DNA of 62,857 bases from Candidatus Omnitrophota bacterium (lineage in GTDB: Bacteria > Omnitrophota > Omnitrophia > Omnitrophales > JACROU01), in NCBI GenBank assembly GCA_016214265.1, contig JACROU010000044.1:32462-95318 (forward strand), written 5' to 3'. The translations under genes and the position numbers were made by a program. Positions 1 to 62,857 of this stretch are shown here, piece after piece; within the stretch, counting starts at the first letter, position 1; the number at the start of each line of letters is the position of its first letter. The notes under the pieces are model-generated. The model searched no databases. It was not told the origin of the DNA and saw nothing but the letters and a program-made list of their open reading frames with translations.

Positions 1-639
1 TCCGTAACCTTTCCACTCCTTAAATAAATCAAGAAGACGGTTTCGATCTGCGACCCGCATCTGTTTCGGATGCGCCACAACAGCCAGCCCGCCCGCTTTG
101 GAGATCATGTCGATGCCCTCTTTGGGGCTGAGCCGGCGCTTGTCAACGTACGCCGAGGCGCCTTTTCCCAAATAAGTCCGAAAGGCATCCTCATTATTTT
201 TGGCGTATCCTTTTTTGATCAACACCTGCGCGAAATGGGGCCGGCCAATCTGATCACCCCCTGATTGTGCGACGACCTCTTCCATCGTGATTTTCACGCC
301 CAGCTTGTTGAGCCTTTGAATAATCATAGGATTTCTTTCGGCGCGTGCTTTTTGAATATCCTCCAGAGTTTTTACAAGTTCCGGGTCTTTTGGATTTAGA
401 AAGTATCCCAAAACATGAAGCGTCCCAGGCTCGAATTGACAGCTGATTTCAATGCCGGGGATGAGCTCGATGCCGTATTTGTCCGCGGCGGTTTTTGCGT
501 CGTCGTAACTGGTGATCGTGTCATGATCGGTCACCGAAACGGCACGAAGATTTTTTTCTTTGCAATACCGCAAAAGCTCTTCGGGGGTGTAAGACCCGTC
601 AGAAAATGTTGTGTGCGTGTGAAAGTCGACGCGGCCCAT
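1..639 (-). CDS. PHP-domain phosphoesterase, C-terminus off window
   Basis: The first 213 residues of a PHP-family metal-dependent phosphoesterase are visible; the 3' end lies beyond position 1. Metal-site motifs seen in order are HTHTTFSDGSYTPEEL at residues 7-22, VTDHD, GIEIS, LHVLGYF, RPHFAQVL and VAHPKQ. This pattern is that of the TrpH/YciV group, whose E. coli member (RNase AM, Rnm) is a 5'-3' exoribonuclease acting on short RNAs and rRNA 5' ends. The ATG at 639 begins MGRVDFHTH, the expected family N-terminus. It lies just downstream of cysC in the same direction, so it may be the last gene visible of that operon. The exact substrate cannot be read from the sequence. Confidence 0.85.
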   Translation of the reverse strand, partial: MGRVDFHTHTTFSDGSYTPEELLRYCKEKNLRAVSVTDHDTITSYDDAKTAADKYGIELIPGIEISCQFEPGTLHVLGYFLNPKDPELVKTLEDIQKARAERNPMIIQRLNKLGVKITMEEVVAQSGGDQIGRPHFAQVLIKKGYAKNNEDAFRTYLGKGASAYVDKRRLSPKEGIDMISKAGGLAVVAHPKQMRVADRNRLLDLFKEWKGYG

Positions 640-651
640 AAAACCTCTTCT

Positions 652-1203
652 TTAAACAGCGGCGGTTTTGTTCAAATGATCCAGATAACCGAGCTCTTCT
701 AATTTGTTAAACACTTTTTCGGCCGACTGTTCCGGGGTTTCTTTGTCGGTATCGACGACCACTTCGGGATTCAATGGTTCTTCGTATGGATCCGAAATGC
801 CCGTAAACTCTTTGATTTCTCCGGCGATGGCTTTTTTGTACAAGCCCTTCGTGTCCCGCTCAATGCATTTATCGAGCGAGCAGCGGGTATAAACTTCCAA
901 GAAATTTCCGATCAATTGACGATTATAATCACGCACTTCACGATACGGTGAAATTGCGGCAGAAATAGCGATGACATCATTGCGTGTGAGCAAATTGCAG
1001 ACGAACCCAATGCGCTTGATGTTGGTATCGCGATCTTCGCGAGAAAATCCGAGCCCTTTGGATAAATTAGTGCGAACAACGTCGCCGTCCAAAATTTCAA
1101 CTTTAGCCCCTAACTTGCGGAGACGCTTTTCCAGAATGAGAGCGATGGTAGATTTGCCCGCGCCTGAAAGTCCTGTAAACCAGATGGTAACCCCTTTTGA
1201 CAT
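652..1203 (-). CDS. cysC: Adenylylsulfate kinase (APS kinase)
   Basis: A 183-residue protein predicted to phosphorylate adenosine 5'-phosphosulfate with ATP to give PAPS in the cytoplasm. The Walker A motif GLSGAGKST is at residues 11-19, followed by the family blocks LDGDVVR, GFSREDR and AISPYREVR. Length equals a stand-alone CysC. The start is set at ATG 1203 (MSKGVTIW), which has an AGGAG ribosome site 7 nt upstream; a longer in-frame start at 1242 lacks support. No ATP sulfurylase or PAPS reductase is next to it, so the PAPS may feed sulfation or a pathway encoded elsewhere. Confidence 0.93.
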
Positions 1204-1303
1204 TGTATAACTCCTTCTCTTAGATTTTGTCGCTAACAGCACAAAAGAAACGAAGTATAACCTGCGCTATGGGGGGTGTCAAGGAAGGGGGTCTGAAAAT
1301 GGC

Positions 1304-2044
1304 CTAACTTGTTTCTGTGAAAAGTCTTAGGGTTTTTCGCTTTTCCATCCAAGCCGTGATTAAAATGGTGATTTCAAAAAGAACCAAAAGAGGCGTTGCC
1401 AGCATCAGCTGAGAAATTACATCCGGAGAAGGGGTTAAAATAGCGGCAATAATAAAAATACCGAGAATAACAATTTTGCGCTGATGCCTCAGCCAGGCCG
1501 CGGTTACGATGCCAACTTGGGCAAGGCCGATAACAAGCAGGGGAAGATTGAATGAAATGCCAAAAGCCAAAATCATGAAGCCGACAAAAGAAGAATATTT
1601 TCCGACGGACAAAAGAGGCTTGAATTCCGCGGCGGTAAAACTCAATAAAAACTTCAGCGCAGTTGGCAAAACCAAGAAATAACAGAACAAAGATCCGAAA
1701 AGGAAAAGTGCGGTTGCTGCGAGAAACACCACAAAAATTCCTACCCCCTCTTTTTCTTCCAGGCCCGGCCGTACAAAGGCCCAAAGTTGCCAGAGAATAA
1801 ACGGAAAGGTGGCGAAAAGGCCGAAAAAGAGAGCGACTTTCAGGGTCACCATGAAACCTTCTTCCGGTGAGGTGAAATAAAGCGAGGTCGAAAGTCCTTC
1901 AAGTGGCCAGGTTAACAGGTGAATAAGCGGACGATGAATGAAAAGACCAACCACGAAGAAAATCGCGAGAAAAATAACCACAAAAATTATTCTTCGACGC
2001 AGTTCTTCCAGATGTTCTGTCCAGTGAAGTTCTTTATTGGACAT
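1304..2044 (-). CDS. tatC: Sec-independent protein translocase TatC
   Basis: A 246-residue polytopic inner-membrane protein, the twin-arginine signal receptor of the Tat translocase. The N-terminal family motif HLEELRRR is at residues 11-18, and about six hydrophobic segments follow, ending in a short charged tail. Length is normal for TatC. It lies 36 bp downstream of tatA on the same strand, so the two form a minimal TatA-TatC system; no separate TatB is seen here. The spacer between them holds an imperfect palindrome of the GTAGACC word family. Confidence 0.96.
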   Translation of the reverse strand: MSNKELHWTEHLEELRRRIIFVVIFLAIFFVVGLFIHRPLIHLLTWPLEGLSTSLYFTSPEEGFMVTLKVALFFGLFATFPFILWQLWAFVRPGLEEKEGVGIFVVFLAATALFLFGSLFCYFLVLPTALKFLLSFTAAEFKPLLSVGKYSSFVGFMILAFGISFNLPLLVIGLAQVGIVTAAWLRHQRKIVILGIFIIAAILTPSPDVISQLMLATPLLVLFEITILITAWMEKRKTLRLFTETS

Positions 2045-2054
2045 GGTAATTGCT

Positions 2055-2080
2055 AGACCAAAGACCGCGGTCTATGGTCT
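2055..2080. repeat. Imperfect palindrome, GTAGACC word family
   Basis: A 26-nt near-palindrome between tatA and tatC, with an AGACC...GGTCT outer pair and a GACCGCGGTC centre; it matches its own reverse complement except for one mirrored position. The flanking GTCCTGAGTC continues the same words. Similar word strings occur at 8587-8652 and 57088-57131. It could act as an mRNA hairpin between the two tat genes. Confidence 0.6.
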
Positions 2081-2239
2081 TTAGTCCTGAGTCTTCTTTT
2101 CTTCGCCCTGAAGCGCTTTTTTGAATTCTTGAATGCTTTTTCCGACGGATCTGCCGATTTCGGGAAGTTTGTTGGCGCCAAAAAGTAGAAGCGCAACAAC
2201 CAATATGACAAGCATTTCGATGGGGCCAGGCATAGACAT
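2081..2239 (-). CDS. tatA: Twin-arginine translocase subunit TatA/E
   Basis: A 52-residue protein: a short periplasmic start (MSMPGPIEM), one transmembrane helix ([19 protein letters not shown]) with the conserved FG hinge, then an amphipathic helix and a charged tail ([13 protein letters not shown]). This is the pore-forming TatA type. A GGAGG ribosome site precedes ATG 2239; the second ATG two codons later is an alternative. It is followed by tatC. Both lie downstream of the helicase gene in the same orientation. Confidence 0.94.
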
Positions 2240-2286
2240 GTAAGTTTCCTCCTAAAAGAATTTTGCGGGATTATAACATAAAGGGG

Positions 2287-5208
2287 TCAGCGTTCCCATA
2301 CCGGACACAGGGGCTTGTATTCGCAGATTTTGCACTTCATAAACCGGTCATTTTCAGGGATGGGCGGGAAAACGCCGCCCCGGATCTTTTGGGCCGTATC
2401 GATAATTTTGTCACAGGCCTTTTTTATGCGCGCGCTGTCGACTTCCGTCGAGATCTGCTCACCCGCCTCCAGATAATAGAAGGAAAGCCGGCTCACTTTA
2501 CGTCCCGACATCTGTTCCAAGGCCATGGCGTAAATGGAAAGCTGAAGGCTGGAATCGGCATATTTCTGATCTTTGGCTTTCCCCGTTTTGTAATCGATGA
2601 CTTCGACTGTGCCGCCAGCCAGCTCTTGAACGCGATCGATTTTCCCGATGATTTCCAAATCGTCCTGAATTTTGACGAGGAACGGCTCTTCCAAAAAAAG
2701 CGGCGGATTTAGATCGTGTTGATTCGTCTCGAAATAATTTTTGAGCACCTCCGCGCCTTTTTTCTTATAGGTTTCTTCCTGTGCTTTCGATTTGAATCCG
2801 CGGCCCACCCAATATTTTTCATAAAGCGCAAGAAGGTTTTCGCAATGCGCCGATTTCCCTTCTTTGATCAACCGATAAAATTCTTCCAGCGTTTTGTGCA
2901 TGTTGATGCCGAACGCCAGATGCGGACTTCCGGGTTTGGGAACGCGATAGATGTAACTGAACTGATATTTCAGCGGGCACCATTCGTACGTTTCCATTTG
3001 TGTGTGGCTGAGCGTTAGTTTTCGCTGAGCCGGCTGAGCGGCCGCAGTTGGTGCTGGTGCGGGTTTCGCACGAATGAAATATTTTTTTACGAAAGCCAGA
3101 ATTTCCTCATCCGATCCGGCGGGAATTTCTTCTACGGGAAGCGCATGGCGCGTGCCCTGCGCGTCGTGTTTGATGGTGGTGACAATGCCTTTGGCATCAG
3201 AGGCTAGAATTTCACGGACAAACACGGAAGGCTTCACGCGCGGTTTTTCGACACAACAAAGATGCAATTCTTTTTCGGCACGCGTGAGCCCGACGTAAAA
3301 TAGCCGGCGCTCCTCTTCGATGTGGAAATCTCCTTGCGGCAGAGCCTCTTTCATCAAGGCGTCGGGAAACGGAATGAGCTCGGATTTTTCTCGTGACGGG
3401 AAACGGCCGTCGTTGACGGAAGCGATGAAGACCGTGGCAAATTCCAGTCCTTTCGCGGCGTGAATCGTCATGAGCCGGAGCGCGTTTGATGGCGGCAGCC
3501 CCGCCTCGATTTCCGGGTCCAAATCCAGATCCTGAGCCAGCGCGAGCGTTCGCATTAATTTATGAAGAGGGGATTTTTTCGTGTCGGAGGATTCAAAATC
3601 GTGGACCCACTGTGAAAAAAGACCCAAATGCTGCACAGCTTTCTCCGCCTCCAGAGTTCCTTTATGAAGATAGCCCGCGAGCATCTTGAATGTGACGAGA
3701 AGCTCCCAAAAAAGTTCGCTGATGGTGAGCCTGCGCACCGCAACTTTAAGTTTCGAGATTTTTTCGTTGAACGTTTTAAGCCGCGCGCGGGTTTCTTGGG
3801 CTAAAAACGGAACGGTTTCAGTTTGGTCCAGCACTAGGGGAAGCGGTGCATCCTTTTCTTTTTTTGCCCACTCGGCGATTAGCCGGTATTCAGCTGGTGT
3901 CAGGCCAACATAGTGCGATAACAAAATCCGCGCGAGCGAAATATCCTCCTCGGTTTCTCCGATCAGGTTTAGAAGCGCGAGGGCGTCGCGGATTTCTTGT
4001 TCATCCAACAGTTTAGCTCCACTCGCTTCGACGAAAGGAATTTGTTCACGCTTGAGCGCTTCTTTGATTTTCTCGCCATGAGAATGGGCGCGGATTAAAA
4101 CAGCAATTTGCGACAAATCCTCACCGGCATCCAGGCGCCGGCGAATTTCGCCCGCAATCCAGGCGGCTTCGTCTTCGTAGCTTGGAAAAACATGAAAGCC
4201 GAGAGGCTCTCCGGCCGGATTTTGAGTCCAAAGCTCTTTGGTTTCGTCGTAACGGTCTTTGCCATTTACAGCAATTACAGCGCCGGCAACTTGAAGAATA
4301 TTTTGTGTAGACCGGTAATTTTGCGTGAGTTTCAGAATTTTCACTTCGGGGAAAATCTCGCGGAATTTTTTGAAGCTGGCGTATGACGCTCCGCGAAACC
4401 GATAAATAGCCTGATCATCGTCCCCCACCGCGCAGATGTTTTTGTGTTTCCAGGTAAGCAAACGCAGGAATTCGATTTGCGCGATATTGGTGTCCTGAAA
4501 TTCATCGACGAGAATATAGCGGAACTGTTCCGAAAGCTGTTGAGCGATCTGGGGTTTCGTTTTCAGAAGTTCGATTGCAAGCTCAAGCAAGCCGCCGAAA
4601 TCAAGCGCATCACGTTTCCGGAGCGCCTCTTCGTAAAGCGCGTAAATTTCGGCAAGCTCTTTTTCTTCCGCCGAAGACGCGAACGCGCGGTATTCCCCGG
4701 GTGTTACCAGTTCATCTTTCGCGCGGTCGATAAAACGCAAGATAGGAATGGCCAGACTGGATCGGTTGGCGACTTTCGAAAAAGATTCGAGCGGCAGATT
4801 CCAAAGAATCGGCTCCAGGAGCGTAGCGCGCTCGAGTGTCTGCGACAACAGCTTCGTCTGTGGAGAAAGGCCGAGCGCGAGGGCGTGTTCCTGAATCAGC
4901 TCAAGGGCAAACGAGTGAAACGTCATCACTTTGGGAATGCCGGTCATTTGGGGCAGAAGCTCTTCAATCCGGACAGCCATTTCCTCAGCGGCTTTTCGCG
5001 TGTAGGTCAGCGCCAGAATGTTTTCGGTATGAAGATCCGTGCGTGAAGCGAGAAGATAAGCCAAGCGATGCGTGATGACATTGGTTTTCCCGGTTCCAGC
5101 GCCGGCAAGAATGAGCGTGGGGCCGTCGGTGGAAGTCACAGCCAGGCGCTGGGCGGCGTTGAGATTCGCTAAAAGAGGCTCGTGTGTTGAGCAGGTTTTG
5201 GGGTTCAT
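2287..5208 (-). CDS. UvrD/PcrA-type helicase fused to Fe-S RecB-like nuclease
   Basis: A 973-residue single-chain DNA helicase-nuclease. The N-terminal superfamily 1A motor carries AGAGTGKT (residues 35-42), the Walker B block VDEFQDTN, VGDDDQAIYRFRG and later LMTIHAAKGLEF. The last ~240 residues form a PD-(D/E)XK nuclease domain with the active-site string VEVIDYKTGK. This domain has AddB/Cas4-like cysteines: one in YEWCPLKYQ and three in CKICEYKPLCP, a pattern that usually binds a 4Fe-4S cluster. It likely works in double-strand break repair in place of RecBCD/AddAB. The start is set at ATG 5208 (MNPKTC); the 14 codons upstream come from a repeat element. Confidence 0.92.
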   Translation of the reverse strand: MNPKTCSTHEPLLANLNAAQRLAVTSTDGPTLILAGAGTGKTNVITHRLAYLLASRTDLHTENILALTYTRKAAEEMAVRIEELLPQMTGIPKVMTFHSFALELIQEHALALGLSPQTKLLSQTLERATLLEPILWNLPLESFSKVANRSSLAIPILRFIDRAKDELVTPGEYRAFASSAEEKELAEIYALYEEALRKRDALDFGGLLELAIELLKTKPQIAQQLSEQFRYILVDEFQDTNIAQIEFLRLLTWKHKNICAVGDDDQAIYRFRGASYASFKKFREIFPEVKILKLTQNYRSTQNILQVAGAVIAVNGKDRYDETKELWTQNPAGEPLGFHVFPSYEDEAAWIAGEIRRRLDAGEDLSQIAVLIRAHSHGEKIKEALKREQIPFVEASGAKLLDEQEIRDALALLNLIGETEEDISLARILLSHYVGLTPAEYRLIAEWAKKEKDAPLPLVLDQTETVPFLAQETRARLKTFNEKISKLKVAVRRLTISELFWELLVTFKMLAGYLHKGTLEAEKAVQHLGLFSQWVHDFESSDTKKSPLHKLMRTLALAQDLDLDPEIEAGLPPSNALRLMTIHAAKGLEFATVFIASVNDGRFPSREKSELIPFPDALMKEALPQGDFHIEEERRLFYVGLTRAEKELHLCCVEKPRVKPSVFVREILASDAKGIVTTIKHDAQGTRHALPVEEIPAGSDEEILAFVKKYFIRAKPAPAPTAAAQPAQRKLTLSHTQMETYEWCPLKYQFSYIYRVPKPGSPHLAFGINMHKTLEEFYRLIKEGKSAHCENLLALYEKYWVGRGFKSKAQEETYKKKGAEVLKNYFETNQHDLNPPLFLEEPFLVKIQDDLEIIGKIDRVQELAGGTVEVIDYKTGKAKDQKYADSSLQLSIYAMALEQMSGRKVSRLSFYYLEAGEQISTEVDSARIKKACDKIIDTAQKIRGGVFPPIPENDRFMKCKICEYKPLCPVWER

Positions 5209-5210
5209 AA

Positions 5211-5289
5211 AGTACTTCGTATATCGTACTTCGTACTTCGAAAAAACCAAAGGAAATTACGAAGTACGAGGCACGAAGTACGAGGTACT
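5211..5289. repeat. Imperfect inverted repeat of TACGAAGTACGAGG words
   Basis: The spacer between the helicase and ROK genes is built from permuted TACTTCG/CGAAGTA words. The left arm 5211-5240 (three GTACTTCG-like words) faces the right arm 5258-5289 (CGAAGTACGAGG repeated) around a 17-nt A-rich loop. Transcribed RNA would form a long imperfect hairpin. No coding potential is seen. Confidence 0.75.
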
Positions 5290-5293
5290 GCTT

Positions 5294-6517
5294 TTACGCT
5301 TGCGCGAAAACTTCGCGGGCAACGATGCCGACGACTCCGAGCGCGACGGCGTTTTCACCGAAGGCGGAGGGAATAATTTTCACGTAATTCGCGGCTTCTT
5401 CGACGGCCCATTCTTTGACTTCCTGTTTCACCGCATCGAGCAGAATGGCTCCGCAGTCTTCGATGCCGCCGCCGATGACGACGATTTCGGGATTCAGAAA
5501 GTTAACCAAAAAGGCAATTTTGCGGCCCAAATTGCGCCCACCTTCCTCGATAATTTCGATGGCCAGTGGATCGCGTTCTTTTGCCGCCAGAATCACTTCT
5601 TTAATAGAAACCTCATCAATTTTGCCTTTGGCCAGTTCCTTGATGAGCGAATTTTTTCCGGCTTTCAACGCGGTGCGCGTTGCGGTGCCGATGCCAAGGT
5701 CCATTTCCCAACGGCCAAGCTGAGTCGAACTTTGTTTTACCAACTCCGCGTATTTCGGATTATTGGAAATAATACCAAGTTCTCCCGCTGCTCCGGTGGC
5801 GCCGCGATAAATTTCTCCGTTAATCATGACCCCGCATCCGACGCCGGAAAACATGTAGATCATGTGGCGTACGTCGCGATCAAGGCCCAGCCATTTTTCG
5901 CCTAGCACAGCCGCGTTGGCATCATTTTCGACGAAGGTAGGAATGTTAAGGCGTTTTTCGAAAAGGTCTTTGATCGAAACACAAATTGAAATATCTTTTG
6001 TGCCAAGAGATCCGGGCCAGCGAATGGTGCGGCCTTTTTCGTCGATAATCCCCGGAATAGCAACCCCGAGCCCGGCGATTTTTTGCTTCTCGATGCCGGA
6101 CTTGTCGATAATTTCTTCGGCCAGCTGAATCATTTTTTCGATCATCGATTCTGAATTTTCGGGTTTGCGTTCGCGTTTTACTTCATAAAGCACGTTGGTT
6201 TCCAGATCCACCAACACGCCCACCATAGACAACATGTTCAAACCTACGCCGACGATGTACGCGGCTTTGGGATTGAGTTCGACAAGAATCGGTTTGCGGC
6301 CGCCAGTGGATTCGTCCAGCTCGCCTTCCACGACTAGCCCTTTTTTGATGTAGTGATTGACGTAATTGGAAACGGTGACAATGTTGAATTCTGTGATTTT
6401 TGAGATGTCCGTTCTGGAAATGGGGCCGTTCTTTCGAATAACCTCAAGAATGGCGAGATTCTTTCGTTCTTTATCAGTTAGAACACGATCTTTTAACAAG
6501 GTTTGTTTGATTAACAT
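5294..6517 (-). CDS. ROK-family transcriptional regulator
   Basis: A 407-residue NagC/XylR-type protein: a winged-helix DNA-binding domain (about residues 10-75, with GPISRTDISKIT and TVSNYVNHYIKKGLV), then a sugar-kinase-like ROK domain (AGLGVAIPGIID, VENDANAAVLGE, FSGVGCGVMING). The CxCGxxGCxE zinc motif that most ROK proteins carry after the GxAGELG block is absent. It is probably a sugar-responsive repressor. ATG 6517 has an AGGAGGT ribosome site; the longer frame to 6586 runs into the promoter. It lies downstream of the glycoamylase-like/GH94/solute-binding operon in the same direction, with its own promoter and operator-like site, so it may regulate that operon. Confidence 0.88.
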   Translation of the reverse strand: MLIKQTLLKDRVLTDKERKNLAILEVIRKNGPISRTDISKITEFNIVTVSNYVNHYIKKGLVVEGELDESTGGRKPILVELNPKAAYIVGVGLNMLSMVGVLVDLETNVLYEVKRERKPENSESMIEKMIQLAEEIIDKSGIEKQKIAGLGVAIPGIIDEKGRTIRWPGSLGTKDISICVSIKDLFEKRLNIPTFVENDANAAVLGEKWLGLDRDVRHMIYMFSGVGCGVMINGEIYRGATGAAGELGIISNNPKYAELVKQSSTQLGRWEMDLGIGTATRTALKAGKNSLIKELAKGKIDEVSIKEVILAAKERDPLAIEIIEEGGRNLGRKIAFLVNFLNPEIVVIGGGIEDCGAILLDAVKQEVKEWAVEEAANYVKIIPSAFGENAVALGVVGIVAREVFAQA

Positions 6518-6542
6518 GGGCGCTACCTCCTGGGCTTTAATT

Positions 6543-6561
6543 GAGCGAAATATTGTCGCTC
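6543..6561. promoter_or_regulatory. Operator-like inverted repeat before the ROK gene
   Basis: A perfect 6-bp inverted repeat (GAGCGA / TCGCTC) separated by the AT-rich centre AATATTG lies 25 nt upstream of the ROK start and downstream of its predicted -10. Size and symmetry fit a winged-helix dimer site, suggesting autoregulation. Inference from sequence symmetry only. Confidence 0.5.
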
Positions 6562-6586
6562 TAAAATGGGTCAAAATGTAGAGCAA

Positions 6587-6615
6587 AATGTAGCAGATTT
6601 ATTATTTGTTTGCAA
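6587..6615 (-). promoter_or_regulatory. Predicted sigma-70 promoter of the ROK gene
   Basis: On the minus strand, TTGCAA (6615-6610) and TACATT (6592-6587) are spaced by 17 nt in an AT-rich spacer, upstream of the ROK ribosome site. Two AAAATGTAG words (6573-6593) overlap the -10 region. Confidence 0.45.
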
Positions 6616-6681
6616 GGGGTTATGAAAAATTGGGAAATAGCTTTTACCTGTTAGCTTTTGGCCAATCGCTAACGGCTGTCT

Positions 6682-8661
6682 TTAAAAGAAGTCTTCCTCC
6701 CTGAGGAGGTCTTTGACCTCTTTGCCTATTTCATCATTGGCAAAAAGCTGTTGGATGGAACCGTTGTTGAGGTAATTAGCCAGGGCGATGAAGGTCATGC
6801 CCTGGTCCAGGGCAAGGTATTGACGCGTGACAACACCGCCCCGGGTTTGAACGGAGTCATAAAGACCGTATTCTCCATAAATATCGTAACGGCGCAAAAA
6901 TTCGCGGATGTTTTTCACAGCATCGGCGGGTGTGCTGTCCAAAGCCAAAAATCCAACATGAGGGGTAACAACTCCGGCGTCGTTATACCCTTTCACCCCG
7001 AGCGCTTTAATTCCGAATTCTCCATAAATGGCTGACTTCCCCCGCGAAACCGAACAGGGAGAAATTCCCCATACCGGATATTTTCTTTCTTTGAGGGCGT
7101 AATCGCGGTGAATTTCGGAAACAATTTTGTCGTTGAGGCACAGGGCTTCGGGCGACCATCTTTTTTCGGGTACGACAAGAGTCGGCATTAAAAATTCAAA
7201 AAGCGATCCTCCCCAACTCGGAACAAAACGTCTTTTTTTGTAAGTATAAAAACCTGTGCGAACTTCAAAGCTAGTGAGTTTGCGATCCTTTTCTTTTGGC
7301 GACTGTGTCTGCCATTTCCATTGGGCGGGGGGCGTGCGGTAAAGCTGAAACCAGTGTTCGCGCGGCACGTCGTGTTTTCCAATGGCGATCAAACTGATGA
7401 TGCGCGCTTCCGTGGCGAGCATGCTGTAATGAAAATTAAGAAGTTCTTTTTTTGCCGTGTCATAACCCAGCGACATCTGCCCCACTCCTGGGTCGTAAAA
7501 AAAATCAAAATCCATCCGGTTAAGGAGCGAGGAAGTTTTTTTGGATAATTCTTTGCTGAAGGCCGAACGCACAATCACCAAAGAAGCCGCAAGCCAGGCA
7601 TTATCCACGGAAGAAATAAACGTGGAAGTGGGCTCCAAATAAGTGGTGTTGTAATAATTGAAGAAAAAGTTGCGGTATTGCTTGAGTCGCCCCAGCGTAT
7701 CGAGTGTTTTGTCGATTCGCGCCACTACTTTTTCCCGTGAGATCAAATTTAAATGATACGCGCCCACGCACGCAATGAGGTAAAGCCCGATATTGGTGGG
7801 CGATGTGTAATCTCCCAGGAAGCGCTTATCGTCCAATTTGACGTGATCAATGGGAAGCCCGGACCGCTGATCGACCAGATTGTCAAAATATTTCCAGGTG
7901 TCCTTGGCGATTTCGCGGAGCATGGCCTGATCATTCAATTTTAAAATAGCGTTTTTGCGCTCAGGCGCGCTTACTGTTTTTGGGAACCCGTAAAGATTTT
8001 CTTTCAGCGATTCAAACAAAAGATCTTTTGGGCCGGCGAAAGAAACGTCGTCCAAAAACACTTGGCCGCCGAGTCCAAGAAATCCGGACCGGATGGAAAT
8101 TTTAAGACTTTTCAATTCCCGGAAATTCACATCACCAAAAGCTGTTCGAGGAATTGAAACAAGCCGGAAACCATTTTTTTCAGGGAGGGCATTTCCAAGA
8201 TAAGCACGAATCGGGATGTCCTTGGCCTGTCCTTTTCTATCGGAAAGCTGCACCCAAACACCGGAATCGGTAAGCGGTGTTCCCTTAAACCAAAACATCA
8301 GACATTCCGCTTTCCCCAAATTTAAAGGATCAAGCCCGCTTTCCCAGGAAATCTCGTTGTTCCCAAACAGCCAAAACATAATTTCTAGACTGCGGCCGCC
8401 CTGATTGATTGTTTCGCGGGTATTCAGGCTGACACGGACATTGGCATTTGGGGGAACAATAACTTTTGAACTATGCCCCAGTGTGTTGATGCCTTCTTTG
8501 GAGAAAGTATCGATGTTATAAGTTTGATCGGTGTCGAAGACGGGTGTGGCGGCGAAAACGGAAGAAAAAAAGAAGACCACAGACAACAGACTGTAGACCG
8601 TAGACTTAAAAAACAAAAATCTTTTTGCTTTTAGTCTCTGGTCTACAGTCTGCGGTCTCAA
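6682..8661 (-). CDS. Exported glycoamylase-like glycoside hydrolase
   Basis: A 659-residue exported protein. The N-terminus has a signal peptide (FLFFKSTVYSLLSVVFFFSS then VFA/AT). Residues ~35-215 look like a beta-sandwich carbohydrate-binding region. Residues ~240-650 resemble the glycoamylase-like (alpha/alpha)6 domain found in GH144-type beta-1,2-glucanases and in cyclic glucan synthases (TWKYFDNLVD, TSPTNIGLYL, GGSLFEFLMPTLV, YGEFGIKALG, QYLALDQGMTFIALANYL). It starts at TTG 8661, 7 nt after the GH94 stop, implying translational coupling. Oddly, the signal-peptide codons are formed by an inverted repeat (8587-8652). It likely cleaves a glucan in the periplasm to feed the GH94 enzyme; the linkage is not certain. 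Confidence 0.8.
   Translation of the reverse strand: MRPQTVDQRLKAKRFLFFKSTVYSLLSVVFFFSSVFAATPVFDTDQTYNIDTFSKEGINTLGHSSKVIVPPNANVRVSLNTRETINQGGRSLEIMFWLFGNNEISWESGLDPLNLGKAECLMFWFKGTPLTDSGVWVQLSDRKGQAKDIPIRAYLGNALPEKNGFRLVSIPRTAFGDVNFRELKSLKISIRSGFLGLGGQVFLDDVSFAGPKDLLFESLKENLYGFPKTVSAPERKNAILKLNDQAMLREIAKDTWKYFDNLVDQRSGLPIDHVKLDDKRFLGDYTSPTNIGLYLIACVGAYHLNLISREKVVARIDKTLDTLGRLKQYRNFFFNYYNTTYLEPTSTFISSVDNAWLAASLVIVRSAFSKELSKKTSSLLNRMDFDFFYDPGVGQMSLGYDTAKKELLNFHYSMLATEARIISLIAIGKHDVPREHWFQLYRTPPAQWKWQTQSPKEKDRKLTSFEVRTGFYTYKKRRFVPSWGGSLFEFLMPTLVVPEKRWSPEALCLNDKIVSEIHRDYALKERKYPVWGISPCSVSRGKSAIYGEFGIKALGVKGYNDAGVVTPHVGFLALDSTPADAVKNIREFLRRYDIYGEYGLYDSVQTRGGVVTRQYLALDQGMTFIALANYLNNGSIQQLFANDEIGKEVKDLLREEDFF
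8587..8652. repeat. Inverted repeat of GTAGACC words inside the signal-peptide codons
   Basis: Arms of 20 nt, CAGACTGTAGACCGTAGACT (8587-8606) and AGTCTCTGGTCTACAGTCTG (8633-8652), are reverse complements apart from two positions, with a 26-nt loop. The flank 8653-8664 continues the pattern (GCGGTCTCAAGT). The whole element lies inside the first 25 codons of the glycoamylase-like gene. Confidence 0.8.
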
Positions 8662-8668
8662 GTCTGGC

Positions 8669-11017
8669 TCATCCCATTACTGCGTTGACTTTGTGAACTT
8701 TCTTATCTTTGAACGCCGGGACAATATTTCCTTTGAGGGTCTTACCGTCAACCACCAGTGATTTGATGCCCGATTCTACTTTGTTGGGATTGGTGACGGT
8801 GATTTCGTAAGTCGCCCCGCGGAACAGACGGCGCATTTTAAATTCAGGCCATTTTTTCGGAATGACCGGGTCGATCAACAATCCTTCTTTGACGGGGCGA
8901 ATGCCAAGTAGCCAATCCGTCGAGATGCGGAACAGCCACGCGCCGGAGCCGGTATACCAGGTCCAGCCGCCGCGTCCGAAATTCGGCGAGTCGGGGCCGT
9001 CCACATTACCCGGCGTGACGTACGGCTCAACGTAATAAATGTCAGGATTCAAACCGCGATGCGGAGGGGAGAACCGGCGATAGGTTTCGAACGCGTAATC
9101 GCCTTTTTTCTGAATGCAGACCGCCTGAAGTCCCCAGCAGGCCGCGTGACTGTACACGCCGCCGTTTTCACGAAGGCCGGGCGCGTATCGGGTGATGTAG
9201 CCGATATGCGGATCCGGAATGTGATACGCCGGTGTGAGCAGTAGCGGGCCGTATTCGCGGTACAAATATTTATCCGCAGTTTCCATACATTTTTTCGCGC
9301 GGTCTGGCGGAGCCACTTCGTGAATGAGTGCCCACACCTGAGCCATCAAGTCGATTTTTCCCTGATCGCAGGTTTTTGAGCCCATCAATTTTCCGTCGTC
9401 CCGTGTGGCGCGGATGTAACGATCGTCTTCCCACGCGTGTTTGTTGATGTCGGTGACTAGTTTTTCGGCGCGCTGGCGATAATTTTTCGCGCGTGATTTT
9501 TCAGCGCGCATATCGCAGATGTTTGCGAACCGGCGGAGAATGCCCACCATGAAATGGCCGAGCCAAATGGATTCGCCTTTCATTTTCGGACCGACATGGC
9601 TGAAGCCGTCGTTCCAGTCCCCTTCCCCGATGAGCGGCAAACCGCGCGGCGACCAGCGGCTGAGGACTTTGTCGATAGCGCGCACACAATGGTCATACAA
9701 ATCACCCTTCGTGACTTTTGCGTTTTTGTCTTTCGGGTTTTTCAAAAATGGAACCACTTCATCCAGAATGTTGAAATCCTGGGTTTCATCCAAATAATTC
9801 AGCGTGATGTAAGCCAGCCACACAAGATCGTCCGTCATTTCGGTGATGGCGCCCATGCCGGTGCCCGGATGCCACCAGTGATACACGGTTCCGTCCGGAA
9901 ATTGTTGTTCGGCGTGAAGCAGAATTTGCTTTTTTGCCAAAGACGGCTCGAGCGGGAAAAACACCTGACAATCCTGCAGCTGATCGCGGAATCCGATGCC
10001 GCCCGAAGATTGATAGTACGCGCATTTGGCCCAGATACGGCCGGCGATGGCTTGATATTTCAGCCACGTGTTGGTCATAAAATTAAATCCGTCATCTGGC
10101 GTTTCAACCCACGTGCGACCGGTGAATTCATTCCAGAAATTTTTGACCGCCCGAAGTTCTTTGTCGACAGCGGCTTCGTTCGTGTATTTTTTGATTAGCG
10201 CTTCGGAAGCTTTCCGGTCATGGGTAGCGCCCAAAAGGAAAATCACGGTTTTCTCTTCATTCGGGCCGAGCTCGACATTGGTGTGAAGCGAGGCGATTGA
10301 ATCGCACCATTTGCCCCAAGTGTTTTTGGACTTCCCCTCAACGACCGCGCGAGGCGCCAGAAGATTTCCGTAATTGCCGAAAAACGCTTCTTTGTCGCCA
10401 TCGAATCCCGCGAGCTTTTGATTGACGGAATGAAACGCTTCGAGCGGGTGCTCGGTAAGTCCGGTGGAAATAAAGTGAGGCACGAGCGCCGGGCGTTTGT
10501 ATTTCCAAATTTCCACCGGGTCTTTCATCGCGACGAAGGTGGTTTTTTCGGCGAATATGCCGGCGAGTTCACTCGCGTGAATGGCATAGCCGGTTCCGTA
10601 GCGGACTTCGAAGAAATCGAATTTCGGACACGTTGGTTTCCAGGTAAGGCTCCAGAATTTTCCATTGTCGTTGTCGCGCAAATAAAGGTAAGAACCCCAC
10701 TCGTCCTTGATGAGATCCTGTTCCCAGCGTGTGATGCGGGAAAGGTTTGAGTTCTCTTTCCAGGAAAAAGATCCGCCGGTTTGTGAGACGACGGTTCCGA
10801 AATCACCGTTCGAAAGCACATTCACCCACGGACGCGGGGTGTCGGGGCGTGTGATTACGTATTCTTTTCCGTTGGCGGTGAAATAGCCGTATTTGCTTGC
10901 GAGTTTTTTGATCTCTTTTCCGCTCGAGCCGTTGGCGGATTTATTTGCTGCGGGAGTTTTTTTCGCTAATGTGGTGCCCATGGATTCAGATGTTCTCCTT
11001 TTATATTTTCTGTTCAT
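8669..11017 (-). CDS. GH94 glycoside phosphorylase
   Basis: A 782-residue enzyme of glycoside hydrolase family 94, the size of cellobiose/chitobiose-type phosphorylases. It opens with the family block YGYF...EYVITRPDTPRPW, has an N-terminal beta-sandwich, and an (alpha/alpha)6 catalytic domain with GIGFRDQLQD, EGDWNDG (second Asp the expected general acid), LRENGGVYSHAACW and GWTWYTGSGAW. The expected reaction is cytoplasmic phosphorolysis of a beta-linked disaccharide or oligosaccharide to a sugar 1-phosphate. The ATG at 11017 overlaps the stop of the solute-binding gene (ATGA). An alternative ATG at 10981 follows a GGAG-like site. Substrate specificity cannot be assigned. Confidence 0.9.
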   Translation of the reverse strand: MNRKYKRRTSESMGTTLAKKTPAANKSANGSSGKEIKKLASKYGYFTANGKEYVITRPDTPRPWVNVLSNGDFGTVVSQTGGSFSWKENSNLSRITRWEQDLIKDEWGSYLYLRDNDNGKFWSLTWKPTCPKFDFFEVRYGTGYAIHASELAGIFAEKTTFVAMKDPVEIWKYKRPALVPHFISTGLTEHPLEAFHSVNQKLAGFDGDKEAFFGNYGNLLAPRAVVEGKSKNTWGKWCDSIASLHTNVELGPNEEKTVIFLLGATHDRKASEALIKKYTNEAAVDKELRAVKNFWNEFTGRTWVETPDDGFNFMTNTWLKYQAIAGRIWAKCAYYQSSGGIGFRDQLQDCQVFFPLEPSLAKKQILLHAEQQFPDGTVYHWWHPGTGMGAITEMTDDLVWLAYITLNYLDETQDFNILDEVVPFLKNPKDKNAKVTKGDLYDHCVRAIDKVLSRWSPRGLPLIGEGDWNDGFSHVGPKMKGESIWLGHFMVGILRRFANICDMRAEKSRAKNYRQRAEKLVTDINKHAWEDDRYIRATRDDGKLMGSKTCDQGKIDLMAQVWALIHEVAPPDRAKKCMETADKYLYREYGPLLLTPAYHIPDPHIGYITRYAPGLRENGGVYSHAACWGLQAVCIQKKGDYAFETYRRFSPPHRGLNPDIYYVEPYVTPGNVDGPDSPNFGRGGWTWYTGSGAWLFRISTDWLLGIRPVKEGLLIDPVIPKKWPEFKMRRLFRGATYEITVTNPNKVESGIKSLVVDGKTLKGNIVPAFKDKKVHKVNAVMG

Positions 11018-12303
11018 GATTTTGCCAGCGCGGCATTAATTTTTGGCGCAACTTTTCTTAGCGCGTCAGAGACTGTTTCGCGGCCGTTGAAAACAAGATC
11101 CAGTTCTTCATTTAGATATTTGCTTTCGATTTCCGACCAATTCGAAACAAACGGATCGTAGACGACGTATTTTACGGCCTGATTCAACATTTTTTTGTTG
11201 GCAGGCGCTTCCGTGTTTTCAGCCCAGTCCGGGCCTTCCGCTATATTAATGAGAGCCGGCTGCGCTAGTCCGCGTTTGGCCAATTCTTTTTGCCCTTCGG
11301 CTCCGGTGAGCGCCTTGATTACTTCCCACGCCGCGTCTTTATGTTTAGAGCTTTTTAGAATGCAATAACCAGATCCCCCGGTTCCAAATTTACGAACACC
11401 TTTCGCATTTTTTGGAAACATGGCGATATCCCATTTAAAATTTCGCTGTCTGAGCGCCGGGGTTTCCCAAACACCGGAAAGAAACATCGCAAGTTTTCCC
11501 GAAGCAAACATAACGTCGATGCCCATGCCCATATTCGTTAGGGCAACGGGTGTTGGCATTACTTTGTATTTATTGATGAGGTCCACATAAAATTGAAGGC
11601 CTTCGATGGACTCGGGTTGATCAATTAAGGTTTTGGTGGGCTTTGCGACATTATCAACCAGCGCCCCCCCGTTTCCGTAAATGAAATTTTTCCATGCCCA
11701 GCCGTAAAATCCGTATTGGGTGATGCGGCCCTTGGATTCTTTCGTCAGCTTTTTGGCCTTGTCCAAAAATTCTTCCCAGGTCCAATCGTCGGTTGGGTAG
11801 GGCACGCCGGCTTTATCGAACATTTCTTTGTTATAAAACACGCAAGCAAACGGGGCGGTGTCGCGCGGAATGGCCAATAATTTTCCGTTGACCGTAAAAC
11901 GGTCCAGCACTTCGGGAAAGAATGCGGCCTTGCTGAACTCTTTATCCTTTTCGATGTAAGGGTTCAAATTTTCCAGAACGCCTTTGGAGGCAAAGCTGAC
12001 AAAATAATTAACTTCGGTGCAGATAACGTCCGGAGCGGCTCCTCCGGCGATGCGGGTCAATATTTTGCTGACGTAGCCGCCGAAAGGCGTGTGTTCAAAA
12101 CGCACGTGAATGTTGGGATGTGCTTGCTGCCAGCCATTGATGGAGTTGGTAATAATTTCGATTTCTTCGGGGCTTCCCCAGAAGGCCACTTTTACGGTGA
12201 CGGCGCCATTGGTGGAGGATTCTTTTTTCGCGCAGCCATTTTGAAAAACCAGAAGCAGACAGATCAGGATGGAAAAAAATTTCTGCGAGAAACGGATGCT
12301 CAT
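11014..12303 (-). CDS. ABC sugar-transporter solute-binding lipoprotein
   Basis: A 429-residue extracytoplasmic solute-binding protein of the family-1 (MalE-like) type. A signal sequence ends in a lipobox-like QNGC, then VKVAFWGSPEE, DVICTEVNYFVSFASKGVLENL, VFYNKEMFDKAGVPYP and TWEEFLDKAKKL. It should bind an oligosaccharide in the periplasm. The start is placed at ATG 12303 (MSIRFSQK), which gives a normal signal peptide and follows a GAGGCG site; the longer frame to 12393 would run into the promoter. It is the first gene of the operon with GH94 and the glycoamylase-like enzyme. No permease or ATPase gene is adjacent, so those must be elsewhere. Confidence 0.9.
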   Translation of the reverse strand: MSIRFSQKFFSILICLLLVFQNGCAKKESSTNGAVTVKVAFWGSPEEIEIITNSINGWQQAHPNIHVRFEHTPFGGYVSKILTRIAGGAAPDVICTEVNYFVSFASKGVLENLNPYIEKDKEFSKAAFFPEVLDRFTVNGKLLAIPRDTAPFACVFYNKEMFDKAGVPYPTDDWTWEEFLDKAKKLTKESKGRITQYGFYGWAWKNFIYGNGGALVDNVAKPTKTLIDQPESIEGLQFYVDLINKYKVMPTPVALTNMGMGIDVMFASGKLAMFLSGVWETPALRQRNFKWDIAMFPKNAKGVRKFGTGGSGYCILKSSKHKDAAWEVIKALTGAEGQKELAKRGLAQPALINIAEGPDWAENTEAPANKKMLNQAVKYVVYDPFVSNWSEIESKYLNEELDLVFNGRETVSDALRKVAPKINAALAKS

Positions 12304-12365
12304 ACGCGACGCCTCACATTTTTTGAACGATGTTGGAGGGATAAATAATGAAAAAAAGTTCGCAG

Positions 12366-12393
12366 ATTTTATCACAGCCCAAGAGGCTGTCAA
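12366..12393 (-). promoter_or_regulatory. Promoter with internal operator for the sugar operon
   Basis: On the minus strand, TTGACA (12393-12388) and TAAAAT (12371-12366) are 16 nt apart. The spacer holds a perfect inverted repeat ACAGCC-CAAGA-GGCTGT (12374-12390), a shape typical of a repressor site that blocks polymerase. It sits ~60 nt before the solute-binding protein start. Confidence 0.6.
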
Positions 12394-12405
12394 AAGCTTT
12401 CCTGC

Positions 12406-13317
12406 TTAGTCTCGCGCGATGCCGATGACGTTCAGAAGATGGTCGAGTTGATCGAGCGAAAAATAACGGATTTCGATACGCCCTTTTCCCTTGTGGTCGA
12501 AGATGCGAACTTGCGTTCCCAGCTGTTTTTCTAATTTGCTTTCAAGATCAATAATTTGATTATCGAGACGTCGGAGCCTTTTGGCGCGGCGTTTGCCGAG
12601 TGATGTTTTTTGAACAATTTCTTCCACCTGTCGGACCGACAAATTTTCCTCGGCGATACGTTTGGCCAAACTTTTTTGAAATGATTCAGCCGGAAGCGAC
12701 AATAAGGCACGCGCGTGGCCTTGTGTGATCATGCCTGAAATAATGAGTTCGCGTATTTCGTCCGGGAGTCGCAGCAGCCGAAGAGAATTGGCGATCGTGG
12801 AACGGTCCTTGCCCACGCGCTTGGCGATTTCTTCTTGCGAGAGCCCCCGTTCTTCAACGAGACGTAGATAGGCTTTAGCCTCCTCGAACGCATTTAAATC
12901 TTCGCGCTGAATATTTTCGATGAGCGCCACTTCCAGAAGCGCTTCGTCGGCAATGTCTTTGACAACAACAGGAACTTTCGCGAGCCCCAGTGTTTTCGCG
13001 GCTTTCAGACGGCGTTCTCCGCAAATGAGTTCGTAGCCCGAGCCTTTTTTCTTCACGATGAGCGGCTGAAGAATTCCTTTTTCACGAATGGAATTGGCCA
13101 GCTCTTCGATGCGGAGCGCGTTAAATTCGCTTCGCGGCTGATCGGGATTTGGCAGAATCTGGGAAATTTCCACCTCGAGCATTCCCGTGGCGGAAGGCGC
13201 GGCGGCCTCGGATTTTTTTTGTTGTAATGTGCTGACGTAAGTATCGGGAATCAGCGCGCCCAGCCCTTTTCCCAGTCCGCGCGTGGGTTTCATCTCAGGA
13301 GTATTAAATGCGTTCAT
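12406..13317 (-). CDS. parB: Chromosome-partitioning protein ParB
   Basis: A 303-residue ParB/Spo0J CTP-dependent clamp that loads at parS. Seen are an N-terminal GLGKGLGALIP, the CTPase core (ISQILPNPDQPR, ICGERRLKAAKTLGL, LIENIQREDLNAFEEA), the parS-reading helix-turn-helix (LSQEEIAKRVGKDRSTIANSLRLLRLP, split by loops), GHARALLSL and a C-terminal dimerisation domain (IRYFSLDQLDHLLNVIG). It overlaps parA by 4 nt (ATGA), so the two are translationally coupled. parS sites lie upstream at 14188 and 14305. Confidence 0.97.
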   Translation of the reverse strand: MNAFNTPEMKPTRGLGKGLGALIPDTYVSTLQQKKSEAAAPSATGMLEVEISQILPNPDQPRSEFNALRIEELANSIREKGILQPLIVKKKGSGYELICGERRLKAAKTLGLAKVPVVVKDIADEALLEVALIENIQREDLNAFEEAKAYLRLVEERGLSQEEIAKRVGKDRSTIANSLRLLRLPDEIRELIISGMITQGHARALLSLPAESFQKSLAKRIAEENLSVRQVEEIVQKTSLGKRRAKRLRRLDNQIIDLESKLEKQLGTQVRIFDHKGKGRIEIRYFSLDQLDHLLNVIGIARD

Positions 13318-14117
13318 GCCATCACCTCGCTCGTTATTGGATTTTGTGATTTCAGATTAAATCGTTGAAATATTTCTTCCGCCAAAGCCTGATAGGCCTT
13401 CGTGCCTCTTCCATTCGGATCATAAAGAATCGCAGGCTTGCCAAAACTCGGCGCTTCGCTGAGCCGGATGGATCGCGGAATATTCGTTTGAAAAACTTTC
13501 TCGCCAAAAAATTTCTTCACCTCATTAATAACCTGCTCGGCGAGTTTTGTTCTGAGATCGGCCATTGTCAAAATAAGACCGCCAATTTCCAGGGTCGGAT
13601 TTAAATTCGTGCGCACCAGCTCAAAAGTTTGAACCAGCTGTCCCAATCCTTCCAGCGCATAATATTCACACTGAAGCGGCACAATTAGACGCGAGGCAGA
13701 ACATAACGCATTGATTGTCAACACGTTAAGAGAAGGTGGACAATCGATGATGATTAAATCAAAATCTTGTTTGATTTCTTCAAGGATGCGCGAAAGCAAG
13801 AATTCGCGCTCAGGGACATCAATCAACTCGATTTCAGCGCCAGTAAGTTCTGATCGCGCCGGGATGACGGACAGATTATCGATGCATCCTTTTTGAATAA
13901 CATCGGATACGTTTACCGATCCTGTTAAAACATGATAGATGGTTGAGGCTAGTGATGCTTTATCAATGCCAGCACCGCTGGTGGCGTTGCCTTGAGGGTC
14001 GATGTCAATCAAAAGCGTTCTAATGTTTTGAGTAGCTGCGATGGCTGCGATGTTCAATGCGGATGTGGTTTTGCCGACTCCGCCTTTTTGATTACAAAAC
14101 GCGAGGATTTCTGCCAT
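13314..14117 (-). CDS. parA: Chromosome-partitioning ATPase ParA/Soj
   Basis: A 267-residue deviant Walker-A ATPase that moves ParB-parS complexes on the nucleoid. CNQKGGVGKTTSALN lies at the N-terminus, LLIDIDPQGNATSG and IIIDCPPSLNVLTINAL follow, and the tail has NIPRSIRLSEAPSFGKPAILY. The start is ATG 14117 (MAEILAF), with AGGAG 7 nt upstream; the track start at 14153 adds 12 unsupported residues. It is first of the parA-parB pair and directly follows mnmG in the conserved oriC-side order. Confidence 0.97.
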   Translation of the reverse strand: MAEILAFCNQKGGVGKTTSALNIAAIAATQNIRTLLIDIDPQGNATSGAGIDKASLASTIYHVLTGSVNVSDVIQKGCIDNLSVIPARSELTGAEIELIDVPEREFLLSRILEEIKQDFDLIIIDCPPSLNVLTINALCSASRLIVPLQCEYYALEGLGQLVQTFELVRTNLNPTLEIGGLILTMADLRTKLAEQVINEVKKFFGEKVFQTNIPRSIRLSEAPSFGKPAILYDPNGRGTKAYQALAEEIFQRFNLKSQNPITSEVMA

Positions 14118-14187
14118 AACGATTCTCCTTAATGGTTCAGCATATATCGGCAAAAATTAGATGTAATTGAGGAGGATTATATCGAAA

Positions 14188-14203
14188 TGTTTCACGTGGA
14201 ACA
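14188..14203. promoter_or_regulatory. parS: parS centromere site, perfect consensus
   Basis: On the minus strand this reads TGTTCCACGTGAAACA, identical to the Bacillus subtilis parS consensus. It lies 71 nt upstream of the parA start, in the spacer to mnmG. ParB should nucleate here. Confidence 0.93.
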
Positions 14204-14212
14204 ACAAAAAAT

Positions 14213-14290
14213 AGCTCTTAACTGTCAGCTATCAGCCTTCAGCAAAACCGAGTCGGCCAAGTATTGGCTGACAGCTAATAGCTGAGAGCT
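14213..14290. repeat. Inverted repeat of AGCTGATAGCT words
   Basis: The arms 14213-14237 and 14266-14290 are 25 nt long and complementary at about 20 positions, built from AGCT/CAGCC/TATCAGC words around a 28-nt loop. The element lies exactly between the two parS sites. Related AGCT-word stretches occur at 6640-6675 and 32885-32911. Confidence 0.7.
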
Positions 14291-14304
14291 GATGGCCGCA
14301 TTTT

Positions 14305-14320
14305 TGTTTCACGTGGAACT
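14305..14320. promoter_or_regulatory. parS: Second parS site overlapping the mnmG stop
   Basis: On the minus strand it reads AGTTCCACGTGAAACA, one mismatch (first base) from the consensus. It covers the last codons and stop of mnmG, 117 bp from the first parS. The pairing beside parAB supports real centromere function. Confidence 0.85.
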
Positions 14321-16120
14321 TTTGAGGAGCGAAACGAGGAGAATCGAGAGATCTCCCGAAGTAATGCCAGGGATCCTAGCGGCTTGGCCAACTGAACTTG
14401 GCCGGACTTTGTTGAATTTTTCCAGCGCTTCGCGGCTTAGGCCTTTTACCGTAGTAAATTCAAATGTTGCGGGAATGCGCCGAGCTTCAAGTTTCTGAAA
14501 TTTGAGCACATCCTGAAGCTGACGGTTGATGTAACCTTCGTATTTAACATTGAGTTCGACTTGCCTTAAAATGTCTGGATGTTCATCAAAAAAGTCATTG
14601 GCGAGGCCCGGCAAAGTTTTTAGTGTGATTTCAGGCCGACGTAGCATCTTTTCAAGCGAAGCGTTCTCGTGGCGGGCAGCGCGAAGCTGTCCGATCAACG
14701 TTTTTATCTTTTGCTGTTTGTTGAGAGATTGCTGATAAGTTTCTTCTGAAATTAGCCCAAACGAGTGCCCGTACTTCATCAATCGCTCATCCGCATTGTC
14801 TTGCCGAAGGAGCAAACGAAATTCTGCCCGCGACGTAAACATCCGGTACGGCTCATTCGTCCCGAGCGTCACCAGATCATCGATGAGTACGCCGATGTAG
14901 GCTTCAGAGCGACTAAGAATGAACGGCGACTCGCCGCGCAATTTTCGAATGACATTCAGTCCAGCCATCAATCCTTGAGCCGCCGCTTCTTCGTAGCCGG
15001 ATGTTCCATTAATTTGTCCGGCGAGAAATAAATTTTCGCAGACTTTTGTTTCCAAACTCAACTTCAACTGAGTCGGCGGGGCGTAATCGTATTCGATGGC
15101 ATAAGCCAGTCGGACAATCTCGGCATTTTCGCATCCAGGAAGTGTCTTAACTATTTGTTCCTGAACATGTTGCGGCAAGCTCATGGACAGGCCGTTGACA
15201 TAAATTTCTTCGGTGTCCAGGCCCTCGGGTTCCAGGTAAATTTGATGCCGTTCCTTGTCCGCGAACTTCACGACTTTGTCTTCGATGCTCGGGCAGTAGC
15301 GCGGGCCGATGCCTTCAATGCGTCCCGCGTAGAGCGGAGACAAATGTAAATTTTTCCGGATAATTTCGTGAGTATTCTGATTTGTGTACGTGAGCCAGCA
15401 CGGAATTTTGGGATTGATTAATTGCTTCGTGCGGAAGGAAAACGGCTCAGGATCTTCGTCTCCAGGTGCCAATTCGAGAATGTCATAATTGATGCTCTTC
15501 GCATGTAGTCGTGGCGGCGTACCCGTTTTAAATCGTTTCAGTTCGAGCCCCAGCTCGCGCAAACTATCTGACAGATGTTCGCACGGCGGTTCACCACCGC
15601 GTCCACCGGGAAAATTCACATCGCCGATGTGGATTAATCCCTTCATAAATGTGCCCGAAGACACGACGACAGATCTACCGTAAAATGTTTCCTGAGTTTG
15701 AGTTACCACTCCAATGGCGCGGCCATTTTTGACCAGGATTTTCTCTACCAAATGCTGTTTGAGATGAATATTTTTTTCTTGCTCGATGACTTTCGTCATC
15801 ATCGCGGAATATTTTTTTTTGTCCGATTGCGCGCGCGGCGCCCAGACAGCGGGACCTTTGGATTTGTTCAGCATGCGCAATTGCAGAGACGTTTGATCGG
15901 TGGTCAGGGCCATCTGCCCGCCCAGCGCGTCGATTTCGCGGACCATGTGGCCTTTGGCCAAGCCGCCGATCGCGGGGTTGCACGACATTTTTCCGATGGT
16001 GTCGATCGTCGTGGTCAGGAAAAGCACCTGGTATCCGGCCCGGGCGATGGCCAGAGCGGCTTCAATACCAGCATGCCCGGCGCCAACAACGATGGAATCG
16101 TATTCTTTTGAGGTCAACAT
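14309..16120 (-). CDS. mnmG: tRNA uridine-34 modification enzyme MnmG (GidA)
   Basis: A 603-residue FAD protein that, with MnmE, makes the carboxymethylaminomethyl group on wobble U34 of tRNAs. The FAD-binding GAGHAG is at residues 13-18. Family blocks include CNPAIGGLAKGHMVREIDAL, FPGGRGGEPPCEHLSDSL, RFKTGTPPRL, GPRYCPSIEDK, AGQINGTSGYEEAAAQG and LGTNEPYRMFTSRAEFRL. The start is ATG 16120 (MLTSKEYDS), matching family N-termini. mnmE and rsmG, often adjacent, are absent here. The 3' end overlaps a parS site. Confidence 0.97.
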   Translation of the reverse strand: MLTSKEYDSIVVGAGHAGIEAALAIARAGYQVLFLTTTIDTIGKMSCNPAIGGLAKGHMVREIDALGGQMALTTDQTSLQLRMLNKSKGPAVWAPRAQSDKKKYSAMMTKVIEQEKNIHLKQHLVEKILVKNGRAIGVVTQTQETFYGRSVVVSSGTFMKGLIHIGDVNFPGGRGGEPPCEHLSDSLRELGLELKRFKTGTPPRLHAKSINYDILELAPGDEDPEPFSFRTKQLINPKIPCWLTYTNQNTHEIIRKNLHLSPLYAGRIEGIGPRYCPSIEDKVVKFADKERHQIYLEPEGLDTEEIYVNGLSMSLPQHVQEQIVKTLPGCENAEIVRLAYAIEYDYAPPTQLKLSLETKVCENLFLAGQINGTSGYEEAAAQGLMAGLNVIRKLRGESPFILSRSEAYIGVLIDDLVTLGTNEPYRMFTSRAEFRLLLRQDNADERLMKYGHSFGLISEETYQQSLNKQQKIKTLIGQLRAARHENASLEKMLRRPEITLKTLPGLANDFFDEHPDILRQVELNVKYEGYINRQLQDVLKFQKLEARRIPATFEFTTVKGLSREALEKFNKVRPSSVGQAARIPGITSGDLSILLVSLLKSST

Positions 16121-16186
16121 AAAGGGGCGGAATTCTAACAACAGGACGGGGCAAAAGCAAGCGGTGGCCAGAATGGCGCCGGGGAA

Positions 16187-17842
16187 TTAAATCGTATCAG
16201 GATGCAGCTGGAACGGGATGCGTTTGATGATGAGCTGATGAGCGATGGTGAGGAAGTTCGAGAGCGTCCAGTAAATCACCAGCCCGGACGGCAGATTGTA
16301 GAACATAAATCCGAACATGATCGGCATGAATTGCATCATCTTTTCCTGCTGAGGGTCCATGCCGGAAGAAGGCGTTAATTTCTGCTGCCACACCATGGAA
16401 CCCATCATGATGAGCGGAAGAATGTTGATCCCGTCTCCCAAAAACGGAATGCTGAAAGGCAGTGTGAACAGTCGGTCCGGTTGTGACAGATCGTGGATCC
16501 AGCCAAAGAATGAGGCTCCGCGAAGTTCGACGGCTTGTGACAGCGCCTGATAGAGCGCGATAAAAATCGGCATTTGAAGCAGCATCGGCAGACAGCCGGA
16601 GAGCGGGTTGACTTTGTTTTTCTTATACAACGCCATCAGCTCTTTTTGCATGCGTTGCGGATCGGCTTTGTAGTGGGCCTGCAGGGACTTGATCTTAGGC
16701 TGAAGCGCGTGCATGCGCCGCATCGATTCAAAACTGATGTGGGTGAGCGGCGAGAACAGAATTTTGATCAGCACGGTCAGAAGAATAATCGCGACGCCAT
16801 AATTCGGGATCCAATGATAAAACCAATACAACGTCAGCAGCATACCGATTTTGAGCGGGCCAAAAAATCCCTTCGATAAAATTTTCTGAAAACCAAATCC
16901 GAACGACTTTAATGTTTCGTAGCTGTTCGGTCCGGCGTAAATGAGATAATCCTGGCTGGCGGAACCGTGCGCGGGGATTTCGAAACGCTGGGTTTTAAGA
17001 ATGGCCTCCATCGTATCGGGGCTCAAGGCTTTGGCGCGGATTTCTTCCGGCGTGAATTTCGACTCGGGTTTTAAAATCACCGAGAGATATTTCCGCGACA
17101 GTGAAAACCACTCGGTTTTGCCGGTGTAGACGTACGGCTCTTTTTTGAGTTTATCGACTTTCTTCGAATAAATTTTCTCGGGGGTGTTCAAATTAAATTC
17201 CACGTAAGCGTGATCATAACCCGATTTTTCGGTGAAATGAATTTGCGAGCTGAGCTCGTAGCGCGTCGCAATCGGCTGGGCGGTCAAATTGTTGAACGTG
17301 AGATTCAAAATAAACGCGTTTTTTTCGGGGATAAACATATACCGCTTTTCCATCCGAATTTTGGAGTCCAGATTCGCCTGATAGACCAACTCTCCGGGCT
17401 TTTCCACGGAACGATTGCGTTCGAAAATCGCGCCGGAAGACAGGGCCTCAAACCCTTCGAGCCATACCTGAAACGAACCCGGCCCGTCCTGGGCGTTGAT
17501 CAAGATGCCGTTCGTGGTGTCGCCCAGTTTTAAAAATTGAACCAAAGCTCCGGCCGGAGAAATTTTGACGTCGTAATTGTCGACGCGCGTTTCTTCTACG
17601 TCAGCGTTAAACTTCGGGGCGCGCAGAGCCTGCGGTTGAGCGGAGGAAGCGTTGCTGAAAGAGGTGTTGGTGTTGCTCGCGCCGGGCGCCGGTGTAAATG
17701 CTTTTGTTTCCGGAGTTTGCTGTTCGGTTTTCGCGGGCTGATGAACCAGGGAAGGAAAGAATGTTTTTAGAATGTATGGATAAAACGCGATCAAAAGAAA
17801 ACTCAGGCCCAAGGCCAGAATCAGACGTTGTTCACTTTTCAT
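16187..17842 (-). CDS. yidC: Membrane protein insertase YidC
   Basis: A 551-residue inner-membrane insertase of the Gram-negative type: an N-terminal helix (ILALGLSFLLIAFYPYIL), a large periplasmic beta-sandwich domain (about residues 60-330), then the conserved Oxa1-like five-helix core (YWFYHWIPNYGVAIILLTV, NPLSGCLPMLLQMPIFIALY, MMQFMPIMFGFMFYNLPSGL, VIYWTLSNFLTIAHQ). It inserts membrane proteins with or without Sec. Its ATG overlaps the yidD stop by 4 nt, so the genes are coupled. Confidence 0.97.
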   Translation of the reverse strand: MKSEQRLILALGLSFLLIAFYPYILKTFFPSLVHQPAKTEQQTPETKAFTPAPGASNTNTSFSNASSAQPQALRAPKFNADVEETRVDNYDVKISPAGALVQFLKLGDTTNGILINAQDGPGSFQVWLEGFEALSSGAIFERNRSVEKPGELVYQANLDSKIRMEKRYMFIPEKNAFILNLTFNNLTAQPIATRYELSSQIHFTEKSGYDHAYVEFNLNTPEKIYSKKVDKLKKEPYVYTGKTEWFSLSRKYLSVILKPESKFTPEEIRAKALSPDTMEAILKTQRFEIPAHGSASQDYLIYAGPNSYETLKSFGFGFQKILSKGFFGPLKIGMLLTLYWFYHWIPNYGVAIILLTVLIKILFSPLTHISFESMRRMHALQPKIKSLQAHYKADPQRMQKELMALYKKNKVNPLSGCLPMLLQMPIFIALYQALSQAVELRGASFFGWIHDLSQPDRLFTLPFSIPFLGDGINILPLIMMGSMVWQQKLTPSSGMDPQQEKMMQFMPIMFGFMFYNLPSGLVIYWTLSNFLTIAHQLIIKRIPFQLHPDTI

Positions 17843-18045
17843 ACAGGATCATAGCCTCCGGGAAAAAGGGGATTGCAGCGAAGCAATCGAAAGAATGATC
17901 GAAGCGTTCCGCGCGCCACGCCTTTTTTCTCGATGGCTTCGGCTGCGTAATGCGAACATGATGGCGCGAAACGGCAATGCGCTCCCAGAATGGGAGAAAT
18001 CAACAGTTGATAAGCACGAATAAAAATAAGAGCGATTTTTTTCAC
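17839..18045 (-). CDS. yidD: Membrane protein insertion efficiency factor YidD
   Basis: A 68-residue protein with the complete YidD signature: AYQLLISPILGAHCRFAPSC, SHYAAEAI and RCNPLFPGGYDPV. It is a small membrane-associated helper of YidC. It overlaps rnpA (4 nt) and yidC (4 nt), the usual packed order. Confidence 0.96.
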   Translation of the reverse strand: MKKIALIFIRAYQLLISPILGAHCRFAPSCSHYAAEAIEKKGVARGTLRSFFRLLRCNPLFPGGYDPV

Positions 18046-18401
18046 AGAATTAAATCCGCTTTCTCAAGGAGAGCGATCAACTCGCTTTGTATCACGCGAA
18101 ACCCCGTTTTCTCAGGGACGCTCGTGATTTGAGCGACAAGATCCACGTCCGGTTTAACGCGCGGTTTCTCGAGACGGAACGCCTCGCGAATCCAGCGCTT
18201 CATCTTATTGCGGTCATGCGCGCGCTTAAAAACACGTTTCGGAACAATAATGCCGAGCCGAGCGGGATGAGAAGCTGGAGGTTGTTCTTGAAAGGATAGG
18301 CTCAGAAAACGACTTCTGATCTTTTTACCGCTTCGTAAAACCCGAACAAATTCCCCGGATTTCTTCAGTCGTTCCTTCCGGCTGAATCCGAACTTCTTCA
18401 C
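18042..18401 (-). CDS. rnpA: Ribonuclease P protein component
   Basis: A 119-residue basic protein that binds the RNase P RNA for tRNA 5' maturation. The N-terminal KKSGEFVRVLRSGKK and the RNA-binding block FKRAHDRNKMKRWIREAFR are diagnostic. It begins with GTG at 18401, seven bases after the rpmH stop. The start region contains a CACGTGAAA string resembling half a parS site, judged fortuitous. Confidence 0.95.
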   Translation of the reverse strand: MKKFGFSRKERLKKSGEFVRVLRSGKKIRSRFLSLSFQEQPPASHPARLGIIVPKRVFKRAHDRNKMKRWIREAFRLEKPRVKPDVDLVAQITSVPEKTGFRVIQSELIALLEKADLIL

Positions 18402-18408
18402 GTGAAAT

Positions 18409-18561
18409 TTATTTGCCCGAGACGTGTGCGATAAGACGCTTGCGGCCTTTTTGCCTGCGACGCTTCAGAACTTTTTGTCCGCCGCGTTTGCGCATTCTTT
18501 TCAAGAAACCGTGCTTTTTGCGGCGTTTTCTTCTGGATGGTTGCCAAGTACGTTTACTCAT
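18409..18561 (-). CDS. rpmH: 50S ribosomal protein L34
   Basis: A 50-residue highly basic protein starting [20 protein letters not shown] and containing RMRKRGG and the [12 protein letters not shown] block of bL34. It is at the head of the rpmH-rnpA-yidD-yidC-mnmG-parA-parB run. dnaA, often divergent from rpmH, is not here; a desaturase gene follows instead. Confidence 0.97.
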
Positions 18562-18602
18562 AGTGGGCGCATTATAACAAAGGGCAGGAAAATTTCCATA
18601 AA

Positions 18603-19433
18603 TTATGCTTTATTGAATTGACTGGGAATGCGAATGTCTTTGGTGAGCCCGACCAGTGAGAGCAGTTTTATCGTCATGTAAGTCGCATCGAATTCCCACC
18701 AGCGAAGCCCATGTCTTGCCGAAGCTTGAAAGGCGTGATGGTTGTTGTGCCAGCCCTCGCCGAAACCGAGGATGGCGACCCACCAAAGATTTCTGGAATT
18801 GTCCCCTGAGTCATAATTTTGATAGCCCCAGCGATGTGTTGCCGAATTGACCAGCCAAGTCATGTGAAAAACAGCAACTGTTCTCAGGAAAAAGCCCCAG
18901 ACTAAAAATGGCAGTCCGCCCCACAGAAACAAGATTCCGGCAAGCAAAAAAGGGGCGACCCAGTGATATTTTTCGATGAAACGGTGAATAGGATCCCGGT
19001 CAAGCTCAGGCGCATATCGCGCCAGAAATTCACGATTGGAAAATTTCGGCGAATATTCGAAAAACCAAAGCATGTGGGACCACCAAAAACCTTTGTAAGA
19101 ATTGTGGGGGTCGTCTTCGGTATCTGACATCAGATGATGGTACCGGTGAGTGCCGACCCAGCTCAGGGGGCTACCCTGAAAAGAAAGGGTTCCGATGACG
19201 GTCAAGGCATACTCAAACCACTTCGGACATTTAAAACTTTTGTGAGCTAAAAGACGATGGTAGGAAAAGCAAATGCCCAAACCGCCTGTTATCCAGAAGA
19301 GGGTTAGAAAAACCCAAAACGCCGGACGTGTAAACGTAAATGGTGCCAATAGTGCGCCGGCATGTAAAATGGCAATTCCAACTACGGTTCCCCAATTAAC
19401 TTTTTTCTCAGTTTCTATCGCTAACGTAGACAA
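18603..19433 (-). CDS. Membrane fatty-acid (acyl) delta-9-type desaturase
   Basis: A 276-residue integral-membrane desaturase with the three histidine boxes that bind the di-iron site: HRLLAH, HRYHH and HNNHH (in [11 protein letters not shown]). Four or so hydrophobic segments surround them. It should introduce a double bond into acyl chains of membrane lipid precursors using O2 and an electron donor. An O2-requiring enzyme hints at at least occasional oxygen exposure. It stands alone, divergent from the small exported protein at 19580. Confidence 0.92.
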
Positions 19434-19579
19434 TCACTTGCTCCTTCAATCAACGACAACGCAAATTCCAGAGTCTGAAACGGTGAATTCTGTTTGGGGG
19501 TTTTGTCACTGCCCCCCGTTTAATGGATGATGGCATTACGCAGGTTAAATTTCAACAGGATTTAAGAAAGGACAAAACC

Positions 19580-19840
19580 ATGAAATCACAAATGAAGTTA
19601 GGGATTATCACTTTATTGGCGTTATTGTTACCCGTAGGCGCAGTTTCTTTTGCCGCAGAGACCGTTGCTGTTGGCAACAAGACGTGCCCCATAAGCGGGG
19701 AGCAAATCAAAAAACCTTATGAGGTCGAATATAATGGCAAGTCCGTTTCGCTTTGTTGTAAGATGTGCTTGAAAGATTTCAACAAAGATCCCGAAGCGGC
19801 CATTGAAAAGGCATCCAAAGATACAGGAAATGAAAATTGA
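19580..19840 (+). CDS. Exported YHS/TRASH-like metal-binding protein
   Basis: An 86-residue protein with a signal peptide (MKSQMKLGIITLLALLLPVG ending near FAA) and one small domain holding CPISG and LCCKMCLKDFNKDP. This Cys pattern resembles YHS/TRASH metal-binding modules of periplasmic copper or heavy-metal proteins. ATG 19580 follows AGAAAGGA. It overlaps the next gene by 11 nt. The ligand metal is not determined. Confidence 0.78.
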   Translation: MKSQMKLGIITLLALLLPVGAVSFAAETVAVGNKTCPISGEQIKKPYEVEYNGKSVSLCCKMCLKDFNKDPEAAIEKASKDTGNEN

Positions 19841-20231
19841 TTTTTTGTTTCATCCCATTCTGATTCACTTCCCAATCGCATTCTATTTTTTAGAGCTCTT
19901 TTTGCTCGCGATTTGGGGAGTGAAAAAGGATGCGGCTCAGCTTGCTTTTGCCCGGTTCGCCTTCCGTATCGGGTACGTTTTCATGATCCCAACCATGATT
20001 GCCGGATTGATTGATGCGGGCGGGCTTCCCAAGCAAGTTTGGGAACACGCTTCTTTTGCGGCCGGTGTTTTCATTGTTTATACAGGGCGATTTTTTTACT
20101 GGCAAATGGCCCGGCCAGAGCAAAAATATTATAAATTCTGGCTTATTGCCAGCGCGTTTGCCGGCTACATCCTGGTGATTCTGACAGGGTTTGAGGGTGG
20201 AGAGTTGGTTTATGACGCCCCCGAGAAATAA
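19830..20231 (+). CDS. DUF2231-like four-helix membrane protein
   Basis: A 133-residue polytopic membrane protein beginning MKIDFLFHPILIHFPIAFYF, the HPxxxHFPIA motif of DUF2231 proteins, with about four hydrophobic segments (FMIPTMIAGLIDAGG, FAAGVFIVYTGRFFYW, FWLIASAFAGYILVILTGFE). It starts inside the 3' end of the YHS-like gene, so both are probably translated from one mRNA. Its role is unknown; DUF2231 proteins often sit near metal or redox genes. Confidence 0.75.
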   Translation: MKIDFLFHPILIHFPIAFYFLELFLLAIWGVKKDAAQLAFARFAFRIGYVFMIPTMIAGLIDAGGLPKQVWEHASFAAGVFIVYTGRFFYWQMARPEQKYYKFWLIASAFAGYILVILTGFEGGELVYDAPEK

Positions 20232-20558
20232 AATATGTGTTAGACTAGAAATGAAGTGAGAAGAACATCGAGACTACGGCCTCTTGAACACAATGGGCTG
20301 TAATGAGGTATCAAAAGCCTCGAAAATTCAGATGTGCTTGGTTGGTTTAACAAGGCAGCGTGGATTAACCAATAGCCGATAGGCGCTAATAGCTTGCTCG
20401 TTTGCGTGACATGAAGTTCGTGGAAGTAAGAGACATGTCGCATGATCGCCAAACGATCCAAGAGGTTAAACGAATCCCGCAGAGTGAGCCCGGAGCGAAA
20501 AAACCAAGCGAAACAATCTCAATTTTCGAGGCTTTTCTTTTTAAGCACCAAGCCCCGT
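20232..20558. other. Gene-free spacer with a 16-bp long-range perfect stem
   Basis: A 327-bp spacer between convergent genes with no convincing ORF. AAAAGCCTCGAAAATT (20313-20328) and its exact reverse complement (20521-20536) could close a 224-nt structure. Inside are further hairpins: GATCG-CCAAA-CGATC (about 20440-20455), GACATG...CATGTC (about 20410-20437) and TAGCCGATAGGCGCTA. The right arm is followed by a T-rich run, as at an intrinsic terminator on the plus strand. It could be a structured non-coding RNA or a decayed mobile element; no known RNA family is recognised. Confidence 0.5.
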
Positions 20559-20975
20559 TTAAACTTCCGAAATATTTCCCGATTGATCAACGGCAAAAGA
20601 GCGTTTCCCCGTGATGTTGGCTTGTTGAGGTGCAGCGGTAATGGTGTAGGTATTCGCAGATATGTTTGAAAGGGTATAGGTGTACCCTTTTCGGACTCCT
20701 CCGGCTAAAACAGAATCCACATAATCTGGGGTTAGTACCGCAAGGCTTGGGGGATAGACGCCGTTATTAAACCCCCGGTATTTTTCCATGGCCGTCCGGA
20801 ATGTATCAAGTCCTTTTTGAGCGGCAGATTCGTTGGCGGAAATAAGGGCGGCGAGAAACAGAATCATTGAAAGCGCTGCTAACAATGCCACAATCGACGC
20901 TACAATCACAATTTCAATCAGAGTAAAGCCGCCGCGTTTTTTTGGGGAGGCGTTAAAAGCAGAGAGGATTTTCAT
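20559..20975 (-). CDS. Type IV pilin/pseudopilin-like protein
   Basis: A 138-residue protein with a prepilin leader cut site (KKRGG/FTLIEIVIVASIVALL, Glu at +5) and a ~22-residue hydrophobic helix. The C-terminal globular part (EKYRGFNNGVYPPSLAVL, YTYTLSNISANTYTITA) resembles type II secretion or minor pilin subunits. No assembly ATPase or secretin is nearby, so it probably serves a machine encoded elsewhere. Confidence 0.85.
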   Translation of the reverse strand: MKILSAFNASPKKRGGFTLIEIVIVASIVALLAALSMILFLAALISANESAAQKGLDTFRTAMEKYRGFNNGVYPPSLAVLTPDYVDSVLAGGVRKGYTYTLSNISANTYTITAAPQQANITGKRSFAVDQSGNISEV

Positions 20976-21007
20976 AACTACGGTTATCGTCGTAAGTTGT
21001 GAAAACT

Positions 21008-22960
21008 TTACGAGCGAAGCTGCTTTTCGGCGTCGACGACGTCGCGATTGATTTGATGCACGGCTTTTGCGGCGGTTATTTTGAGGCGTTCAGTGACGGC
21101 GGGGGCGTGAATTAACTGCCGAAGCAATTGAATGATCATGCGGAAGTGGCGCACCAGCTCGCCTTCGTCCACCGTAGCCACGCGCATCAACTTGTCGAAA
21201 CTCGTGCCGCGGCACCAGCTTTCGACGGACTCGGCCAAATGGAAATGCGCAGCTTTGGTGTAGGGCGTGATCCGGTATTTTGATTCGCGACGGTAAATGT
21301 GTCTCAAATAAGTTTCCGCTGTGCGTTCGAGCGTGCGAAACCGTTTAGGAATGTGCGCGCGTTCATCGCCTTTTCGCGGTTCATAAACCAGCGCCGCCAA
21401 AATCACGGAGAGCTCGACCGGATTTAATTCCTCCAAAAACCGTTCGCCTTCCATTTCAGCCAGCATGAGCTCATAGCCGTATAGCCGCGAGGCGAATTTG
21501 CCTTTTTCGGTGAGTTTGCCCCCTTCCAAATAATCCATTTCCCGGAGCAAAGAAATTTTTGAGCGCATTAAATCTGACGCCGCGCCGCGCTTTTTTATCG
21601 ACGACTGATAATAATGAAGCGACTTCGGATAAATCTCGAGCAGTTTTTCGCCGAACAACTCGTACAAATTAAGTACCGTTGCGTAGCCGGTATTGAACTG
21701 ACTCTGCACCGATTCATTTTTCGAGAAAATAATCCGCTCGACTTCATGGTGATCGATGTCATGTGGATTGATGCGTGTGTAGACAAATCCTTCTACATCC
21801 ATCCCGCGCCGGCCCGCGCGTCCGGCCATCTGATAAAAATCCCGCGTGCGCAAATTGCCGAAATGAGTTCCATAAAATTTCCGGAGTTCGTCAAACACGA
21901 CGGTGCGGGCGGGCATGTTGATGCCGAGGGCGAAGGTTTCGGTGGTAAAAATCAATTTGATGAGACGGCTGGTGAACAACTGCTCGATCACTTCTTTTAG
22001 TGTTGGCAGCATGCCCGCGTGGTGAAACGCGACGCCGCGCTCGATGAGCGGTGCCATGAACAGGGCAGAGCGCTCGGCGATAAGGCCAAAACGTTCCAAA
22101 AGGTCACGGAACTTGGTCATGATTTTTTCATGTTCTTCGGGCGAGAGAAAATTAAATTCCGAAGTCTCCAGGGCGAGTGATTCTGTGCGCCGACGGCCGA
22201 ACGTGAAATAAATGCAAGGCAGGCGGTCGCGTGTGGTGAGATCTTTGATCAGCGTATCCAGCCGGTTGGGATGTGCCTTGGGCGGGGCGTACTTCATGCG
22301 GCGGCGTTCGCGAAACGACACGCGCCAGTCCGCGCGATTTTCGTAGCCGAATTTTTTGAGCGCTGCCATGTCCTCATAAAATTTCCCCTGACACTGAAAA
22401 ATGTGATGGAGGTGAACGGGCCGATGCGCCTCCACAACGACGGTGACAGGCCGTTCATGCGTCTCGCGAATCCACGAGGCGATTTCCTCAACGTTGGGAA
22501 TGGTGGCGGAAAGGCAAAGAAAATTAATTTCTTTCGGCGTGAACATAATTGCCTCTTCCCACACCGTGCCGCGCTCGGCGTCGTCCAGATAATGAATCTC
22601 GTCAAAGATGACCCACGAAATATTCCGGAGCCGCTCGGGATTTTCGAACAACGTGTTTCGATAAATTTCCGTGGTCATGATCAGAAGCGGCGCTTGCGGA
22701 TTAATCGAAACGTCTCCGGTCAAAATGCCCACATTTTCGCCGTAGCGGGCGGTGAAATCGCGGTATTTCTGATTGCTGAGCGCCTTGATGGGCGAGGTGT
22801 AAATCACGCCCTCGCCGCGTGAAATGGCGATATCGATGGCATATTCGGCAATCGCGGTTTTGCCCGCGCCCGTGGGCGCCGAGACGAAAACCGACTCCTC
22901 GCGCTGGATGACCTCGATGGCCTGCTGTTGGAATGGATCGTAAGTGAAGGAATTACTCAT
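21008..22960 (-). CDS. Ski2/Mtr4-like superfamily 2 RNA helicase
   Basis: A 650-residue helicase: Walker A APTGAGKTA near residue 30, SPIKALSNQKYRDF, motif II IFDEIHYLDD, SAT-containing LCLSATIPNVEEIASW, then FTTETFALGINMPARTVVF and QMAGRAGRRGMD of the second RecA lobe, and a helical C-terminus. Bacterial Ski2-like proteins are linked to RNA processing. The start is ATG 22960 (MSNSFTYD); the longer frame adds 12 unlikely residues. It is divergent from the DUF6178-like gene, 76 bp apart. Confidence 0.9.
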   Translation of the reverse strand: MSNSFTYDPFQQQAIEVIQREESVFVSAPTGAGKTAIAEYAIDIAISRGEGVIYTSPIKALSNQKYRDFTARYGENVGILTGDVSINPQAPLLIMTTEIYRNTLFENPERLRNISWVIFDEIHYLDDAERGTVWEEAIMFTPKEINFLCLSATIPNVEEIASWIRETHERPVTVVVEAHRPVHLHHIFQCQGKFYEDMAALKKFGYENRADWRVSFRERRRMKYAPPKAHPNRLDTLIKDLTTRDRLPCIYFTFGRRRTESLALETSEFNFLSPEEHEKIMTKFRDLLERFGLIAERSALFMAPLIERGVAFHHAGMLPTLKEVIEQLFTSRLIKLIFTTETFALGINMPARTVVFDELRKFYGTHFGNLRTRDFYQMAGRAGRRGMDVEGFVYTRINPHDIDHHEVERIIFSKNESVQSQFNTGYATVLNLYELFGEKLLEIYPKSLHYYQSSIKKRGAASDLMRSKISLLREMDYLEGGKLTEKGKFASRLYGYELMLAEMEGERFLEELNPVELSVILAALVYEPRKGDERAHIPKRFRTLERTAETYLRHIYRRESKYRITPYTKAAHFHLAESVESWCRGTSFDKLMRVATVDEGELVRHFRMIIQLLRQLIHAPAVTERLKITAAKAVHQINRDVVDAEKQLRS

Positions 22961-23036
22961 ACTTGTAGTGTAGCCGATTTCGCGTTTTGACTCCACCTCT
23001 TGCTTCGATTAGAATCCAGGTAGAGGGTGACCTGTC

Positions 23037-24692
23037 ATGGCCCAAAAAAACCAATCCGAGTTTGATGATTTAAGTTTCGACAAGCAGAAGGAACTTTTTT
23101 TCAAAAGTTCCTACGCCGACCGCGGCGATCTTCTGCTTCGCAGCCAGGATCCCACACAACTCGCCAATGCCATGTCCTCGGAAGAAATGTATTTGGTCAC
23201 GCGCGACATGGATATGGACATGCGCAGCGAAGTGTTGAAATTCGCGAACCTACCGCAACTTTTTTTTATGTCGGATCTCGATTGCTGGAAAAAAGACCGC
23301 ATCGACAAAAAAGGATTTCTAGATTGGCTGAAATGTCTGGAGCAGGCCGATCTGGAACGGCTGGCGGTCTGGCTCGAAAAAATGGATTACGAAATGATTG
23401 TCGCCGGCTTCAAGCAGGTGATCGAAGTGCTGAAGCCCGAGTGGGAATACGCGGCCGACGAGCTGTTGGGGGATAAACCCTATTTTACGCTCGACGGACT
23501 TTATTATATTTCGACGACCGAAGATAATTTTGAAACCATCAAGCTGGCCATCGAGGTGTTGTATCAGAATGCGCGTTCGGAATACGTCAATATTATGGAA
23601 GGCCTGCTGTCCGAGATGGAATATGAAATGGAAGAAGATGCCTACCGCCGCCGGCAGATCCGTTTAAGCGATCGGGGATTTCCCGAGCTTGATTCGGCGC
23701 TTCAGATTTATCGCAAACTAAACCACGAGGAATTTGAAAAACTGTCAAAGAAAAAAAATTCCACCACGGAAAAAGAATTTTCCAAAGACTTGCCGCAATA
23801 TCCGGTGCTGGCCTCGGCCGAGCGTTTATTTTTGGATGATGTGCTTCTGACCCTCTCGAAAGAGTCGGTCGAAATGCTTCATTCGATTCAGGAAGAATTG
23901 ATTTGGCTGTCGAACAAAGTGTTGGCGTCGGAAGGCATTAATCTGGCGTCGGAGGAAAAAGTGCGCCACGCCATCGAGCGCGTGCGGTGTTTCGTGAGCA
24001 TCGGTCTTGAGGCGGAAAGCAATTTGGAAGTCGCGCGGGCGCAAGTTTTGGTGAAAGAATATTGGCTCGAATTTTTGTTCCGCCGCGGATTTACACAGCT
24101 TATCGAGCTCCGCAATCAATTGGAAGAAATTATCCGGAAACATTGGGGTAAAAGCGAGCGGCAATGCCTCGATTTTCTGGGTGAACCGTACGAGGCGGTT
24201 TGCCGCGGCATTCTGAAGCAGGTGCCTGAAATCGCGGACAAAGAGTTCAAAACCCTCGACGAAATAAAGGATATGGAAAAATTGCTCGGCGTTTTGGACC
24301 GGTTTTTTGTCGTGATGTCGCATCAGAACAAAACTATTTTTCACGTGCTGGCGGTGGAAGCCGACCGCCAGGAGGAATCCACCACGCTCACTCAGCTGGT
24401 TGGTACGCTGCTGGCTCAATTTGTGCTGACCGGAAAATCGGCTTACCGGCCGGTCAGTAAAAAAGAGCTCGCGAAATTTTTCGAGATGGGTTTTGAGACG
24501 GCCGAAAAAAAGTATCATCTTCGCCGCGATCTTATCGTAAACTTTCTTGGCGGACTGATGAACGGCCGTAAAGATGCCGATTTGGAGGCCTTTCTGTATC
24601 AAGTGCTCGCGCGAATCGAGGAAGACTTTAGCGGACTATCCGGTAAAAAAGCGATCGACCCCCGCTACATCAACACGGTGAGGATTCAGTAA
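23037..24692 (+). CDS. DUF6178-like protein of unknown function
   Basis: A 551-residue acidic, mostly helical cytoplasmic protein with no signal peptide or membrane segment. Phrases such as MYLVTRDMDMDMRSEVLKF, FFMSDLDCWKKDRI and WEYAADELLG resemble the uncharacterised DUF6178 family. Its last four bases overlap the start of the thioredoxin/NHL gene, so the two are translated together, which is a clue to a shared process. Confidence 0.7.
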   Translation: MAQKNQSEFDDLSFDKQKELFFKSSYADRGDLLLRSQDPTQLANAMSSEEMYLVTRDMDMDMRSEVLKFANLPQLFFMSDLDCWKKDRIDKKGFLDWLKCLEQADLERLAVWLEKMDYEMIVAGFKQVIEVLKPEWEYAADELLGDKPYFTLDGLYYISTTEDNFETIKLAIEVLYQNARSEYVNIMEGLLSEMEYEMEEDAYRRRQIRLSDRGFPELDSALQIYRKLNHEEFEKLSKKKNSTTEKEFSKDLPQYPVLASAERLFLDDVLLTLSKESVEMLHSIQEELIWLSNKVLASEGINLASEEKVRHAIERVRCFVSIGLEAESNLEVARAQVLVKEYWLEFLFRRGFTQLIELRNQLEEIIRKHWGKSERQCLDFLGEPYEAVCRGILKQVPEIADKEFKTLDEIKDMEKLLGVLDRFFVVMSHQNKTIFHVLAVEADRQEESTTLTQLVGTLLAQFVLTGKSAYRPVSKKELAKFFEMGFETAEKKYHLRRDLIVNFLGGLMNGRKDADLEAFLYQVLARIEEDFSGLSGKKAIDPRYINTVRIQ

Positions 24693-26695
24693 TGCGAAAA
24701 TTCAGGAACGTTTTTTTGTTGCTGCTTTGTGTTCCGGTCGGCTTGTTTTTGTTTTCGGCGGCAAAACCAAAAATTGAGGAAGAACCCATGGGCCAAATTC
24801 ACGATGTGATTGAGCGAAATATCAAGCTGGGCGTTCATGCCCCGCAATTTCCGTACGGGCTGGACTGGTTCAATGTGAATCAATCGCTCGCGATCGAAGA
24901 CCTGAGAGGGAAAGTCGTGCTGCTCGATTTCTGGACATTCTGCTGCATCAACTGCATGCACATCATCCCGGATTTGAAAAAGCTGGAAGCAAAATATCCG
25001 AACGAATTGGTGGTGGTGGGTGTCCACTCCGCCAAATTTGATAACGAAAAAGCTTCTGAAAATATCCGGAAAAGCATTTTGCGCTACGAGCTTAAGCACC
25101 CGGTAGTGAACGATCATGACATGGTCCTGTGGCGCCAGTATGCCGTGAGCTCTTGGCCGACATTGGCGCTCGTGGACACCGAAGGCCGCGTTGTGCTGCA
25201 GGTGTCGGGTGAGGGAAATTATGAGGTGCTGGATCAAGCTATTGCCGAATTGATACGTCTTGGCAAACGCGACAGTACGCTTAAATCCGGACCGTTCGCG
25301 CTGAAGTTGGAGCAGGATGGGATGGAATCCAGCCCGCTGCGCTTTCCGGGGAAGATTCGCGCTTACGCGGATCGGCTGGTGATTGCTGACTCGAACCACA
25401 ATCAGATTTTAGTGACTGATTTAAATGGAAATATTTTGGAAACGATCGGAAGTGGCAGAGAGGGCAAAAAAGACGAGAAATTTTCCGAAGCCGAATTCAA
25501 TCATCCGCAAGGTGTGGCGCTTGACGGAGATTTTATTTACGTCACCGATACAGAAAATCATCTGCTCCGCCGCGCTGATTTGAAAAAGAAAACCGTGGAG
25601 ACCGTGGCCGGAACTGGTGTTCAGGCGCCGGGCCGGGTGCAGACGAAAAAGCCATTCAAAGGTTTGGACGTTCCGCTCAATTCGCCGTGGGACATCGTCA
25701 AAATCGGCGATGATTTTTATATCGCGATGGCGGGCGCGCATCAAATTTGGAAATTTTATCCCCAAAAAGGAACCGTTGAGCCGTACGCCGGAAATGGCGG
25801 CGAGTCGATTCTGGACGGGCCGCTTTCTTTTTCGGCGTTTTCCCAGCCAAGCGGACTGGCAACTGATGGCAAGGCGGTGCTTTACGTGGCCGACAGTGAA
25901 GTGAGCGCCGCGCGTTATGTCGACGTGAACGCGGGCCGGGTACGCACGTTGGTGGGCACTGGACTTTTTAATTTCGGTGACCGCGACGGGGATTTTGATA
26001 CGGCATTATTTCAACATGGTTTGGCTATTGATGTGAGGGGCGATAAAGTTTATTTTGCCGACACCTACAATGACCGGATCAAAGAATTAGATCTCAAGAA
26101 AAAAACGGTGAAGAGTATTTTTGGTTCCGGCCAGGCCGGTTACCGGGATGGAAAGGGCGCAGACACGCAATTTTATGAGCCCGGCGGGTTGAGTGTGTTG
26201 GGGGATAAAATTTATGTGGCCGACACGAACAATCACAAAATCCGAGTTTGTGATTTAAAAACGGGAGAAGTGACCACTCTCGTTGTCAAAGCTAAAGCCA
26301 ATGCCGCTTCATCCGAGCGCATTGATGAAATAGTGCCGCTGCCGGCACAATCGGTGGCTGCGGGAAAAATCGCTGCGATTTCGGTGGCCGTGGAACTGTC
26401 AAAAGAATTTGAGTTTACGAAAGGTGCTCCGCTTCAGATTCGAGTGATATCGCCGTCGGGAGAAGAAAAATGGAAACAGGCTGTGAGCGATCCCGCCAAA
26501 AATCTTCCTGCGCGAGGCCGCATTGATGTCGGTTTAGCCGGAAAAAGCGAGATTCAGATTATTCTGGATGTTTACTATTGCGACGCCAAATCGCACGCGC
26601 TGTGTCACTTCAAAACCATCAAGCTGATCCAACCACTAGAAGTGACAGCGGCGGGTTCGGCCGAGATTCGGGTGAATTACAAAATTTCAAAATAA
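24692..26695 (+). CDS. Exported NHLRC2-like thioredoxin/NHL-propeller protein
   Basis: A 667-residue protein with a signal sequence (VFLLLLCVPVGLFLFSAA), a thioredoxin-fold domain at ~45-195 whose redox motif is C85-I-N-C88 inside FWTFCCINCMH, and an NHL beta-propeller at ~210-530 (repeats such as FNHPQGVALDGDFIYVTDTE, YVADTNNHKIRV). A C-terminal beta-rich domain follows (~545-660). The order and the CCINC motif match animal NHLRC2. Here it should act in the periplasm, perhaps as a thiol oxidoreductase with a docking propeller. It starts within the upstream gene's stop. Confidence 0.88.
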   Translation: MRKFRNVFLLLLCVPVGLFLFSAAKPKIEEEPMGQIHDVIERNIKLGVHAPQFPYGLDWFNVNQSLAIEDLRGKVVLLDFWTFCCINCMHIIPDLKKLEAKYPNELVVVGVHSAKFDNEKASENIRKSILRYELKHPVVNDHDMVLWRQYAVSSWPTLALVDTEGRVVLQVSGEGNYEVLDQAIAELIRLGKRDSTLKSGPFALKLEQDGMESSPLRFPGKIRAYADRLVIADSNHNQILVTDLNGNILETIGSGREGKKDEKFSEAEFNHPQGVALDGDFIYVTDTENHLLRRADLKKKTVETVAGTGVQAPGRVQTKKPFKGLDVPLNSPWDIVKIGDDFYIAMAGAHQIWKFYPQKGTVEPYAGNGGESILDGPLSFSAFSQPSGLATDGKAVLYVADSEVSAARYVDVNAGRVRTLVGTGLFNFGDRDGDFDTALFQHGLAIDVRGDKVYFADTYNDRIKELDLKKKTVKSIFGSGQAGYRDGKGADTQFYEPGGLSVLGDKIYVADTNNHKIRVCDLKTGEVTTLVVKAKANAASSERIDEIVPLPAQSVAAGKIAAISVAVELSKEFEFTKGAPLQIRVISPSGEEKWKQAVSDPAKNLPARGRIDVGLAGKSEIQIILDVYYCDAKSHALCHFKTIKLIQPLEVTAAGSAEIRVNYKISK

Positions 26696-26715
26696 CGAGC
26701 GAAAGGATTTTTTCG

Positions 26716-27222
26716 ATGAATCGAATTTTGTTTTTGTTAATCACGGTGCTTTTTAGTTTTTGCTTTTCGGGGTGCAGCTCATTGAATGCCAAGGCTCATG
26801 TGGCGCCTTATCCATCGGCCTCGCAGTACGCGCCGACAGACGCGAAACAGGTTTATGTTTATTACAACCAGGTCCCGTTTAGGTATGAAGTTATCGGAGA
26901 AATTGATAGTTCGGGAAATGAAGCGGCAACGTGGCCGGATTTGGAAAAACAAATGTCGAAAAAAGCGGCGCAAATTGGCGGGCAAGGGGTTCTTATCCAG
27001 TATAAAGCCGCCCCGGAGTTGACGCGCCATCATTCCGGCAAACTGGAAATCAAATCGCCGGCCGCCGGAACCACGCAAAATAATACGGCCGCAACTCAAA
27101 ACAGCGGGATCAACAATCTGCTGAATTCAAACGTAACGTTCGACCCGCCGCGCGATGAAAAAGTGTATACCAAAGAAATGCGTGGCCTGGTGATTCGCTT
27201 CAGCGAGCCTACGCGCTCTTAA
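26716..27222 (+). CDS. Lipoprotein of unknown function
   Basis: A 168-residue protein with a lipoprotein signal (ILFLLITVLFSFCFSGCSS; lipobox FSGC), an alpha/beta domain (VYVYYNQVPFRYEVIGEIDS, LEKQMSKKAAQIGGQGVLIQ) resembling small heavy-metal-type or YbjQ-like folds, a low-complexity TTQNNTAATQN linker and a C-terminal tail. The start ATG 26716 is set by the signal sequence; the longer frame overlaps the upstream gene. It converges with and overlaps the 1360-residue gene by 14 nt. Confidence 0.7.
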   Translation: MNRILFLLITVLFSFCFSGCSSLNAKAHVAPYPSASQYAPTDAKQVYVYYNQVPFRYEVIGEIDSSGNEAATWPDLEKQMSKKAAQIGGQGVLIQYKAAPELTRHHSGKLEIKSPAAGTTQNNTAATQNSGINNLLNSNVTFDPPRDEKVYTKEMRGLVIRFSEPTRS

Positions 27223-30200
27223 GGATTTGTACAATACCACGCCATTCTTCCACAATTTTACCCAGCGAAGAGGCAATTGCCGACCAGCGGATATCATAGC
27301 GGCGCGCGTGAATCAAATTTCCCTTCGCATCCAGAATTCCCCGCAACCCCAGTTTTTCAAGGGCGATTAAATCTCCGCGGTGATAAGCCAATAGATGTGC
27401 CAAGGAGCGCTCCACCACGAGTGCCCCTAGCCGTTCGCGTGTAGGCGCTTTTTTGAAGGAAGCATCCTCGGTGACAGGCGAGAGTAAATTCAAACCTTGG
27501 TAGGCGGCGAGTGAATCCAAAATGGCCGCATTAGCGTTTATCGAAATCATGTGATAGACATTCGGCGTATTGAACCGCCGCGCGAAGGCCTCGATGGCGT
27601 CTTGTATTTTTGAGCTTTCGATAAATCGTACGCCACGCACTGTTGTTAACTGGGTTTTGATTTTTCGCGATACCGGAATGGTGATGGCAATCGCTGTTTC
27701 TTCCCGGCTATTCCATTGATGCGTCCAAGCGATCAGATTGGCAACGTCTTCTGTCAGATGATCGCTGGTGAGCACGTTTAGCACAGGCCGCGCCCCCTGA
27801 TTGTTGGTGAGTGCGGAAATTATTTTTTCCATGAGGCTATTTTTGCCGGAAGGCGGTTCCGGAATTTGATTTCTCAGAATCCGGTTTATGCTGACGGATC
27901 TGTTTGTTTCGAGAAGCGGAATGAGGCGCTCAGCTTCTGAGCGCGACGTTTGGATAAACACCGGAGACAAAAGTCCGTCTGCATAATCCACCGCGATTTG
28001 AGTTACAGCGCCAAGCGAACTTCCAGCTGTGCCAAGAGTGTCTTGCAGTGCGCGGTGATAAGGAATGTTTGAATTCATTAATTGTTTGTTTACATTCTCA
28101 AACATTTTTTTCTTAACGGCTTCCAGCGCAATTTCGGGAGTTGCCTCATTTGCCACAAAAATCGAAACATAAGGCGCGTGAGAATTTTGCTCGATGGTTA
28201 CTTGAACTGGGGATGCCCAGCGATGATGCTCGTCGTCTTTGGACCAGCCCGTTAGAAACAGGTCTGTATCCAAACCAAACCTGGTCTTGATGATTTTCGG
28301 AAGATTTTCCCAGGTTATTTCGCCCGAGCCGTTGGACGTTGTCTGTGCAGTGGCGCCGATGCTTGCGGCTATTACCGCGGCGGAATCAGCTTCCGGTGTC
28401 TTTAAAGAAAGCTGCCAATCGCTGTTTTTGTTCTTTTCGAGAATCCCGGCAACGTCTGGTTTCGACATCAGCGTCTCTGTCTGGCCAGGCGGAATTTTTC
28501 CCGCGAACACAATGGGAATTTTGTTCGCAAAAAATTTGGCTGTTACCGGCTGAGCATTATTTTCCGGAGAATAATCAAAGATTCTATTTGATAAAGTAAA
28601 AACTTTGATGACGGTTTTGCGTATTAGTTGATGAATGCCCTGAATTTCTTCGGAGTTGAAGCCGGCGGTTGCCGGCGGTTGATAGGCGATAAAAAAACGC
28701 CCCACCATTTGGCGGGGATTTTGATTAATCAACGCGGGCTTAAGCTGTCCCATCAGAATTTCTTGAAAAGATTTCTGCTTTGCTTGTGAATCGATAATGC
28801 CAGACCTGCCCACAACAAGAACAATTGCTTTAAGTCCGCTGTCGAGGGCTTCTTCCATCACGGAATCCATTTGTTCGTCCCAAGCGTTGGGGAAAGAAAT
28901 ATTGTCGGGGCGCGTAGGGCCTGAGCGCAGAATCAGGCCGGCAGCGTCGGGATTAAGATCGAGAACCTCCGTGATGCTTTTGGGGGTGGCGTCTTTCGCC
29001 GTCCTGATTTTTTTGCCGGCATAGTGTTCCGCCAAAGGGAAGTATTCGCTGATGCATTGTTCGCCCAGGCTTTGTCCGTTATTTTTTGGCGAAAACCAAT
29101 CATGAATTTTTGTCCGTTCCTCTTCCGTCAAGTCTTTGGCTTTATTACGGGAGAAATAATTTAAAACCGCCTGAGAGATGGCCGCGTCATCGTCACCCAA
29201 TGGGGCCTTGACAATAATGTGAAGCATGTTGTTTACGCGGTCATAAGCGACTTCGGTTTCCGGCACTTCCTGTAACCGGAAAAAATGCAATGAAATGTGG
29301 GAAGCGATAGGGCCCGAATATTTGAAACCCGGCCGTTTGTAGTAATCCTTCCAGGCTATTGACAGAGCAGACATAAATACGGATTGTCTCTGGCCCAAGC
29401 TGGAGCCGAAAATTGTTTTCCGAATTTTTTCTACCTTGCTTTGAACCCCCAAAATTCTACTGCCAGAAATCAGGAATTCCTTTCTCTTTTCACGCACAAA
29501 CTTTATTGTTTGATCGCCGTTTTTACTGAATTTGGGAAACCCTGAAAAAGGAATGACGCGGCCGTTTTTTAGGAAAATTCCGAGTTGAATAATTTCCGTA
29601 CCGGGCATTAGTATTTTGTACATACCCTCTAATTCAGCGACAGGAACGTTCAGGTCAGATAATTGAAAGGCCATTTCGCGAAGCTGATTGTCGAAAAGAT
29701 GATTGCGCGCATAACCTTTTCGTTCCATGCCTTTGCCGTAGGGGAAAATCAAGAAGAAAGGGAGTTCGCAAATATCGTCGGCTGTAATTTTGGCGATTTC
29801 GGATTTTGTTTCCGCGCCAAGACTGGCAGCTTTAAAAGCGCGAACACACTGTTCGACGGCGGCAATACCCGCGGGATCTACTGACAACAGTTCTTGAACC
29901 GGTTGGGCGGCATCGGGTTTGGGCATCGTGGCCAATTTCGGTAGTGTCACCGAAGTATGCAAAATCGAATCGCGGTATTGATTCAAAGAAACGGTGTCGG
30001 CCAAATGAGAGAAGCCTTCCGGTTCTCCGGCCATGCGCTCTGGCGTGATGACACGAGTTAGGATTCCACGGGCGGCCAATAATTTTGAGATTGAAGCCGT
30101 ATGAAATCCGCCGGTGACCAAAACCGCTTTCCGGGCCCGGTGCTTACCGAAAAGTGTAACAAGGTTTTTCGACATGGCTTCGTTGCGAAGTTCGGCACCG

Positions 30201-31291
30201 ATATAAAATTGATGCGCAAGCTGATATAGCGAATCCATTTCGCGATAGGGGAATTGTTTGGCACGAATTTGTTTCCATTCGTTTACAGAAAGCTCCACTT
30301 TCAGCAGCTTGGAAAACAATTTCGCGTTTTGCCAATCATTCAGAAAGATCCGTTCCGGTTCCGTCCGCGCGAGTTTCTGAAGCAGGTTTTCCGTGAGCGT
30401 GTTGATTTCTTCGAACAGATTTGTGCCCGCAAGCTCCTCCTTCAGCAAGTGGAAACGAAGAGCGGTTTTTAAATTTTCTGACGCCGGAAGCGGTTTCTTT
30501 TTATCCAAAAAGATTTCCAGAAGGTTTCGTATCGGAAGAGCGCGCAGTTGGGGGGTGAGTGAGCTTTTGAATTGTTGATACTCACTCTCGGCTTCTTTTG
30601 CGATGGGTTTTTTCTCAAGCGCCAGAATATGAAGAATGTTCGGATAGTCCAATTGATTGCGAAGTGCGGTCAATTCTTGAGCAAATCCTTGCCGATAAAC
30701 TTTTTTGAGAATTTCCAGATAAGGAAGCGGTTTTAGACGGCCTTCGCTGAAAGCGTCCTCATGACGGATTAAATCACGCAGGTTTGGATTTAGTTCCCGG
30801 CTTGACCGGGCCATCAGATGCTCGCGAAGCGTTCGTGAAAATGATTCTGCCCGGTCGTGCTGGCGTAGAATGTTTTGAAGAATATGGAAATATTTTGCGT
30901 AAAGTTCTTTGGTTTCAACCCCCGCGAAAACGAGATCTGTTTTTTTCGTTGCCGCAAAAAAATCCGCACCGGAAATTTCGCCGTGTTTCACAAGATGAAG
31001 GAGGATGTCCCGGTTGGTTTTGGGATTGGCATTAAACCGGAGCACTTCCGGCGTTAGGCGGGTCCACGCACCTTCCACCGCGACAAAGTCGATTTTTTCT
31101 GTCGCCGTAATCTGACGCAAAAGTTTCTCGATGGCCAGCTGAGCAGCTTCATCCGAGTGAGCATCTTCGATCAGGATCACCTCTTGCCGAATGGGTGAGG
31201 CGGCGGCAGACGCGTTTGCCGGGACTATTTGTCCCAGGGCAAAACTGATAGTAAGTAGTACGGCAATAAGAGAACGAAACGACATCATCAT
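27209..31291 (-). CDS. Large exported protein with DAH/VEGA/GGFH domain
   Basis: A 1360-residue protein with a signal peptide (SLIAVLLTISFALGQIVPANA). The first ~430 residues carry three spaced motifs: EDAHSDEAA (D43-A-H45), VEGA (residues 72-75) and TGGFHT (G394-G-F-H397). The giant protein at 55938 has the same motifs at similar spacing, so they share a domain. The arrangement recalls TraB/Tiki/EreA-type enzymes, where His and Glu residues form the active site, but this is not proven. Residues ~430-1360 are not recognised. An AGAAGGA site precedes three consecutive ATG codons. Confidence 0.8.
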   Translation of the reverse strand: MMMSFRSLIAVLLTISFALGQIVPANASAAASPIRQEVILIEDAHSDEAAQLAIEKLLRQITATEKIDFVAVEGAWTRLTPEVLRFNANPKTNRDILLHLVKHGEISGADFFAATKKTDLVFAGVETKELYAKYFHILQNILRQHDRAESFSRTLREHLMARSSRELNPNLRDLIRHEDAFSEGRLKPLPYLEILKKVYRQGFAQELTALRNQLDYPNILHILALEKKPIAKEAESEYQQFKSSLTPQLRALPIRNLLEIFLDKKKPLPASENLKTALRFHLLKEELAGTNLFEEINTLTENLLQKLARTEPERIFLNDWQNAKLFSKLLKVELSVNEWKQIRAKQFPYREMDSLYQLAHQFYIGAELRNEAMSKNLVTLFGKHRARKAVLVTGGFHTASISKLLAARGILTRVITPERMAGEPEGFSHLADTVSLNQYRDSILHTSVTLPKLATMPKPDAAQPVQELLSVDPAGIAAVEQCVRAFKAASLGAETKSEIAKITADDICELPFFLIFPYGKGMERKGYARNHLFDNQLREMAFQLSDLNVPVAELEGMYKILMPGTEIIQLGIFLKNGRVIPFSGFPKFSKNGDQTIKFVREKRKEFLISGSRILGVQSKVEKIRKTIFGSSLGQRQSVFMSALSIAWKDYYKRPGFKYSGPIASHISLHFFRLQEVPETEVAYDRVNNMLHIIVKAPLGDDDAAISQAVLNYFSRNKAKDLTEEERTKIHDWFSPKNNGQSLGEQCISEYFPLAEHYAGKKIRTAKDATPKSITEVLDLNPDAAGLILRSGPTRPDNISFPNAWDEQMDSVMEEALDSGLKAIVLVVGRSGIIDSQAKQKSFQEILMGQLKPALINQNPRQMVGRFFIAYQPPATAGFNSEEIQGIHQLIRKTVIKVFTLSNRIFDYSPENNAQPVTAKFFANKIPIVFAGKIPPGQTETLMSKPDVAGILEKNKNSDWQLSLKTPEADSAAVIAASIGATAQTTSNGSGEITWENLPKIIKTRFGLDTDLFLTGWSKDDEHHRWASPVQVTIEQNSHAPYVSIFVANEATPEIALEAVKKKMFENVNKQLMNSNIPYHRALQDTLGTAGSSLGAVTQIAVDYADGLLSPVFIQTSRSEAERLIPLLETNRSVSINRILRNQIPEPPSGKNSLMEKIISALTNNQGARPVLNVLTSDHLTEDVANLIAWTHQWNSREETAIAITIPVSRKIKTQLTTVRGVRFIESSKIQDAIEAFARRFNTPNVYHMISINANAAILDSLAAYQGLNLLSPVTEDASFKKAPTRERLGALVVERSLAHLLAYHRGDLIALEKLGLRGILDAKGNLIHARRYDIRWSAIASSLGKIVEEWRGIVQILKSA

Positions 31292-31461
31292 ATTTCCTTC
31301 TGGAGCGTTCTAGAAATTCTTAACTGTAAATTAGAAATCTCTTAGTTAAGTGGATAGACAACTCCCTTGTAAATAAACTAAAACCCAGCATTCTTGCGGG
31401 CGAAAAGAGCGCGAATAATATCACCGTGACAGGAGAAAAGCAAATGCCGTGCCGGGTTTGT

Positions 31462-32874
31462 TTAGATGTTTTTGCAGACCAAGATAGCCGTCAGACCGCC
31501 GTCTTGGGCAATATTGACAACTTTCTTCTTGGCTACGCGCCCGACTACGGTCATGCCGTCCTCGGTGGCAATGATGCCGACGACGGTGTAAAACTCCTGA
31601 TCCGCCATCGTGGCTTTGGGGTGATGGTGGGGGAAACGTTTGACAGGAACGTGGGCCAGCTCCTGAACCACCAGATAGCCGGATTCCTTGAGGCCGTGTT
31701 CAATCACCTTGTCCCACGTTTTCATGCTTACATTTTTGCCGATATCGACACCCTCACCGCCAAACAACCGGTTAGGTTTTAGGACCAACTCGTTTTTATG
31801 TTTTCGCAAGTAAGGAACCAGATCCACCATTTTCCCATGCCGGTCCTCGGTGCGGCATTCCCGCACGAGGCGGGTCCACAAAATATGTTTTCGGAACACC
31901 GCGCGTTCTTTGGCCGTGAAATATTTGTCATAGCGGGCGCTTGAAAAAAGCTCCAGACAGCTTTTGTGATCGAACTCGCCCGAAAGGGACGAGATGACGC
32001 GATTTTGTTTGAACGCGAATTTTATTGCCGAAAGATCCGCGCCTTTTTCCTCCATCGCGAAATATTCCGAGAGGGTGGTGTCGCGATAAACGAGCGAGAT
32101 TTTTTTGCCGCGGCAGTAAATATCGCCCTTTTTTAAATACAAATCGCGTGGATCGGCGACCAGCGCGTCCAGTCCGTGACCTTTCAGATAAGTGGCCAGA
32201 CGCGGGAATTCCACGTAATTTTCCAACATGTCACGATCGACGGTGAGGGCAAAGTGGGCGGGCTTGACGCCAGCGTCAATTGATTGACGCTTCAGCAATT
32301 TCAGAAGCAGAATGCGCGCGTCATCGTTTTGTTCCAATTTGAGTTTCGGATCAATTTTTTTTAGCTCCGGATAAATTTCCTTCATCGTGATTTCTTCATC
32401 AACCGGGCAATACCACACGCCGCCGACACCAACTGCGTTGGCCTCAAAAAATTTGTATTCGCCGGTCCAGTTTTCGCCCTGAAATTCCGTGTTGCCGTCC
32501 CAACGTGACAAATTGCGCAGATGTTTGTGATTCAGGGAGGGAAGAATGTCGTGAACCCACTTGGCTTCGCCGTCCTCGAAGGGGAACAATTCTTGAATTT
32601 CGGGGACATCAAAAAAAAGCTGCGGGATTTTCGAAAAGGCTTCATTCAGAACTTGGGTAGTCTTCCAAAGATGCATGCGTTGTTTGACGGACATTACGCG
32701 AGGACGCAGCGTGAGCGGAATGACGACCTCGCGGCCTTTTTTGTTGAAGTATACGAGGCTCAGGCGTTTGGAATCTTTCAGAATTTTTGCGTGAAGACGC
32801 CTCACCGTGGCCTGGGGCAGCTCGCGAAACAGATCATACATTTTATTGGAAAGCCGATAATTCCAATTAGGCAT
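31462..32874 (-). CDS. Circularly permuted ATP-grasp-type ligase
   Basis: A 470-residue cytoplasmic protein without signal or membrane segments. Blocks YKFFEANAVGVGGVWYCP, ILWTRLVREC and ELVLKPNRLFGGEGVDIG, then YLVVQELAHVPV and TAILV, match circularly permuted ATP-grasp enzymes (glutathionylspermidine-synthase-like), in which the lysine and glycine-rich loop come late in the chain. Such enzymes join a carboxylate to an amine with ATP. It is divergent from tldD-pmbA-aminomutase-ligase, from which it is separated by a 107-bp spacer full of repeats. The substrate is unknown. Confidence 0.75.
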   Translation of the reverse strand: MPNWNYRLSNKMYDLFRELPQATVRRLHAKILKDSKRLSLVYFNKKGREVVIPLTLRPRVMSVKQRMHLWKTTQVLNEAFSKIPQLFFDVPEIQELFPFEDGEAKWVHDILPSLNHKHLRNLSRWDGNTEFQGENWTGEYKFFEANAVGVGGVWYCPVDEEITMKEIYPELKKIDPKLKLEQNDDARILLLKLLKRQSIDAGVKPAHFALTVDRDMLENYVEFPRLATYLKGHGLDALVADPRDLYLKKGDIYCRGKKISLVYRDTTLSEYFAMEEKGADLSAIKFAFKQNRVISSLSGEFDHKSCLELFSSARYDKYFTAKERAVFRKHILWTRLVRECRTEDRHGKMVDLVPYLRKHKNELVLKPNRLFGGEGVDIGKNVSMKTWDKVIEHGLKESGYLVVQELAHVPVKRFPHHHPKATMADQEFYTVVGIIATEDGMTVVGRVAKKKVVNIAQDGGLTAILVCKNI

Positions 32875-32884
32875 AAAACCTTTT

Positions 32885-32911
32885 TAGCTCTTAGCTTTTA
32901 GCTATCAGTTA
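32885..32911. repeat. AGCT-word repeat tract
   Basis: A tract of TTAGCT/TAGCTATCAG words in the spacer between the ATP-grasp gene and tldD, of the same family as the element at 14213-14290. It directly abuts the 34-bp palindrome. Confidence 0.55.
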
Positions 32912-32914
32912 GAA

Positions 32915-32948
32915 ATTAGGTGCCAGGTTCATGAACCTGGCACCTAAT
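32915..32948. repeat. Perfect 34-bp palindrome, copy 1
   Basis: The half-site ATTAGGTGCCAGGTTCA is followed directly by its exact reverse complement. It lies 33 bp upstream of the tldD start. A second copy, identical except for the outermost base pair, is at 41354-41387. It looks like a REP-type palindrome of the GGTGCCAGG kind. Confidence 0.93.
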
Positions 32949-32981
32949 ACGACTGAAACAGCTAATTATCGACAAAACAAC

Positions 32982-34439
32982 ATGACTTCTAAACTAGTTG
33001 AGAAAGCCATCAAGCTGATTTCCGCGACCGGCGCGGACTACGGAGACGTGCGTCTGGCCGCGATTCGCCGCGAACACGTGCTGGTGCGCAACGGCCGTTT
33101 CCGGGGCTTGAGGGAAGCTTCTGAATTAGCCATCGGCGTGCGCGTTTTGGTTGACGGGGCTTGGGGATTCGCGGGCACCACCGATGTTTCTGAGTCCGGA
33201 CTGAAAAATATTGTTCGCGAGGCGCGTGCCAACGCGGCTGCGCAAAATTTGATGAAACAATTTGGTGTAGAACTCGCGAAAGAACCGGCACATCGTGGAT
33301 CGTGGCAAACCCCGATTCAACGCGATCCGTGGAGCGTTCCCGCCGAGGAGAAAAAGGATTTTCTCATCGATGTCGATTCAAAATTCCACTGCAAATTCAA
33401 AGGACCTGAAACGCTAGTGACGCAATCACAGATGGAATTTTTTGTGAAAGACCAAATTTTTGCCTCCACGCAGGGTTCGCGCATCGAACAAAAATTATTT
33501 CGATCGACGGCGTCCGCTGAAATAAAACTATTTCACAAAGGCCGCAAAATCCGTCGGGCCTTTCCCGGGCCGACGGGGGGAAATTATCAAGGGGCGGGGT
33601 ATGAAGCCGTGCTCGGGCTGGATTGGCATGGGGCGTCGACGCGTCTTTTGGAAGAGGCGCGCGAAGGATTGCGCGCTCCGGAACCGCCAGAAAAAAATAT
33701 GGATTTGATTTTGACAGGCTCGCCCATGGCGCTTCAAATTCATGAGACGATTGGTCACGCGGTGGAGCTTGACCGGGTTTATGGTTACGAAGATAATTTG
33801 GGAGGCCGCACGTATTTGGTCCCGGATCATTTGCGGAAACTTCAAGTCGCCAGTCCGATCGTGAATTTTGTGGCGAGCGATCCGGCGATGCATGCGCGGG
33901 GCGCGGGCACGGTGAAATATGATGACGAGGGTGTGCTCGCCAAAAAAACGGATGTGATTCAGAACGGACTTTTTGTTGGCTACATGAATTCGCGCGAGAC
34001 GGCCCAGCTTCTGGGGTTGTCGCGCTCGAACGGTTGTGCGGTCGCTGCCGACGCACTTAATTATCCGCTGGTGCGCATGACCAATCTTAGTTTGCTTCCC
34101 GGCAAATCCAGCTTGAAAGCGATGATTGAATCGACGGAGGAAGGTATTTTGATGGATAACGAATCCAGCTGGTCCATCGATGATGAGCGTTCCACATTTC
34201 AAATCGGCGCGGAAATCGGCTGGCATATTCGCCGCGGCAAAATCGCCGGGATGTTCCGGAGTCCGGTATATTCGGGGCGCAGCATCGATTTTTGGCGCTC
34301 GTGTGACGCGATCGCGGGGAAAAAAGAATGGGTGTTGTGGGGATTCGCTGACTGTACGAAAGGCGCGCCGCCCCAACTTTCTTACGTTTCGCACGGCGCC
34401 GCCCCAGCGCGCTTTCGCGGCATTCAGGTGGGGAAGTAG
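32982..34439 (+). CDS. tldD: TldD-family metalloprotease
   Basis: A 485-residue TldD-type zinc protease. The zinc motif H254-E-T-I-G-H259 is in QIHETIGHAVE, followed by MNSRETAQLLG, NLSLLPGK and DCTKGAPPQ, where the Cys matches the third ligand of E. coli TldD. With TldE it forms a heterodimer that trims unfolded peptides, including RiPP leaders such as microcin B17. The start at ATG 32982 (MTSKLVEK) matches the family; an upstream ATG lies inside the palindrome. It is followed by pmbA after an 81-bp spacer holding another palindromic element. Confidence 0.93.
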   Translation: MTSKLVEKAIKLISATGADYGDVRLAAIRREHVLVRNGRFRGLREASELAIGVRVLVDGAWGFAGTTDVSESGLKNIVREARANAAAQNLMKQFGVELAKEPAHRGSWQTPIQRDPWSVPAEEKKDFLIDVDSKFHCKFKGPETLVTQSQMEFFVKDQIFASTQGSRIEQKLFRSTASAEIKLFHKGRKIRRAFPGPTGGNYQGAGYEAVLGLDWHGASTRLLEEAREGLRAPEPPEKNMDLILTGSPMALQIHETIGHAVELDRVYGYEDNLGGRTYLVPDHLRKLQVASPIVNFVASDPAMHARGAGTVKYDDEGVLAKKTDVIQNGLFVGYMNSRETAQLLGLSRSNGCAVAADALNYPLVRMTNLSLLPGKSSLKAMIESTEEGILMDNESSWSIDDERSTFQIGAEIGWHIRRGKIAGMFRSPVYSGRSIDFWRSCDAIAGKKEWVLWGFADCTKGAPPQLSYVSHGAAPARFRGIQVGK

Positions 34440-34452
34440 AAAGAATTGGTTC

Positions 34453-34502
34453 GTAGTAGCGGCTTTAGCCGCTCTTTCAAAAGCGACTAAAGTCGCTACT
34501 AC
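34453..34502. repeat. GTAGTAGCGGCTTTAGCCGCT inverted repeat
   Basis: The arms 34453-34473 and 34482-34502 (21 nt each) are reverse complements except for two positions, with an 8-nt loop. Each arm is itself partly palindromic (GCGGCTTTAGCCGC). It lies between tldD and pmbA and could attenuate transcription or protect the mRNA. Confidence 0.85.
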
Positions 34503-34520
34503 TTTCAAGGAAACTAAACC

Positions 34521-35840
34521 ATGAATTCTTTGAAACAGATTCACGAAATTTTGCACCAACAAACCAGAGGCGGCCAGGCGCATTGGCTGATCCGCCGAAA
34601 AACCGGATATTTGCTGCGCCTGACAAATAATTACATTCATCAGAGCGGATATCAGGATCAAATTTCTGTTTCGTTGCGCCTGATGCGGGGTGAGCGCATG
34701 GGGGTGGCGGAGACTTCGGATGTGAGCCGCGCGGGGCTCGGAGCCGTGATTGCTGCGGCGCAAAAAGCGACGGAAGTGGCCGAGGCCGGAAGCCTGAAAG
34801 TCCGCGAGGGGCGAAAAGAGAACGTGCATTTTGACCGTGTGAAGGATTATTTCGCGGCCGCGTTAGCATTTTCACCGCAAATGGCGTCCCGCAAAATGCT
34901 TCAGGCACTGGAATGTGTCAAACAGCTTGGCGCTCTGGCGCACGGATATTTTTCTAGTTACGAGTGGCAGACGCTTGTCGGCAATTCCTCCGGCCTGAAT
35001 CTGGAACACAGTTCCACGGGCACGAAATTCGGTCTCACCGTTAATCGCGGAATCGGAAGCGGCTATCAAACGGTTTATCATCCGGACGCGCGAAAAATTA
35101 ATTTTTTCGAGATTGCCGAGGAAGCGCTGAAACACGCGTGTTTGACAGAGAGGCAAGTTGCGATCAAGCCCGGGCGTTATCCGGTTATTTTGGCGCCGCG
35201 CGCGCTTGCCGCATTTTTGAGTAATTTTCTGGAGGAATGGAATGGACTCCGGTTTTGTGAAAAAGAAAGTTTTCTGATTCATCACCGAAAAAAACCAATC
35301 GGTTCCAAATTGTGGACAGTGATGGATGACGTGACGCATCCGCTTCAAACGGGAGCGCCGTTCGATGTGGAAGGCGACGCGCGGAAAAAAGTGGCGCTGG
35401 TGAACAAAGGCCGATTCGCGAATTGTGTTTACGATCGGTGGACCGCCGAACGGTATCGCGTGAAGACGACGGGCCATAGCCTGAGTCTTGGCGGAGAAGA
35501 AGGCGCCCTTCCATATAATATTGTGGTGAGCGGCGGAAAAAGTTCGCTGGGCGAAATGATCCGTAACATTAAACGAGGCATTTTGATTCCGAATATTTGG
35601 TATCACCAGGTGGTCAATCCCAGTCATTGGACGGTTACCGGGCTGACACGGGGCGGTGCCGCCTGGATTCACGACGGTAAAATTGCCGGCGGGCTGGGCC
35701 GCATTCGTTATTTGGACGGCCTTCTTGGCGCGCTCGCGCGGACTTCCGTCATGAGCCGGGAACAATTCGCTGTGAAGGTTCGCGATTCGGGTGTGCTGGT
35801 GTTTCCGTATGTTCAGATCGAAGACTTGAGAATCGTTTAA
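34521..35840 (+). CDS. pmbA: TldE/PmbA-family partner of TldD
   Basis: A 439-residue protein of the TldE (PmbA) type: the same fold as TldD but without the HExxxH zinc motif. Recognisable blocks are VSRAGLGAVIAAAQKA, VILAPRALAAFLSNFLEEW, SKLWTVMDDVTHPLQTGAPF, GRFANCVYDRWTAERY and HWTVTGLTRGGAAWIHDGKI. It is expected to be the non-catalytic subunit guiding peptides to TldD. The aminomutase gene follows after 37 bp in the same direction. Confidence 0.9.
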   Translation: MNSLKQIHEILHQQTRGGQAHWLIRRKTGYLLRLTNNYIHQSGYQDQISVSLRLMRGERMGVAETSDVSRAGLGAVIAAAQKATEVAEAGSLKVREGRKENVHFDRVKDYFAAALAFSPQMASRKMLQALECVKQLGALAHGYFSSYEWQTLVGNSSGLNLEHSSTGTKFGLTVNRGIGSGYQTVYHPDARKINFFEIAEEALKHACLTERQVAIKPGRYPVILAPRALAAFLSNFLEEWNGLRFCEKESFLIHHRKKPIGSKLWTVMDDVTHPLQTGAPFDVEGDARKKVALVNKGRFANCVYDRWTAERYRVKTTGHSLSLGGEEGALPYNIVVSGGKSSLGEMIRNIKRGILIPNIWYHQVVNPSHWTVTGLTRGGAAWIHDGKIAGGLGRIRYLDGLLGALARTSVMSREQFAVKVRDSGVLVFPYVQIEDLRIV

Positions 35841-35877
35841 TCCCGCCGATAATATTATATCGTTGAATAGGTGATGA

Positions 35878-37191
35878 ATGCCCCTTCCTCAATTTAGCGG
35901 TGAACGACACGAAGGCCCTCCCTCCGGGAGGCGAGCGCTTTTTCCCAAAGCTACCGATCGAGAATGGAATGATTGGACCTGGCAGCTTCGGAACGCGGCA
36001 ACCTCTTTGGAAACACTCTTAAAATTCTCCGGCCCTATTTCTTCCGATGAAGAGGCAAGGCTCGCGCGAGTGATCGAAAAATTTCCGGCGATTATTCCTC
36101 CGTACTATCTTTCGATTATCAATTTTTCCAATCCGCAAGATCCTGTGCGCATGCAAGCGTTCCCCAGCCTGGACGAAATCGATTACAACGTTTACGGTAT
36201 TCCCGATCCGCTCGAGGAAGAAGAAGATATGGCCGTTGCGGGACTGATTCACCGCTATCCCGACCGCGTGCTGATGCAGCTTACGAACATGTGTCCGATG
36301 AATTGCCGGCACTGCACCCGGAAGCGCGAATGGGAAGAGGGCAAATGGTCGCGCACGGACGGCGAAATCGACGCGATGGTCGATTATCTTCACCGTACAC
36401 CGCAGGTCCGCGACGTCTTGATTTCGGGCGGAGACCCGTTGATTCTTTCCACGCCAAAAATTGAAAAAATTCTTGCGAAATTACGCGCCATCCGGCATAT
36501 CGAAATTATCCGTTTCGGCACGCGATTCCCGGTCGTCCTGCCGCAGCGCATCGATGACGAGCTTTGCGCGATGCTCAAAAAATACCGGCCGATCTGGATC
36601 AATACGCATTTCAATCATCCACAGGAGGTGACGCCAGAAGCTCGTGCGGCCTGCGACCGGATTATTTGTTCCGGCATTCCGATGAATAATCAAACGGTGC
36701 TGATGCGCAGTGTCAATGACAGCACGCAAATCATCATGAAATTGTGTCACGAGCTCGTAAAAATCGGCGTGCGGCCTTACTATTTATATCAATGCGACAT
36801 GGTAAAGGGCACGGAACATTTTCAGACGCCGGTGTGGAAGGGACTGGAAATTATTGAAGGCCTGCGCGGGCATACGACGGGATTTGCCGTCCCGCAATTT
36901 GTGATCGACGCGCCGGGCGGCGGCGGGAAAATTCCGCTTTCGCCCAATTATCTCCTTTTCGCCGGAACGAATTATTTAACGCTCCGGAATTACGAGGGAT
37001 TGATTTTTAAATACGAAACCTCCAACAACGAGAACGCCAGCGGAGTGATTTCGTTTCCTGATTCGGCATCACTGGTTCCCAACCAAAAAAGCGGCCGCAT
37101 TGCGCGCCGGGAAAAACGCCATGAAAATCACGATCACTTTCAATCTCAAAAAAAAGGTTCCCGTCAGCGGGATCTCACAAGACCTTCCTGA
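35878..37191 (+). CDS. kamA: Lysine 2,3-aminomutase-like radical SAM enzyme
   Basis: A 437-residue KamA-family protein. The radical SAM cluster motif is C139-x3-C143-x2-C146 (CPMNCRHC). ISGGDPL follows, and the PLP-binding loop DAPGGGGK ends at Lys351. Asp307 (QCD) and Asp344 (VIDAP) match the residues that hold the substrate epsilon-amino group in clostridial lysine aminomutase, favouring lysine over glutamate. The product would be beta-lysine. The protein is longer than EF-P-modifying EpmB and no EpmA is adjacent. Its last ~24 codons overlap the next gene and look non-native (RHENHDHFQSQKKGSRQ), possibly from loss of an earlier stop. Confidence 0.88.
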   Translation: MPLPQFSGERHEGPPSGRRALFPKATDREWNDWTWQLRNAATSLETLLKFSGPISSDEEARLARVIEKFPAIIPPYYLSIINFSNPQDPVRMQAFPSLDEIDYNVYGIPDPLEEEEDMAVAGLIHRYPDRVLMQLTNMCPMNCRHCTRKREWEEGKWSRTDGEIDAMVDYLHRTPQVRDVLISGGDPLILSTPKIEKILAKLRAIRHIEIIRFGTRFPVVLPQRIDDELCAMLKKYRPIWINTHFNHPQEVTPEARAACDRIICSGIPMNNQTVLMRSVNDSTQIIMKLCHELVKIGVRPYYLYQCDMVKGTEHFQTPVWKGLEIIEGLRGHTTGFAVPQFVIDAPGGGGKIPLSPNYLLFAGTNYLTLRNYEGLIFKYETSNNENASGVISFPDSASLVPNQKSGRIARREKRHENHDHFQSQKKGSRQRDLTRPS

Positions 37192-38146
37192 GGACGCCTT
37201 CGAGGAATTCGACGCTCCAGAAACCATCGACGCGCTTGCCGTAGTGTTGCGCGCGAAAGGGCATCATGTCAGCTTGATGGAGGCCGACCTGGATTTTCTG
37301 GAAAAAATCAAAAAAGAAAAACCTGATTTTGTGTTTAATATCGCCGAGGGCTACGAGGGACGAAACCGCGAGTCGTATGTGCCAAATATTTTGGAATTTC
37401 TGGGAATTCCGCATACCGGTTCGGACGGATTTACATTGGCGCTTTCCCTCGACAAAGAACTTACCAAAATGGTCGCGCGCCGCCACTCGGTGCGCACGCC
37501 GGATTCGTGGGTGATTGATAACAGTCAAACGGTGCCTGCCCGATTCCCTCTTTTTTTGAAGCCGCTTCGCGAAGGTTCCAGCAAGGGAATTCGCATTACC
37601 TCGCTGGTACACGACAAAAAAGAATTTCAGGACGAATGCGCTCGGATCTGGAAATATTATGGAAATATTGCTCTGTTGGCGGAAGAATATATTCGCGGCC
37701 GCGAAATTACGGTGGGGGTACTCGGCACCGAAAATCCGCGCGTTTTGGGTATGATGGAAATCGGGTGGAAGGAAGCCGAGCGTCGCCGGGGCGATTTCGT
37801 GTATTCCCTCGAAGTCAAACGCAATTGGCGCGAATGGGTTGAGTACGAAACTCCCGCACCGCTTACGGCAGGCCAGCAAAAAGAAATCGAGTCGATGGCG
37901 GTCACGATTCACGGGGCGCTCGAATGCCGGGATATTTCGCGAGCGGACTTTCGTCTCGACGAAAAAGGAATCCCATATTTTTTGGAAATCAATCCGCTTC
38001 CCGGACTTTCTCCTGATTATAGCGATCTTGTTCTCATGATCCGTCAGCTTGGCATGACGTATGAAGAGCTGATCCTTTCGATTTTTGAAGAAGCTCTAAG
38101 GCGGGACAAACGCAACCATCGCGGGGATGTGTTACATTTGTCGTAA
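37121..38146 (+). CDS. D-Ala-D-Ala-ligase-like ATP-grasp enzyme
   Basis: A 341-residue ATP-grasp ligase. The N-terminus MKITITFNLKKK resembles Ddl starts. K147-PLREGSSKGI is the Ddl ATP/phosphate loop, and RADFRLDEKGIPYFLEINP with PLPGLSPDYSDL holds the metal-binding Glu and Asn. It should join two amino acids through an acyl-phosphate. It overlaps the aminomutase gene by 71 nt in another frame, so the two are tightly linked. One attractive idea is that it ligates beta-lysine or another unusual amino acid; true cell-wall Ddl remains possible. Confidence 0.82.
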   Translation: MKITITFNLKKKVPVSGISQDLPEDAFEEFDAPETIDALAVVLRAKGHHVSLMEADLDFLEKIKKEKPDFVFNIAEGYEGRNRESYVPNILEFLGIPHTGSDGFTLALSLDKELTKMVARRHSVRTPDSWVIDNSQTVPARFPLFLKPLREGSSKGIRITSLVHDKKEFQDECARIWKYYGNIALLAEEYIRGREITVGVLGTENPRVLGMMEIGWKEAERRRGDFVYSLEVKRNWREWVEYETPAPLTAGQQKEIESMAVTIHGALECRDISRADFRLDEKGIPYFLEINPLPGLSPDYSDLVLMIRQLGMTYEELILSIFEEALRRDKRNHRGDVLHLS

Positions 38147-38179
38147 AGAGAAAAGTGGATGGATACAAGGAGGTATGTC

Positions 38180-39301
38180 ATGTTAACTCAGGAAGAGATT
38201 ACCAAACTTAGCCGTTTCGAACGGCTCGATAGTCCCATTGTCAGTTTTTATCTAAACCTCAGTCCCGAAATGAGTTGGAAGAAAGTTCAAGGCGTGACAC
38301 TTAAAGATCTCATGAAAGAAGGTCGTGAGCAAATCGAGAATCTGGCGTTATCAAAACAGGAAAAAGGCCTGGCCATTTTCTCTCAAAGGAAAAACAAACG
38401 GTTTTTCGCCTATCCGCTTTATCAGCCCTTGGCCAATCAGGTTGTTGTCGATTTTGATATTTATATTAATCCGCTCGTGAATTTGATGGGGCAATATCAC
38501 CGAACCTGTGTGGTGACGGTGGATCAAAAACGCGCCCGGATTTGCGAGTTTTTCATGGGCCAGCTGGAAGGATTGATGGATATTTCGGATGTGATTCCCA
38601 AACGCGTTCGGACCGGCGGTTTTATGGGCTACGGTTCAAAAAATATGGAACGGCATGTTGACGAAGGCGTGCATCGGCATCTTAAAAATGTCGCAGAAAA
38701 GCTGTTCGAGATATTTAAAAAAAATCATTTTGATGACTTGATTCTTGGTGGGGAGAAGAAAATTCTTCCGGAATTTGAAAGCTTGCTGCATTCCTATTTG
38801 AAAGAACGGATCGTCGGGCATTTTCAAATTGACTCGGAAGCCAGTCTTACCGATATCACGGCGGCGGCTCAAAAAATCGAGTTCGAAAACAAAAATAAAC
38901 GGGACGCAGAACTGGTCCATCAGCTCCAAATCGCTACGTTCAAACAAGGCGGCGGGGTGATAGGGTTGGATGGAACGCTTGAGGCGATTTCGCGCGGGCA
39001 TGTGCACCGGTTGGTCGTGCATGAGGATTTGTGGCGTCCCGGCGTGGAATGCAAGCCCTGCGGTCAGCTTCGTGTGGACGGAACGCAGTGCCCTCAGTGT
39101 GATAAGCCTCTGACTTCGGTGCGCGATATTATCAACCAAGCCGTCGAGCATGCGTTGCATCAAAAAGCCGAAGTCTGGTATGTGCCGCCCCAAATTCCGA
39201 TTGCTGACGGTATCGGCGCTTTTTTACGATTTCGCGTAGGAATAACCGAGCTGGAAGCGGTGGATGTGAAGGCAAATAAAAAAGCGGCGCGCCGGGTGTA
39301 A
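38180..39301 (+). CDS. Bacterial eRF1-like (baeRF) protein with zinc knuckles
   Basis: A 373-residue protein resembling bacterial peptide-chain-release-factor-1-like (baeRF/Vms1-like) proteins: VSFYLNLSPE at the start, a middle domain with TVDQKRARICEFFMG and HVDEGVHRHLKNVAEKLFEIF, the LILGG...LPEF block, and a C-terminal L7Ae/Pelota-like region with two CxxC pairs (CKPCGQ and CPQCDKP). The relatives act on stalled ribosomes or peptidyl-tRNA. The start ATG 38180 follows AAGGAGG, the strongest ribosome site in this cluster. It lies 33 bp after the ligase gene. Confidence 0.75.
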   Translation: MLTQEEITKLSRFERLDSPIVSFYLNLSPEMSWKKVQGVTLKDLMKEGREQIENLALSKQEKGLAIFSQRKNKRFFAYPLYQPLANQVVVDFDIYINPLVNLMGQYHRTCVVTVDQKRARICEFFMGQLEGLMDISDVIPKRVRTGGFMGYGSKNMERHVDEGVHRHLKNVAEKLFEIFKKNHFDDLILGGEKKILPEFESLLHSYLKERIVGHFQIDSEASLTDITAAAQKIEFENKNKRDAELVHQLQIATFKQGGGVIGLDGTLEAISRGHVHRLVVHEDLWRPGVECKPCGQLRVDGTQCPQCDKPLTSVRDIINQAVEHALHQKAEVWYVPPQIPIADGIGAFLRFRVGITELEAVDVKANKKAARRV

Positions 39302-39319
39302 TTTCGATATTATTCCAAT

Positions 39320-40222
39320 ATGATTAAACCTCAAGATCGATATAAAAAAATATTTTTTGTTCTCGGGCTCATTCTCGTCCTGAACTGGGCGGTTGCTTTG
39401 GCAAAAGTCATTTACGGATGGATGAGCCATTCGGGCAGTATGTTTGCCGACGGCATTCATTCCTTCGCGGACGGTGCGTCCAACGTGATCGGCATGATCG
39501 GCATTTCGCTGGCCAGCCAGCCGGCGGATGAGGATCATCCTTACGGGCACAAAAAATATGAGACATTCTCCGCTCTGGCGATCGCGACATTCCTAATCGT
39601 AATCTGCGTCTTCTTGATCAAAGATGCTGTTAACATGTTTTATCATCCACGCATTCCCAAAGTGACGGTGTTCAGCTTTGTCGTGATGGTGGTGACGATG
39701 GCGGTGAATTGGGGCGTGACCACGTACGAGCGCAAAAAGGGGCGCGAGCTCCAGAGCGATATTTTGCTGTCGGATGCGCTTCACACGCAGACGGATATTC
39801 TCACCTCATTCTCCGTGATTGTTTCTCTGATCGCCGTGCGCTTTGGATTTCCGATGGTGGATTCCTTCGTCACGGCGTTTATCGCGGTGTTTATTGGGTA
39901 CGCCGCTTTCGGCATTATCAAAGAAAGTTCCGAAGTGCTGTGCGATCACGTCGTGCTCGACGTCTCCGAAATCCGCAAAGTGGTGCTCGCCGTCGATAAA
40001 ATCCGCTCGTGCCACGAAATCCGTACCCGCGGCCGGAAGGATGATGTGTACGTCGACTTGCACATCCTCGTCGACAATGCCATGCCCGTTGCCGAGGCGC
40101 ATGACCTGGCCAACTACATCGAAGACGAGATCAAAAAAAATATCGAAGGCGTCACCGACGTCGTCGTCCACATCGAACCCGAAAGCCACAGTCATTCGCC
40201 CAACTCCCCAGACAAGAAATAA
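39320..40222 (+). CDS. Cation diffusion facilitator metal exporter
   Basis: A 300-residue CDF transporter: about six transmembrane helices with the metal site residues D44-x2-H47-x3-D51 (DGIHSFAD) and a second DALHTQTD, followed by a cytoplasmic ferredoxin-like domain (DVYVDLHILVDNAMPVAEAH). It exchanges Zn, Fe, Co or Mn for protons out of the cytoplasm. The spacing to the baeRF-like gene is 18 bp, so it may share its transcript. The C-terminal tail is His-rich (HSHSPNS). Confidence 0.92.
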   Translation: MIKPQDRYKKIFFVLGLILVLNWAVALAKVIYGWMSHSGSMFADGIHSFADGASNVIGMIGISLASQPADEDHPYGHKKYETFSALAIATFLIVICVFLIKDAVNMFYHPRIPKVTVFSFVVMVVTMAVNWGVTTYERKKGRELQSDILLSDALHTQTDILTSFSVIVSLIAVRFGFPMVDSFVTAFIAVFIGYAAFGIIKESSEVLCDHVVLDVSEIRKVVLAVDKIRSCHEIRTRGRKDDVYVDLHILVDNAMPVAEAHDLANYIEDEIKKNIEGVTDVVVHIEPESHSHSPNSPDKK

Positions 40223-40232
40223 GATTTAACCC

Positions 40233-40260
40233 TTGAACTCACCGTGAAATAGTATATACC
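40233..40260 (+). promoter_or_regulatory. Predicted promoter of the toxin-antitoxin module
   Basis: TTGAAC (40233-40238) and TATACC (40255-40260) are 16 nt apart, directly upstream of and overlapping the palindromic operator. Confidence 0.45.
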
Positions 40261-40272
40261 TATGGTATATAC
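40252..40272. promoter_or_regulatory. Palindromic operator of the toxin-antitoxin module
   Basis: A perfect inverted repeat GTATATACC-TAT-GGTATATAC covering the predicted -10 region, 19 nt before the antitoxin ATG. It is the expected site for a ribbon-helix-helix antitoxin dimer acting as autorepressor. Confidence 0.75.
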
Positions 40273-40290
40273 CACTGAGGGGGTGGGGTT

Positions 40291-40524
40291 ATGAAAATGC
40301 TTTCACTTAAATTACGGGATGAGGTGTTTCAGGAAGTGGAAAGCGTGGTGCACAAAATCCACGTTCCGCGGAACGCCTATATTAATGACGCGCTTATGTT
40401 TTACAGCCAACTGTACAGAAGAAAACTGTTAAAGAAGCAGCTGGAGAAAGAATCCAGGGCCGTGCGCCAGGTGTCTCTGGAGGTGCTCCGGGAGTTTGAG
40501 AAGTTAGAGGATGACATTGATTGA
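40291..40524 (+). CDS. Ribbon-helix-helix-type antitoxin
   Basis: A 77-residue protein with a short beta-strand start (MLSLKLRDEVFQEVE) followed by helices (NAYINDALMFYSQLYRR), fitting a ribbon-helix-helix DNA-binding domain, and a charged C-terminal tail that would wrap a toxin. Its stop overlaps the TTG start of the MazF-like gene, and a palindromic operator lies upstream; together these mark a type II toxin-antitoxin module. Confidence 0.75.
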   Translation: MKMLSLKLRDEVFQEVESVVHKIHVPRNAYINDALMFYSQLYRRKLLKKQLEKESRAVRQVSLEVLREFEKLEDDID

Positions 40525-40862
40525 AGATCGAGAAGTTTCATGTTTATCTTGCCGACCTTAACTCCCGTTTTGGAACCGAGCCCGGGAAAATAAGGCCTGT
40601 GGTCGTCGTTCAGACCAACCTGCTAAATAACGTCCACCCCAGCACGATTATTTGTCCCATCACCACCAAAGTGATTCGGGGCGCGCACATTTTAAGAGTC
40701 CATCTTTCTCAGCGCGAGTCCGGCCTGGACAAAGATTCGGACATTCTCATCGATCAAATTCGCGCGATTGACAACCGCAGGTTTAGAAAGAAGATAGGCG
40801 AGCTTTCCGTGGATCACAAAGAAGCCCTGCTCCGAAACCTGAAGATTTTGGTCTTCGAATAA
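40521..40862 (+). CDS. mazF: MazF/PemK-family endoribonuclease toxin
   Basis: A 113-residue protein with the PemK fold: VYLADLNSRFGTEPGKIRPVVVVQ, the STIICPITTK strand, and SDILIDQIRAIDNRRF. MazF-type toxins cleave mRNA at short motifs. It starts with TTG 40521, sharing four bases with the antitoxin stop, so toxin output is coupled to and lower than antitoxin. Full length, apparently intact. Confidence 0.88.
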   Translation: MKIEKFHVYLADLNSRFGTEPGKIRPVVVVQTNLLNNVHPSTIICPITTKVIRGAHILRVHLSQRESGLDKDSDILIDQIRAIDNRRFRKKIGELSVDHKEALLRNLKILVFE

Positions 40863-40892
40863 TACCGGCTCAATCTTGTCCGCGCGAAAAAT

Positions 40893-40920
40893 TTGACATT
40901 TCAAGATGAGGTGTTAGTAT
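40893..40920 (+). promoter_or_regulatory. Predicted promoter of the cold-shock gene
   Basis: TTGACA (40893-40898) and TAGTAT (40915-40920) are 16 nt apart. This leaves an untranslated leader of ~130 nt before the cold-shock ATG, as expected for temperature-sensing csp leaders. Confidence 0.6.
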
Positions 40921-41057
40921 TCCCTTCGAGTACAATCAGGATGTAGAAGGAAGTGAGTTCGCGAAAAATTTTCAGGCTGGTTGGAAGTTCGTACTCGATC
41001 AAACGGCTTTTTTTGCGGCTCAGTTTTTCGCAGTCCAGAAAGGAAGGACAAAGTAGC

Positions 41058-41258
41058 ATGGCAAAAGGTACAGTTAAGTGGTTTAATGATCAAAAAGGTT
41101 TTGGATTTATTAAGCCCGAAAACGGTAACGATGTGTTCGTGCATTATTCAGCTGTCACTGGCGATGGGTTTAAAACCCTGAAAGAAGGCGATCCTGTTGA
41201 GTTCGAAATCAAGCAGGGCCCAAAGGGTGAACAGGCTGTTAATGTAACGAAGGCGTAA
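41058..41258 (+). CDS. csp: Cold-shock-domain RNA-binding protein
   Basis: A 66-residue cold-shock protein: [16 protein letters not shown] and [10 protein letters not shown] are the RNP1 and RNP2 strands that bind single-stranded nucleic acid. It acts as an RNA chaperone. ATG 41058 follows GGAAGGA. A long leader precedes it and a strong hairpin terminator follows, so it is monocistronic. Confidence 0.96.
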
Positions 41259-41273
41259 ATTCACCGAATAACC

Positions 41274-41348
41274 AAAAAGCCCAGTTCTCAAGTTGTGGCC
41301 GGGGTGGATGTCTGATATCCTGACGCTGACTTGAGGACTGGGCTTTTT
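41274..41348 (+). terminator. Intrinsic terminator of the cold-shock gene
   Basis: AAGCCCAGTTCTCAAGT (41277-41293) pairs with ACTTGAGGACTGGGCTT (41329-41345), with a single T-G mismatch/wobble and a 35-nt loop, followed by a run of T. The unusually large loop can fold a second small hairpin. Confidence 0.8.
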
Positions 41349-41353
41349 TGGTA

Positions 41354-41387
41354 TTTAGGTGCCAGGTTCATGAACCTGGCACCTAAA
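41354..41387. repeat. Perfect 34-bp palindrome, copy 2
   Basis: The half-site TTTAGGTGCCAGGTTCA is followed by its exact reverse complement, starting six bases after the terminator T-run and 35 bp before the methyltransferase start. The inner 32 bp are identical to copy 1 at 32915-32948. Confidence 0.93.
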
Positions 41388-41421
41388 TCGCGTAAGAAGG
41401 GCTACTGCCCGGAGAAATTTG

Positions 41422-42117
41422 ATGGATATTATCGGACAAGAAACGTTAGAACGGCTTTCGCAGATCGATGCCTACGGTCAATGGCAATATCGCGCCATCC
41501 GTCCGTTTCTGGGTCGTCGCGTGATGGAAATCGGTTCCGGCATCGGCAATATTTCCGCGTTCCTTCTCGCGGGCCGTGAGCGTGTGGTACTCACCGATAT
41601 TTCCAATAATTATCTTTCCACTTTGAAACAGCGGTTCGCCGCGAAATCTGAAGTGCGCATCGGAGCGTTTGATCTCGATACCGGTCAGCCGTCTTACCGG
41701 GATGAAAATATCAATTCGATTGTCTGCATGAATGTGCTGGAGCACATCCAAGACGATGCGCGAGCGCTTGAATATTTGAAAGACACGCTGGTACCGGGCG
41801 GACGGCTCGCACTTTTGGTTCCGGCGCATCCGACGCTTTTCGGAACGCTTGACGAAGCGCTCGGGCATTTTCGCCGTTATTCGAAACAAGAATTATCCGA
41901 AAAAATTACGGCCGCCGGATTTACGCTCGAGAAAATATTTTTCTTCAATCGCGCCGGCATTTTTGGCTGGTGGCTGAATGGCCGCGTGCTTCAGAAAAAA
42001 ATTCTGCCATTCGGTCAGCTAGGGCTGTTTGGGAAACTAGTCCCCGTGTTAGAAAAACTGGATCCACTATTTTCATTTCCCTTTGGCCTTTCCTTAATCG
42101 CAGTGGCCCGCAAATGA
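41422..42117 (+). CDS. Class I SAM-dependent methyltransferase
   Basis: A 231-residue methyltransferase with the SAM motif VMEIGSGIGN near residue 35, FDLDTGQP, the strand SIVCMNVLEHIQDD and LVPGGRLALLVPAHP (motif post III). The type resembles enzymes acting on small molecules or lipids. The start is ATG 41422 after GGAG. Its stop overlaps the rlmD start by 4 nt, so they are coupled, but a direct functional link is not obvious. Confidence 0.85.
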   Translation: MDIIGQETLERLSQIDAYGQWQYRAIRPFLGRRVMEIGSGIGNISAFLLAGRERVVLTDISNNYLSTLKQRFAAKSEVRIGAFDLDTGQPSYRDENINSIVCMNVLEHIQDDARALEYLKDTLVPGGRLALLVPAHPTLFGTLDEALGHFRRYSKQELSEKITAAGFTLEKIFFFNRAGIFGWWLNGRVLQKKILPFGQLGLFGKLVPVLEKLDPLFSFPFGLSLIAVARK

Positions 42118-43373
42118 GCTCTGAAATGACGACTCCTGAAACGATCGAACTTAAAATTGATTCGCTGGCTTACGGCGGCGAAGGCGTCGCCCGTGTTGAG
42201 GGCAAAGTCTACTTTGTCGAGGGCGCGCTGCCCGGCGAGCGTGTTCGTGCCCAAATTATTGAAGAGAAGAAAAGTTTTGCGCGGGCCGAAACCGTGGAAA
42301 TTTTAGAGCCGTCGAAACATCGCGTCGAGGCGCCTTGCAAATATTTTGGCCGCTGCGGCGGCTGTCAGTTGCAGCATTTGGCGTACGAAGAACAACTCGT
42401 CTGGAAACATAAGTCGCTTGAAGAACTTCTGGCCCGTATCGGTAATGTCAAAGATATTGCCGTCGACCCGGTGATTCCGTCGCCAAAACCTTTCGGCTAC
42501 CGGAACCGCGTGGGACTGACCTTGATGCACGCGGCGAAAGGAAAAATCCGGCAGGGTTTTCTGGCGCGTGACAGTCATGAGCTGGTGGACATTGACTCCT
42601 GCCACATTGCGATGCCGACGATCAATCAGGCCATCAATGAACTGGCCCGCAAAAATGAGATGAAAAATGTTTTCGGCGATTTTTTTGGGCGCCTCAAACT
42701 CGAATTGGTGACGGACGGACAAAACACATTTTTTCTGCCGTGGCAATCCTTCGATGAAAAAACCGGTGCGCGCACTAAGCCGGACGAGGGAAAAATCCTC
42801 CGCGAAAAAATCGGCGGTATTGAGTTTGAATTTTCGCCGCACGTTTTTTTTCAGGTAAATTCTTATCTGTTACCGCAGCTCATTGCTTCGATCGGTACGC
42901 TGCTTGCCGAAAGCAAAGACGCGTGTCTCTTTGATCTTTACTCCGGCGTTGGATTAGTTGGTGTGAGTTTGTCTGACCGGGTGAAAAAGGTGGTGGGGCT
43001 TGAGGAAAATAAGCTGGCGCATCAATTCGCCATCCGCAATATCAAGCGCAACAAAATCGAAAATGTTTATGTGTATACCGGCCGTGTGGAATCGCAGTTC
43101 AAAAAAGTGTTTCTGAAACAGAAGGCCGAAAAAAATATTCTTCTTTTGGATCCGCCGCGCGGGGGGATAGAAGCCTCTCTCGTTGAAAATTTCAAAGAAT
43201 TTCAGCCGGAAATTGATTCGATCATTTATCTTTCCTGCGAGCCGTCCATTCTGGCCCGCGACTTGGCTCGTCTTAAACAAGCAGGATTTGTACCCGAGCG
43301 CGTGATGCCGTTCGATTTATTTCCTCAAACCCAAATTTTTGAGACGGTAGTTATATTGAAGTCGAAGGCGTAG
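42114..43373 (+). CDS. rlmD: 23S rRNA m5U methyltransferase, TrmA/RlmD family
   Basis: A 419-residue RNA uridine-C5 methyltransferase. It has an N-terminal TRAM domain (YGGEGVARVEGKVYFVEGAL), an Fe-S cluster site C75-x5-C81-x2-C84 (CKYFGRCGGC) with a fourth Cys in IDSCH, the SAM site LFDLYSGVGLVGVSL, the DPPRGG block and the catalytic SCEPSILARDL. The four-Cys pattern matches RlmD; RlmC or a dual-specificity enzyme is possible. The start is ATG 42114, overlapping the upstream stop. Its 3' end overlaps the convergent diadenylate cyclase gene by 23 nt. Confidence 0.88.
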   Translation: MSSEMTTPETIELKIDSLAYGGEGVARVEGKVYFVEGALPGERVRAQIIEEKKSFARAETVEILEPSKHRVEAPCKYFGRCGGCQLQHLAYEEQLVWKHKSLEELLARIGNVKDIAVDPVIPSPKPFGYRNRVGLTLMHAAKGKIRQGFLARDSHELVDIDSCHIAMPTINQAINELARKNEMKNVFGDFFGRLKLELVTDGQNTFFLPWQSFDEKTGARTKPDEGKILREKIGGIEFEFSPHVFFQVNSYLLPQLIASIGTLLAESKDACLFDLYSGVGLVGVSLSDRVKKVVGLEENKLAHQFAIRNIKRNKIENVYVYTGRVESQFKKVFLKQKAEKNILLLDPPRGGIEASLVENFKEFQPEIDSIIYLSCEPSILARDLARLKQAGFVPERVMPFDLFPQTQIFETVVILKSKA

Positions 43374-44625
43374 CAGACCCAAAATTGGTCTGCGCGCGGG
43401 GAGGGTCGAGCGCCATTTGGGCGTCTTCCAGTTTGCGAAGATTTTTCGATTCCAGGATTAGCCAGGATTTGAAGCGGGATTTCGTCAGGCGCAGTTCATA
43501 TAAATTCTTCCATTTCTTCGATGCGTAAACACTCATTCCTTTTAATTTTTCATAAAGCCAAGCGCGTTTCAAGACAGGCACGCCAAGGAATGTGTACGCG
43601 CGCTCGACCTGACGAATCTCGGGATGAAAAATGGTTCGCGACCCGGAAAACGTACGAAGTAAAAGAAAAATTGCAGCCGCGGCCGGAATGGTGAACACCC
43701 AGCCCTGTTTGTTCGAGAGCCAATCCTTTGGGGCAAAACTAACGAATAGCGTGGCGAAAAAAAGCGCCCCCGTTAAAATTAGAATTCGCCGGGCAAGTGA
43801 CGTTGATGAATGCGCGCCTTGTTTTGTTATTCGAAGCCGCCGGCTTGAAACCATCGGAAAATTTAATTTTGTTTTGTGGCGCGTGTGCCCTAGCTCTGCC
43901 AAAATTCTTTTTTCCAGATGTTCCGGCGAAATATTGTGATGGAGTTTTCCGTAAGAGGCGACGGAAATCTCACCGGATTCTTCCGATGCCACGAGCACCA
44001 GCGCGTCTGTTTTTTCCGAAAGTCCGAGCGCCGCACGGTGGCGCGTTCCCAAATCTTTCGATAAATGCTCATCCGCGGAAAGCGGAAACACACATCCGCA
44101 CGCGGCGATTTTTCTGTCAGCAATAATGACGCCGCCGTCGTGAGTCGGCGTGTAGGGCGTAAATAACGTCGCCAAAACTTCTTTGGTGATTTCTCCTTTC
44201 ACCGGAATTCCTTTTCGCGCGATTGGCGCGAGCGAATCTTCGCGTTCGATGGCGACCAACGCTCCGATTTTTTCACGGGCCAGTGCTTCGAAGGTCAGCT
44301 GAATTTCGTGCGCTGCGTGACGAAATTTTCTTTGCCCTTCCGCCTCAATTCTTTTTGCGTCCAGCCATTCCAAAACGGGACTCAAAAAAAAGAAAACAAG
44401 AATTGATCCTAGCAAAATGGGACGGAAAGAAGCTACTTCGGCCCAGGGATCCATCGACAGATAAAACGGGATTGCCAAAAGAATGGTGAAAGCCAGAAAA
44501 ATAACGGGTGAAAGCCAGGTTCTGCGTGTCAGGACATACCGTGTGGAAAAGAAGACGCCGGCCGCAATTAATGTGGAAATGGCGATTAAATCAATGGGAG
44601 CTGTAGAATAAACGGGTAAGTTCAC
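43351..44625 (-). CDS. cdaA: CdaA-like membrane diadenylate cyclase with C-terminal extension
   Basis: A 424-residue membrane protein with N-terminal helices (about residues 10-85) and a DAC domain at ~100-230 bearing D163-G-G in place of the usual DGA, and the R195-H-R motif in GTRHRAALGLSE. The domain makes c-di-AMP from two ATP, a messenger for osmotic and wall control. Unlike standard CdaA (~270 residues), two more membrane helices (~275-320) and a ~100-residue soluble tail follow. No cdaR or phosphodiesterase gene is next to it. Confidence 0.85.
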   Translation of the reverse strand: MNLPVYSTAPIDLIAISTLIAAGVFFSTRYVLTRRTWLSPVIFLAFTILLAIPFYLSMDPWAEVASFRPILLGSILVFFFLSPVLEWLDAKRIEAEGQRKFRHAAHEIQLTFEALAREKIGALVAIEREDSLAPIARKGIPVKGEITKEVLATLFTPYTPTHDGGVIIADRKIAACGCVFPLSADEHLSKDLGTRHRAALGLSEKTDALVLVASEESGEISVASYGKLHHNISPEHLEKRILAELGHTRHKTKLNFPMVSSRRLRITKQGAHSSTSLARRILILTGALFFATLFVSFAPKDWLSNKQGWVFTIPAAAAIFLLLRTFSGSRTIFHPEIRQVERAYTFLGVPVLKRAWLYEKLKGMSVYASKKWKNLYELRLTKSRFKSWLILESKNLRKLEDAQMALDPPRAQTNFGSATPSTSI

Positions 44626-44704
44626 AGAAAAATATTCTCCTTATAAAACCATCTATCGTCTTAAAACCCCTGATAATTAAAGGAAAAAACCTTAGAATTC
44701 CCTC

Positions 44705-44734
44705 TTGAAACGCCTGTGGATAACATCGTATACT
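44705..44734 (+). promoter_or_regulatory. Predicted promoter of the lipoprotein genes
   Basis: TTGAAA (44705-44710) and TATACT (44729-44734) with an 18-nt spacer; the leader then holds a small CCTTC...GAAGG hairpin. Confidence 0.55.
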
Positions 44735-44820
44735 ACACAGACCTTCAAATGGAATTTCGAAGGCTCAAGTTTCAACAACTTGATTTCACTTAAAGCAAAG
44801 AAATGAAAGGAACCACTGTG

Positions 44821-45324
44821 ATGGAAAGTAGAAAACTTGCTCTTTTGGTCGTATTCGGCGTTCTCGCCCTTGGCGTTGCCGGCTGCGTCAGTAATGGAAA
44901 ATATAACAAAGATATGAATGGTGTTCGTTCCCAGCTTCAGCTTGTTCAGTCGGATGTTGAAAACCTCCGTACCGGTCAGCAGAAGGTGGAAGACGAAGTG
45001 GCTGAAGCTGCGAAAGCCAAATCAAGCGGCGGATCAGTTTCCGGCGCGTCGATTTCCGGTGAGATTTATCGCACACCTTCAGGATTCACGCTCCCTTCCC
45101 GTGATATTCAGAGAGCTTTGAAGAACGCGGGTTATTACAACGGTCCGGTCGATGGCAAAATTGGTTCAGCCACCCGTTCCGCGATTAAGCAGTTCCAGGA
45201 AGATCAGGGACTTTCCGCAGATGGCGTTTGCGGCCGCAGAACTTGGTCCAAACTTCAGCCTTTCTTGGAAGGTGCTGTTAGCAAAGCTGCTGCTTCAACG
45301 ACTCAAGCTGCTGCAATTAAGTAA
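44821..45324 (+). CDS. Peptidoglycan-binding lipoprotein
   Basis: A 167-residue lipoprotein: signal and lipobox in LALLVVFGVLALGVAGC, a coiled-coil (NKDMNGVRSQLQLVQSDVE), a Ser/Gly linker, and a peptidoglycan-binding type-1 domain (IQRALKNAGYYNGPVDGKIG, ATRSAIKQFQEDQGLSADG). It likely tethers outer membrane and wall. ATG 44821 after AAAGGA gives the cleanest signal; an ATG six codons upstream is an alternative. It heads a run of envelope genes. Confidence 0.88.
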   Translation: MESRKLALLVVFGVLALGVAGCVSNGKYNKDMNGVRSQLQLVQSDVENLRTGQQKVEDEVAEAAKAKSSGGSVSGASISGEIYRTPSGFTLPSRDIQRALKNAGYYNGPVDGKIGSATRSAIKQFQEDQGLSADGVCGRRTWSKLQPFLEGAVSKAAASTTQAAAIK

Positions 45325-45326
45325 GG

Positions 45327-45346
45327 AATCGCGCAACAGCGCGATT
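45327..45346. other. Hairpin after the peptidoglycan-binding lipoprotein gene
   Basis: A perfect 8-bp stem AATCGCGC-AACA-GCGCGATT starts three bases after the stop codon. There is no T-run, so it is more likely an mRNA stabiliser or weak terminator. Confidence 0.6.
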
Positions 45347-45376
45347 GCTCAAATTTCGTCACGTGGTTCCAGCGAT

Positions 45377-45404
45377 GCCTCATCCGCCGTAAGGCGGGTG
45401 AGGC
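45377..45404. other. Second intergenic hairpin
   Basis: A 12-bp stem GCCTCATCCGCC / GGCGGGTGAGGC with a GTAA tetraloop and one wobble pair, between the two lipoprotein genes. Confidence 0.6.
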
Positions 45405-45449
45405 TCTTCGCGAACCCGGCGGAAAAATTCCTAAACCGAGGTTAGTCTG

Positions 45450-46112
45450 ATGAAATCCATTATTTCCCGCCTTCTCTTTTTAATGTTGCCCCTCTTCTTC
45501 ATTGTGGGCTGCGCTACCAACAAACAGAATTTGGAATACGAAAACCAATTATTAAAAGGAAAGCTCGACCGTCTTGAGAGACAACATCAAGACGAGCTGA
45601 GAAGACTGTCTCGGGACCAGGAACGCGAAGTTAGCGATCTTGAAAAATCCAAAGACGAATTAGCTCGCCAATTGGCTCAACAGTTAGCCGATTATCAGGC
45701 TAAGCTATAACTTTCTGAGAGAGGGCTGGTTATTACCTTTCTTCAGGAAATCATTTTTGATTCCGGAAAAGCGGAAGTAAAACCCGAGGGGCTTTCCGTT
45801 CTTTCCAAAGTCGCCAAAGTAGTGCAAGAACAGGCCAAAGATTATCCCGTAGTGGTTGAAGGGCACACCGATAACGTTCCGATTCGTGTTTCGGGGTGGA
45901 AATCGAACTGGGAACTTTCTGCTGCTCGCGCGCTGAGTGTGCTCCATCATTTTGTGGACAATGAAGGTATTGATCCGACTCGTCTTGCCGTGATGGGTTA
46001 TGGCGAGTTCAAACCGGTTTCAGATAATAGCTCTGCAGAAGGCCGCCGTCAGAATCGTCGCGTTGAAATCGTGATTTTCCCCGAGAAAATCAGCAAAGTC
46101 AAACCGGCTTAA
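45450..46112 (+). pseudogene. OmpA-family lipoprotein interrupted by an in-frame TAA
   Basis: Codons 1-86 encode a lipoprotein signal (FLMLPLFFIVGC) and a coiled-coil (EYENQLLKGKLDRLERQHQD). A TAA follows at 45708-45710. The same frame then continues LSERGLVITFLQEIIFDSGK and through a complete OmpA C-terminal peptidoglycan-binding domain (VVVEGHTDNVPIRV, NWELSAARALSVLHHFV, GRRQNRRVEIVIF) to 46112. Family members read straight through this junction, so the TAA looks like a single-base nonsense change (for example from CAA), a sequencing error, or a readthrough site. No start codon lies close behind the stop; the first ATG is at 45822, inside the domain. Confidence 0.85.
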
Positions 46113-46841
46113 GACCGCCTAGCCACGATTAGCATTCGGGCGCTTTTGTTTTTATCAAATGGTGCTTGGTGATAATTGCCAAAAATTTTTTCGACAGCAA
46201 ATCCCACAGATTCTAATTTCTGAACCATTTCGTCCGGAGGGAAAACGTAAAGTGTGATCGCGTTTTCTTCCCGGGCGATAAGCTCTCCGCTTAAATAATC
46301 CCGTTCCTCGTAAGTTTGAAGGACGGATACGAGATGTTTTCCCGCCGGAGTTTCGACGGATTTCTTTTTGATCAATGTGCCGCGCACACAATGGCAGAAA
46401 CTTTTCTCGGATTCTTTTTTTCTGCTCGGAGTATTTTCTTTTTCAAAAATAATATCGGCGATCAGCATGCTGCTGGAATTCAGGCGGTCGTGCAGGTTTC
46501 TAAATAGTGGAATATGCGCCTGATCGTCGATGAAAAAATTCAGTGCCGAATGTTTCAGGCAAATCCAGATTTAAAAAGTCGCCCGGGAGCCATTTAATAT
46601 TCTTCTGGATCTCAAACGGAAGTTTGGCGACGGTTGCGCGGGCGATTTCAAGCATGCCTCCCGATATTTCAATCCCCGTGACGCAATGCCCGTTTTGAGC
46701 CAGAGGAATCGCGATGCGTCCGGCGCCCGAGCCCAATTCCAGAATGCGCGAGCCGGGCTTGAGCTGTTTCAGAAAAAAATGAAAATCTTCATTCCAGCCC
46801 CGGAATTCACTGTCGTAAAAGTCGGCTATGGTTTCATACAT
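46109..46841 (-). pseudogene. SAM methyltransferase broken by a frameshift
   Basis: The 5' part (46841 down to about 46548) encodes MYETIADFYDSEF, the SAM motif ILELGSGAGRIAIPLAQ and GIEISGGMLEIAR. The frame then changes by one base near 46545-46549 and the family sequence resumes as ALNFFIDDQAHIPLFRNLHD, continuing to IVARRS at 46109. In the original frame translation ends at 46500. One extra G in TTCGGCACTG explains it. It overlaps the OmpA-type gene end by 4 nt, so two neighbouring genes are both damaged. Confidence 0.85.
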
Positions 46842-46910
46842 ATTTGCTCTTAAGACCCTTCAAGAGAGGGGATTTAAAAATAGTCAAACTCAGTATACAA
46901 TACATTGCCT

Positions 46911-48731
46911 ATGACACGCGAAAAACCCCTACTTATTTTCGATGGTGACTGCAATTTCTGCCGGCGCTGGATCAACCGCTGGAAGCTTTTCACGGACGAC
47001 CGGGTTGAGTACGTCCCGTTTCAGGATGTGAGCGGACAATTCCCCCAGATTTCTTTGAAACAATTTCAGAGCGCGGTTCAATTGGTGGATGTGGATGGTC
47101 AAATTTCTGGCGGGGCCGAAGCCGTTTTTCGCACACTCGGTTACTCCAATGGCCGCGGCTGGATGCTGTGGGTTTATCAGAATATCCCGTTTGTCCGCCC
47201 TGTTTCTGATTGGTGGTACAAGCTGATTGCCAACAACCGCCCTGCGTTTTCGTTTCTGACGCGCTTTGTTTGGGGTAAGGATCTTTCACCCGCGACCTTT
47301 TCTTTTTCGAGCTGGCTATTCCGAAGACTGCTGGGCGTCATTTATTTTGTCGCTTTTGCCTCACTGGCTGTCCAAGTGATTGGTCTTTTTGGGAAAAACG
47401 GAATTCTTCCGGTGCAGGTATTTTTAAATACGGTCAGCGAGCGAATTGGTGTCGGCCGTTTTTGGTTTTTGCCCACGCTTTTCTGGTTTAACGCGAGCGA
47501 TTTTTTCTTGCGGGTGGTTTGCTGGGCCGGCGCGATTCTTTCCGCGGCGCTAGCAATTGGTTTTTTGGAAACGCCGATTTTGGGCGTGCTTTGGTTTTTG
47601 TATCTTTCTTTGTTTACCGTCGGCGGGGAATTTTTGGGATTTCAGTGGGATATTCTTTTATTGGAAGCTGGTTTCTTGGCCATTTTCCTTGCCCCACCCA
47701 TAGCTAATTCGCTGGCGATTGCGCTGCCAGCGCGGCCATCAAAAATCATTCACTGGCTTTTCCGCTGGCTTTTGTTCCGTCTGATGTTTTTTTCGGGCGT
47801 GATCAAGCTTATGAGCGGAGACCTGGCTTGGCGGAAGCTTACCGCGCTTACATTTCATTACGAAACGCAGCCGCTACCTACCTGGATCAGCTGGTATTTT
47901 CATCATTTTCCCGTTTGGTTCCATAAATTATCCGCACTTTCGACGCTCGCTATTGAACTCTTGGTTCCTTTTCTAGTGCTGATGCCCAAACGGCTTCGCT
48001 TGTTGGGAAGCATTTTGATTGTTGCGTTTCAGTTATTAATTATCGCGACAGGAAATTATGGTTTTTTCAATTGGCTCACAATCGCGTTGTGCGTGCTCTT
48101 GATCGATGACAGGATGTGGCCGTGGCAGAAAAAAATCTCCGTTTCTTCAGTCACGAAAACCTGGTCAAAATGGGTAGTGGTTCCGCTTGCGGGTGTGATT
48201 CTTGTGATGAGTACGGTGGAGTTTTCGGGCCTCTTTCGGGTTGATGTTCGCTGGCCGTTTGTGATGGCGAGACTGTATCAGGTCGTCGAGCCTCTTCGCA
48301 TCGTGAACTCTTACGGCTTGTTTGCTGTGATGACGACGCGACGCGCAGAAATTATTGTCGAGGGTTCCCGAGATGGTGAAACGTGGTATCCGTATGAATT
48401 TAAGTGCAAACCGGGTGACGTAAAACGCCAGCCGGGATTCATTGCGCCGCATCAGCCGCGGCTTGACTGGCAAATGTGGTTTGCCGCACTCGGTTCCTTC
48501 AAAATCAATCCCTGGTTTGTTAATTTCTGCATTCGTCTGCTTCAGGGCTCGCCCGAGGTGCTCAAACTGATTGCGAAAAATCCGTTTCCTGACAGGCCTC
48601 CGCGTTATATCCGGGCCATGCTTTATGAATACCGTTTTACCAATCCGGCGGAATTGAAATCTCAAAAAACCTGGTGGCACCGCGAATTGGCGGGTTCTTA
48701 TTGCCCCACCATTTCCGTGGAGAATGGATAA
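46911..48731 (+). CDS. DCC1-like thiol oxidoreductase fused to lipase maturation factor
   Basis: A 606-residue protein. Residues 1-125 are a DCC1/DUF393 thioredoxin-like domain with C14-x2-C17 in IFDGDCNFCRRW. The rest is a lipase-maturation-factor-like membrane domain with ~8 helices (FLGFQWDILLLEAGFLAIFL, FRLMFFSGVIKLMSGD, WRKLTALTFHYETQPLPTW) and a soluble tail (YPYEFKCKPGD, PRLDWQMWFAAL). LMF proteins help fold exported lipases, so an attached thiol oxidoreductase makes sense. The start is ATG 46911. The phosphatase-fold gene follows by 6 bp. Confidence 0.88.
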   Translation: MTREKPLLIFDGDCNFCRRWINRWKLFTDDRVEYVPFQDVSGQFPQISLKQFQSAVQLVDVDGQISGGAEAVFRTLGYSNGRGWMLWVYQNIPFVRPVSDWWYKLIANNRPAFSFLTRFVWGKDLSPATFSFSSWLFRRLLGVIYFVAFASLAVQVIGLFGKNGILPVQVFLNTVSERIGVGRFWFLPTLFWFNASDFFLRVVCWAGAILSAALAIGFLETPILGVLWFLYLSLFTVGGEFLGFQWDILLLEAGFLAIFLAPPIANSLAIALPARPSKIIHWLFRWLLFRLMFFSGVIKLMSGDLAWRKLTALTFHYETQPLPTWISWYFHHFPVWFHKLSALSTLAIELLVPFLVLMPKRLRLLGSILIVAFQLLIIATGNYGFFNWLTIALCVLLIDDRMWPWQKKISVSSVTKTWSKWVVVPLAGVILVMSTVEFSGLFRVDVRWPFVMARLYQVVEPLRIVNSYGLFAVMTTRRAEIIVEGSRDGETWYPYEFKCKPGDVKRQPGFIAPHQPRLDWQMWFAALGSFKINPWFVNFCIRLLQGSPEVLKLIAKNPFPDRPPRYIRAMLYEYRFTNPAELKSQKTWWHRELAGSYCPTISVENG

Positions 48732-48737
48732 TCGACT

Positions 48738-49514
48738 ATGCGTGTTCTTACATTAAATTGCTGGAGCGAAGGTCAGGATTTCGAAAAACGCTGGCCGTTG
48801 CTTGCTTCAGAGCTGGCCAAAATAAAACCCGATGTTGCGTGCCTTCAGGAAGTTTTTCACCGGAACAAAGCAAGTGTTCTTCAAAAAGCAGTTGGGCATT
48901 CCACGCTGGTTCTTGGCGAGAAAAAAAGCGGCCTCGCGCTTCTCGCAAATTACCCAAAAATTGCGAGCCGCTCGGTGAAATTCAAAACCAAATCTCCGAA
49001 TGAAAACTATTCCCGTTATGCGCTGTGGGTGCGCTTGAGCGTTGGAAAAACGCAGTGGGATTTTTTCGTCACACATCTTTCCTGGCGGCTTCCTGAAACG
49101 CACATTCGTCAGCGCCAGCTCATCGAGCTTTGGAATTGGATCGAAGAAGTGAACGGGGGTAAGCGTCCATGCGTGCTGGCAGGGGACATGAATTCCGTAG
49201 CCTCGTCCGATGAGATGCGGTTCCTCGCCGGGAAGCAATGGCTTTACCTGTCAGAAGACGGTATTGCGCGTGTCCTGAAAGCGCATCAACCGTTCCGCGA
49301 CACATTTGCCGAGGTAAACAAAACATCGAAACACACGTGGTCTTACAAAAATCCTTACACCTTGCGTGCTGATTTGCCCGAGCGTAGAATCGATTATATT
49401 TGGTTGAGGCCGTCGGGAAAGCAAACGGTAGTTTCTTCAGCGCTTTGTTTTAACCAACCTATGAAAAAAACTTTTGCTTCAGACCATTTTGGTGTTGTGA
49501 CAAAGGTGAAATAA
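48738..49514 (+). CDS. Endonuclease/exonuclease/phosphatase-fold protein
   Basis: A 258-residue protein of the EEP (exonuclease III/sphingomyelinase) fold: LTLNCWSEG, ACLQEVFHR, FVTHLSW, LAGDMNSVASSDEM, RRIDYIWLR and the final catalytic SDH in FASDHFGVV. No signal peptide. Substrates of this fold range from nucleic acids to phosphoinositides and sphingomyelin; none can be chosen here. It is in the same operon as the LMF fusion and the DUF3568-like lipoprotein. Confidence 0.88.
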   Translation: MRVLTLNCWSEGQDFEKRWPLLASELAKIKPDVACLQEVFHRNKASVLQKAVGHSTLVLGEKKSGLALLANYPKIASRSVKFKTKSPNENYSRYALWVRLSVGKTQWDFFVTHLSWRLPETHIRQRQLIELWNWIEEVNGGKRPCVLAGDMNSVASSDEMRFLAGKQWLYLSEDGIARVLKAHQPFRDTFAEVNKTSKHTWSYKNPYTLRADLPERRIDYIWLRPSGKQTVVSSALCFNQPMKKTFASDHFGVVTKVK

Positions 49515-49527
49515 ACGGAGAAAGAAA

Positions 49528-49926
49528 ATGAAATTGAAACGCTTTTTTCATATTTTATTTCCGATTGTGTTGATGCTCGTGACTGGTCCGATATTGTGCG
49601 GATGTGCACTTTTGTTGATCGGTGGCGGCGCGGCCGGGGGATACGCGGTTAGCAAAGATCAAATTGAGGGGGCGGTTGATGCGCGGTACGACAAAGTTTA
49701 TTCTTCCGCGCTGGAATCCGCCAGAAGCAAAGGTATTGTGAAGTTAGAAGATCAGAGCCGCGGATATATCGAAACGATGGTAGATTCCAACACCGTTAAA
49801 ATTCATGTGACCCGGATTACGGATAAAGCGGTGAAATTAAAAGTGGAAGCCCGCAATAAATTCAAAATGCCCAAAATCGAAATTGCGCAAGACATTTACA
49901 CTGATATCATGCGCAAAGCGGGGTAG
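49528..49926 (+). CDS. DUF3568-like lipoprotein
   Basis: A 132-residue lipoprotein (ILFPIVLMLVTGPILCGCALL; lipobox LCGC) with a Gly-rich turn (IGGGAAGGYAVSKDQIEG) and an alpha/beta domain (VYSSALESARSKGIVKLEDQ, NTVKIHVTRITDKAVKLKVE). It resembles the DUF3568 envelope family; function unknown. It ends the operon that starts at 46911. Confidence 0.78.
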   Translation: MKLKRFFHILFPIVLMLVTGPILCGCALLLIGGGAAGGYAVSKDQIEGAVDARYDKVYSSALESARSKGIVKLEDQSRGYIETMVDSNTVKIHVTRITDKAVKLKVEARNKFKMPKIEIAQDIYTDIMRKAG

Positions 49927-49951
49927 GGCGAGACCTGTTCCTGGATTTTTT

Positions 49952-50260
49952 CTACTTTTTATTTCCTGGTTTACGCGGTGGTTCGTTGACCCCTCTGGGA
50001 GTTACGGGCGGATTATTTTTAAATGCCGCCGCCAGTTCGCGGTTGAGTTTGGCCGCTTCGGGATCTACGTTCTCATGATCCACGATGGCTGAAACCGGGC
50101 ATTCCGGGGCGCATAATCCGCATTCGATGCACACATCCGGATCAATAATCATAAACGGCTCCCCGTTGTAATTTCCGGGTTTGATGCAGTCGACGGGGCA
50201 CACTGATGCGCAAGTCCCATATCGCTCCCCAAGGCATTTCTTTGTAATGATGTATGGCAT
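49952..50260 (-). CDS. 7Fe/8Fe dicluster ferredoxin
   Basis: A 102-residue ferredoxin: the first cluster motif is CLGERYGTCASVCPVDC (7-residue gap, typical of a 3Fe-4S or modified cluster), the second CIECGLCAPECP (4Fe-4S). A charged Pro-rich tail follows. The ATG at 50260 has a GAAGGAGG site. It is divergent from korA and is the likely electron acceptor of the 2-oxoacid oxidoreductase. Confidence 0.93.
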   Translation of the reverse strand: MPYIITKKCLGERYGTCASVCPVDCIKPGNYNGEPFMIIDPDVCIECGLCAPECPVSAIVDHENVDPEAAKLNRELAAAFKNNPPVTPRGVNEPPRKPGNKK

Positions 50261-50371
50261 GGCAACCTCCTTCTTCGTCTGCAAAAGAATTATTTTAATC
50301 CTAGCTATATTATAACTCGTTGGTATACGTTGGGTTATGGACTATTTTGCCGCAATAGTTTCTGCCCGGGA

Positions 50372-50399
50372 TTGTTTTTGAAGAAAAATACTTTATAAT
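50372..50399 (+). promoter_or_regulatory. Predicted promoter of korAB
   Basis: TTGTTT (50372-50377) and a consensus TATAAT (50394-50399) 16 nt apart, ~83 nt before the korA start. A second TATAAT at 50437 may serve another start site. Confidence 0.5.
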
Positions 50400-50481
50400 C
50401 ACCTTTCTCTCTCCGAAGTATAGTAGAACATCGTGCTATAATTTTTTTGCAAGAATGGGGAGTGAGAAAAGGGTTTTTACC

Positions 50482-52299
50482 ATGTCTACCGTATCTACTG
50501 AAACGACTAAGGGGCTCAAAAAAGTTCATCTGGAAGAAGCAGTTATCCGTATCGCGGGCAATTCCCAGGACGGTATTCAGTCCGTCGGGGATATGCTGTC
50601 GCGCCTTTCTGGCCGAAGTGCCCGGGGCGTCATTACGTTTCAAACATTTCCCTCCACCATTTCCGGCGGACCCAGTATTTTCCAGCTGCGCGTTGGCGGA
50701 CATCGCCTGAAATCGGTCGGGGACGAGTCCGATGTCTTAATCGCTTTCTATCAGCATTCCTACCGGGATCATATCAAAGTGCTTCGCAAGGGCGGTCTTC
50801 TGATTTATGACTCAGACCATGTGACCCCCGATCCGGACGAAAAAAGATTTCATTTAATTGGCGTTCCGATGACCAGCCTGACCATTGAGGCCATTGGCGG
50901 AACCGCAAAAGATAAGGGCAAGAACCTCTTTTTGATGGGGCTTATTGCCCGTTTGTTTGATTTGGAAAGCGATAAGCTGATTGCTCAAATCAACGAACGA
51001 TTTGGCAAGCGGGGGCCTAAAGTGCTGGATCCTGCGCTTAAGGCGTACAACGCCGGTTATGCCTACGACATCAGCACAGTTGGTGAAGTGTTTGAAATTG
51101 AGAAAGACCCGGTCGGTCGCGCGCATCCGCAAGTTTGCATGGATGGTAATCAGGCGCTGGCTTACGGCGCGATTGCCGGCGGCATTCGTTTTGGCGCCGG
51201 ATATCCGATCACGCCGTGGTCGAGCGTGATGGAAATTTTAAGAGTTCAACTGCCGAAATTTGGCGGATCCTTTATTCAAGCCGAAGATGAGATTGCCGCG
51301 ATTGGTATGGCGCTTGGTGCCGCTTACGGCGGAACACTAGCGATGACGGGGAGCTCGGGCCCCGGACTGTCTCTCAAGAGTGAAATTATTTCGTATGCCG
51401 TGATGGCCGAAGTGCCGCTTCTGATTGTGGACGTTCAGCGCGGCGGACCCAGCACGGGTATGCCAACTAACGTGGAACAAAGCGATTTAAATCTGGCGTT
51501 GTATGCCGGTCATGGCGATGCCCCCCGGATTGTGATCGCGCCATTTTCCGTGCGCGATGTTTTTTACGCCGTGTTCGAAGCCATTCAACTGATGCAGGAA
51601 TACAACTGTCCGGTGATTTTCCTTTCTGATTACTCATTGGCTACACGGGTTGAAACCTGGCCGGAGCCTAACTTAAAAGAATATTTCCGGATTCACAAAC
51701 CAGATCTGAGTCCGAAAGGCCCCAATTTTCTGCCGTACAAAGATACGCCATCAGGAGTGTCTGAACGCATTGTCCCTGGCTCTCTCATGACGGATGGAAA
51801 TTATCCGATTATCTCCGGCTTGGAACACAACGAAGCCGGCCATCCAGACGGATCGCCTGCGATGCACACGAAAATGAATGCCAAGCGCCGCCGGAAACTC
51901 CAGACCTTGCGTGACAAATTGCCGAAACCCGAGGTTTACGGATCGGACAAAGGCGAGGTGCTTTTGATTGGCTGGGGTTCCACAAAAGGTCCGATTGAGG
52001 AAGCTGTGGATCAGCTTCGTAAAGAGGGCATGGAAATTTCCTCACTGCACGTCCGGTATTTGTGCCCGCTTCAAAAGGGAATCGATAAAATAATGGACCG
52101 ATTCAAACATGTGTTTGTCGCCGAATTGAACGATCCGGGAATCTATGGTTTCGGACAGCTGGCAGGACTTTTGCGGTCGGTATACGGCACGAATCGAATT
52201 AGCGGAATCAATAAAACCGACGGACTTCCGTTCAAAGTAAGAGAGCTGGTTGCCGCGGTAAAATCGAAAGTGATGCAGACCGTGCATCCGTCGATTTAA
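50482..52299 (+). CDS. korA: 2-oxoacid:ferredoxin oxidoreductase, fused gamma-alpha subunit
   Basis: A 605-residue subunit. Residues ~12-200 form the gamma domain (IRIAGNSQDGIQSVGDMLSR), followed by the alpha pyrimidine-binding and transketolase-C parts (GNQALAYGAIAGGIRFGAGY, PITPWSSVMEIL, TGSSGPGLSLKSE, RGGPSTGMPTNVEQSDLN). With KorB it oxidises 2-oxoglutarate or a related 2-oxoacid to acyl-CoA and reduces ferredoxin, or runs in reverse. The start is ATG 50482 (MSTVSTE). korB follows after 13 bp. Confidence 0.93.
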   Translation: MSTVSTETTKGLKKVHLEEAVIRIAGNSQDGIQSVGDMLSRLSGRSARGVITFQTFPSTISGGPSIFQLRVGGHRLKSVGDESDVLIAFYQHSYRDHIKVLRKGGLLIYDSDHVTPDPDEKRFHLIGVPMTSLTIEAIGGTAKDKGKNLFLMGLIARLFDLESDKLIAQINERFGKRGPKVLDPALKAYNAGYAYDISTVGEVFEIEKDPVGRAHPQVCMDGNQALAYGAIAGGIRFGAGYPITPWSSVMEILRVQLPKFGGSFIQAEDEIAAIGMALGAAYGGTLAMTGSSGPGLSLKSEIISYAVMAEVPLLIVDVQRGGPSTGMPTNVEQSDLNLALYAGHGDAPRIVIAPFSVRDVFYAVFEAIQLMQEYNCPVIFLSDYSLATRVETWPEPNLKEYFRIHKPDLSPKGPNFLPYKDTPSGVSERIVPGSLMTDGNYPIISGLEHNEAGHPDGSPAMHTKMNAKRRRKLQTLRDKLPKPEVYGSDKGEVLLIGWGSTKGPIEEAVDQLRKEGMEISSLHVRYLCPLQKGIDKIMDRFKHVFVAELNDPGIYGFGQLAGLLRSVYGTNRISGINKTDGLPFKVRELVAAVKSKVMQTVHPSI

Positions 52300-52312
52300 G
52301 GAGATAATTTCA

Positions 52313-53254
52313 ATGACTCATGAGCATTCAAATACAGCACAAGTTCCGGAAGATCTCTTGAAAGCAACCCGGAAAAATCTGGCATCTGATCACCCTACTT
52401 GGTGCCCGGGGTGCGGAGATTTTTCGGTGTTGAACGCCTATTTTAAATTGAATGAACGTCGGGGAATGTTAAAACAGCAAATCACAACGATTTCAGGGAT
52501 CGGCTGCTCCAGCCGCTTTCCTTATTTCGTGAACGCGCACGGCGCCCATTTCGTTCATGGCCGCGCGCTCACACTGGCTACCGGACTTTCGCTTTCGCGT
52601 CCCGATCTTCACGTGTTTGTATTTTTTGGCGATGGTGATGCCTTCTCGATCGGCGGCAATCACCTGACACATACCGCTCGCAAAAATGTGAAATTAACCT
52701 GCGTCGTGATGGACAATTCTGTTTATGGACTGACCAAAAAACAAACCTCCCCGACTTCGCCGCTTGGATTTAAAAGCAAAACTGATCCTTGGGGCAGCAC
52801 CGATACACCGATTAACCCTGTGAAAAAATTGATTGCCGACGGCGCCACGTTTGTTGCGCGTTCACACGCTGCGATGCCGGATCATTTGCTGGCCATGATG
52901 GAGCGGGCGATGGATCACGACGGATTCTCGGTTGTTGAAGTCCTCTCGGAATGCACAGAATTTAATCGCGGAGCTTTTGATTCGGCGTTGGCTCGAAAAG
53001 GCGGCCAATTCCGGATCATTGATGAAAAGAAAAATGACGGCACTCCGGAAGATGCCGGGCGTCATGATGTGACGAATGAGCTGGCCGCCCTGAAATTGGC
53101 GATAGAGCCATGGCCAGGATATTTTGGTGTGTTTTATCAGATTCACAAACCAACGAAGAATGATAACGAATCAAAGCTTATCGAGGACGCTATGAAGGGC
53201 GATTCGCGTTCTGAAATGGAACGGCTGCAGGCAATGTTTGATATGACTAAATGA
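52313..53254 (+). CDS. korB: 2-oxoacid:ferredoxin oxidoreductase beta subunit
   Basis: A 313-residue thiamine-diphosphate subunit: TWCPGCGDFSVLNAY, SGIGCSSRFPYFVN, the TPP/Mg site FFGDGDAFSIGGNHLTH and CVVMDNSVYGLTKKQTSPTS. It pairs with KorA just upstream (13-bp gap, GGAG site). 2-Oxoglutarate is the likeliest substrate for this subfamily, but pyruvate-like acids cannot be excluded. Confidence 0.93.
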   Translation: MTHEHSNTAQVPEDLLKATRKNLASDHPTWCPGCGDFSVLNAYFKLNERRGMLKQQITTISGIGCSSRFPYFVNAHGAHFVHGRALTLATGLSLSRPDLHVFVFFGDGDAFSIGGNHLTHTARKNVKLTCVVMDNSVYGLTKKQTSPTSPLGFKSKTDPWGSTDTPINPVKKLIADGATFVARSHAAMPDHLLAMMERAMDHDGFSVVEVLSECTEFNRGAFDSALARKGGQFRIIDEKKNDGTPEDAGRHDVTNELAALKLAIEPWPGYFGVFYQIHKPTKNDNESKLIEDAMKGDSRSEMERLQAMFDMTK

Positions 53255-53258
53255 CAAA

Positions 53259-53648
53259 TTATTTTCCGGCGTAAATACCAACCAAATCCCGCGCAGATAA
53301 AATTCCCACAATCTTTCCGTCATCTCCGGCAACGGTCAAATGACGGAAATGTCCCTCTTTCATCTTTTTCGCGGCTTCCTGCAAAAGATCTTTGGGCTTT
53401 ACGCTGACGAGTTTTTTCGTGTAAACATTTGCGATGATTTCGTGGCGTACTTGCAGCCCGGCAAGCACGACACGTTTAAGCACATCGCGTTCAGTGAATA
53501 TGCCCAGAGGCCGTCCCAGCGTATTGATGACGAGGAGGGCTCCGATATCATTCATGGTCATGAGAGCGACTGCATCATAGATCGAGGTTTTTTCTTTGAC
53601 CGTCAGCACTTCTTTGCGCATGATTTTCTCTACGTATTTTGCTTCCAT
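53259..53648 (-). CDS. Two-CBS-domain protein
   Basis: A 129-residue protein made of two CBS motifs (DAVALMTMNDIGALLVINTL with GIFTERDVLKRVV; EAAKKMKEGHFRHLTVAGDD with GILSARDLVGIY). CBS pairs bind adenine nucleotides and act as energy sensors. The start is ATG 53648 after AGGAGG; the longer frame is spurious. It converges with korB, 4 bp apart, which suggests but does not show a regulatory link. Confidence 0.92.
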   Translation of the reverse strand: MEAKYVEKIMRKEVLTVKEKTSIYDAVALMTMNDIGALLVINTLGRPLGIFTERDVLKRVVLAGLQVRHEIIANVYTKKLVSVKPKDLLQEAAKKMKEGHFRHLTVAGDDGKIVGILSARDLVGIYAGK

Positions 53649-53741
53649 TGAGACCTCCTCGACTTTAAAATAACAGCCGACATTGTATCCGCTTTGCTTC
53701 TCGTTGGCTAAAACAATTTTGTTAAACAAAGGTGATTGAAG

Positions 53742-54092
53742 ATGCCCATAATCAGATTTTTGAAAGAAGCCAAAGACGTCGAGGTTCCCGCTGGTGCAAA
53801 TTTGCGCCAGGCCGCGCTCAAGGCGGACATTACGGTGTATTCCGGGGTGAATAAATACTTGAATTGCATGGGCCATGGGACTTGTGGCACTTGCCGTGTG
53901 CTCATTAAAAATGACACGATGAAAAACTGTTCGCCGAAGGGACTAATCGAAAAAATCCGCCTGGCGCTCAGTTATTTCGCAATCGGCTGCGAGAACGAGA
54001 TCCGATTAAGCTGCCAGGTCAAAGTAACGGGCAATATTGATGTTGAAACGACGCCGGCCTTCAACTTGTACGGCAAGCCTACGAAAGCATAA
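53742..54092 (+). CDS. 2Fe-2S plant-type ferredoxin
   Basis: A 116-residue ferredoxin with ligands in CMGHGTCGTCRVLI and a distal LSCQ, the plant/adrenodoxin-like [2Fe-2S] pattern. The insert between the third and fourth Cys is longer than usual. ATG 53742 follows AAAGGTGA; a TTG two codons upstream is an alternative. It heads the small operon with the VOC protein and the aminopeptidase. Confidence 0.88.
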   Translation: MPIIRFLKEAKDVEVPAGANLRQAALKADITVYSGVNKYLNCMGHGTCGTCRVLIKNDTMKNCSPKGLIEKIRLALSYFAIGCENEIRLSCQVKVTGNIDVETTPAFNLYGKPTKA

Positions 54093-54109
54093 CCGGGAAG
54101 GATGACGAC

Positions 54110-54514
54110 GTGATAACCTTTATCCGCGGTTTGGATCATATCGCGGTGATCGTTCGTGATATGGAACTGTCCGAGAAATTCTACACCCGCGTTTTGGGTG
54201 GACGGGTGATTTGGAAAAACGCCACAAATTGTTTTATTCAGCTTGGGAAAAAAGATGTGCTGGCTCTTCTCGCTGCGCCGACGGGACACCCCTTCAAAAC
54301 CCTCCAAAAACTTCAAGGCAAGAAATTCTCTCATTTTGGATTCCAGGCGAAATCGGAAAAGGAAGTGCGCCGGTTTGCCGATCATTTGAGGAAGCACAAA
54401 GTTCAGATTATCGAGGGGCCATACACACGTTCTGACGGCGCCTCGGTCTATTTTCTGGATCCGAACGGGTACACATTGGAATATTTTTATTTAAAACCAC
54501 GGCTGAAAAAATAA
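54110..54514 (+). CDS. VOC-superfamily (glyoxalase-like) protein
   Basis: A 134-residue protein with two beta-alpha-beta-beta-beta repeats: GLDHIAVIVRDMELSEKFYT (metal His) and the final YFLDPNGYTLEYFYLKP (metal Glu). This is the vicinal-oxygen-chelate fold of glyoxalase I, dioxygenases and fosfomycin-resistance enzymes; the reaction is not assignable. It starts with GTG 54110 after GGAAGGA. Its stop overlaps the next ATG by one base. Confidence 0.88.
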   Translation: MITFIRGLDHIAVIVRDMELSEKFYTRVLGGRVIWKNATNCFIQLGKKDVLALLAAPTGHPFKTLQKLQGKKFSHFGFQAKSEKEVRRFADHLRKHKVQIIEGPYTRSDGASVYFLDPNGYTLEYFYLKPRLKK

Positions 54515-55848
54515 TGATGCCCTCTAATAACATATTCAAAAAACGTCGTCGGGAATTCATGCGCCGGATGAAAGAGGGCGCGGCGCTGCTTCTTTCTGCC
54601 CCCGTGGCGATGCGCAACAACGACGTCGAGCATGAATACCGCCAGGACTCCAATTTCTTTTATCTCACCGGATTTGAAGAGCCGGATGCCGCCTGTCTCC
54701 TTCTGCCACAAGGGAAAAATGAGAAATTCGTTTTGTTCGTCCGCCCTCGAAATTTACAAGAAGAAGTGTGGGGGGGGCATCGCGCCGGCGTCGAAGGCGC
54801 GATAAAACGCTTCGGCGCTGATAAGGCGCACCCGATCAGCGAACTGCCTAAGCGGCTTGAAGAATACCTGGGTGGAGCCAAAGCGTTTTATTTTCAACTC
54901 GGTGCCCGGCCGGATATGGATAAGATGATCACCGAAAAATTAGGCCAATTACGAGCAAACTCGCGCGCTGGGTTTTCGGCGCCTTCGGATTTGCGTGATC
55001 CCGCAGCTATTCTGCACGAGATGCGGTTGATTAAAAGCCGCGAGGAAATCGCAGCGCTTCGAGCGGCGTGTGACGCCTCCGCCAAAGCGCATGAAATGGC
55101 GATGCGCGCTACCCGGCCCGGAATGAGCGAGTACGAAATTGATGCCGTGCTAAGATATTTTTTCCGGAAAAGTGGTTCGCCGCGAATGGGGTATCCTACG
55201 ATTGTGGCTTCGGGGTCAAACGCCACGACACTTCATTACAACGCCAACAACCGTAAAATGAAACCGGGTGAATTGCTGTTGATCGACGCGGGGACGGAAA
55301 TTGATTATATGACCGCCGATATCACGCGCACGTTTCCGGTGAACGGGAAATTCTCAAAAGAACAAAAAGAGATTTATTCTTTGGTGCTTGAAGCGCAGGC
55401 CGCGGCTATTCGCCGTGTGAAACCAGGGGTGACTTTTCAAAGTGTACACGAAATTGCGGTGCAGAAAATTGCGGATGGCCTCAAAAAACTAGGGGTGTTG
55501 AAAGGACCGATCAAAAAATTAATCGAAAAAAAAAATTACGTCCGCTTTTACATGCACAGGACCAGTCATTGGCTGGGCATGGATGTTCATGATTGCGGCG
55601 CGTATTATACGGCTGGAAAATCCCGGAAACTGGAACCGGGGATGGTGCTGACCGTAGAGCCGGGTCTTTATTTCCGCGAAGAAGAAAAATCATATCCGGC
55701 GAAATTCTGCGGCATCGGTATTCGCATTGAAGATGATGTGCTGGTCACCAAAAAAGGCTACGAAATTCTTTCCCACAAAGCCCCAAAGGCAATGGATGAG
55801 CTGGAAGCCATTGTTGGTAAAGGGGTTAGATTAAATATTCCCCAATAA
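54514..55848 (+). CDS. pepP: Xaa-Pro aminopeptidase
   Basis: A 444-residue metalloaminopeptidase of the pita-bread fold. An N-terminal creatinase-like domain (EHEYRQDSNFFYLTGFEEPD) precedes the catalytic domain with metal ligands in IDAGTEID, TADITRTFP, RTSHWLGMDVHD, TVEPGLYF and GIRIEDDVLV. It removes N-terminal residues before proline. Starts at ATG 54514 in TAATGATG, coupled to the VOC gene. Confidence 0.95.
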   Translation: MMPSNNIFKKRRREFMRRMKEGAALLLSAPVAMRNNDVEHEYRQDSNFFYLTGFEEPDAACLLLPQGKNEKFVLFVRPRNLQEEVWGGHRAGVEGAIKRFGADKAHPISELPKRLEEYLGGAKAFYFQLGARPDMDKMITEKLGQLRANSRAGFSAPSDLRDPAAILHEMRLIKSREEIAALRAACDASAKAHEMAMRATRPGMSEYEIDAVLRYFFRKSGSPRMGYPTIVASGSNATTLHYNANNRKMKPGELLLIDAGTEIDYMTADITRTFPVNGKFSKEQKEIYSLVLEAQAAAIRRVKPGVTFQSVHEIAVQKIADGLKKLGVLKGPIKKLIEKKNYVRFYMHRTSHWLGMDVHDCGAYYTAGKSRKLEPGMVLTVEPGLYFREEEKSYPAKFCGIGIRIEDDVLVTKKGYEILSHKAPKAMDELEAIVGKGVRLNIPQ

Positions 55849-55861
55849 CAAATTCCCTTTT

Positions 55862-55890
55862 TTGACTTTTCGGCGTTTGAAGGGCATAAT
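55862..55890 (+). promoter_or_regulatory. Predicted promoter of the giant gene
   Basis: TTGACT (55862-55867) and CATAAT (55885-55890) with an ideal 17-nt spacer, 47 nt before the giant gene's ATG. An AAGGAAGG string lies between. Confidence 0.6.
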
Positions 55891-55937
55891 TCTCACATTG
55901 TTTAAAAAGTATTAAGGAAGGTCAAAAAACGAAGTAA

Positions 55938-58900
55938 ATGAAAAATATTTTCTCCAAAAAATTTATCCAATTTTCCACCGCAGTCACATTTGTGGTTTTT
56001 CTTATTAATTCTGTCGCATGGGGACAAGTTACATCTGGTTTCCGTCCGTCAGAAATTAGAACCGTTCTGTCCGTCTCTATTCCGTCTGAATTGGGCCGTG
56101 TGATTGAAACCGAAGCGTCTTTCCCCGACCAGCCGCTCGTCATTCATATTCAAGACGCGCATGCCAATGACACCGCGCAGAAGAACATGGCGAAAATTCT
56201 CGACTATCTGGTGCACGAGAAAAAAATTAACACCGTGTTTGTCGAAGGCGCCATTGGCGAGCTGGATGCGCGTTATCTGAAATTTTCTGAAGACCGTAAA
56301 TTGAACCGGAAAATTGTGGATCATCTGACGCGTTTTGGCTTAATGACGGCGTCGGATCTTTATCTTTTCGATCATCCCCGGGGAGTTGATTTTATCGGCA
56401 TCGAAAATGCAGAATTGTATCGTGAGGATCTTAATCTTTTCAAAAAAGTGATGTCGCAAGAAAAACAGTCCCGGGAATGGATTCGTTCCAACGAGAAAGA
56501 ATTGGAACGGAACCTCACACGCTCGGTGAATAAAGATCTGCTTACCGCGCTTCGCATTTATCTGCGCGAAGATGCGAGTACCTCATCGATTATGAAAGTG
56601 CTTGGAACGCTGGGGCAACTTTCTGAGCGGCATCTGAATCGGGATTTGCGCGACGCTAAAGAACAGAAAGAATTTCCGAACCTGGTTCGCTTGATGCGGC
56701 TTAAGCTGGAAAAAGAAAATTTGGATCAGGCAAAAGTGACCGCTGAACAGAAAGAAATCGAAAGACTTGCCGGCGCATGCGACTTGGAACACGACAATCC
56801 GCGTTTCGAGCTCGAAAGACTGTATGCGAAGCTCAAATCCAAGGGTTTTGAATTTTCGAAATATCCGAATTTTACCCGCTATGCCAAGCGGTTGATTTAT
56901 GAGCGCGAACTGGATTCTTCGCTTCTGTTTGAAGAGCTCGATCGGTGGCTTGAGCTATTGATGAATACCCTGGCCAAAACACCAGAAGAGAAACGGGCGG
57001 TTGAGCAAGTGAAACAGGCCAAGCTCGAAGCCAAGCTGCTCGTCCTCGAACTAACGCGGAAGGATTGGCCCAAGACCCGGGACTTGAGACCAGAGACTAG
57101 AACTCTTGTCGCGGGGCGCGGGTCTCTGGTCAATGCAGCACTTGAGTTTTACCGTCTCGCCGAACAACGCGAGGCCGCCTTTTTCGACACTATCCAAAAA
57201 ACTCTTAAAGCCAGACACGAATCCCGCGCCATCGTGATCACGGGGGGATTTCATAGTGATGCGCTCAAAAAATATTTTGTTCAAACCCGCGCCAATTACA
57301 CCGTCATCATGCCCGGAGTTGAGGGCGACAGCCGTACAAGTTATGTGAAGGCCTTGCTGGGGCGCGCCTCGGAAACTGCCGCCAGTTCCGATCTCGCCAT
57401 CAATCCGCTGGCCGAACCGCCGGCGTTTGCCGCAAAACTTGGAATCAACCTCGGCGAACGCAAGGCCGTTATCGCTGAAGCCAGAGCCGCCAGCTTAGGC
57501 GAGGATGAAAATGGCGCAGCCGCTGCTTCCAAAGATTCGCTGACGATTGGGAAAGAAGGATTTGAGCTTGCGCCCGGCCAGGAGACAATTGTACACGCGG
57601 GCGACCATTATTTTTATGTTAGCTATAATCAAGTTATCCTTCTTGATGAAAAAGATTTTTCTCCGGTTAAAACGATTCCTCTCAGCGGAAAAATTAATAT
57701 TGAGGCCGACAAGTTTTGGGCGACTGATTCTGAGAATCTCGATCTCGTTCGAAAATTTCTGGAATGGAGAGCGCTCAAACAGAGCGTTCTTCTTAGCATG
57801 CCTTTCGGCAATCGCGCGGGAGGAAATGGCGGGATGTATTTTATCAACGTCAAAGATCCCAGAACCGACGCGGTACAACGCGTGATTGGAACTGCCAAAC
57901 CCGGTGATGTGCGCCGGGCAGTCGTGAAATTCAGCAAAGAGGATGTCAATCGCTCCGCGCGCTATCAGACAATAAAAAAAGAGTGGGGGCGAATACGTGA
58001 TTTTATGGCTGAAACACTGAAAGCGGGCAAACTGGTATTTCGTGATCTGGGAGTTGAAGATGACGAAAAAGAAACCTACGTTCAGCAGCCGCTCGTTGTG
58101 CTTTCGGATTTGATACGTGATGCAAAAACATTGGAAGAAAAGAAATACTTCACAGACCGGTTCGTTAGCTTTATAGAAGCTTTCTGGGGAGCTGGTTTTA
58201 TGGATATGGATTTGCGTCCGGAAAATTGTGGTTTCAACAAAGACGGCAGGCTTGTTATTCATGATTTTGATTACACTAAAACTATGAAAGAGTTTGCCGA
58301 ATCCGACTCCTTCGAAAAAAGAGGGGTGTTTGTCAACTATATCGTCAACAACGCAATATTTTTTGAACAGATTGATGAAAATTTGCGCAACTATTTTTTG
58401 AGTAAAGTTGAAGCCATTAGTTTTATGAAAGAGATAATAAATGAATCGGAGCAGGAGTCCCAGTTTCATGGCACGTTCAAAAATTATGTATTAGTAAACC
58501 CGGAAATAAATCCCGAAGCTTATGATAAGGCCATCGAAGAAGCCCGGAAAAATCCTCTTCTAGCATTGATTCGCTGGGGAGTTCAGAAAAATAAAGAAAG
58601 AGAGCTTTTGCAGAAGGAACAAAAGCGATTCTCTGGCAACTTAAAAATGTGCAAGGATTTGGAAGAAAAAATTCAAGCGATCTGCAATGAAATAGCGCTG
58701 AATTGCTTTAATTTTTTTGAAGAAGCAGTGAATAAAAGAGAAGCTAATCTTATCGAATTGTTTGAAGGGATAAAAAAATCAGAAACAAAGAAAGAAGCCA
58801 TGCCTGATGCGGTGCCCCCCGATCCTCAAATGGCAAGTCTTTGGGCAAAAAAATACGTAGAGCCATACAAAAATTATCAAACCAATGCGCAGCGATTCGC

Positions 58901-61900
58901 AGTTCTTGAAAGAGAGCTTGGAGACTGGATCAAGTCCCCTGTATTGGATGCCTTGAAACAAAGCGAAGAAGAAAGTTTGAAAGAGTTTCTCGAGTTAAGA
59001 AAACGTTTGAATCTTGTCGACGGACGGCAGATTTTTGTGGGTAGAAAAGTCCCCCGGTTTCAGATGCTGGATCAGGATTTGTCCATGAAGCATGACTATC
59101 ATTTTGTGGTAATTAAGATGGTAGATCCGGATGATGGGACGGAAAAGCTTTATATTATGGATTTGAATGCGCGCCAGAAAAATCCGAGCCAGACGAACAT
59201 TTTCCGGGTTGTTCCTTCTGGGACCTACAAATTTAAGAAGCAAAATACAACTACTGGAGATATCGAAGAAGTTTCCTTGGCGCAATGGGGTGTGGGAACG
59301 ATTAATGTTCCCCAGCCAGAGACCTCAACAGATCAGGAATCGGAAGTATCTCGAGTTCCTTCGATAAGAACGCAAGATTTGGTCAGATCAATGAGAGCCT
59401 CAGATCCTACGGGAACGGTGAAAAAACCGGAAATAAAATCAGATGGAAATCGATCTTCCACTTCGATGGAAAATCCGTTTAAGAATCTGCTTTTAAAAGC
59501 TGTTCTGGATTTCATTCAGGATAATCGAAAGAATTTTAATTTTTCAGAAGATACAGAAAAAATGAATCAGTTCCGACAGGCTGTAGCTGAGGGTTTTGAA
59601 ATATTGTCCCCAGAATCGAAAAAGGAGCTGGAGTCATGGGAAAAAGAAATTGAATCTGAAGGCCTTCGGAATTTAGATCTTCAGATGGAAAACGGAGTAA
59701 TCCGTGTTGCTCACAAAAAACGAAGAATAGATCCCATACAACATAAATTTCTAAATCCTCTGGCCAAAATATTCCCCGGCTATGAATTTCGAGAAGGAAA
59801 ATGGTCAAGATATTACGTTCAAGTAACCGGAAATGTGGCCATCGGTCAGGGTAAGCGTGCGATTGTGCGGCCTGAAAAAAATAAAGATGGAAAGACGGTA
59901 TGGACAGAAGTCAAATCCGGTGCCAAAAGTTTAGGTTCTGAAAAATCAGAATCGGCAAAAGGTCATAGTCTGGGCGCGGAAAAAGATGAATTTGTTTCAC
60001 CGAATGGAATGCTTCTGCCCGCTGACAGCGAGGTGATTCTGAGTGCGGCAAATTCCACTTTTTATCTCAATTCAGATCGCGTGGCGCTGATTGTTCCTGA
60101 TGCGGAAGGGAAAAACCTTCTTCAGATGAACGCGGTTCCGTTTGTCGAGGGGACTTTTTTGGAGCGGGAGAAATCGGGCGGGAAACAATTTACATGGTCA
60201 ACCAGTCAGGCGGAGCTTGAAAAAATCTACAAATTTTTTAAATGGAAAACACTTGGAACGGATGTGGTTTTAAAAAAACCCCGATGGGCCGGGCGGGGAG
60301 CCAACGGAATTGCACTTCATATCCTTGTGAAGAGTCCGGAAACCGCTGCATTTCATGCTGTGCTGGGCGAGACCAAGCCTGATCAGGTCAGCAAAGTTTA
60401 TTTAAAAATCAGCGCGAAAGCCACGACTCGTGACGAGGTGTTCGATGAAATTTCGAAGCCCCAGCATGAACGGCTGAGAAAGTTTATGGCGGCAACAGCG
60501 CGGCTGGTAACCGAACAAGAATTCAAAGAGGCCGGTTTAAAAAAACCCGAGCAGTATGAAACTCAAAACAAATTATATGTGCAGCAGCCGGTAGTGATTT
60601 TAAGTGATGTGATGCGAAACGCGAGAAGTCTGGACACGCAAAAATTCCTTATCGATCAATTTGTAGACCGGGTCGAAGCTTTTTGGCGTTCAGGATTTAT
60701 CGATATGGATTCTCGTCCCGACAATTGGGGATTTAACGAAGAGGGTGATCTGGTATTTCATGATTTTGATTACACGATAACCAGCAGACAGTTCAACAAT
60801 CCCGAGACGTACAAAAAATTCAACATGTCCGAATTGGATTTCAAGGCGCAGCTTTTCGCTAATTATGTGTTAAACAACGCCGCCTTTTTTTACCGGATCG
60901 ATCCGTTGCTTGCCGATTATTTTTTGACTCGGATCGCCACGGTTCCATTTATCAATGAAATTTTAGTGGATTGCGAAACCTCAGACGATCCGGCGCGATT
61001 CAAACGTCTTATGGGACTTGCAAAAGCCTGGAATGGTATTAAAACCGAAAAGGAAAAAACCCAGGTGATTTATGACGTTGTGGAATATTTTAAAACTGCG
61101 GTAATGAGCCGGAAAGACGATCTGGCCGCTTTGTTCAGAAACACGCCTCCCCGGACTATCAAAGATTCCGAAAAGACATCCATTGCCGAGCAAAAGAAAA
61201 GGCTGGCGTCGCAATGGGCGAAAATTTTCGTGGAACGGTATCACGATTATAATCAGCAAGCGAAACGTTATGAAGAAATGGGAATCGAGTTAAGCGAGAT
61301 TGTTGATTCAAAAATTTTCGAAGATTACAACACCGAAGAGTTTCGGAACGTGGGCATTTTGTTGAATAAGACGAAAGAGCTTAACAGTAAATTCCAGCTG
61401 AAGGGTATAAAACTTGTGTGTGTGGGAAAAAGCGTTCCGCATTTTCAGTTACGAGTGAATGACCCTATGTTGGATGATTTTCATTTTGTGGTTATAAAAG
61501 GCCAAGATCCAAGTGGCAAATATCAAACTGTGGTTTTGGATTATGGGGCTGTGAATGAGGGTGATGGGAAAAGCAAAACGCAAATTATGGCCGTTAACTC
61601 CAGAGGATCTGTGCCTATTTATCTGAAGACAAAAACTGTTGATCCGGAAAAGGGATTTGTAACTAAGTTGGAACCGGTTAGAGATGGGCAGTTGGTAGAT
61701 CCGGGAACTATGGAGCAAAACTTTGGCGCAAAAAATAACAATGAAGAAGATTTGCTGAGAAATCTTGGAATCGAATTGGTTTCCGAAGAGGGGGAATCTA
61801 TTTCTGACATACGGCAGGCAGATAAACCGGCAGAATCGGAACTTGAAATTAACACCTTTGATATTCAGAGCGCTCTGGCGGGGTGGGAGGAGGAAAAATC

Positions 61901-62857
61901 TGTGACACCGGAAACAAAAAGAGTTGATGTAACAAAATCCGGGGAATTTAAATTGCCCGCGGCCGCATCCGAAGAGGATCCCCTCCGGGAAGTGAAGAAG
62001 AATATAGTGGCCGCCAATGCGCAGCTTGAAGATCTCTCTCCTTTAATTCGCAAGGCCAGAAAAAAAGGATATCAGCTTGTTATTTGGAAAGATGTGGCGA
62101 AGATGCCGCAGCATGAGAGAAAAGCCTGGCTTCGAAATCTTGATTTCAATATTACCAAGCTGGATCAGCTTTATCAGGATTGGGTGATGAATCACGCTCC
62201 GCTGACTGTGTACGTCGATGACGCGGGGATCTGGGTTCAGGGGGGTAAGCCTTCCTCCGGTGACACGATGGCTTACGAAGCCTTCGAATTTGACGGAAAA
62301 AAATGGCAGCATACTTATTTCAAATTTGTTGTTCAACCCGAATTGGGCACGGTCCAGCGAATTGTTGTTGAGCCGGCGTTGGAAGGGGGCAGTATTGTTT
62401 TGAGGAAGAAAATCACCCCGGAGAAACCGGAGAAAGATAATTCGGTTACGAAATGGCTGGATTTTACGGGAGTTCAGGGAAGCCCTTTGGCCAAAAAATT
62501 CGCGCGTAGTAATGTAACGCTCGGCTGGTTCAAGGCGCTGGTTCGGGAAGCCTTTCAAAGCAAGTATTGCCTCGATGTTGCCATAGATTTAAAGGGAATT
62601 GGGGATAAACAAAAAGCGATTCTTGAAACGGCTGTTTCAAAACTCTCGCAGGTTTCAGAGGTATTGAAAAGAGGAAAAACCGATCCTTTTCTTTCGATTC
62701 ATATTCATGAAACTCCTTTTGGGATACAAATTCCTTATGAGCAGGTTGTGATAGGTGATGTTTATCTCAAGAGATTTGAATTTGACCCCGCCGCCGGTGC
62801 TTGGCAGCCTTATCATGCGTTGAAATGGGCTTCTAAAGAAAGTGTTACGTGGAAACC
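55938..62857 (+). CDS. Giant exported protein with two kinase-like modules, 3' end off window
   Basis: One open frame of at least 2306 codons reaches the window edge without a stop. Residues 1-30 are a signal peptide (IQFSTAVTFVVFLINSVAWG). Residues ~60-450 hold the DAH/VEGA/GGFH domain (D73-A-H75, V102-E-G-A105, G436-G-F-H439). Then come two related ~540-residue modules, ~535-1095 and ~1355-1890. Each has a VVKF- or YLKIS-like lysine strand, YVQQP, a catalytic-loop-like segment (D756-M-D-L-R-P-E-N763; D1589-M-D-S-R-P-D-N1596) and HDFDY (775-779; 1608-1612), as in atypical protein or aminoglycoside kinases, then a FHFVVIK/YHFVVIK block. The remainder is unrecognised. It is probably periplasmic or secreted; the target is unknown. 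Confidence 0.85.
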   Translation, partial: MKNIFSKKFIQFSTAVTFVVFLINSVAWGQVTSGFRPSEIRTVLSVSIPSELGRVIETEASFPDQPLVIHIQDAHANDTAQKNMAKILDYLVHEKKINTVFVEGAIGELDARYLKFSEDRKLNRKIVDHLTRFGLMTASDLYLFDHPRGVDFIGIENAELYREDLNLFKKVMSQEKQSREWIRSNEKELERNLTRSVNKDLLTALRIYLREDASTSSIMKVLGTLGQLSERHLNRDLRDAKEQKEFPNLVRLMRLKLEKENLDQAKVTAEQKEIERLAGACDLEHDNPRFELERLYAKLKSKGFEFSKYPNFTRYAKRLIYERELDSSLLFEELDRWLELLMNTLAKTPEEKRAVEQVKQAKLEAKLLVLELTRKDWPKTRDLRPETRTLVAGRGSLVNAALEFYRLAEQREAAFFDTIQKTLKARHESRAIVITGGFHSDALKKYFVQTRANYTVIMPGVEGDSRTSYVKALLGRASETAASSDLAINPLAEPPAFAAKLGINLGERKAVIAEARAASLGEDENGAAAASKDSLTIGKEGFELAPGQETIVHAGDHYFYVSYNQVILLDEKDFSPVKTIPLSGKINIEADKFWATDSENLDLVRKFLEWRALKQSVLLSMPFGNRAGGNGGMYFINVKDPRTDAVQRVIGTAKPGDVRRAVVKFSKEDVNRSARYQTIKKEWGRIRDFMAETLKAGKLVFRDLGVEDDEKETYVQQPLVVLSDLIRDAKTLEEKKYFTDRFVSFIEAFWGAGFMDMDLRPENCGFNKDGRLVIHDFDYTKTMKEFAESDSFEKRGVFVNYIVNNAIFFEQIDENLRNYFLSKVEAISFMKEIINESEQESQFHGTFKNYVLVNPEINPEAYDKAIEEARKNPLLALIRWGVQKNKERELLQKEQKRFSGNLKMCKDLEEKIQAICNEIALNCFNFFEEAVNKREANLIELFEGIKKSETKKEAMPDAVPPDPQMASLWAKKYVEPYKNYQTNAQRFAVLERELGDWIKSPVLDALKQSEEESLKEFLELRKRLNLVDGRQIFVGRKVPRFQMLDQDLSMKHDYHFVVIKMVDPDDGTEKLYIMDLNARQKNPSQTNIFRVVPSGTYKFKKQNTTTGDIEEVSLAQWGVGTINVPQPETSTDQESEVSRVPSIRTQDLVRSMRASDPTGTVKKPEIKSDGNRSSTSMENPFKNLLLKAVLDFIQDNRKNFNFSEDTEKMNQFRQAVAEGFEILSPESKKELESWEKEIESEGLRNLDLQMENGVIRVAHKKRRIDPIQHKFLNPLAKIFPGYEFREGKWSRYYVQVTGNVAIGQGKRAIVRPEKNKDGKTVWTEVKSGAKSLGSEKSESAKGHSLGAEKDEFVSPNGMLLPADSEVILSAANSTFYLNSDRVALIVPDAEGKNLLQMNAVPFVEGTFLEREKSGGKQFTWSTSQAELEKIYKFFKWKTLGTDVVLKKPRWAGRGANGIALHILVKSPETAAFHAVLGETKPDQVSKVYLKISAKATTRDEVFDEISKPQHERLRKFMAATARLVTEQEFKEAGLKKPEQYETQNKLYVQQPVVILSDVMRNARSLDTQKFLIDQFVDRVEAFWRSGFIDMDSRPDNWGFNEEGDLVFHDFDYTITSRQFNNPETYKKFNMSELDFKAQLFANYVLNNAAFFYRIDPLLADYFLTRIATVPFINEILVDCETSDDPARFKRLMGLAKAWNGIKTEKEKTQVIYDVVEYFKTAVMSRKDDLAALFRNTPPRTIKDSEKTSIAEQKKRLASQWAKIFVERYHDYNQQAKRYEEMGIELSEIVDSKIFEDYNTEEFRNVGILLNKTKELNSKFQLKGIKLVCVGKSVPHFQLRVNDPMLDDFHFVVIKGQDPSGKYQTVVLDYGAVNEGDGKSKTQIMAVNSRGSVPIYLKTKTVDPEKGFVTKLEPVRDGQLVDPGTMEQNFGAKNNNEEDLLRNLGIELVSEEGESISDIRQADKPAESELEINTFDIQSALAGWEEEKSVTPETKRVDVTKSGEFKLPAAASEEDPLREVKKNIVAANAQLEDLSPLIRKARKKGYQLVIWKDVAKMPQHERKAWLRNLDFNITKLDQLYQDWVMNHAPLTVYVDDAGIWVQGGKPSSGDTMAYEAFEFDGKKWQHTYFKFVVQPELGTVQRIVVEPALEGGSIVLRKKITPEKPEKDNSVTKWLDFTGVQGSPLAKKFARSNVTLGWFKALVREAFQSKYCLDVAIDLKGIGDKQKAILETAVSKLSQVSEVLKRGKTDPFLSIHIHETPFGIQIPYEQVVIGDVYLKRFEFDPAAGAWQPYHALKWASKESVTWK
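57088..57131. repeat. GTAGACC-family inverted repeat inside the giant gene
   Basis: GACCAGAGAC (57088-57097) and GTCTCTGGTC (57122-57131) are exact reverse complements with a 24-nt loop. The preceding GACTTGAGACC and the following AGAGACTA are shared with the element at 8587-8664 on the opposite strand. It encodes the in-frame segment around RDLRPETRTLVAGRGSLV of the giant protein. Confidence 0.75.

Follow-up and report, generated by a model that had tools for sequence, protein, structure and literature searches.

Introduction

The Omnitrophota have been proposed to live as predators or parasites, and their genomes contain giant open reading frames of unknown function (PMC10066038); gigantic proteins of this phylum that mix enzyme and signalling domains have already been reported in the lipocone paper (PMC12419801). 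Few domains could be named in these proteins, which rank with the longest on record, and this has kept their function an open matter: published accounts link them to predation or symbiosis, and put the emphasis on few annotated domains, on adhesins, or on the mixture of enzyme and signalling domains (PMC10066038, PMC12419801). The protein described here belongs to the same phylum and is likewise very large. What can now be added is a set of named domains, AceK-like and canonical kinases and an EreA/ChaN-like head, and, for the chains of middle size, a junction motif that provides a map of their segments.

Kinase-fold enzymes that work outside the cytosol are known from eukaryotes, whose secreted atypical kinases Fam20 and WNG have altered glycine loops or motifs (PMC7948968, PMC6442604); they can be likened to the present modules by their presumed way of working, the organisms and the architecture being different. 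The other enzyme of interest is AceK, in which a DYD motif is compatible with activity and D477 is required for the phosphatase activity (PMC6591243).

The window analysed here (62,857 nucleotides, C31:32462-95318) contains a long frame in which the first-pass annotation had recognised a signal peptide and two kinase-like modules. In the literature that we searched—preprints and most subscription journals aside—there is no report of Omnitrophota AceK-like tandem kinases, of an EreA/ChaN-like head or of the junction motifs. Multi-enzyme giants as such are known; a segmented-chain system could be new in kind if cleavage is shown.

A long frame interrupted by a scaffold gap

The frame starts at an ATG directly 3' of an in-frame stop and is open up to the end of the window, in agreement with the first-pass annotation, which had counted at least 2,306 codons without a stop. 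Immediately beyond the last base of the window lies a scaffold gap of 15 N (C31:95319-95333). Extending the contig, as had been advised, yields 3' of this gap a further frame of 409 aa with its stop at about C31:96563. The residues immediately after the gap, TWDEKTQTWILKASSLG, finish the repeat domain that the gap interrupts, so that the two sides very likely form one gene, encoding a protein of about 2,720 residues in total. As 15 N break the reading frame, the true length of the gap must differ from this number. The protein begins with the leader MKNIFSKKFIQFSTAVTFVVFLINSVAWGQ, which from sequence and hydropathy is predicted to be of the Sec type, in line with the signal peptide noted previously; the hydropathy of the sequence reveals no second transmembrane-like stretch elsewhere in the protein.

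Table 1. Features of the kinase-bearing protein (positions in the window; residues of the protein).
Feature	Position	Strand	Residues and remarks
Whole reading frame in the window	55938..62857	+	1-2306; 3' end open at the scaffold gap
Sec-type leader peptide	55938..56027	+	1-30; predicted from sequence and hydropathy
N-terminal module, probable EreA/ChaN/Tiki-like fold	56034..57485	+	33-516; common to 38 ORFs of the genome
Junction motif ARAASLG	57480..57500	+	515-521; directly before module 1
Module 1, first of the tandem pair	57501..59309	+	522-1124
Kinase-like core of module 1	57708..58487	+	591-850
K664, beta3 lysine candidate	57927..57929	+	by alignment
Catalytic loop DMDLRPEN	58203..58226	+	756-763; catalytic and metal-binding roles predicted for D758 and N763
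HDFD, DFG-equivalent	58260..58271	+	775-778; D776/D778 align with AceK D475/D477
Repeat domain, copy 1	59331..59957	+	1132-1340
Junction motif SGAKSLG	59916..59936	+	1327-1333
Second junction copy AKGHSLG		+	1340-1346
Module 2	59949..61737	+	1338-1933
Kinase-like core of module 2	60183..61007	+	1416-1690; includes K1490
Catalytic loop DMDSRPDN	60702..60725	+	1589-1596
HDFD of module 2	60759..60770	+	1608-1611
Repeat domain, copy 2	61821..62342	+	1962-2135
Repeat domain, copy 3	62328..62855	+	completed past the scaffold gap

When aligned with each other, the two modules are 28% identical across 650 columns (E=3e-74). An assembly duplication was ruled out, the copies being only about 28–33% identical. 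The lysine candidates K664 and K1490 fall in the same column and are also conserved in the two closest homologues from a related genome, OFTM55; the catalytic Asp and Asn and the DFG-equivalent Asp are present in both modules (D758/N763/D776 and D1591/N1596/D1609). The combined pattern of the loop and DFD/DFG occurs twice in the real protein and never in 2,000 shuffles, and it is absent from all the other ORFs of the contig stretches of this genome that we examined. The initial description of two modules, each with a lysine candidate, an Asp/Asn loop and an HDFD motif, is thus borne out by both the alignment and the motifs. In both modules, besides, the glycine loop is unusual, an Arg replaces the catalytic-loop Lys and the HRD motif is absent; no conserved alpha-C Glu was found at the expected position among the close homologues, in a region where the alignment is uncertain.

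A probable kinase-like fold close to AceK

Compared with the PDB, a profile of the core has AceK as its best match (2e-5), followed by 5yjz (2.6e-4) and MAPK8 (3e-4), while an earlier profile of five sequences found MAPK11 (6e-4) and AceK (0.002). Profile-profile alignment by hhalign gave E=7e-7 against a canonical PknB-like kinase of Omnitrophota and E=6e-8 against Omnitrophota AceK proteins. The structure prediction and fold search that had been advised gave for module 1 an AF2 model of low confidence (pLDDT 52, pTM 0.41), for which only four sequences served as input; with this weak model all 50 of the 50 top PDB matches of Foldseek were kinases, at E-values between 4e-3 and 3e-2, none of them reaching 1e-3. 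Since profile, profile-profile and fold-match results agree, we consider it very probable that the modules have a kinase-like fold.

That the likeness might be convergent or spurious was considered. As single sequences modules 1 and 2 indeed lie under every curated cut-off of Pfam, AceK_kinase included: Pkinase is sub-threshold for the single protein, at 0.025 with the whole protein and 0.005 with the core, and NCBIfam gave no useful match for the kinase modules. Against this, the three kinds of evidence indicate kinases independently of each other, and a homologue within a 23,704-codon frame of OFTM55 passes the AceK_kinase cut-off (7.4e-9), so that a chance likeness appears very improbable. 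Three other homologues are sub-threshold for AceK_kinase, the E-values among homologues ranging from 0.0005 to 7e-9 with one over the cut-off.

By sequence comparison the nearest known family of the modules is AceK (PF06315; PDB 3eps, 3lc6, 6k5l). The order and spacing of the catalytic Asp and Asn are alike, AceK D457 aligning with D758, and AceK, like the modules, has D-[YF]-D instead of DFG: past their catalytic loop the modules read HDFD, which aligns with YDYD of AceK. Unlike AceK the modules have no Glu after this motif (DFDY here), and according to Pfam the AceK regulatory domain (PF20423) is absent from the protein; as they are moreover under the family cut-off, we call them AceK-like and not AceK. 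Another difference is that one exported-type chain holds two of them, whereas the AceK of E. coli resides in the cytosol. With the eukaryotic-type protein kinases (PF00069) the modules share a catalytic loop, the DFG equivalent and the predicted topology, and they differ from them in lacking HRD, in having Arg where the loop Lys would stand, in reading DFD for DFG and in showing no conserved alpha-C Glu. The kinase interpretation of the first-pass annotation therefore holds for the kinase-like fold, the conserved loop and the leader; the aminoglycoside kinases that it had evoked give way to AceK as the closest relative.

Are the modules active? The motifs that they retain predict that at least one of them probably is. 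Alternatively both could be pseudokinases, which keep the fold and some motifs as a scaffold for binding nucleotides or proteins and transfer no phosphate. The unusual glycine loop, the lack of a clear conserved alpha-C Glu and the Arg for the catalytic-loop Lys would suit this possibility, as would the scarcity of ATP expected outside cells and the loss of the loop in some relatives (L180, L185 and L189). At the opposite, Lys, Asp, Asn and the DFG-equivalent Asp are kept in both modules and in most relatives, despite an identity of no more than about 28–33% between the two modules, and AceK is active with its DYD motif (PMC6591243). We regard pseudokinases as unlikely.

Relatives of the kinase core in the phylum

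A profile of the two modules found no further match in their own genome outside the kinase-bearing protein. In OFTM55 the same profile has three matches: two in proteins of 1,713 and 1,948 aa that have the same N-terminal module, the third within the 23,704-codon frame, where a neighbouring stretch can be read as a SecA-type ATPase motor. A core profile of seven sequences reached 37 of 384 Omnitrophota genomes, with many of the matches in frames of 2,000 to 33,000 codons. Among the Omnitrophota relatives—L177 and L178, phylum matches that resemble ordinary kinases, being left out of the count—about 27 of the 31 sequences examined retain the D-x(4-6)-N loop, in most cases with D[FLMY][DGN] behind it. 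The search for homologues in the phylum, which had been recommended, thus speaks for a conserved Asp/Asn loop. A predicted fold unrelated to kinases, or the loss of the motifs among homologues, had been named beforehand as what would count against kinases; both were looked for, and the kinase reading stands, with the reservation that confidence in the predicted model is low.

Three giant frames with the kinase core (23,704, 33,383 and 25,332 codons) were read fully or nearly so and contain zero N. By contrast, apparent frames of 24,000 codons at C1:1-72000 in the genome of the window were rejected as genes, this region consisting of masked Ns. The OFTM55 giant (G001:C4:123960-195071, minus strand) is a true frame with a hydrophobic leader, the AceK-like kinase core and the end KRAA; two other frames of OFTM55, of 16,199 codons (G001:C26) and 8,086 codons (G001:C18), have the same N-terminal module.

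Searching the phylum with AceK_kinase also uncovered genuine AceK domains, which lie in long proteins from other Omnitrophota. In one of these proteins (L199:5400-13988, plus strand; 2,863 aa) a hydrophobic leader is combined with a full AceK, made up of the regulatory domain (E=1e-58) and the kinase domain (2e-37); an HMGL-like domain, a weak match to MTHFR and motifs of the RSELR type are also present, and the C-terminus is LLQAA. As this protein carries a full AceK, the presence of AceK-type enzymes in long exported-type proteins extends beyond the window. AceK, HMGL-like and MTHFR domains are normally those of cytosolic enzymes.

A family with a common N-terminal module

Thirty-eight ORFs of this 2.3-Mb genome open with the N-terminal module, and together they amount to 62,728 residues or about 8% of the bases in the genome. 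In OFTM55 it is found at roughly 44 places, after merging the search rows by hand, and relatives occur in Omnitrophota, in Elusimicrobia and in one Auribacterota record. Its structure is predicted with confidence (pLDDT 90, pTM 0.85), and the five best Foldseek matches are EreC and related proteins (probability up to 0.97, E 0.013), with ChaN lower. An alignment of the module has columns in which D, H, E, R and GG-H never vary, and its conserved DAH, E and GGFH motifs recall the erythromycin esterases EreA/EreC and ChaN/Tiki (PF04187; PDB 6xcs, 2rad, 2g5g); unlike them the module has a large helical part. Pfam gives only weak ChaN matches, and apart from ChaN and DUF5694 the matches appear due to chance. 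Because the E-values of the fold search are modest, membership of the EreA/ChaN/Tiki superfamily is likely, not certain.

A hydrophobic leader is present in 35 of the 38 ORFs, and two of the three exceptions lack their 5' end. Downstream of the N-terminal module, the siblings scanned with Pfam carry AA_kinase, HATPase_c, Metallophos, HAD, methyltransferase and HEAT domains. One sibling has a single canonical protein kinase domain (4e-41); another, on contig C5 (L054:2-8077, minus strand), has four canonical Pkinase domains in tandem (E=5e-103); a third, on contig C79 (L025:11312-19996, plus strand), has the leader, the N-terminal module, ClpB-type AAA+ domains (E=1e-80) and one more AAA domain. 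In the sibling with four kinases an x-S-L-G junction precedes each Pkinase, and several of the catalytic motifs appear intact. A C-terminal domain of about 210–245 residues, reaching the last residue, is common to several members including the kinase-bearing protein. Accordingly the tandem modules stand as first described, but they do not stand alone: their protein is one of about 38 multi-domain proteins. The constant N-terminal module followed by changing enzyme domains recalls the polymorphic toxin systems (PMC3482391); unlike these, the family varies in the middle of the chain, with a C-terminal domain that some members share.

Junction motifs and the fate of the chain

The modules are separated by the motif [AVTSI]-x-[AG]-x-S-L-G, found just ahead of each kinase module in the present protein and in OFTM55, and likewise ahead of each of the four kinases in the C5 sibling. 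In the contig stretches of the genome that were examined, the form [AVTSIGLC]-x-[AG]-x-S-L-G was counted 115 times across the 61,847 aa of the 38 family ORFs, against 10 times in 119,690 aa of the other ORFs there, taken as controls; seven of these 10 sit in apparent family fragments. Written in reverse, the motif turns up twice. Both AGY and TCN codons are used for the junction Ser, and these mixed codons indicate that the constraint acts on the peptide; a repeat of DNA was rejected on the same ground. A plain signal peptidase site is unlikely, no hydrophobic stretch lying ahead.

The same class of proteins in other Omnitrophota lineages (L079, L092, L106, L126, L131 and L151) repeats other motifs, RSELR/RAEVR, GARLA or GARMA; in many further lineages sampled no such repeated motif was seen. 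The ends of the proteins are also particular: 15 of 22 complete members end with AA or SA, compared with 7 of 293 control ORFs, two of these seven being the tail of the kinase-bearing protein and a likely family fragment. Similar C-terminal endings also occur in other Omnitrophota.

The position preferences of the motif—two small residues with a free one between—resemble those of a protease site. This suggests polyprotein processing, and a uniform linker is also possible. Judging from the motif statistics, cutting at the junctions is a serious prospect, to which we give slightly less than even credit. Alternatively, the chain could stay intact as an exported surface or structural protein—coat, adhesin or scaffold—with S-L-G as a mere linker. 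Giant ORFs of Omnitrophota have indeed been proposed as coat or adhesins (PMC10066038), linkers that join shuffled domains can grow uniform, and none of these junction motifs is repeated in the largest carriers of the kinase core, the giants of 23,704 to 33,383 codons; cutting therefore cannot apply to every carrier. On the other hand, the siblings scanned display enzymes and repeats with no adhesin-type Pfam domain, the motif is kept at the protein level with mixed codons and with preferences like those of a recognition site, and other lineages substitute different junction motifs. We hold an uncut chain for a reasonable reading, if a rather doubtful one.

Where the kinases may act

Given its leader, the kinase-bearing protein is in all probability exported. 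The periplasm and the environment contain little ATP, which counts against exported kinases. A way out of this difficulty is that the leader fails to export the whole chain and that the catalytic modules remain in the ATP-rich cytoplasm, in keeping with the typical cytosolic ATP-dependent domains of the siblings (ClpB, Pkinase, AA_kinase). Nevertheless the leader is common across the family and no second transmembrane-like stretch would turn the chain back, and we think a cytoplasmic location improbable.

Because ATP-dependent domains are found in several members of the family, the modules would most likely act where ATP is present, and the needs of these siblings make a partner or prey cell a likelier place than open water or periplasm. 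Action on another cell is conceivable, although we lean to the doubtful side. It would agree with the predatory or parasitic habit that has been proposed for Omnitrophota, and with their unexplained giant ORFs.

On these grounds we propose a chain that opens with the leader and the EreA/ChaN-like module, continues with two AceK-like kinase modules, a small repeat domain standing behind each of them, and closes with the C-terminal domain. The leader would export it; a protease could then recognise [AVTSI]-x-[AG]-x-S-L-G after export and free separate enzymes, acting in or at the partner or prey cell where ATP is available. There, as predicted from the motifs, K664/K1490, D758..N763/D1591..N1596 and the DFD aspartates would bind ATP and metal, and the modules would transfer phosphate onto a protein substrate; possibly they also remove it, like AceK. 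This whole reading—an exported-type modular protein with two AceK-like kinases, junctions perhaps cut, kinases likely working where ATP is—leaves us evenly balanced between belief and doubt.

More broadly, it may be, and we advance it tentatively, that Omnitrophota, with related proteins in Elusimicrobia, export polyproteins in which an EreA/ChaN-like head precedes enzymes, and which are cut at a lineage-specific motif to remodel a partner or prey. Among the enzymes would then be ClpB, methyltransferases and kinases both AceK-like and canonical, the two kinases described here representing one load. If this is true, such chains would be to bacteria what polyproteins are to viruses. An exported kinase/phosphatase of the AceK type would in itself be unusual in bacteria. 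That the family counts about 38 members hints that these bacteria, which are small and perhaps live by predation or parasitism, export chains of ATP-requiring enzymes. The map of segments makes both the cutting of the chain and the action of its enzymes on another cell testable.

The window also contains a second member of the family (27212-31291, minus strand). This protein of 1,360 aa has no match in Pfam or NCBIfam; it begins with a leader and an EreA/ChaN-like module, carries three S-L-G motifs and ends with KSA.
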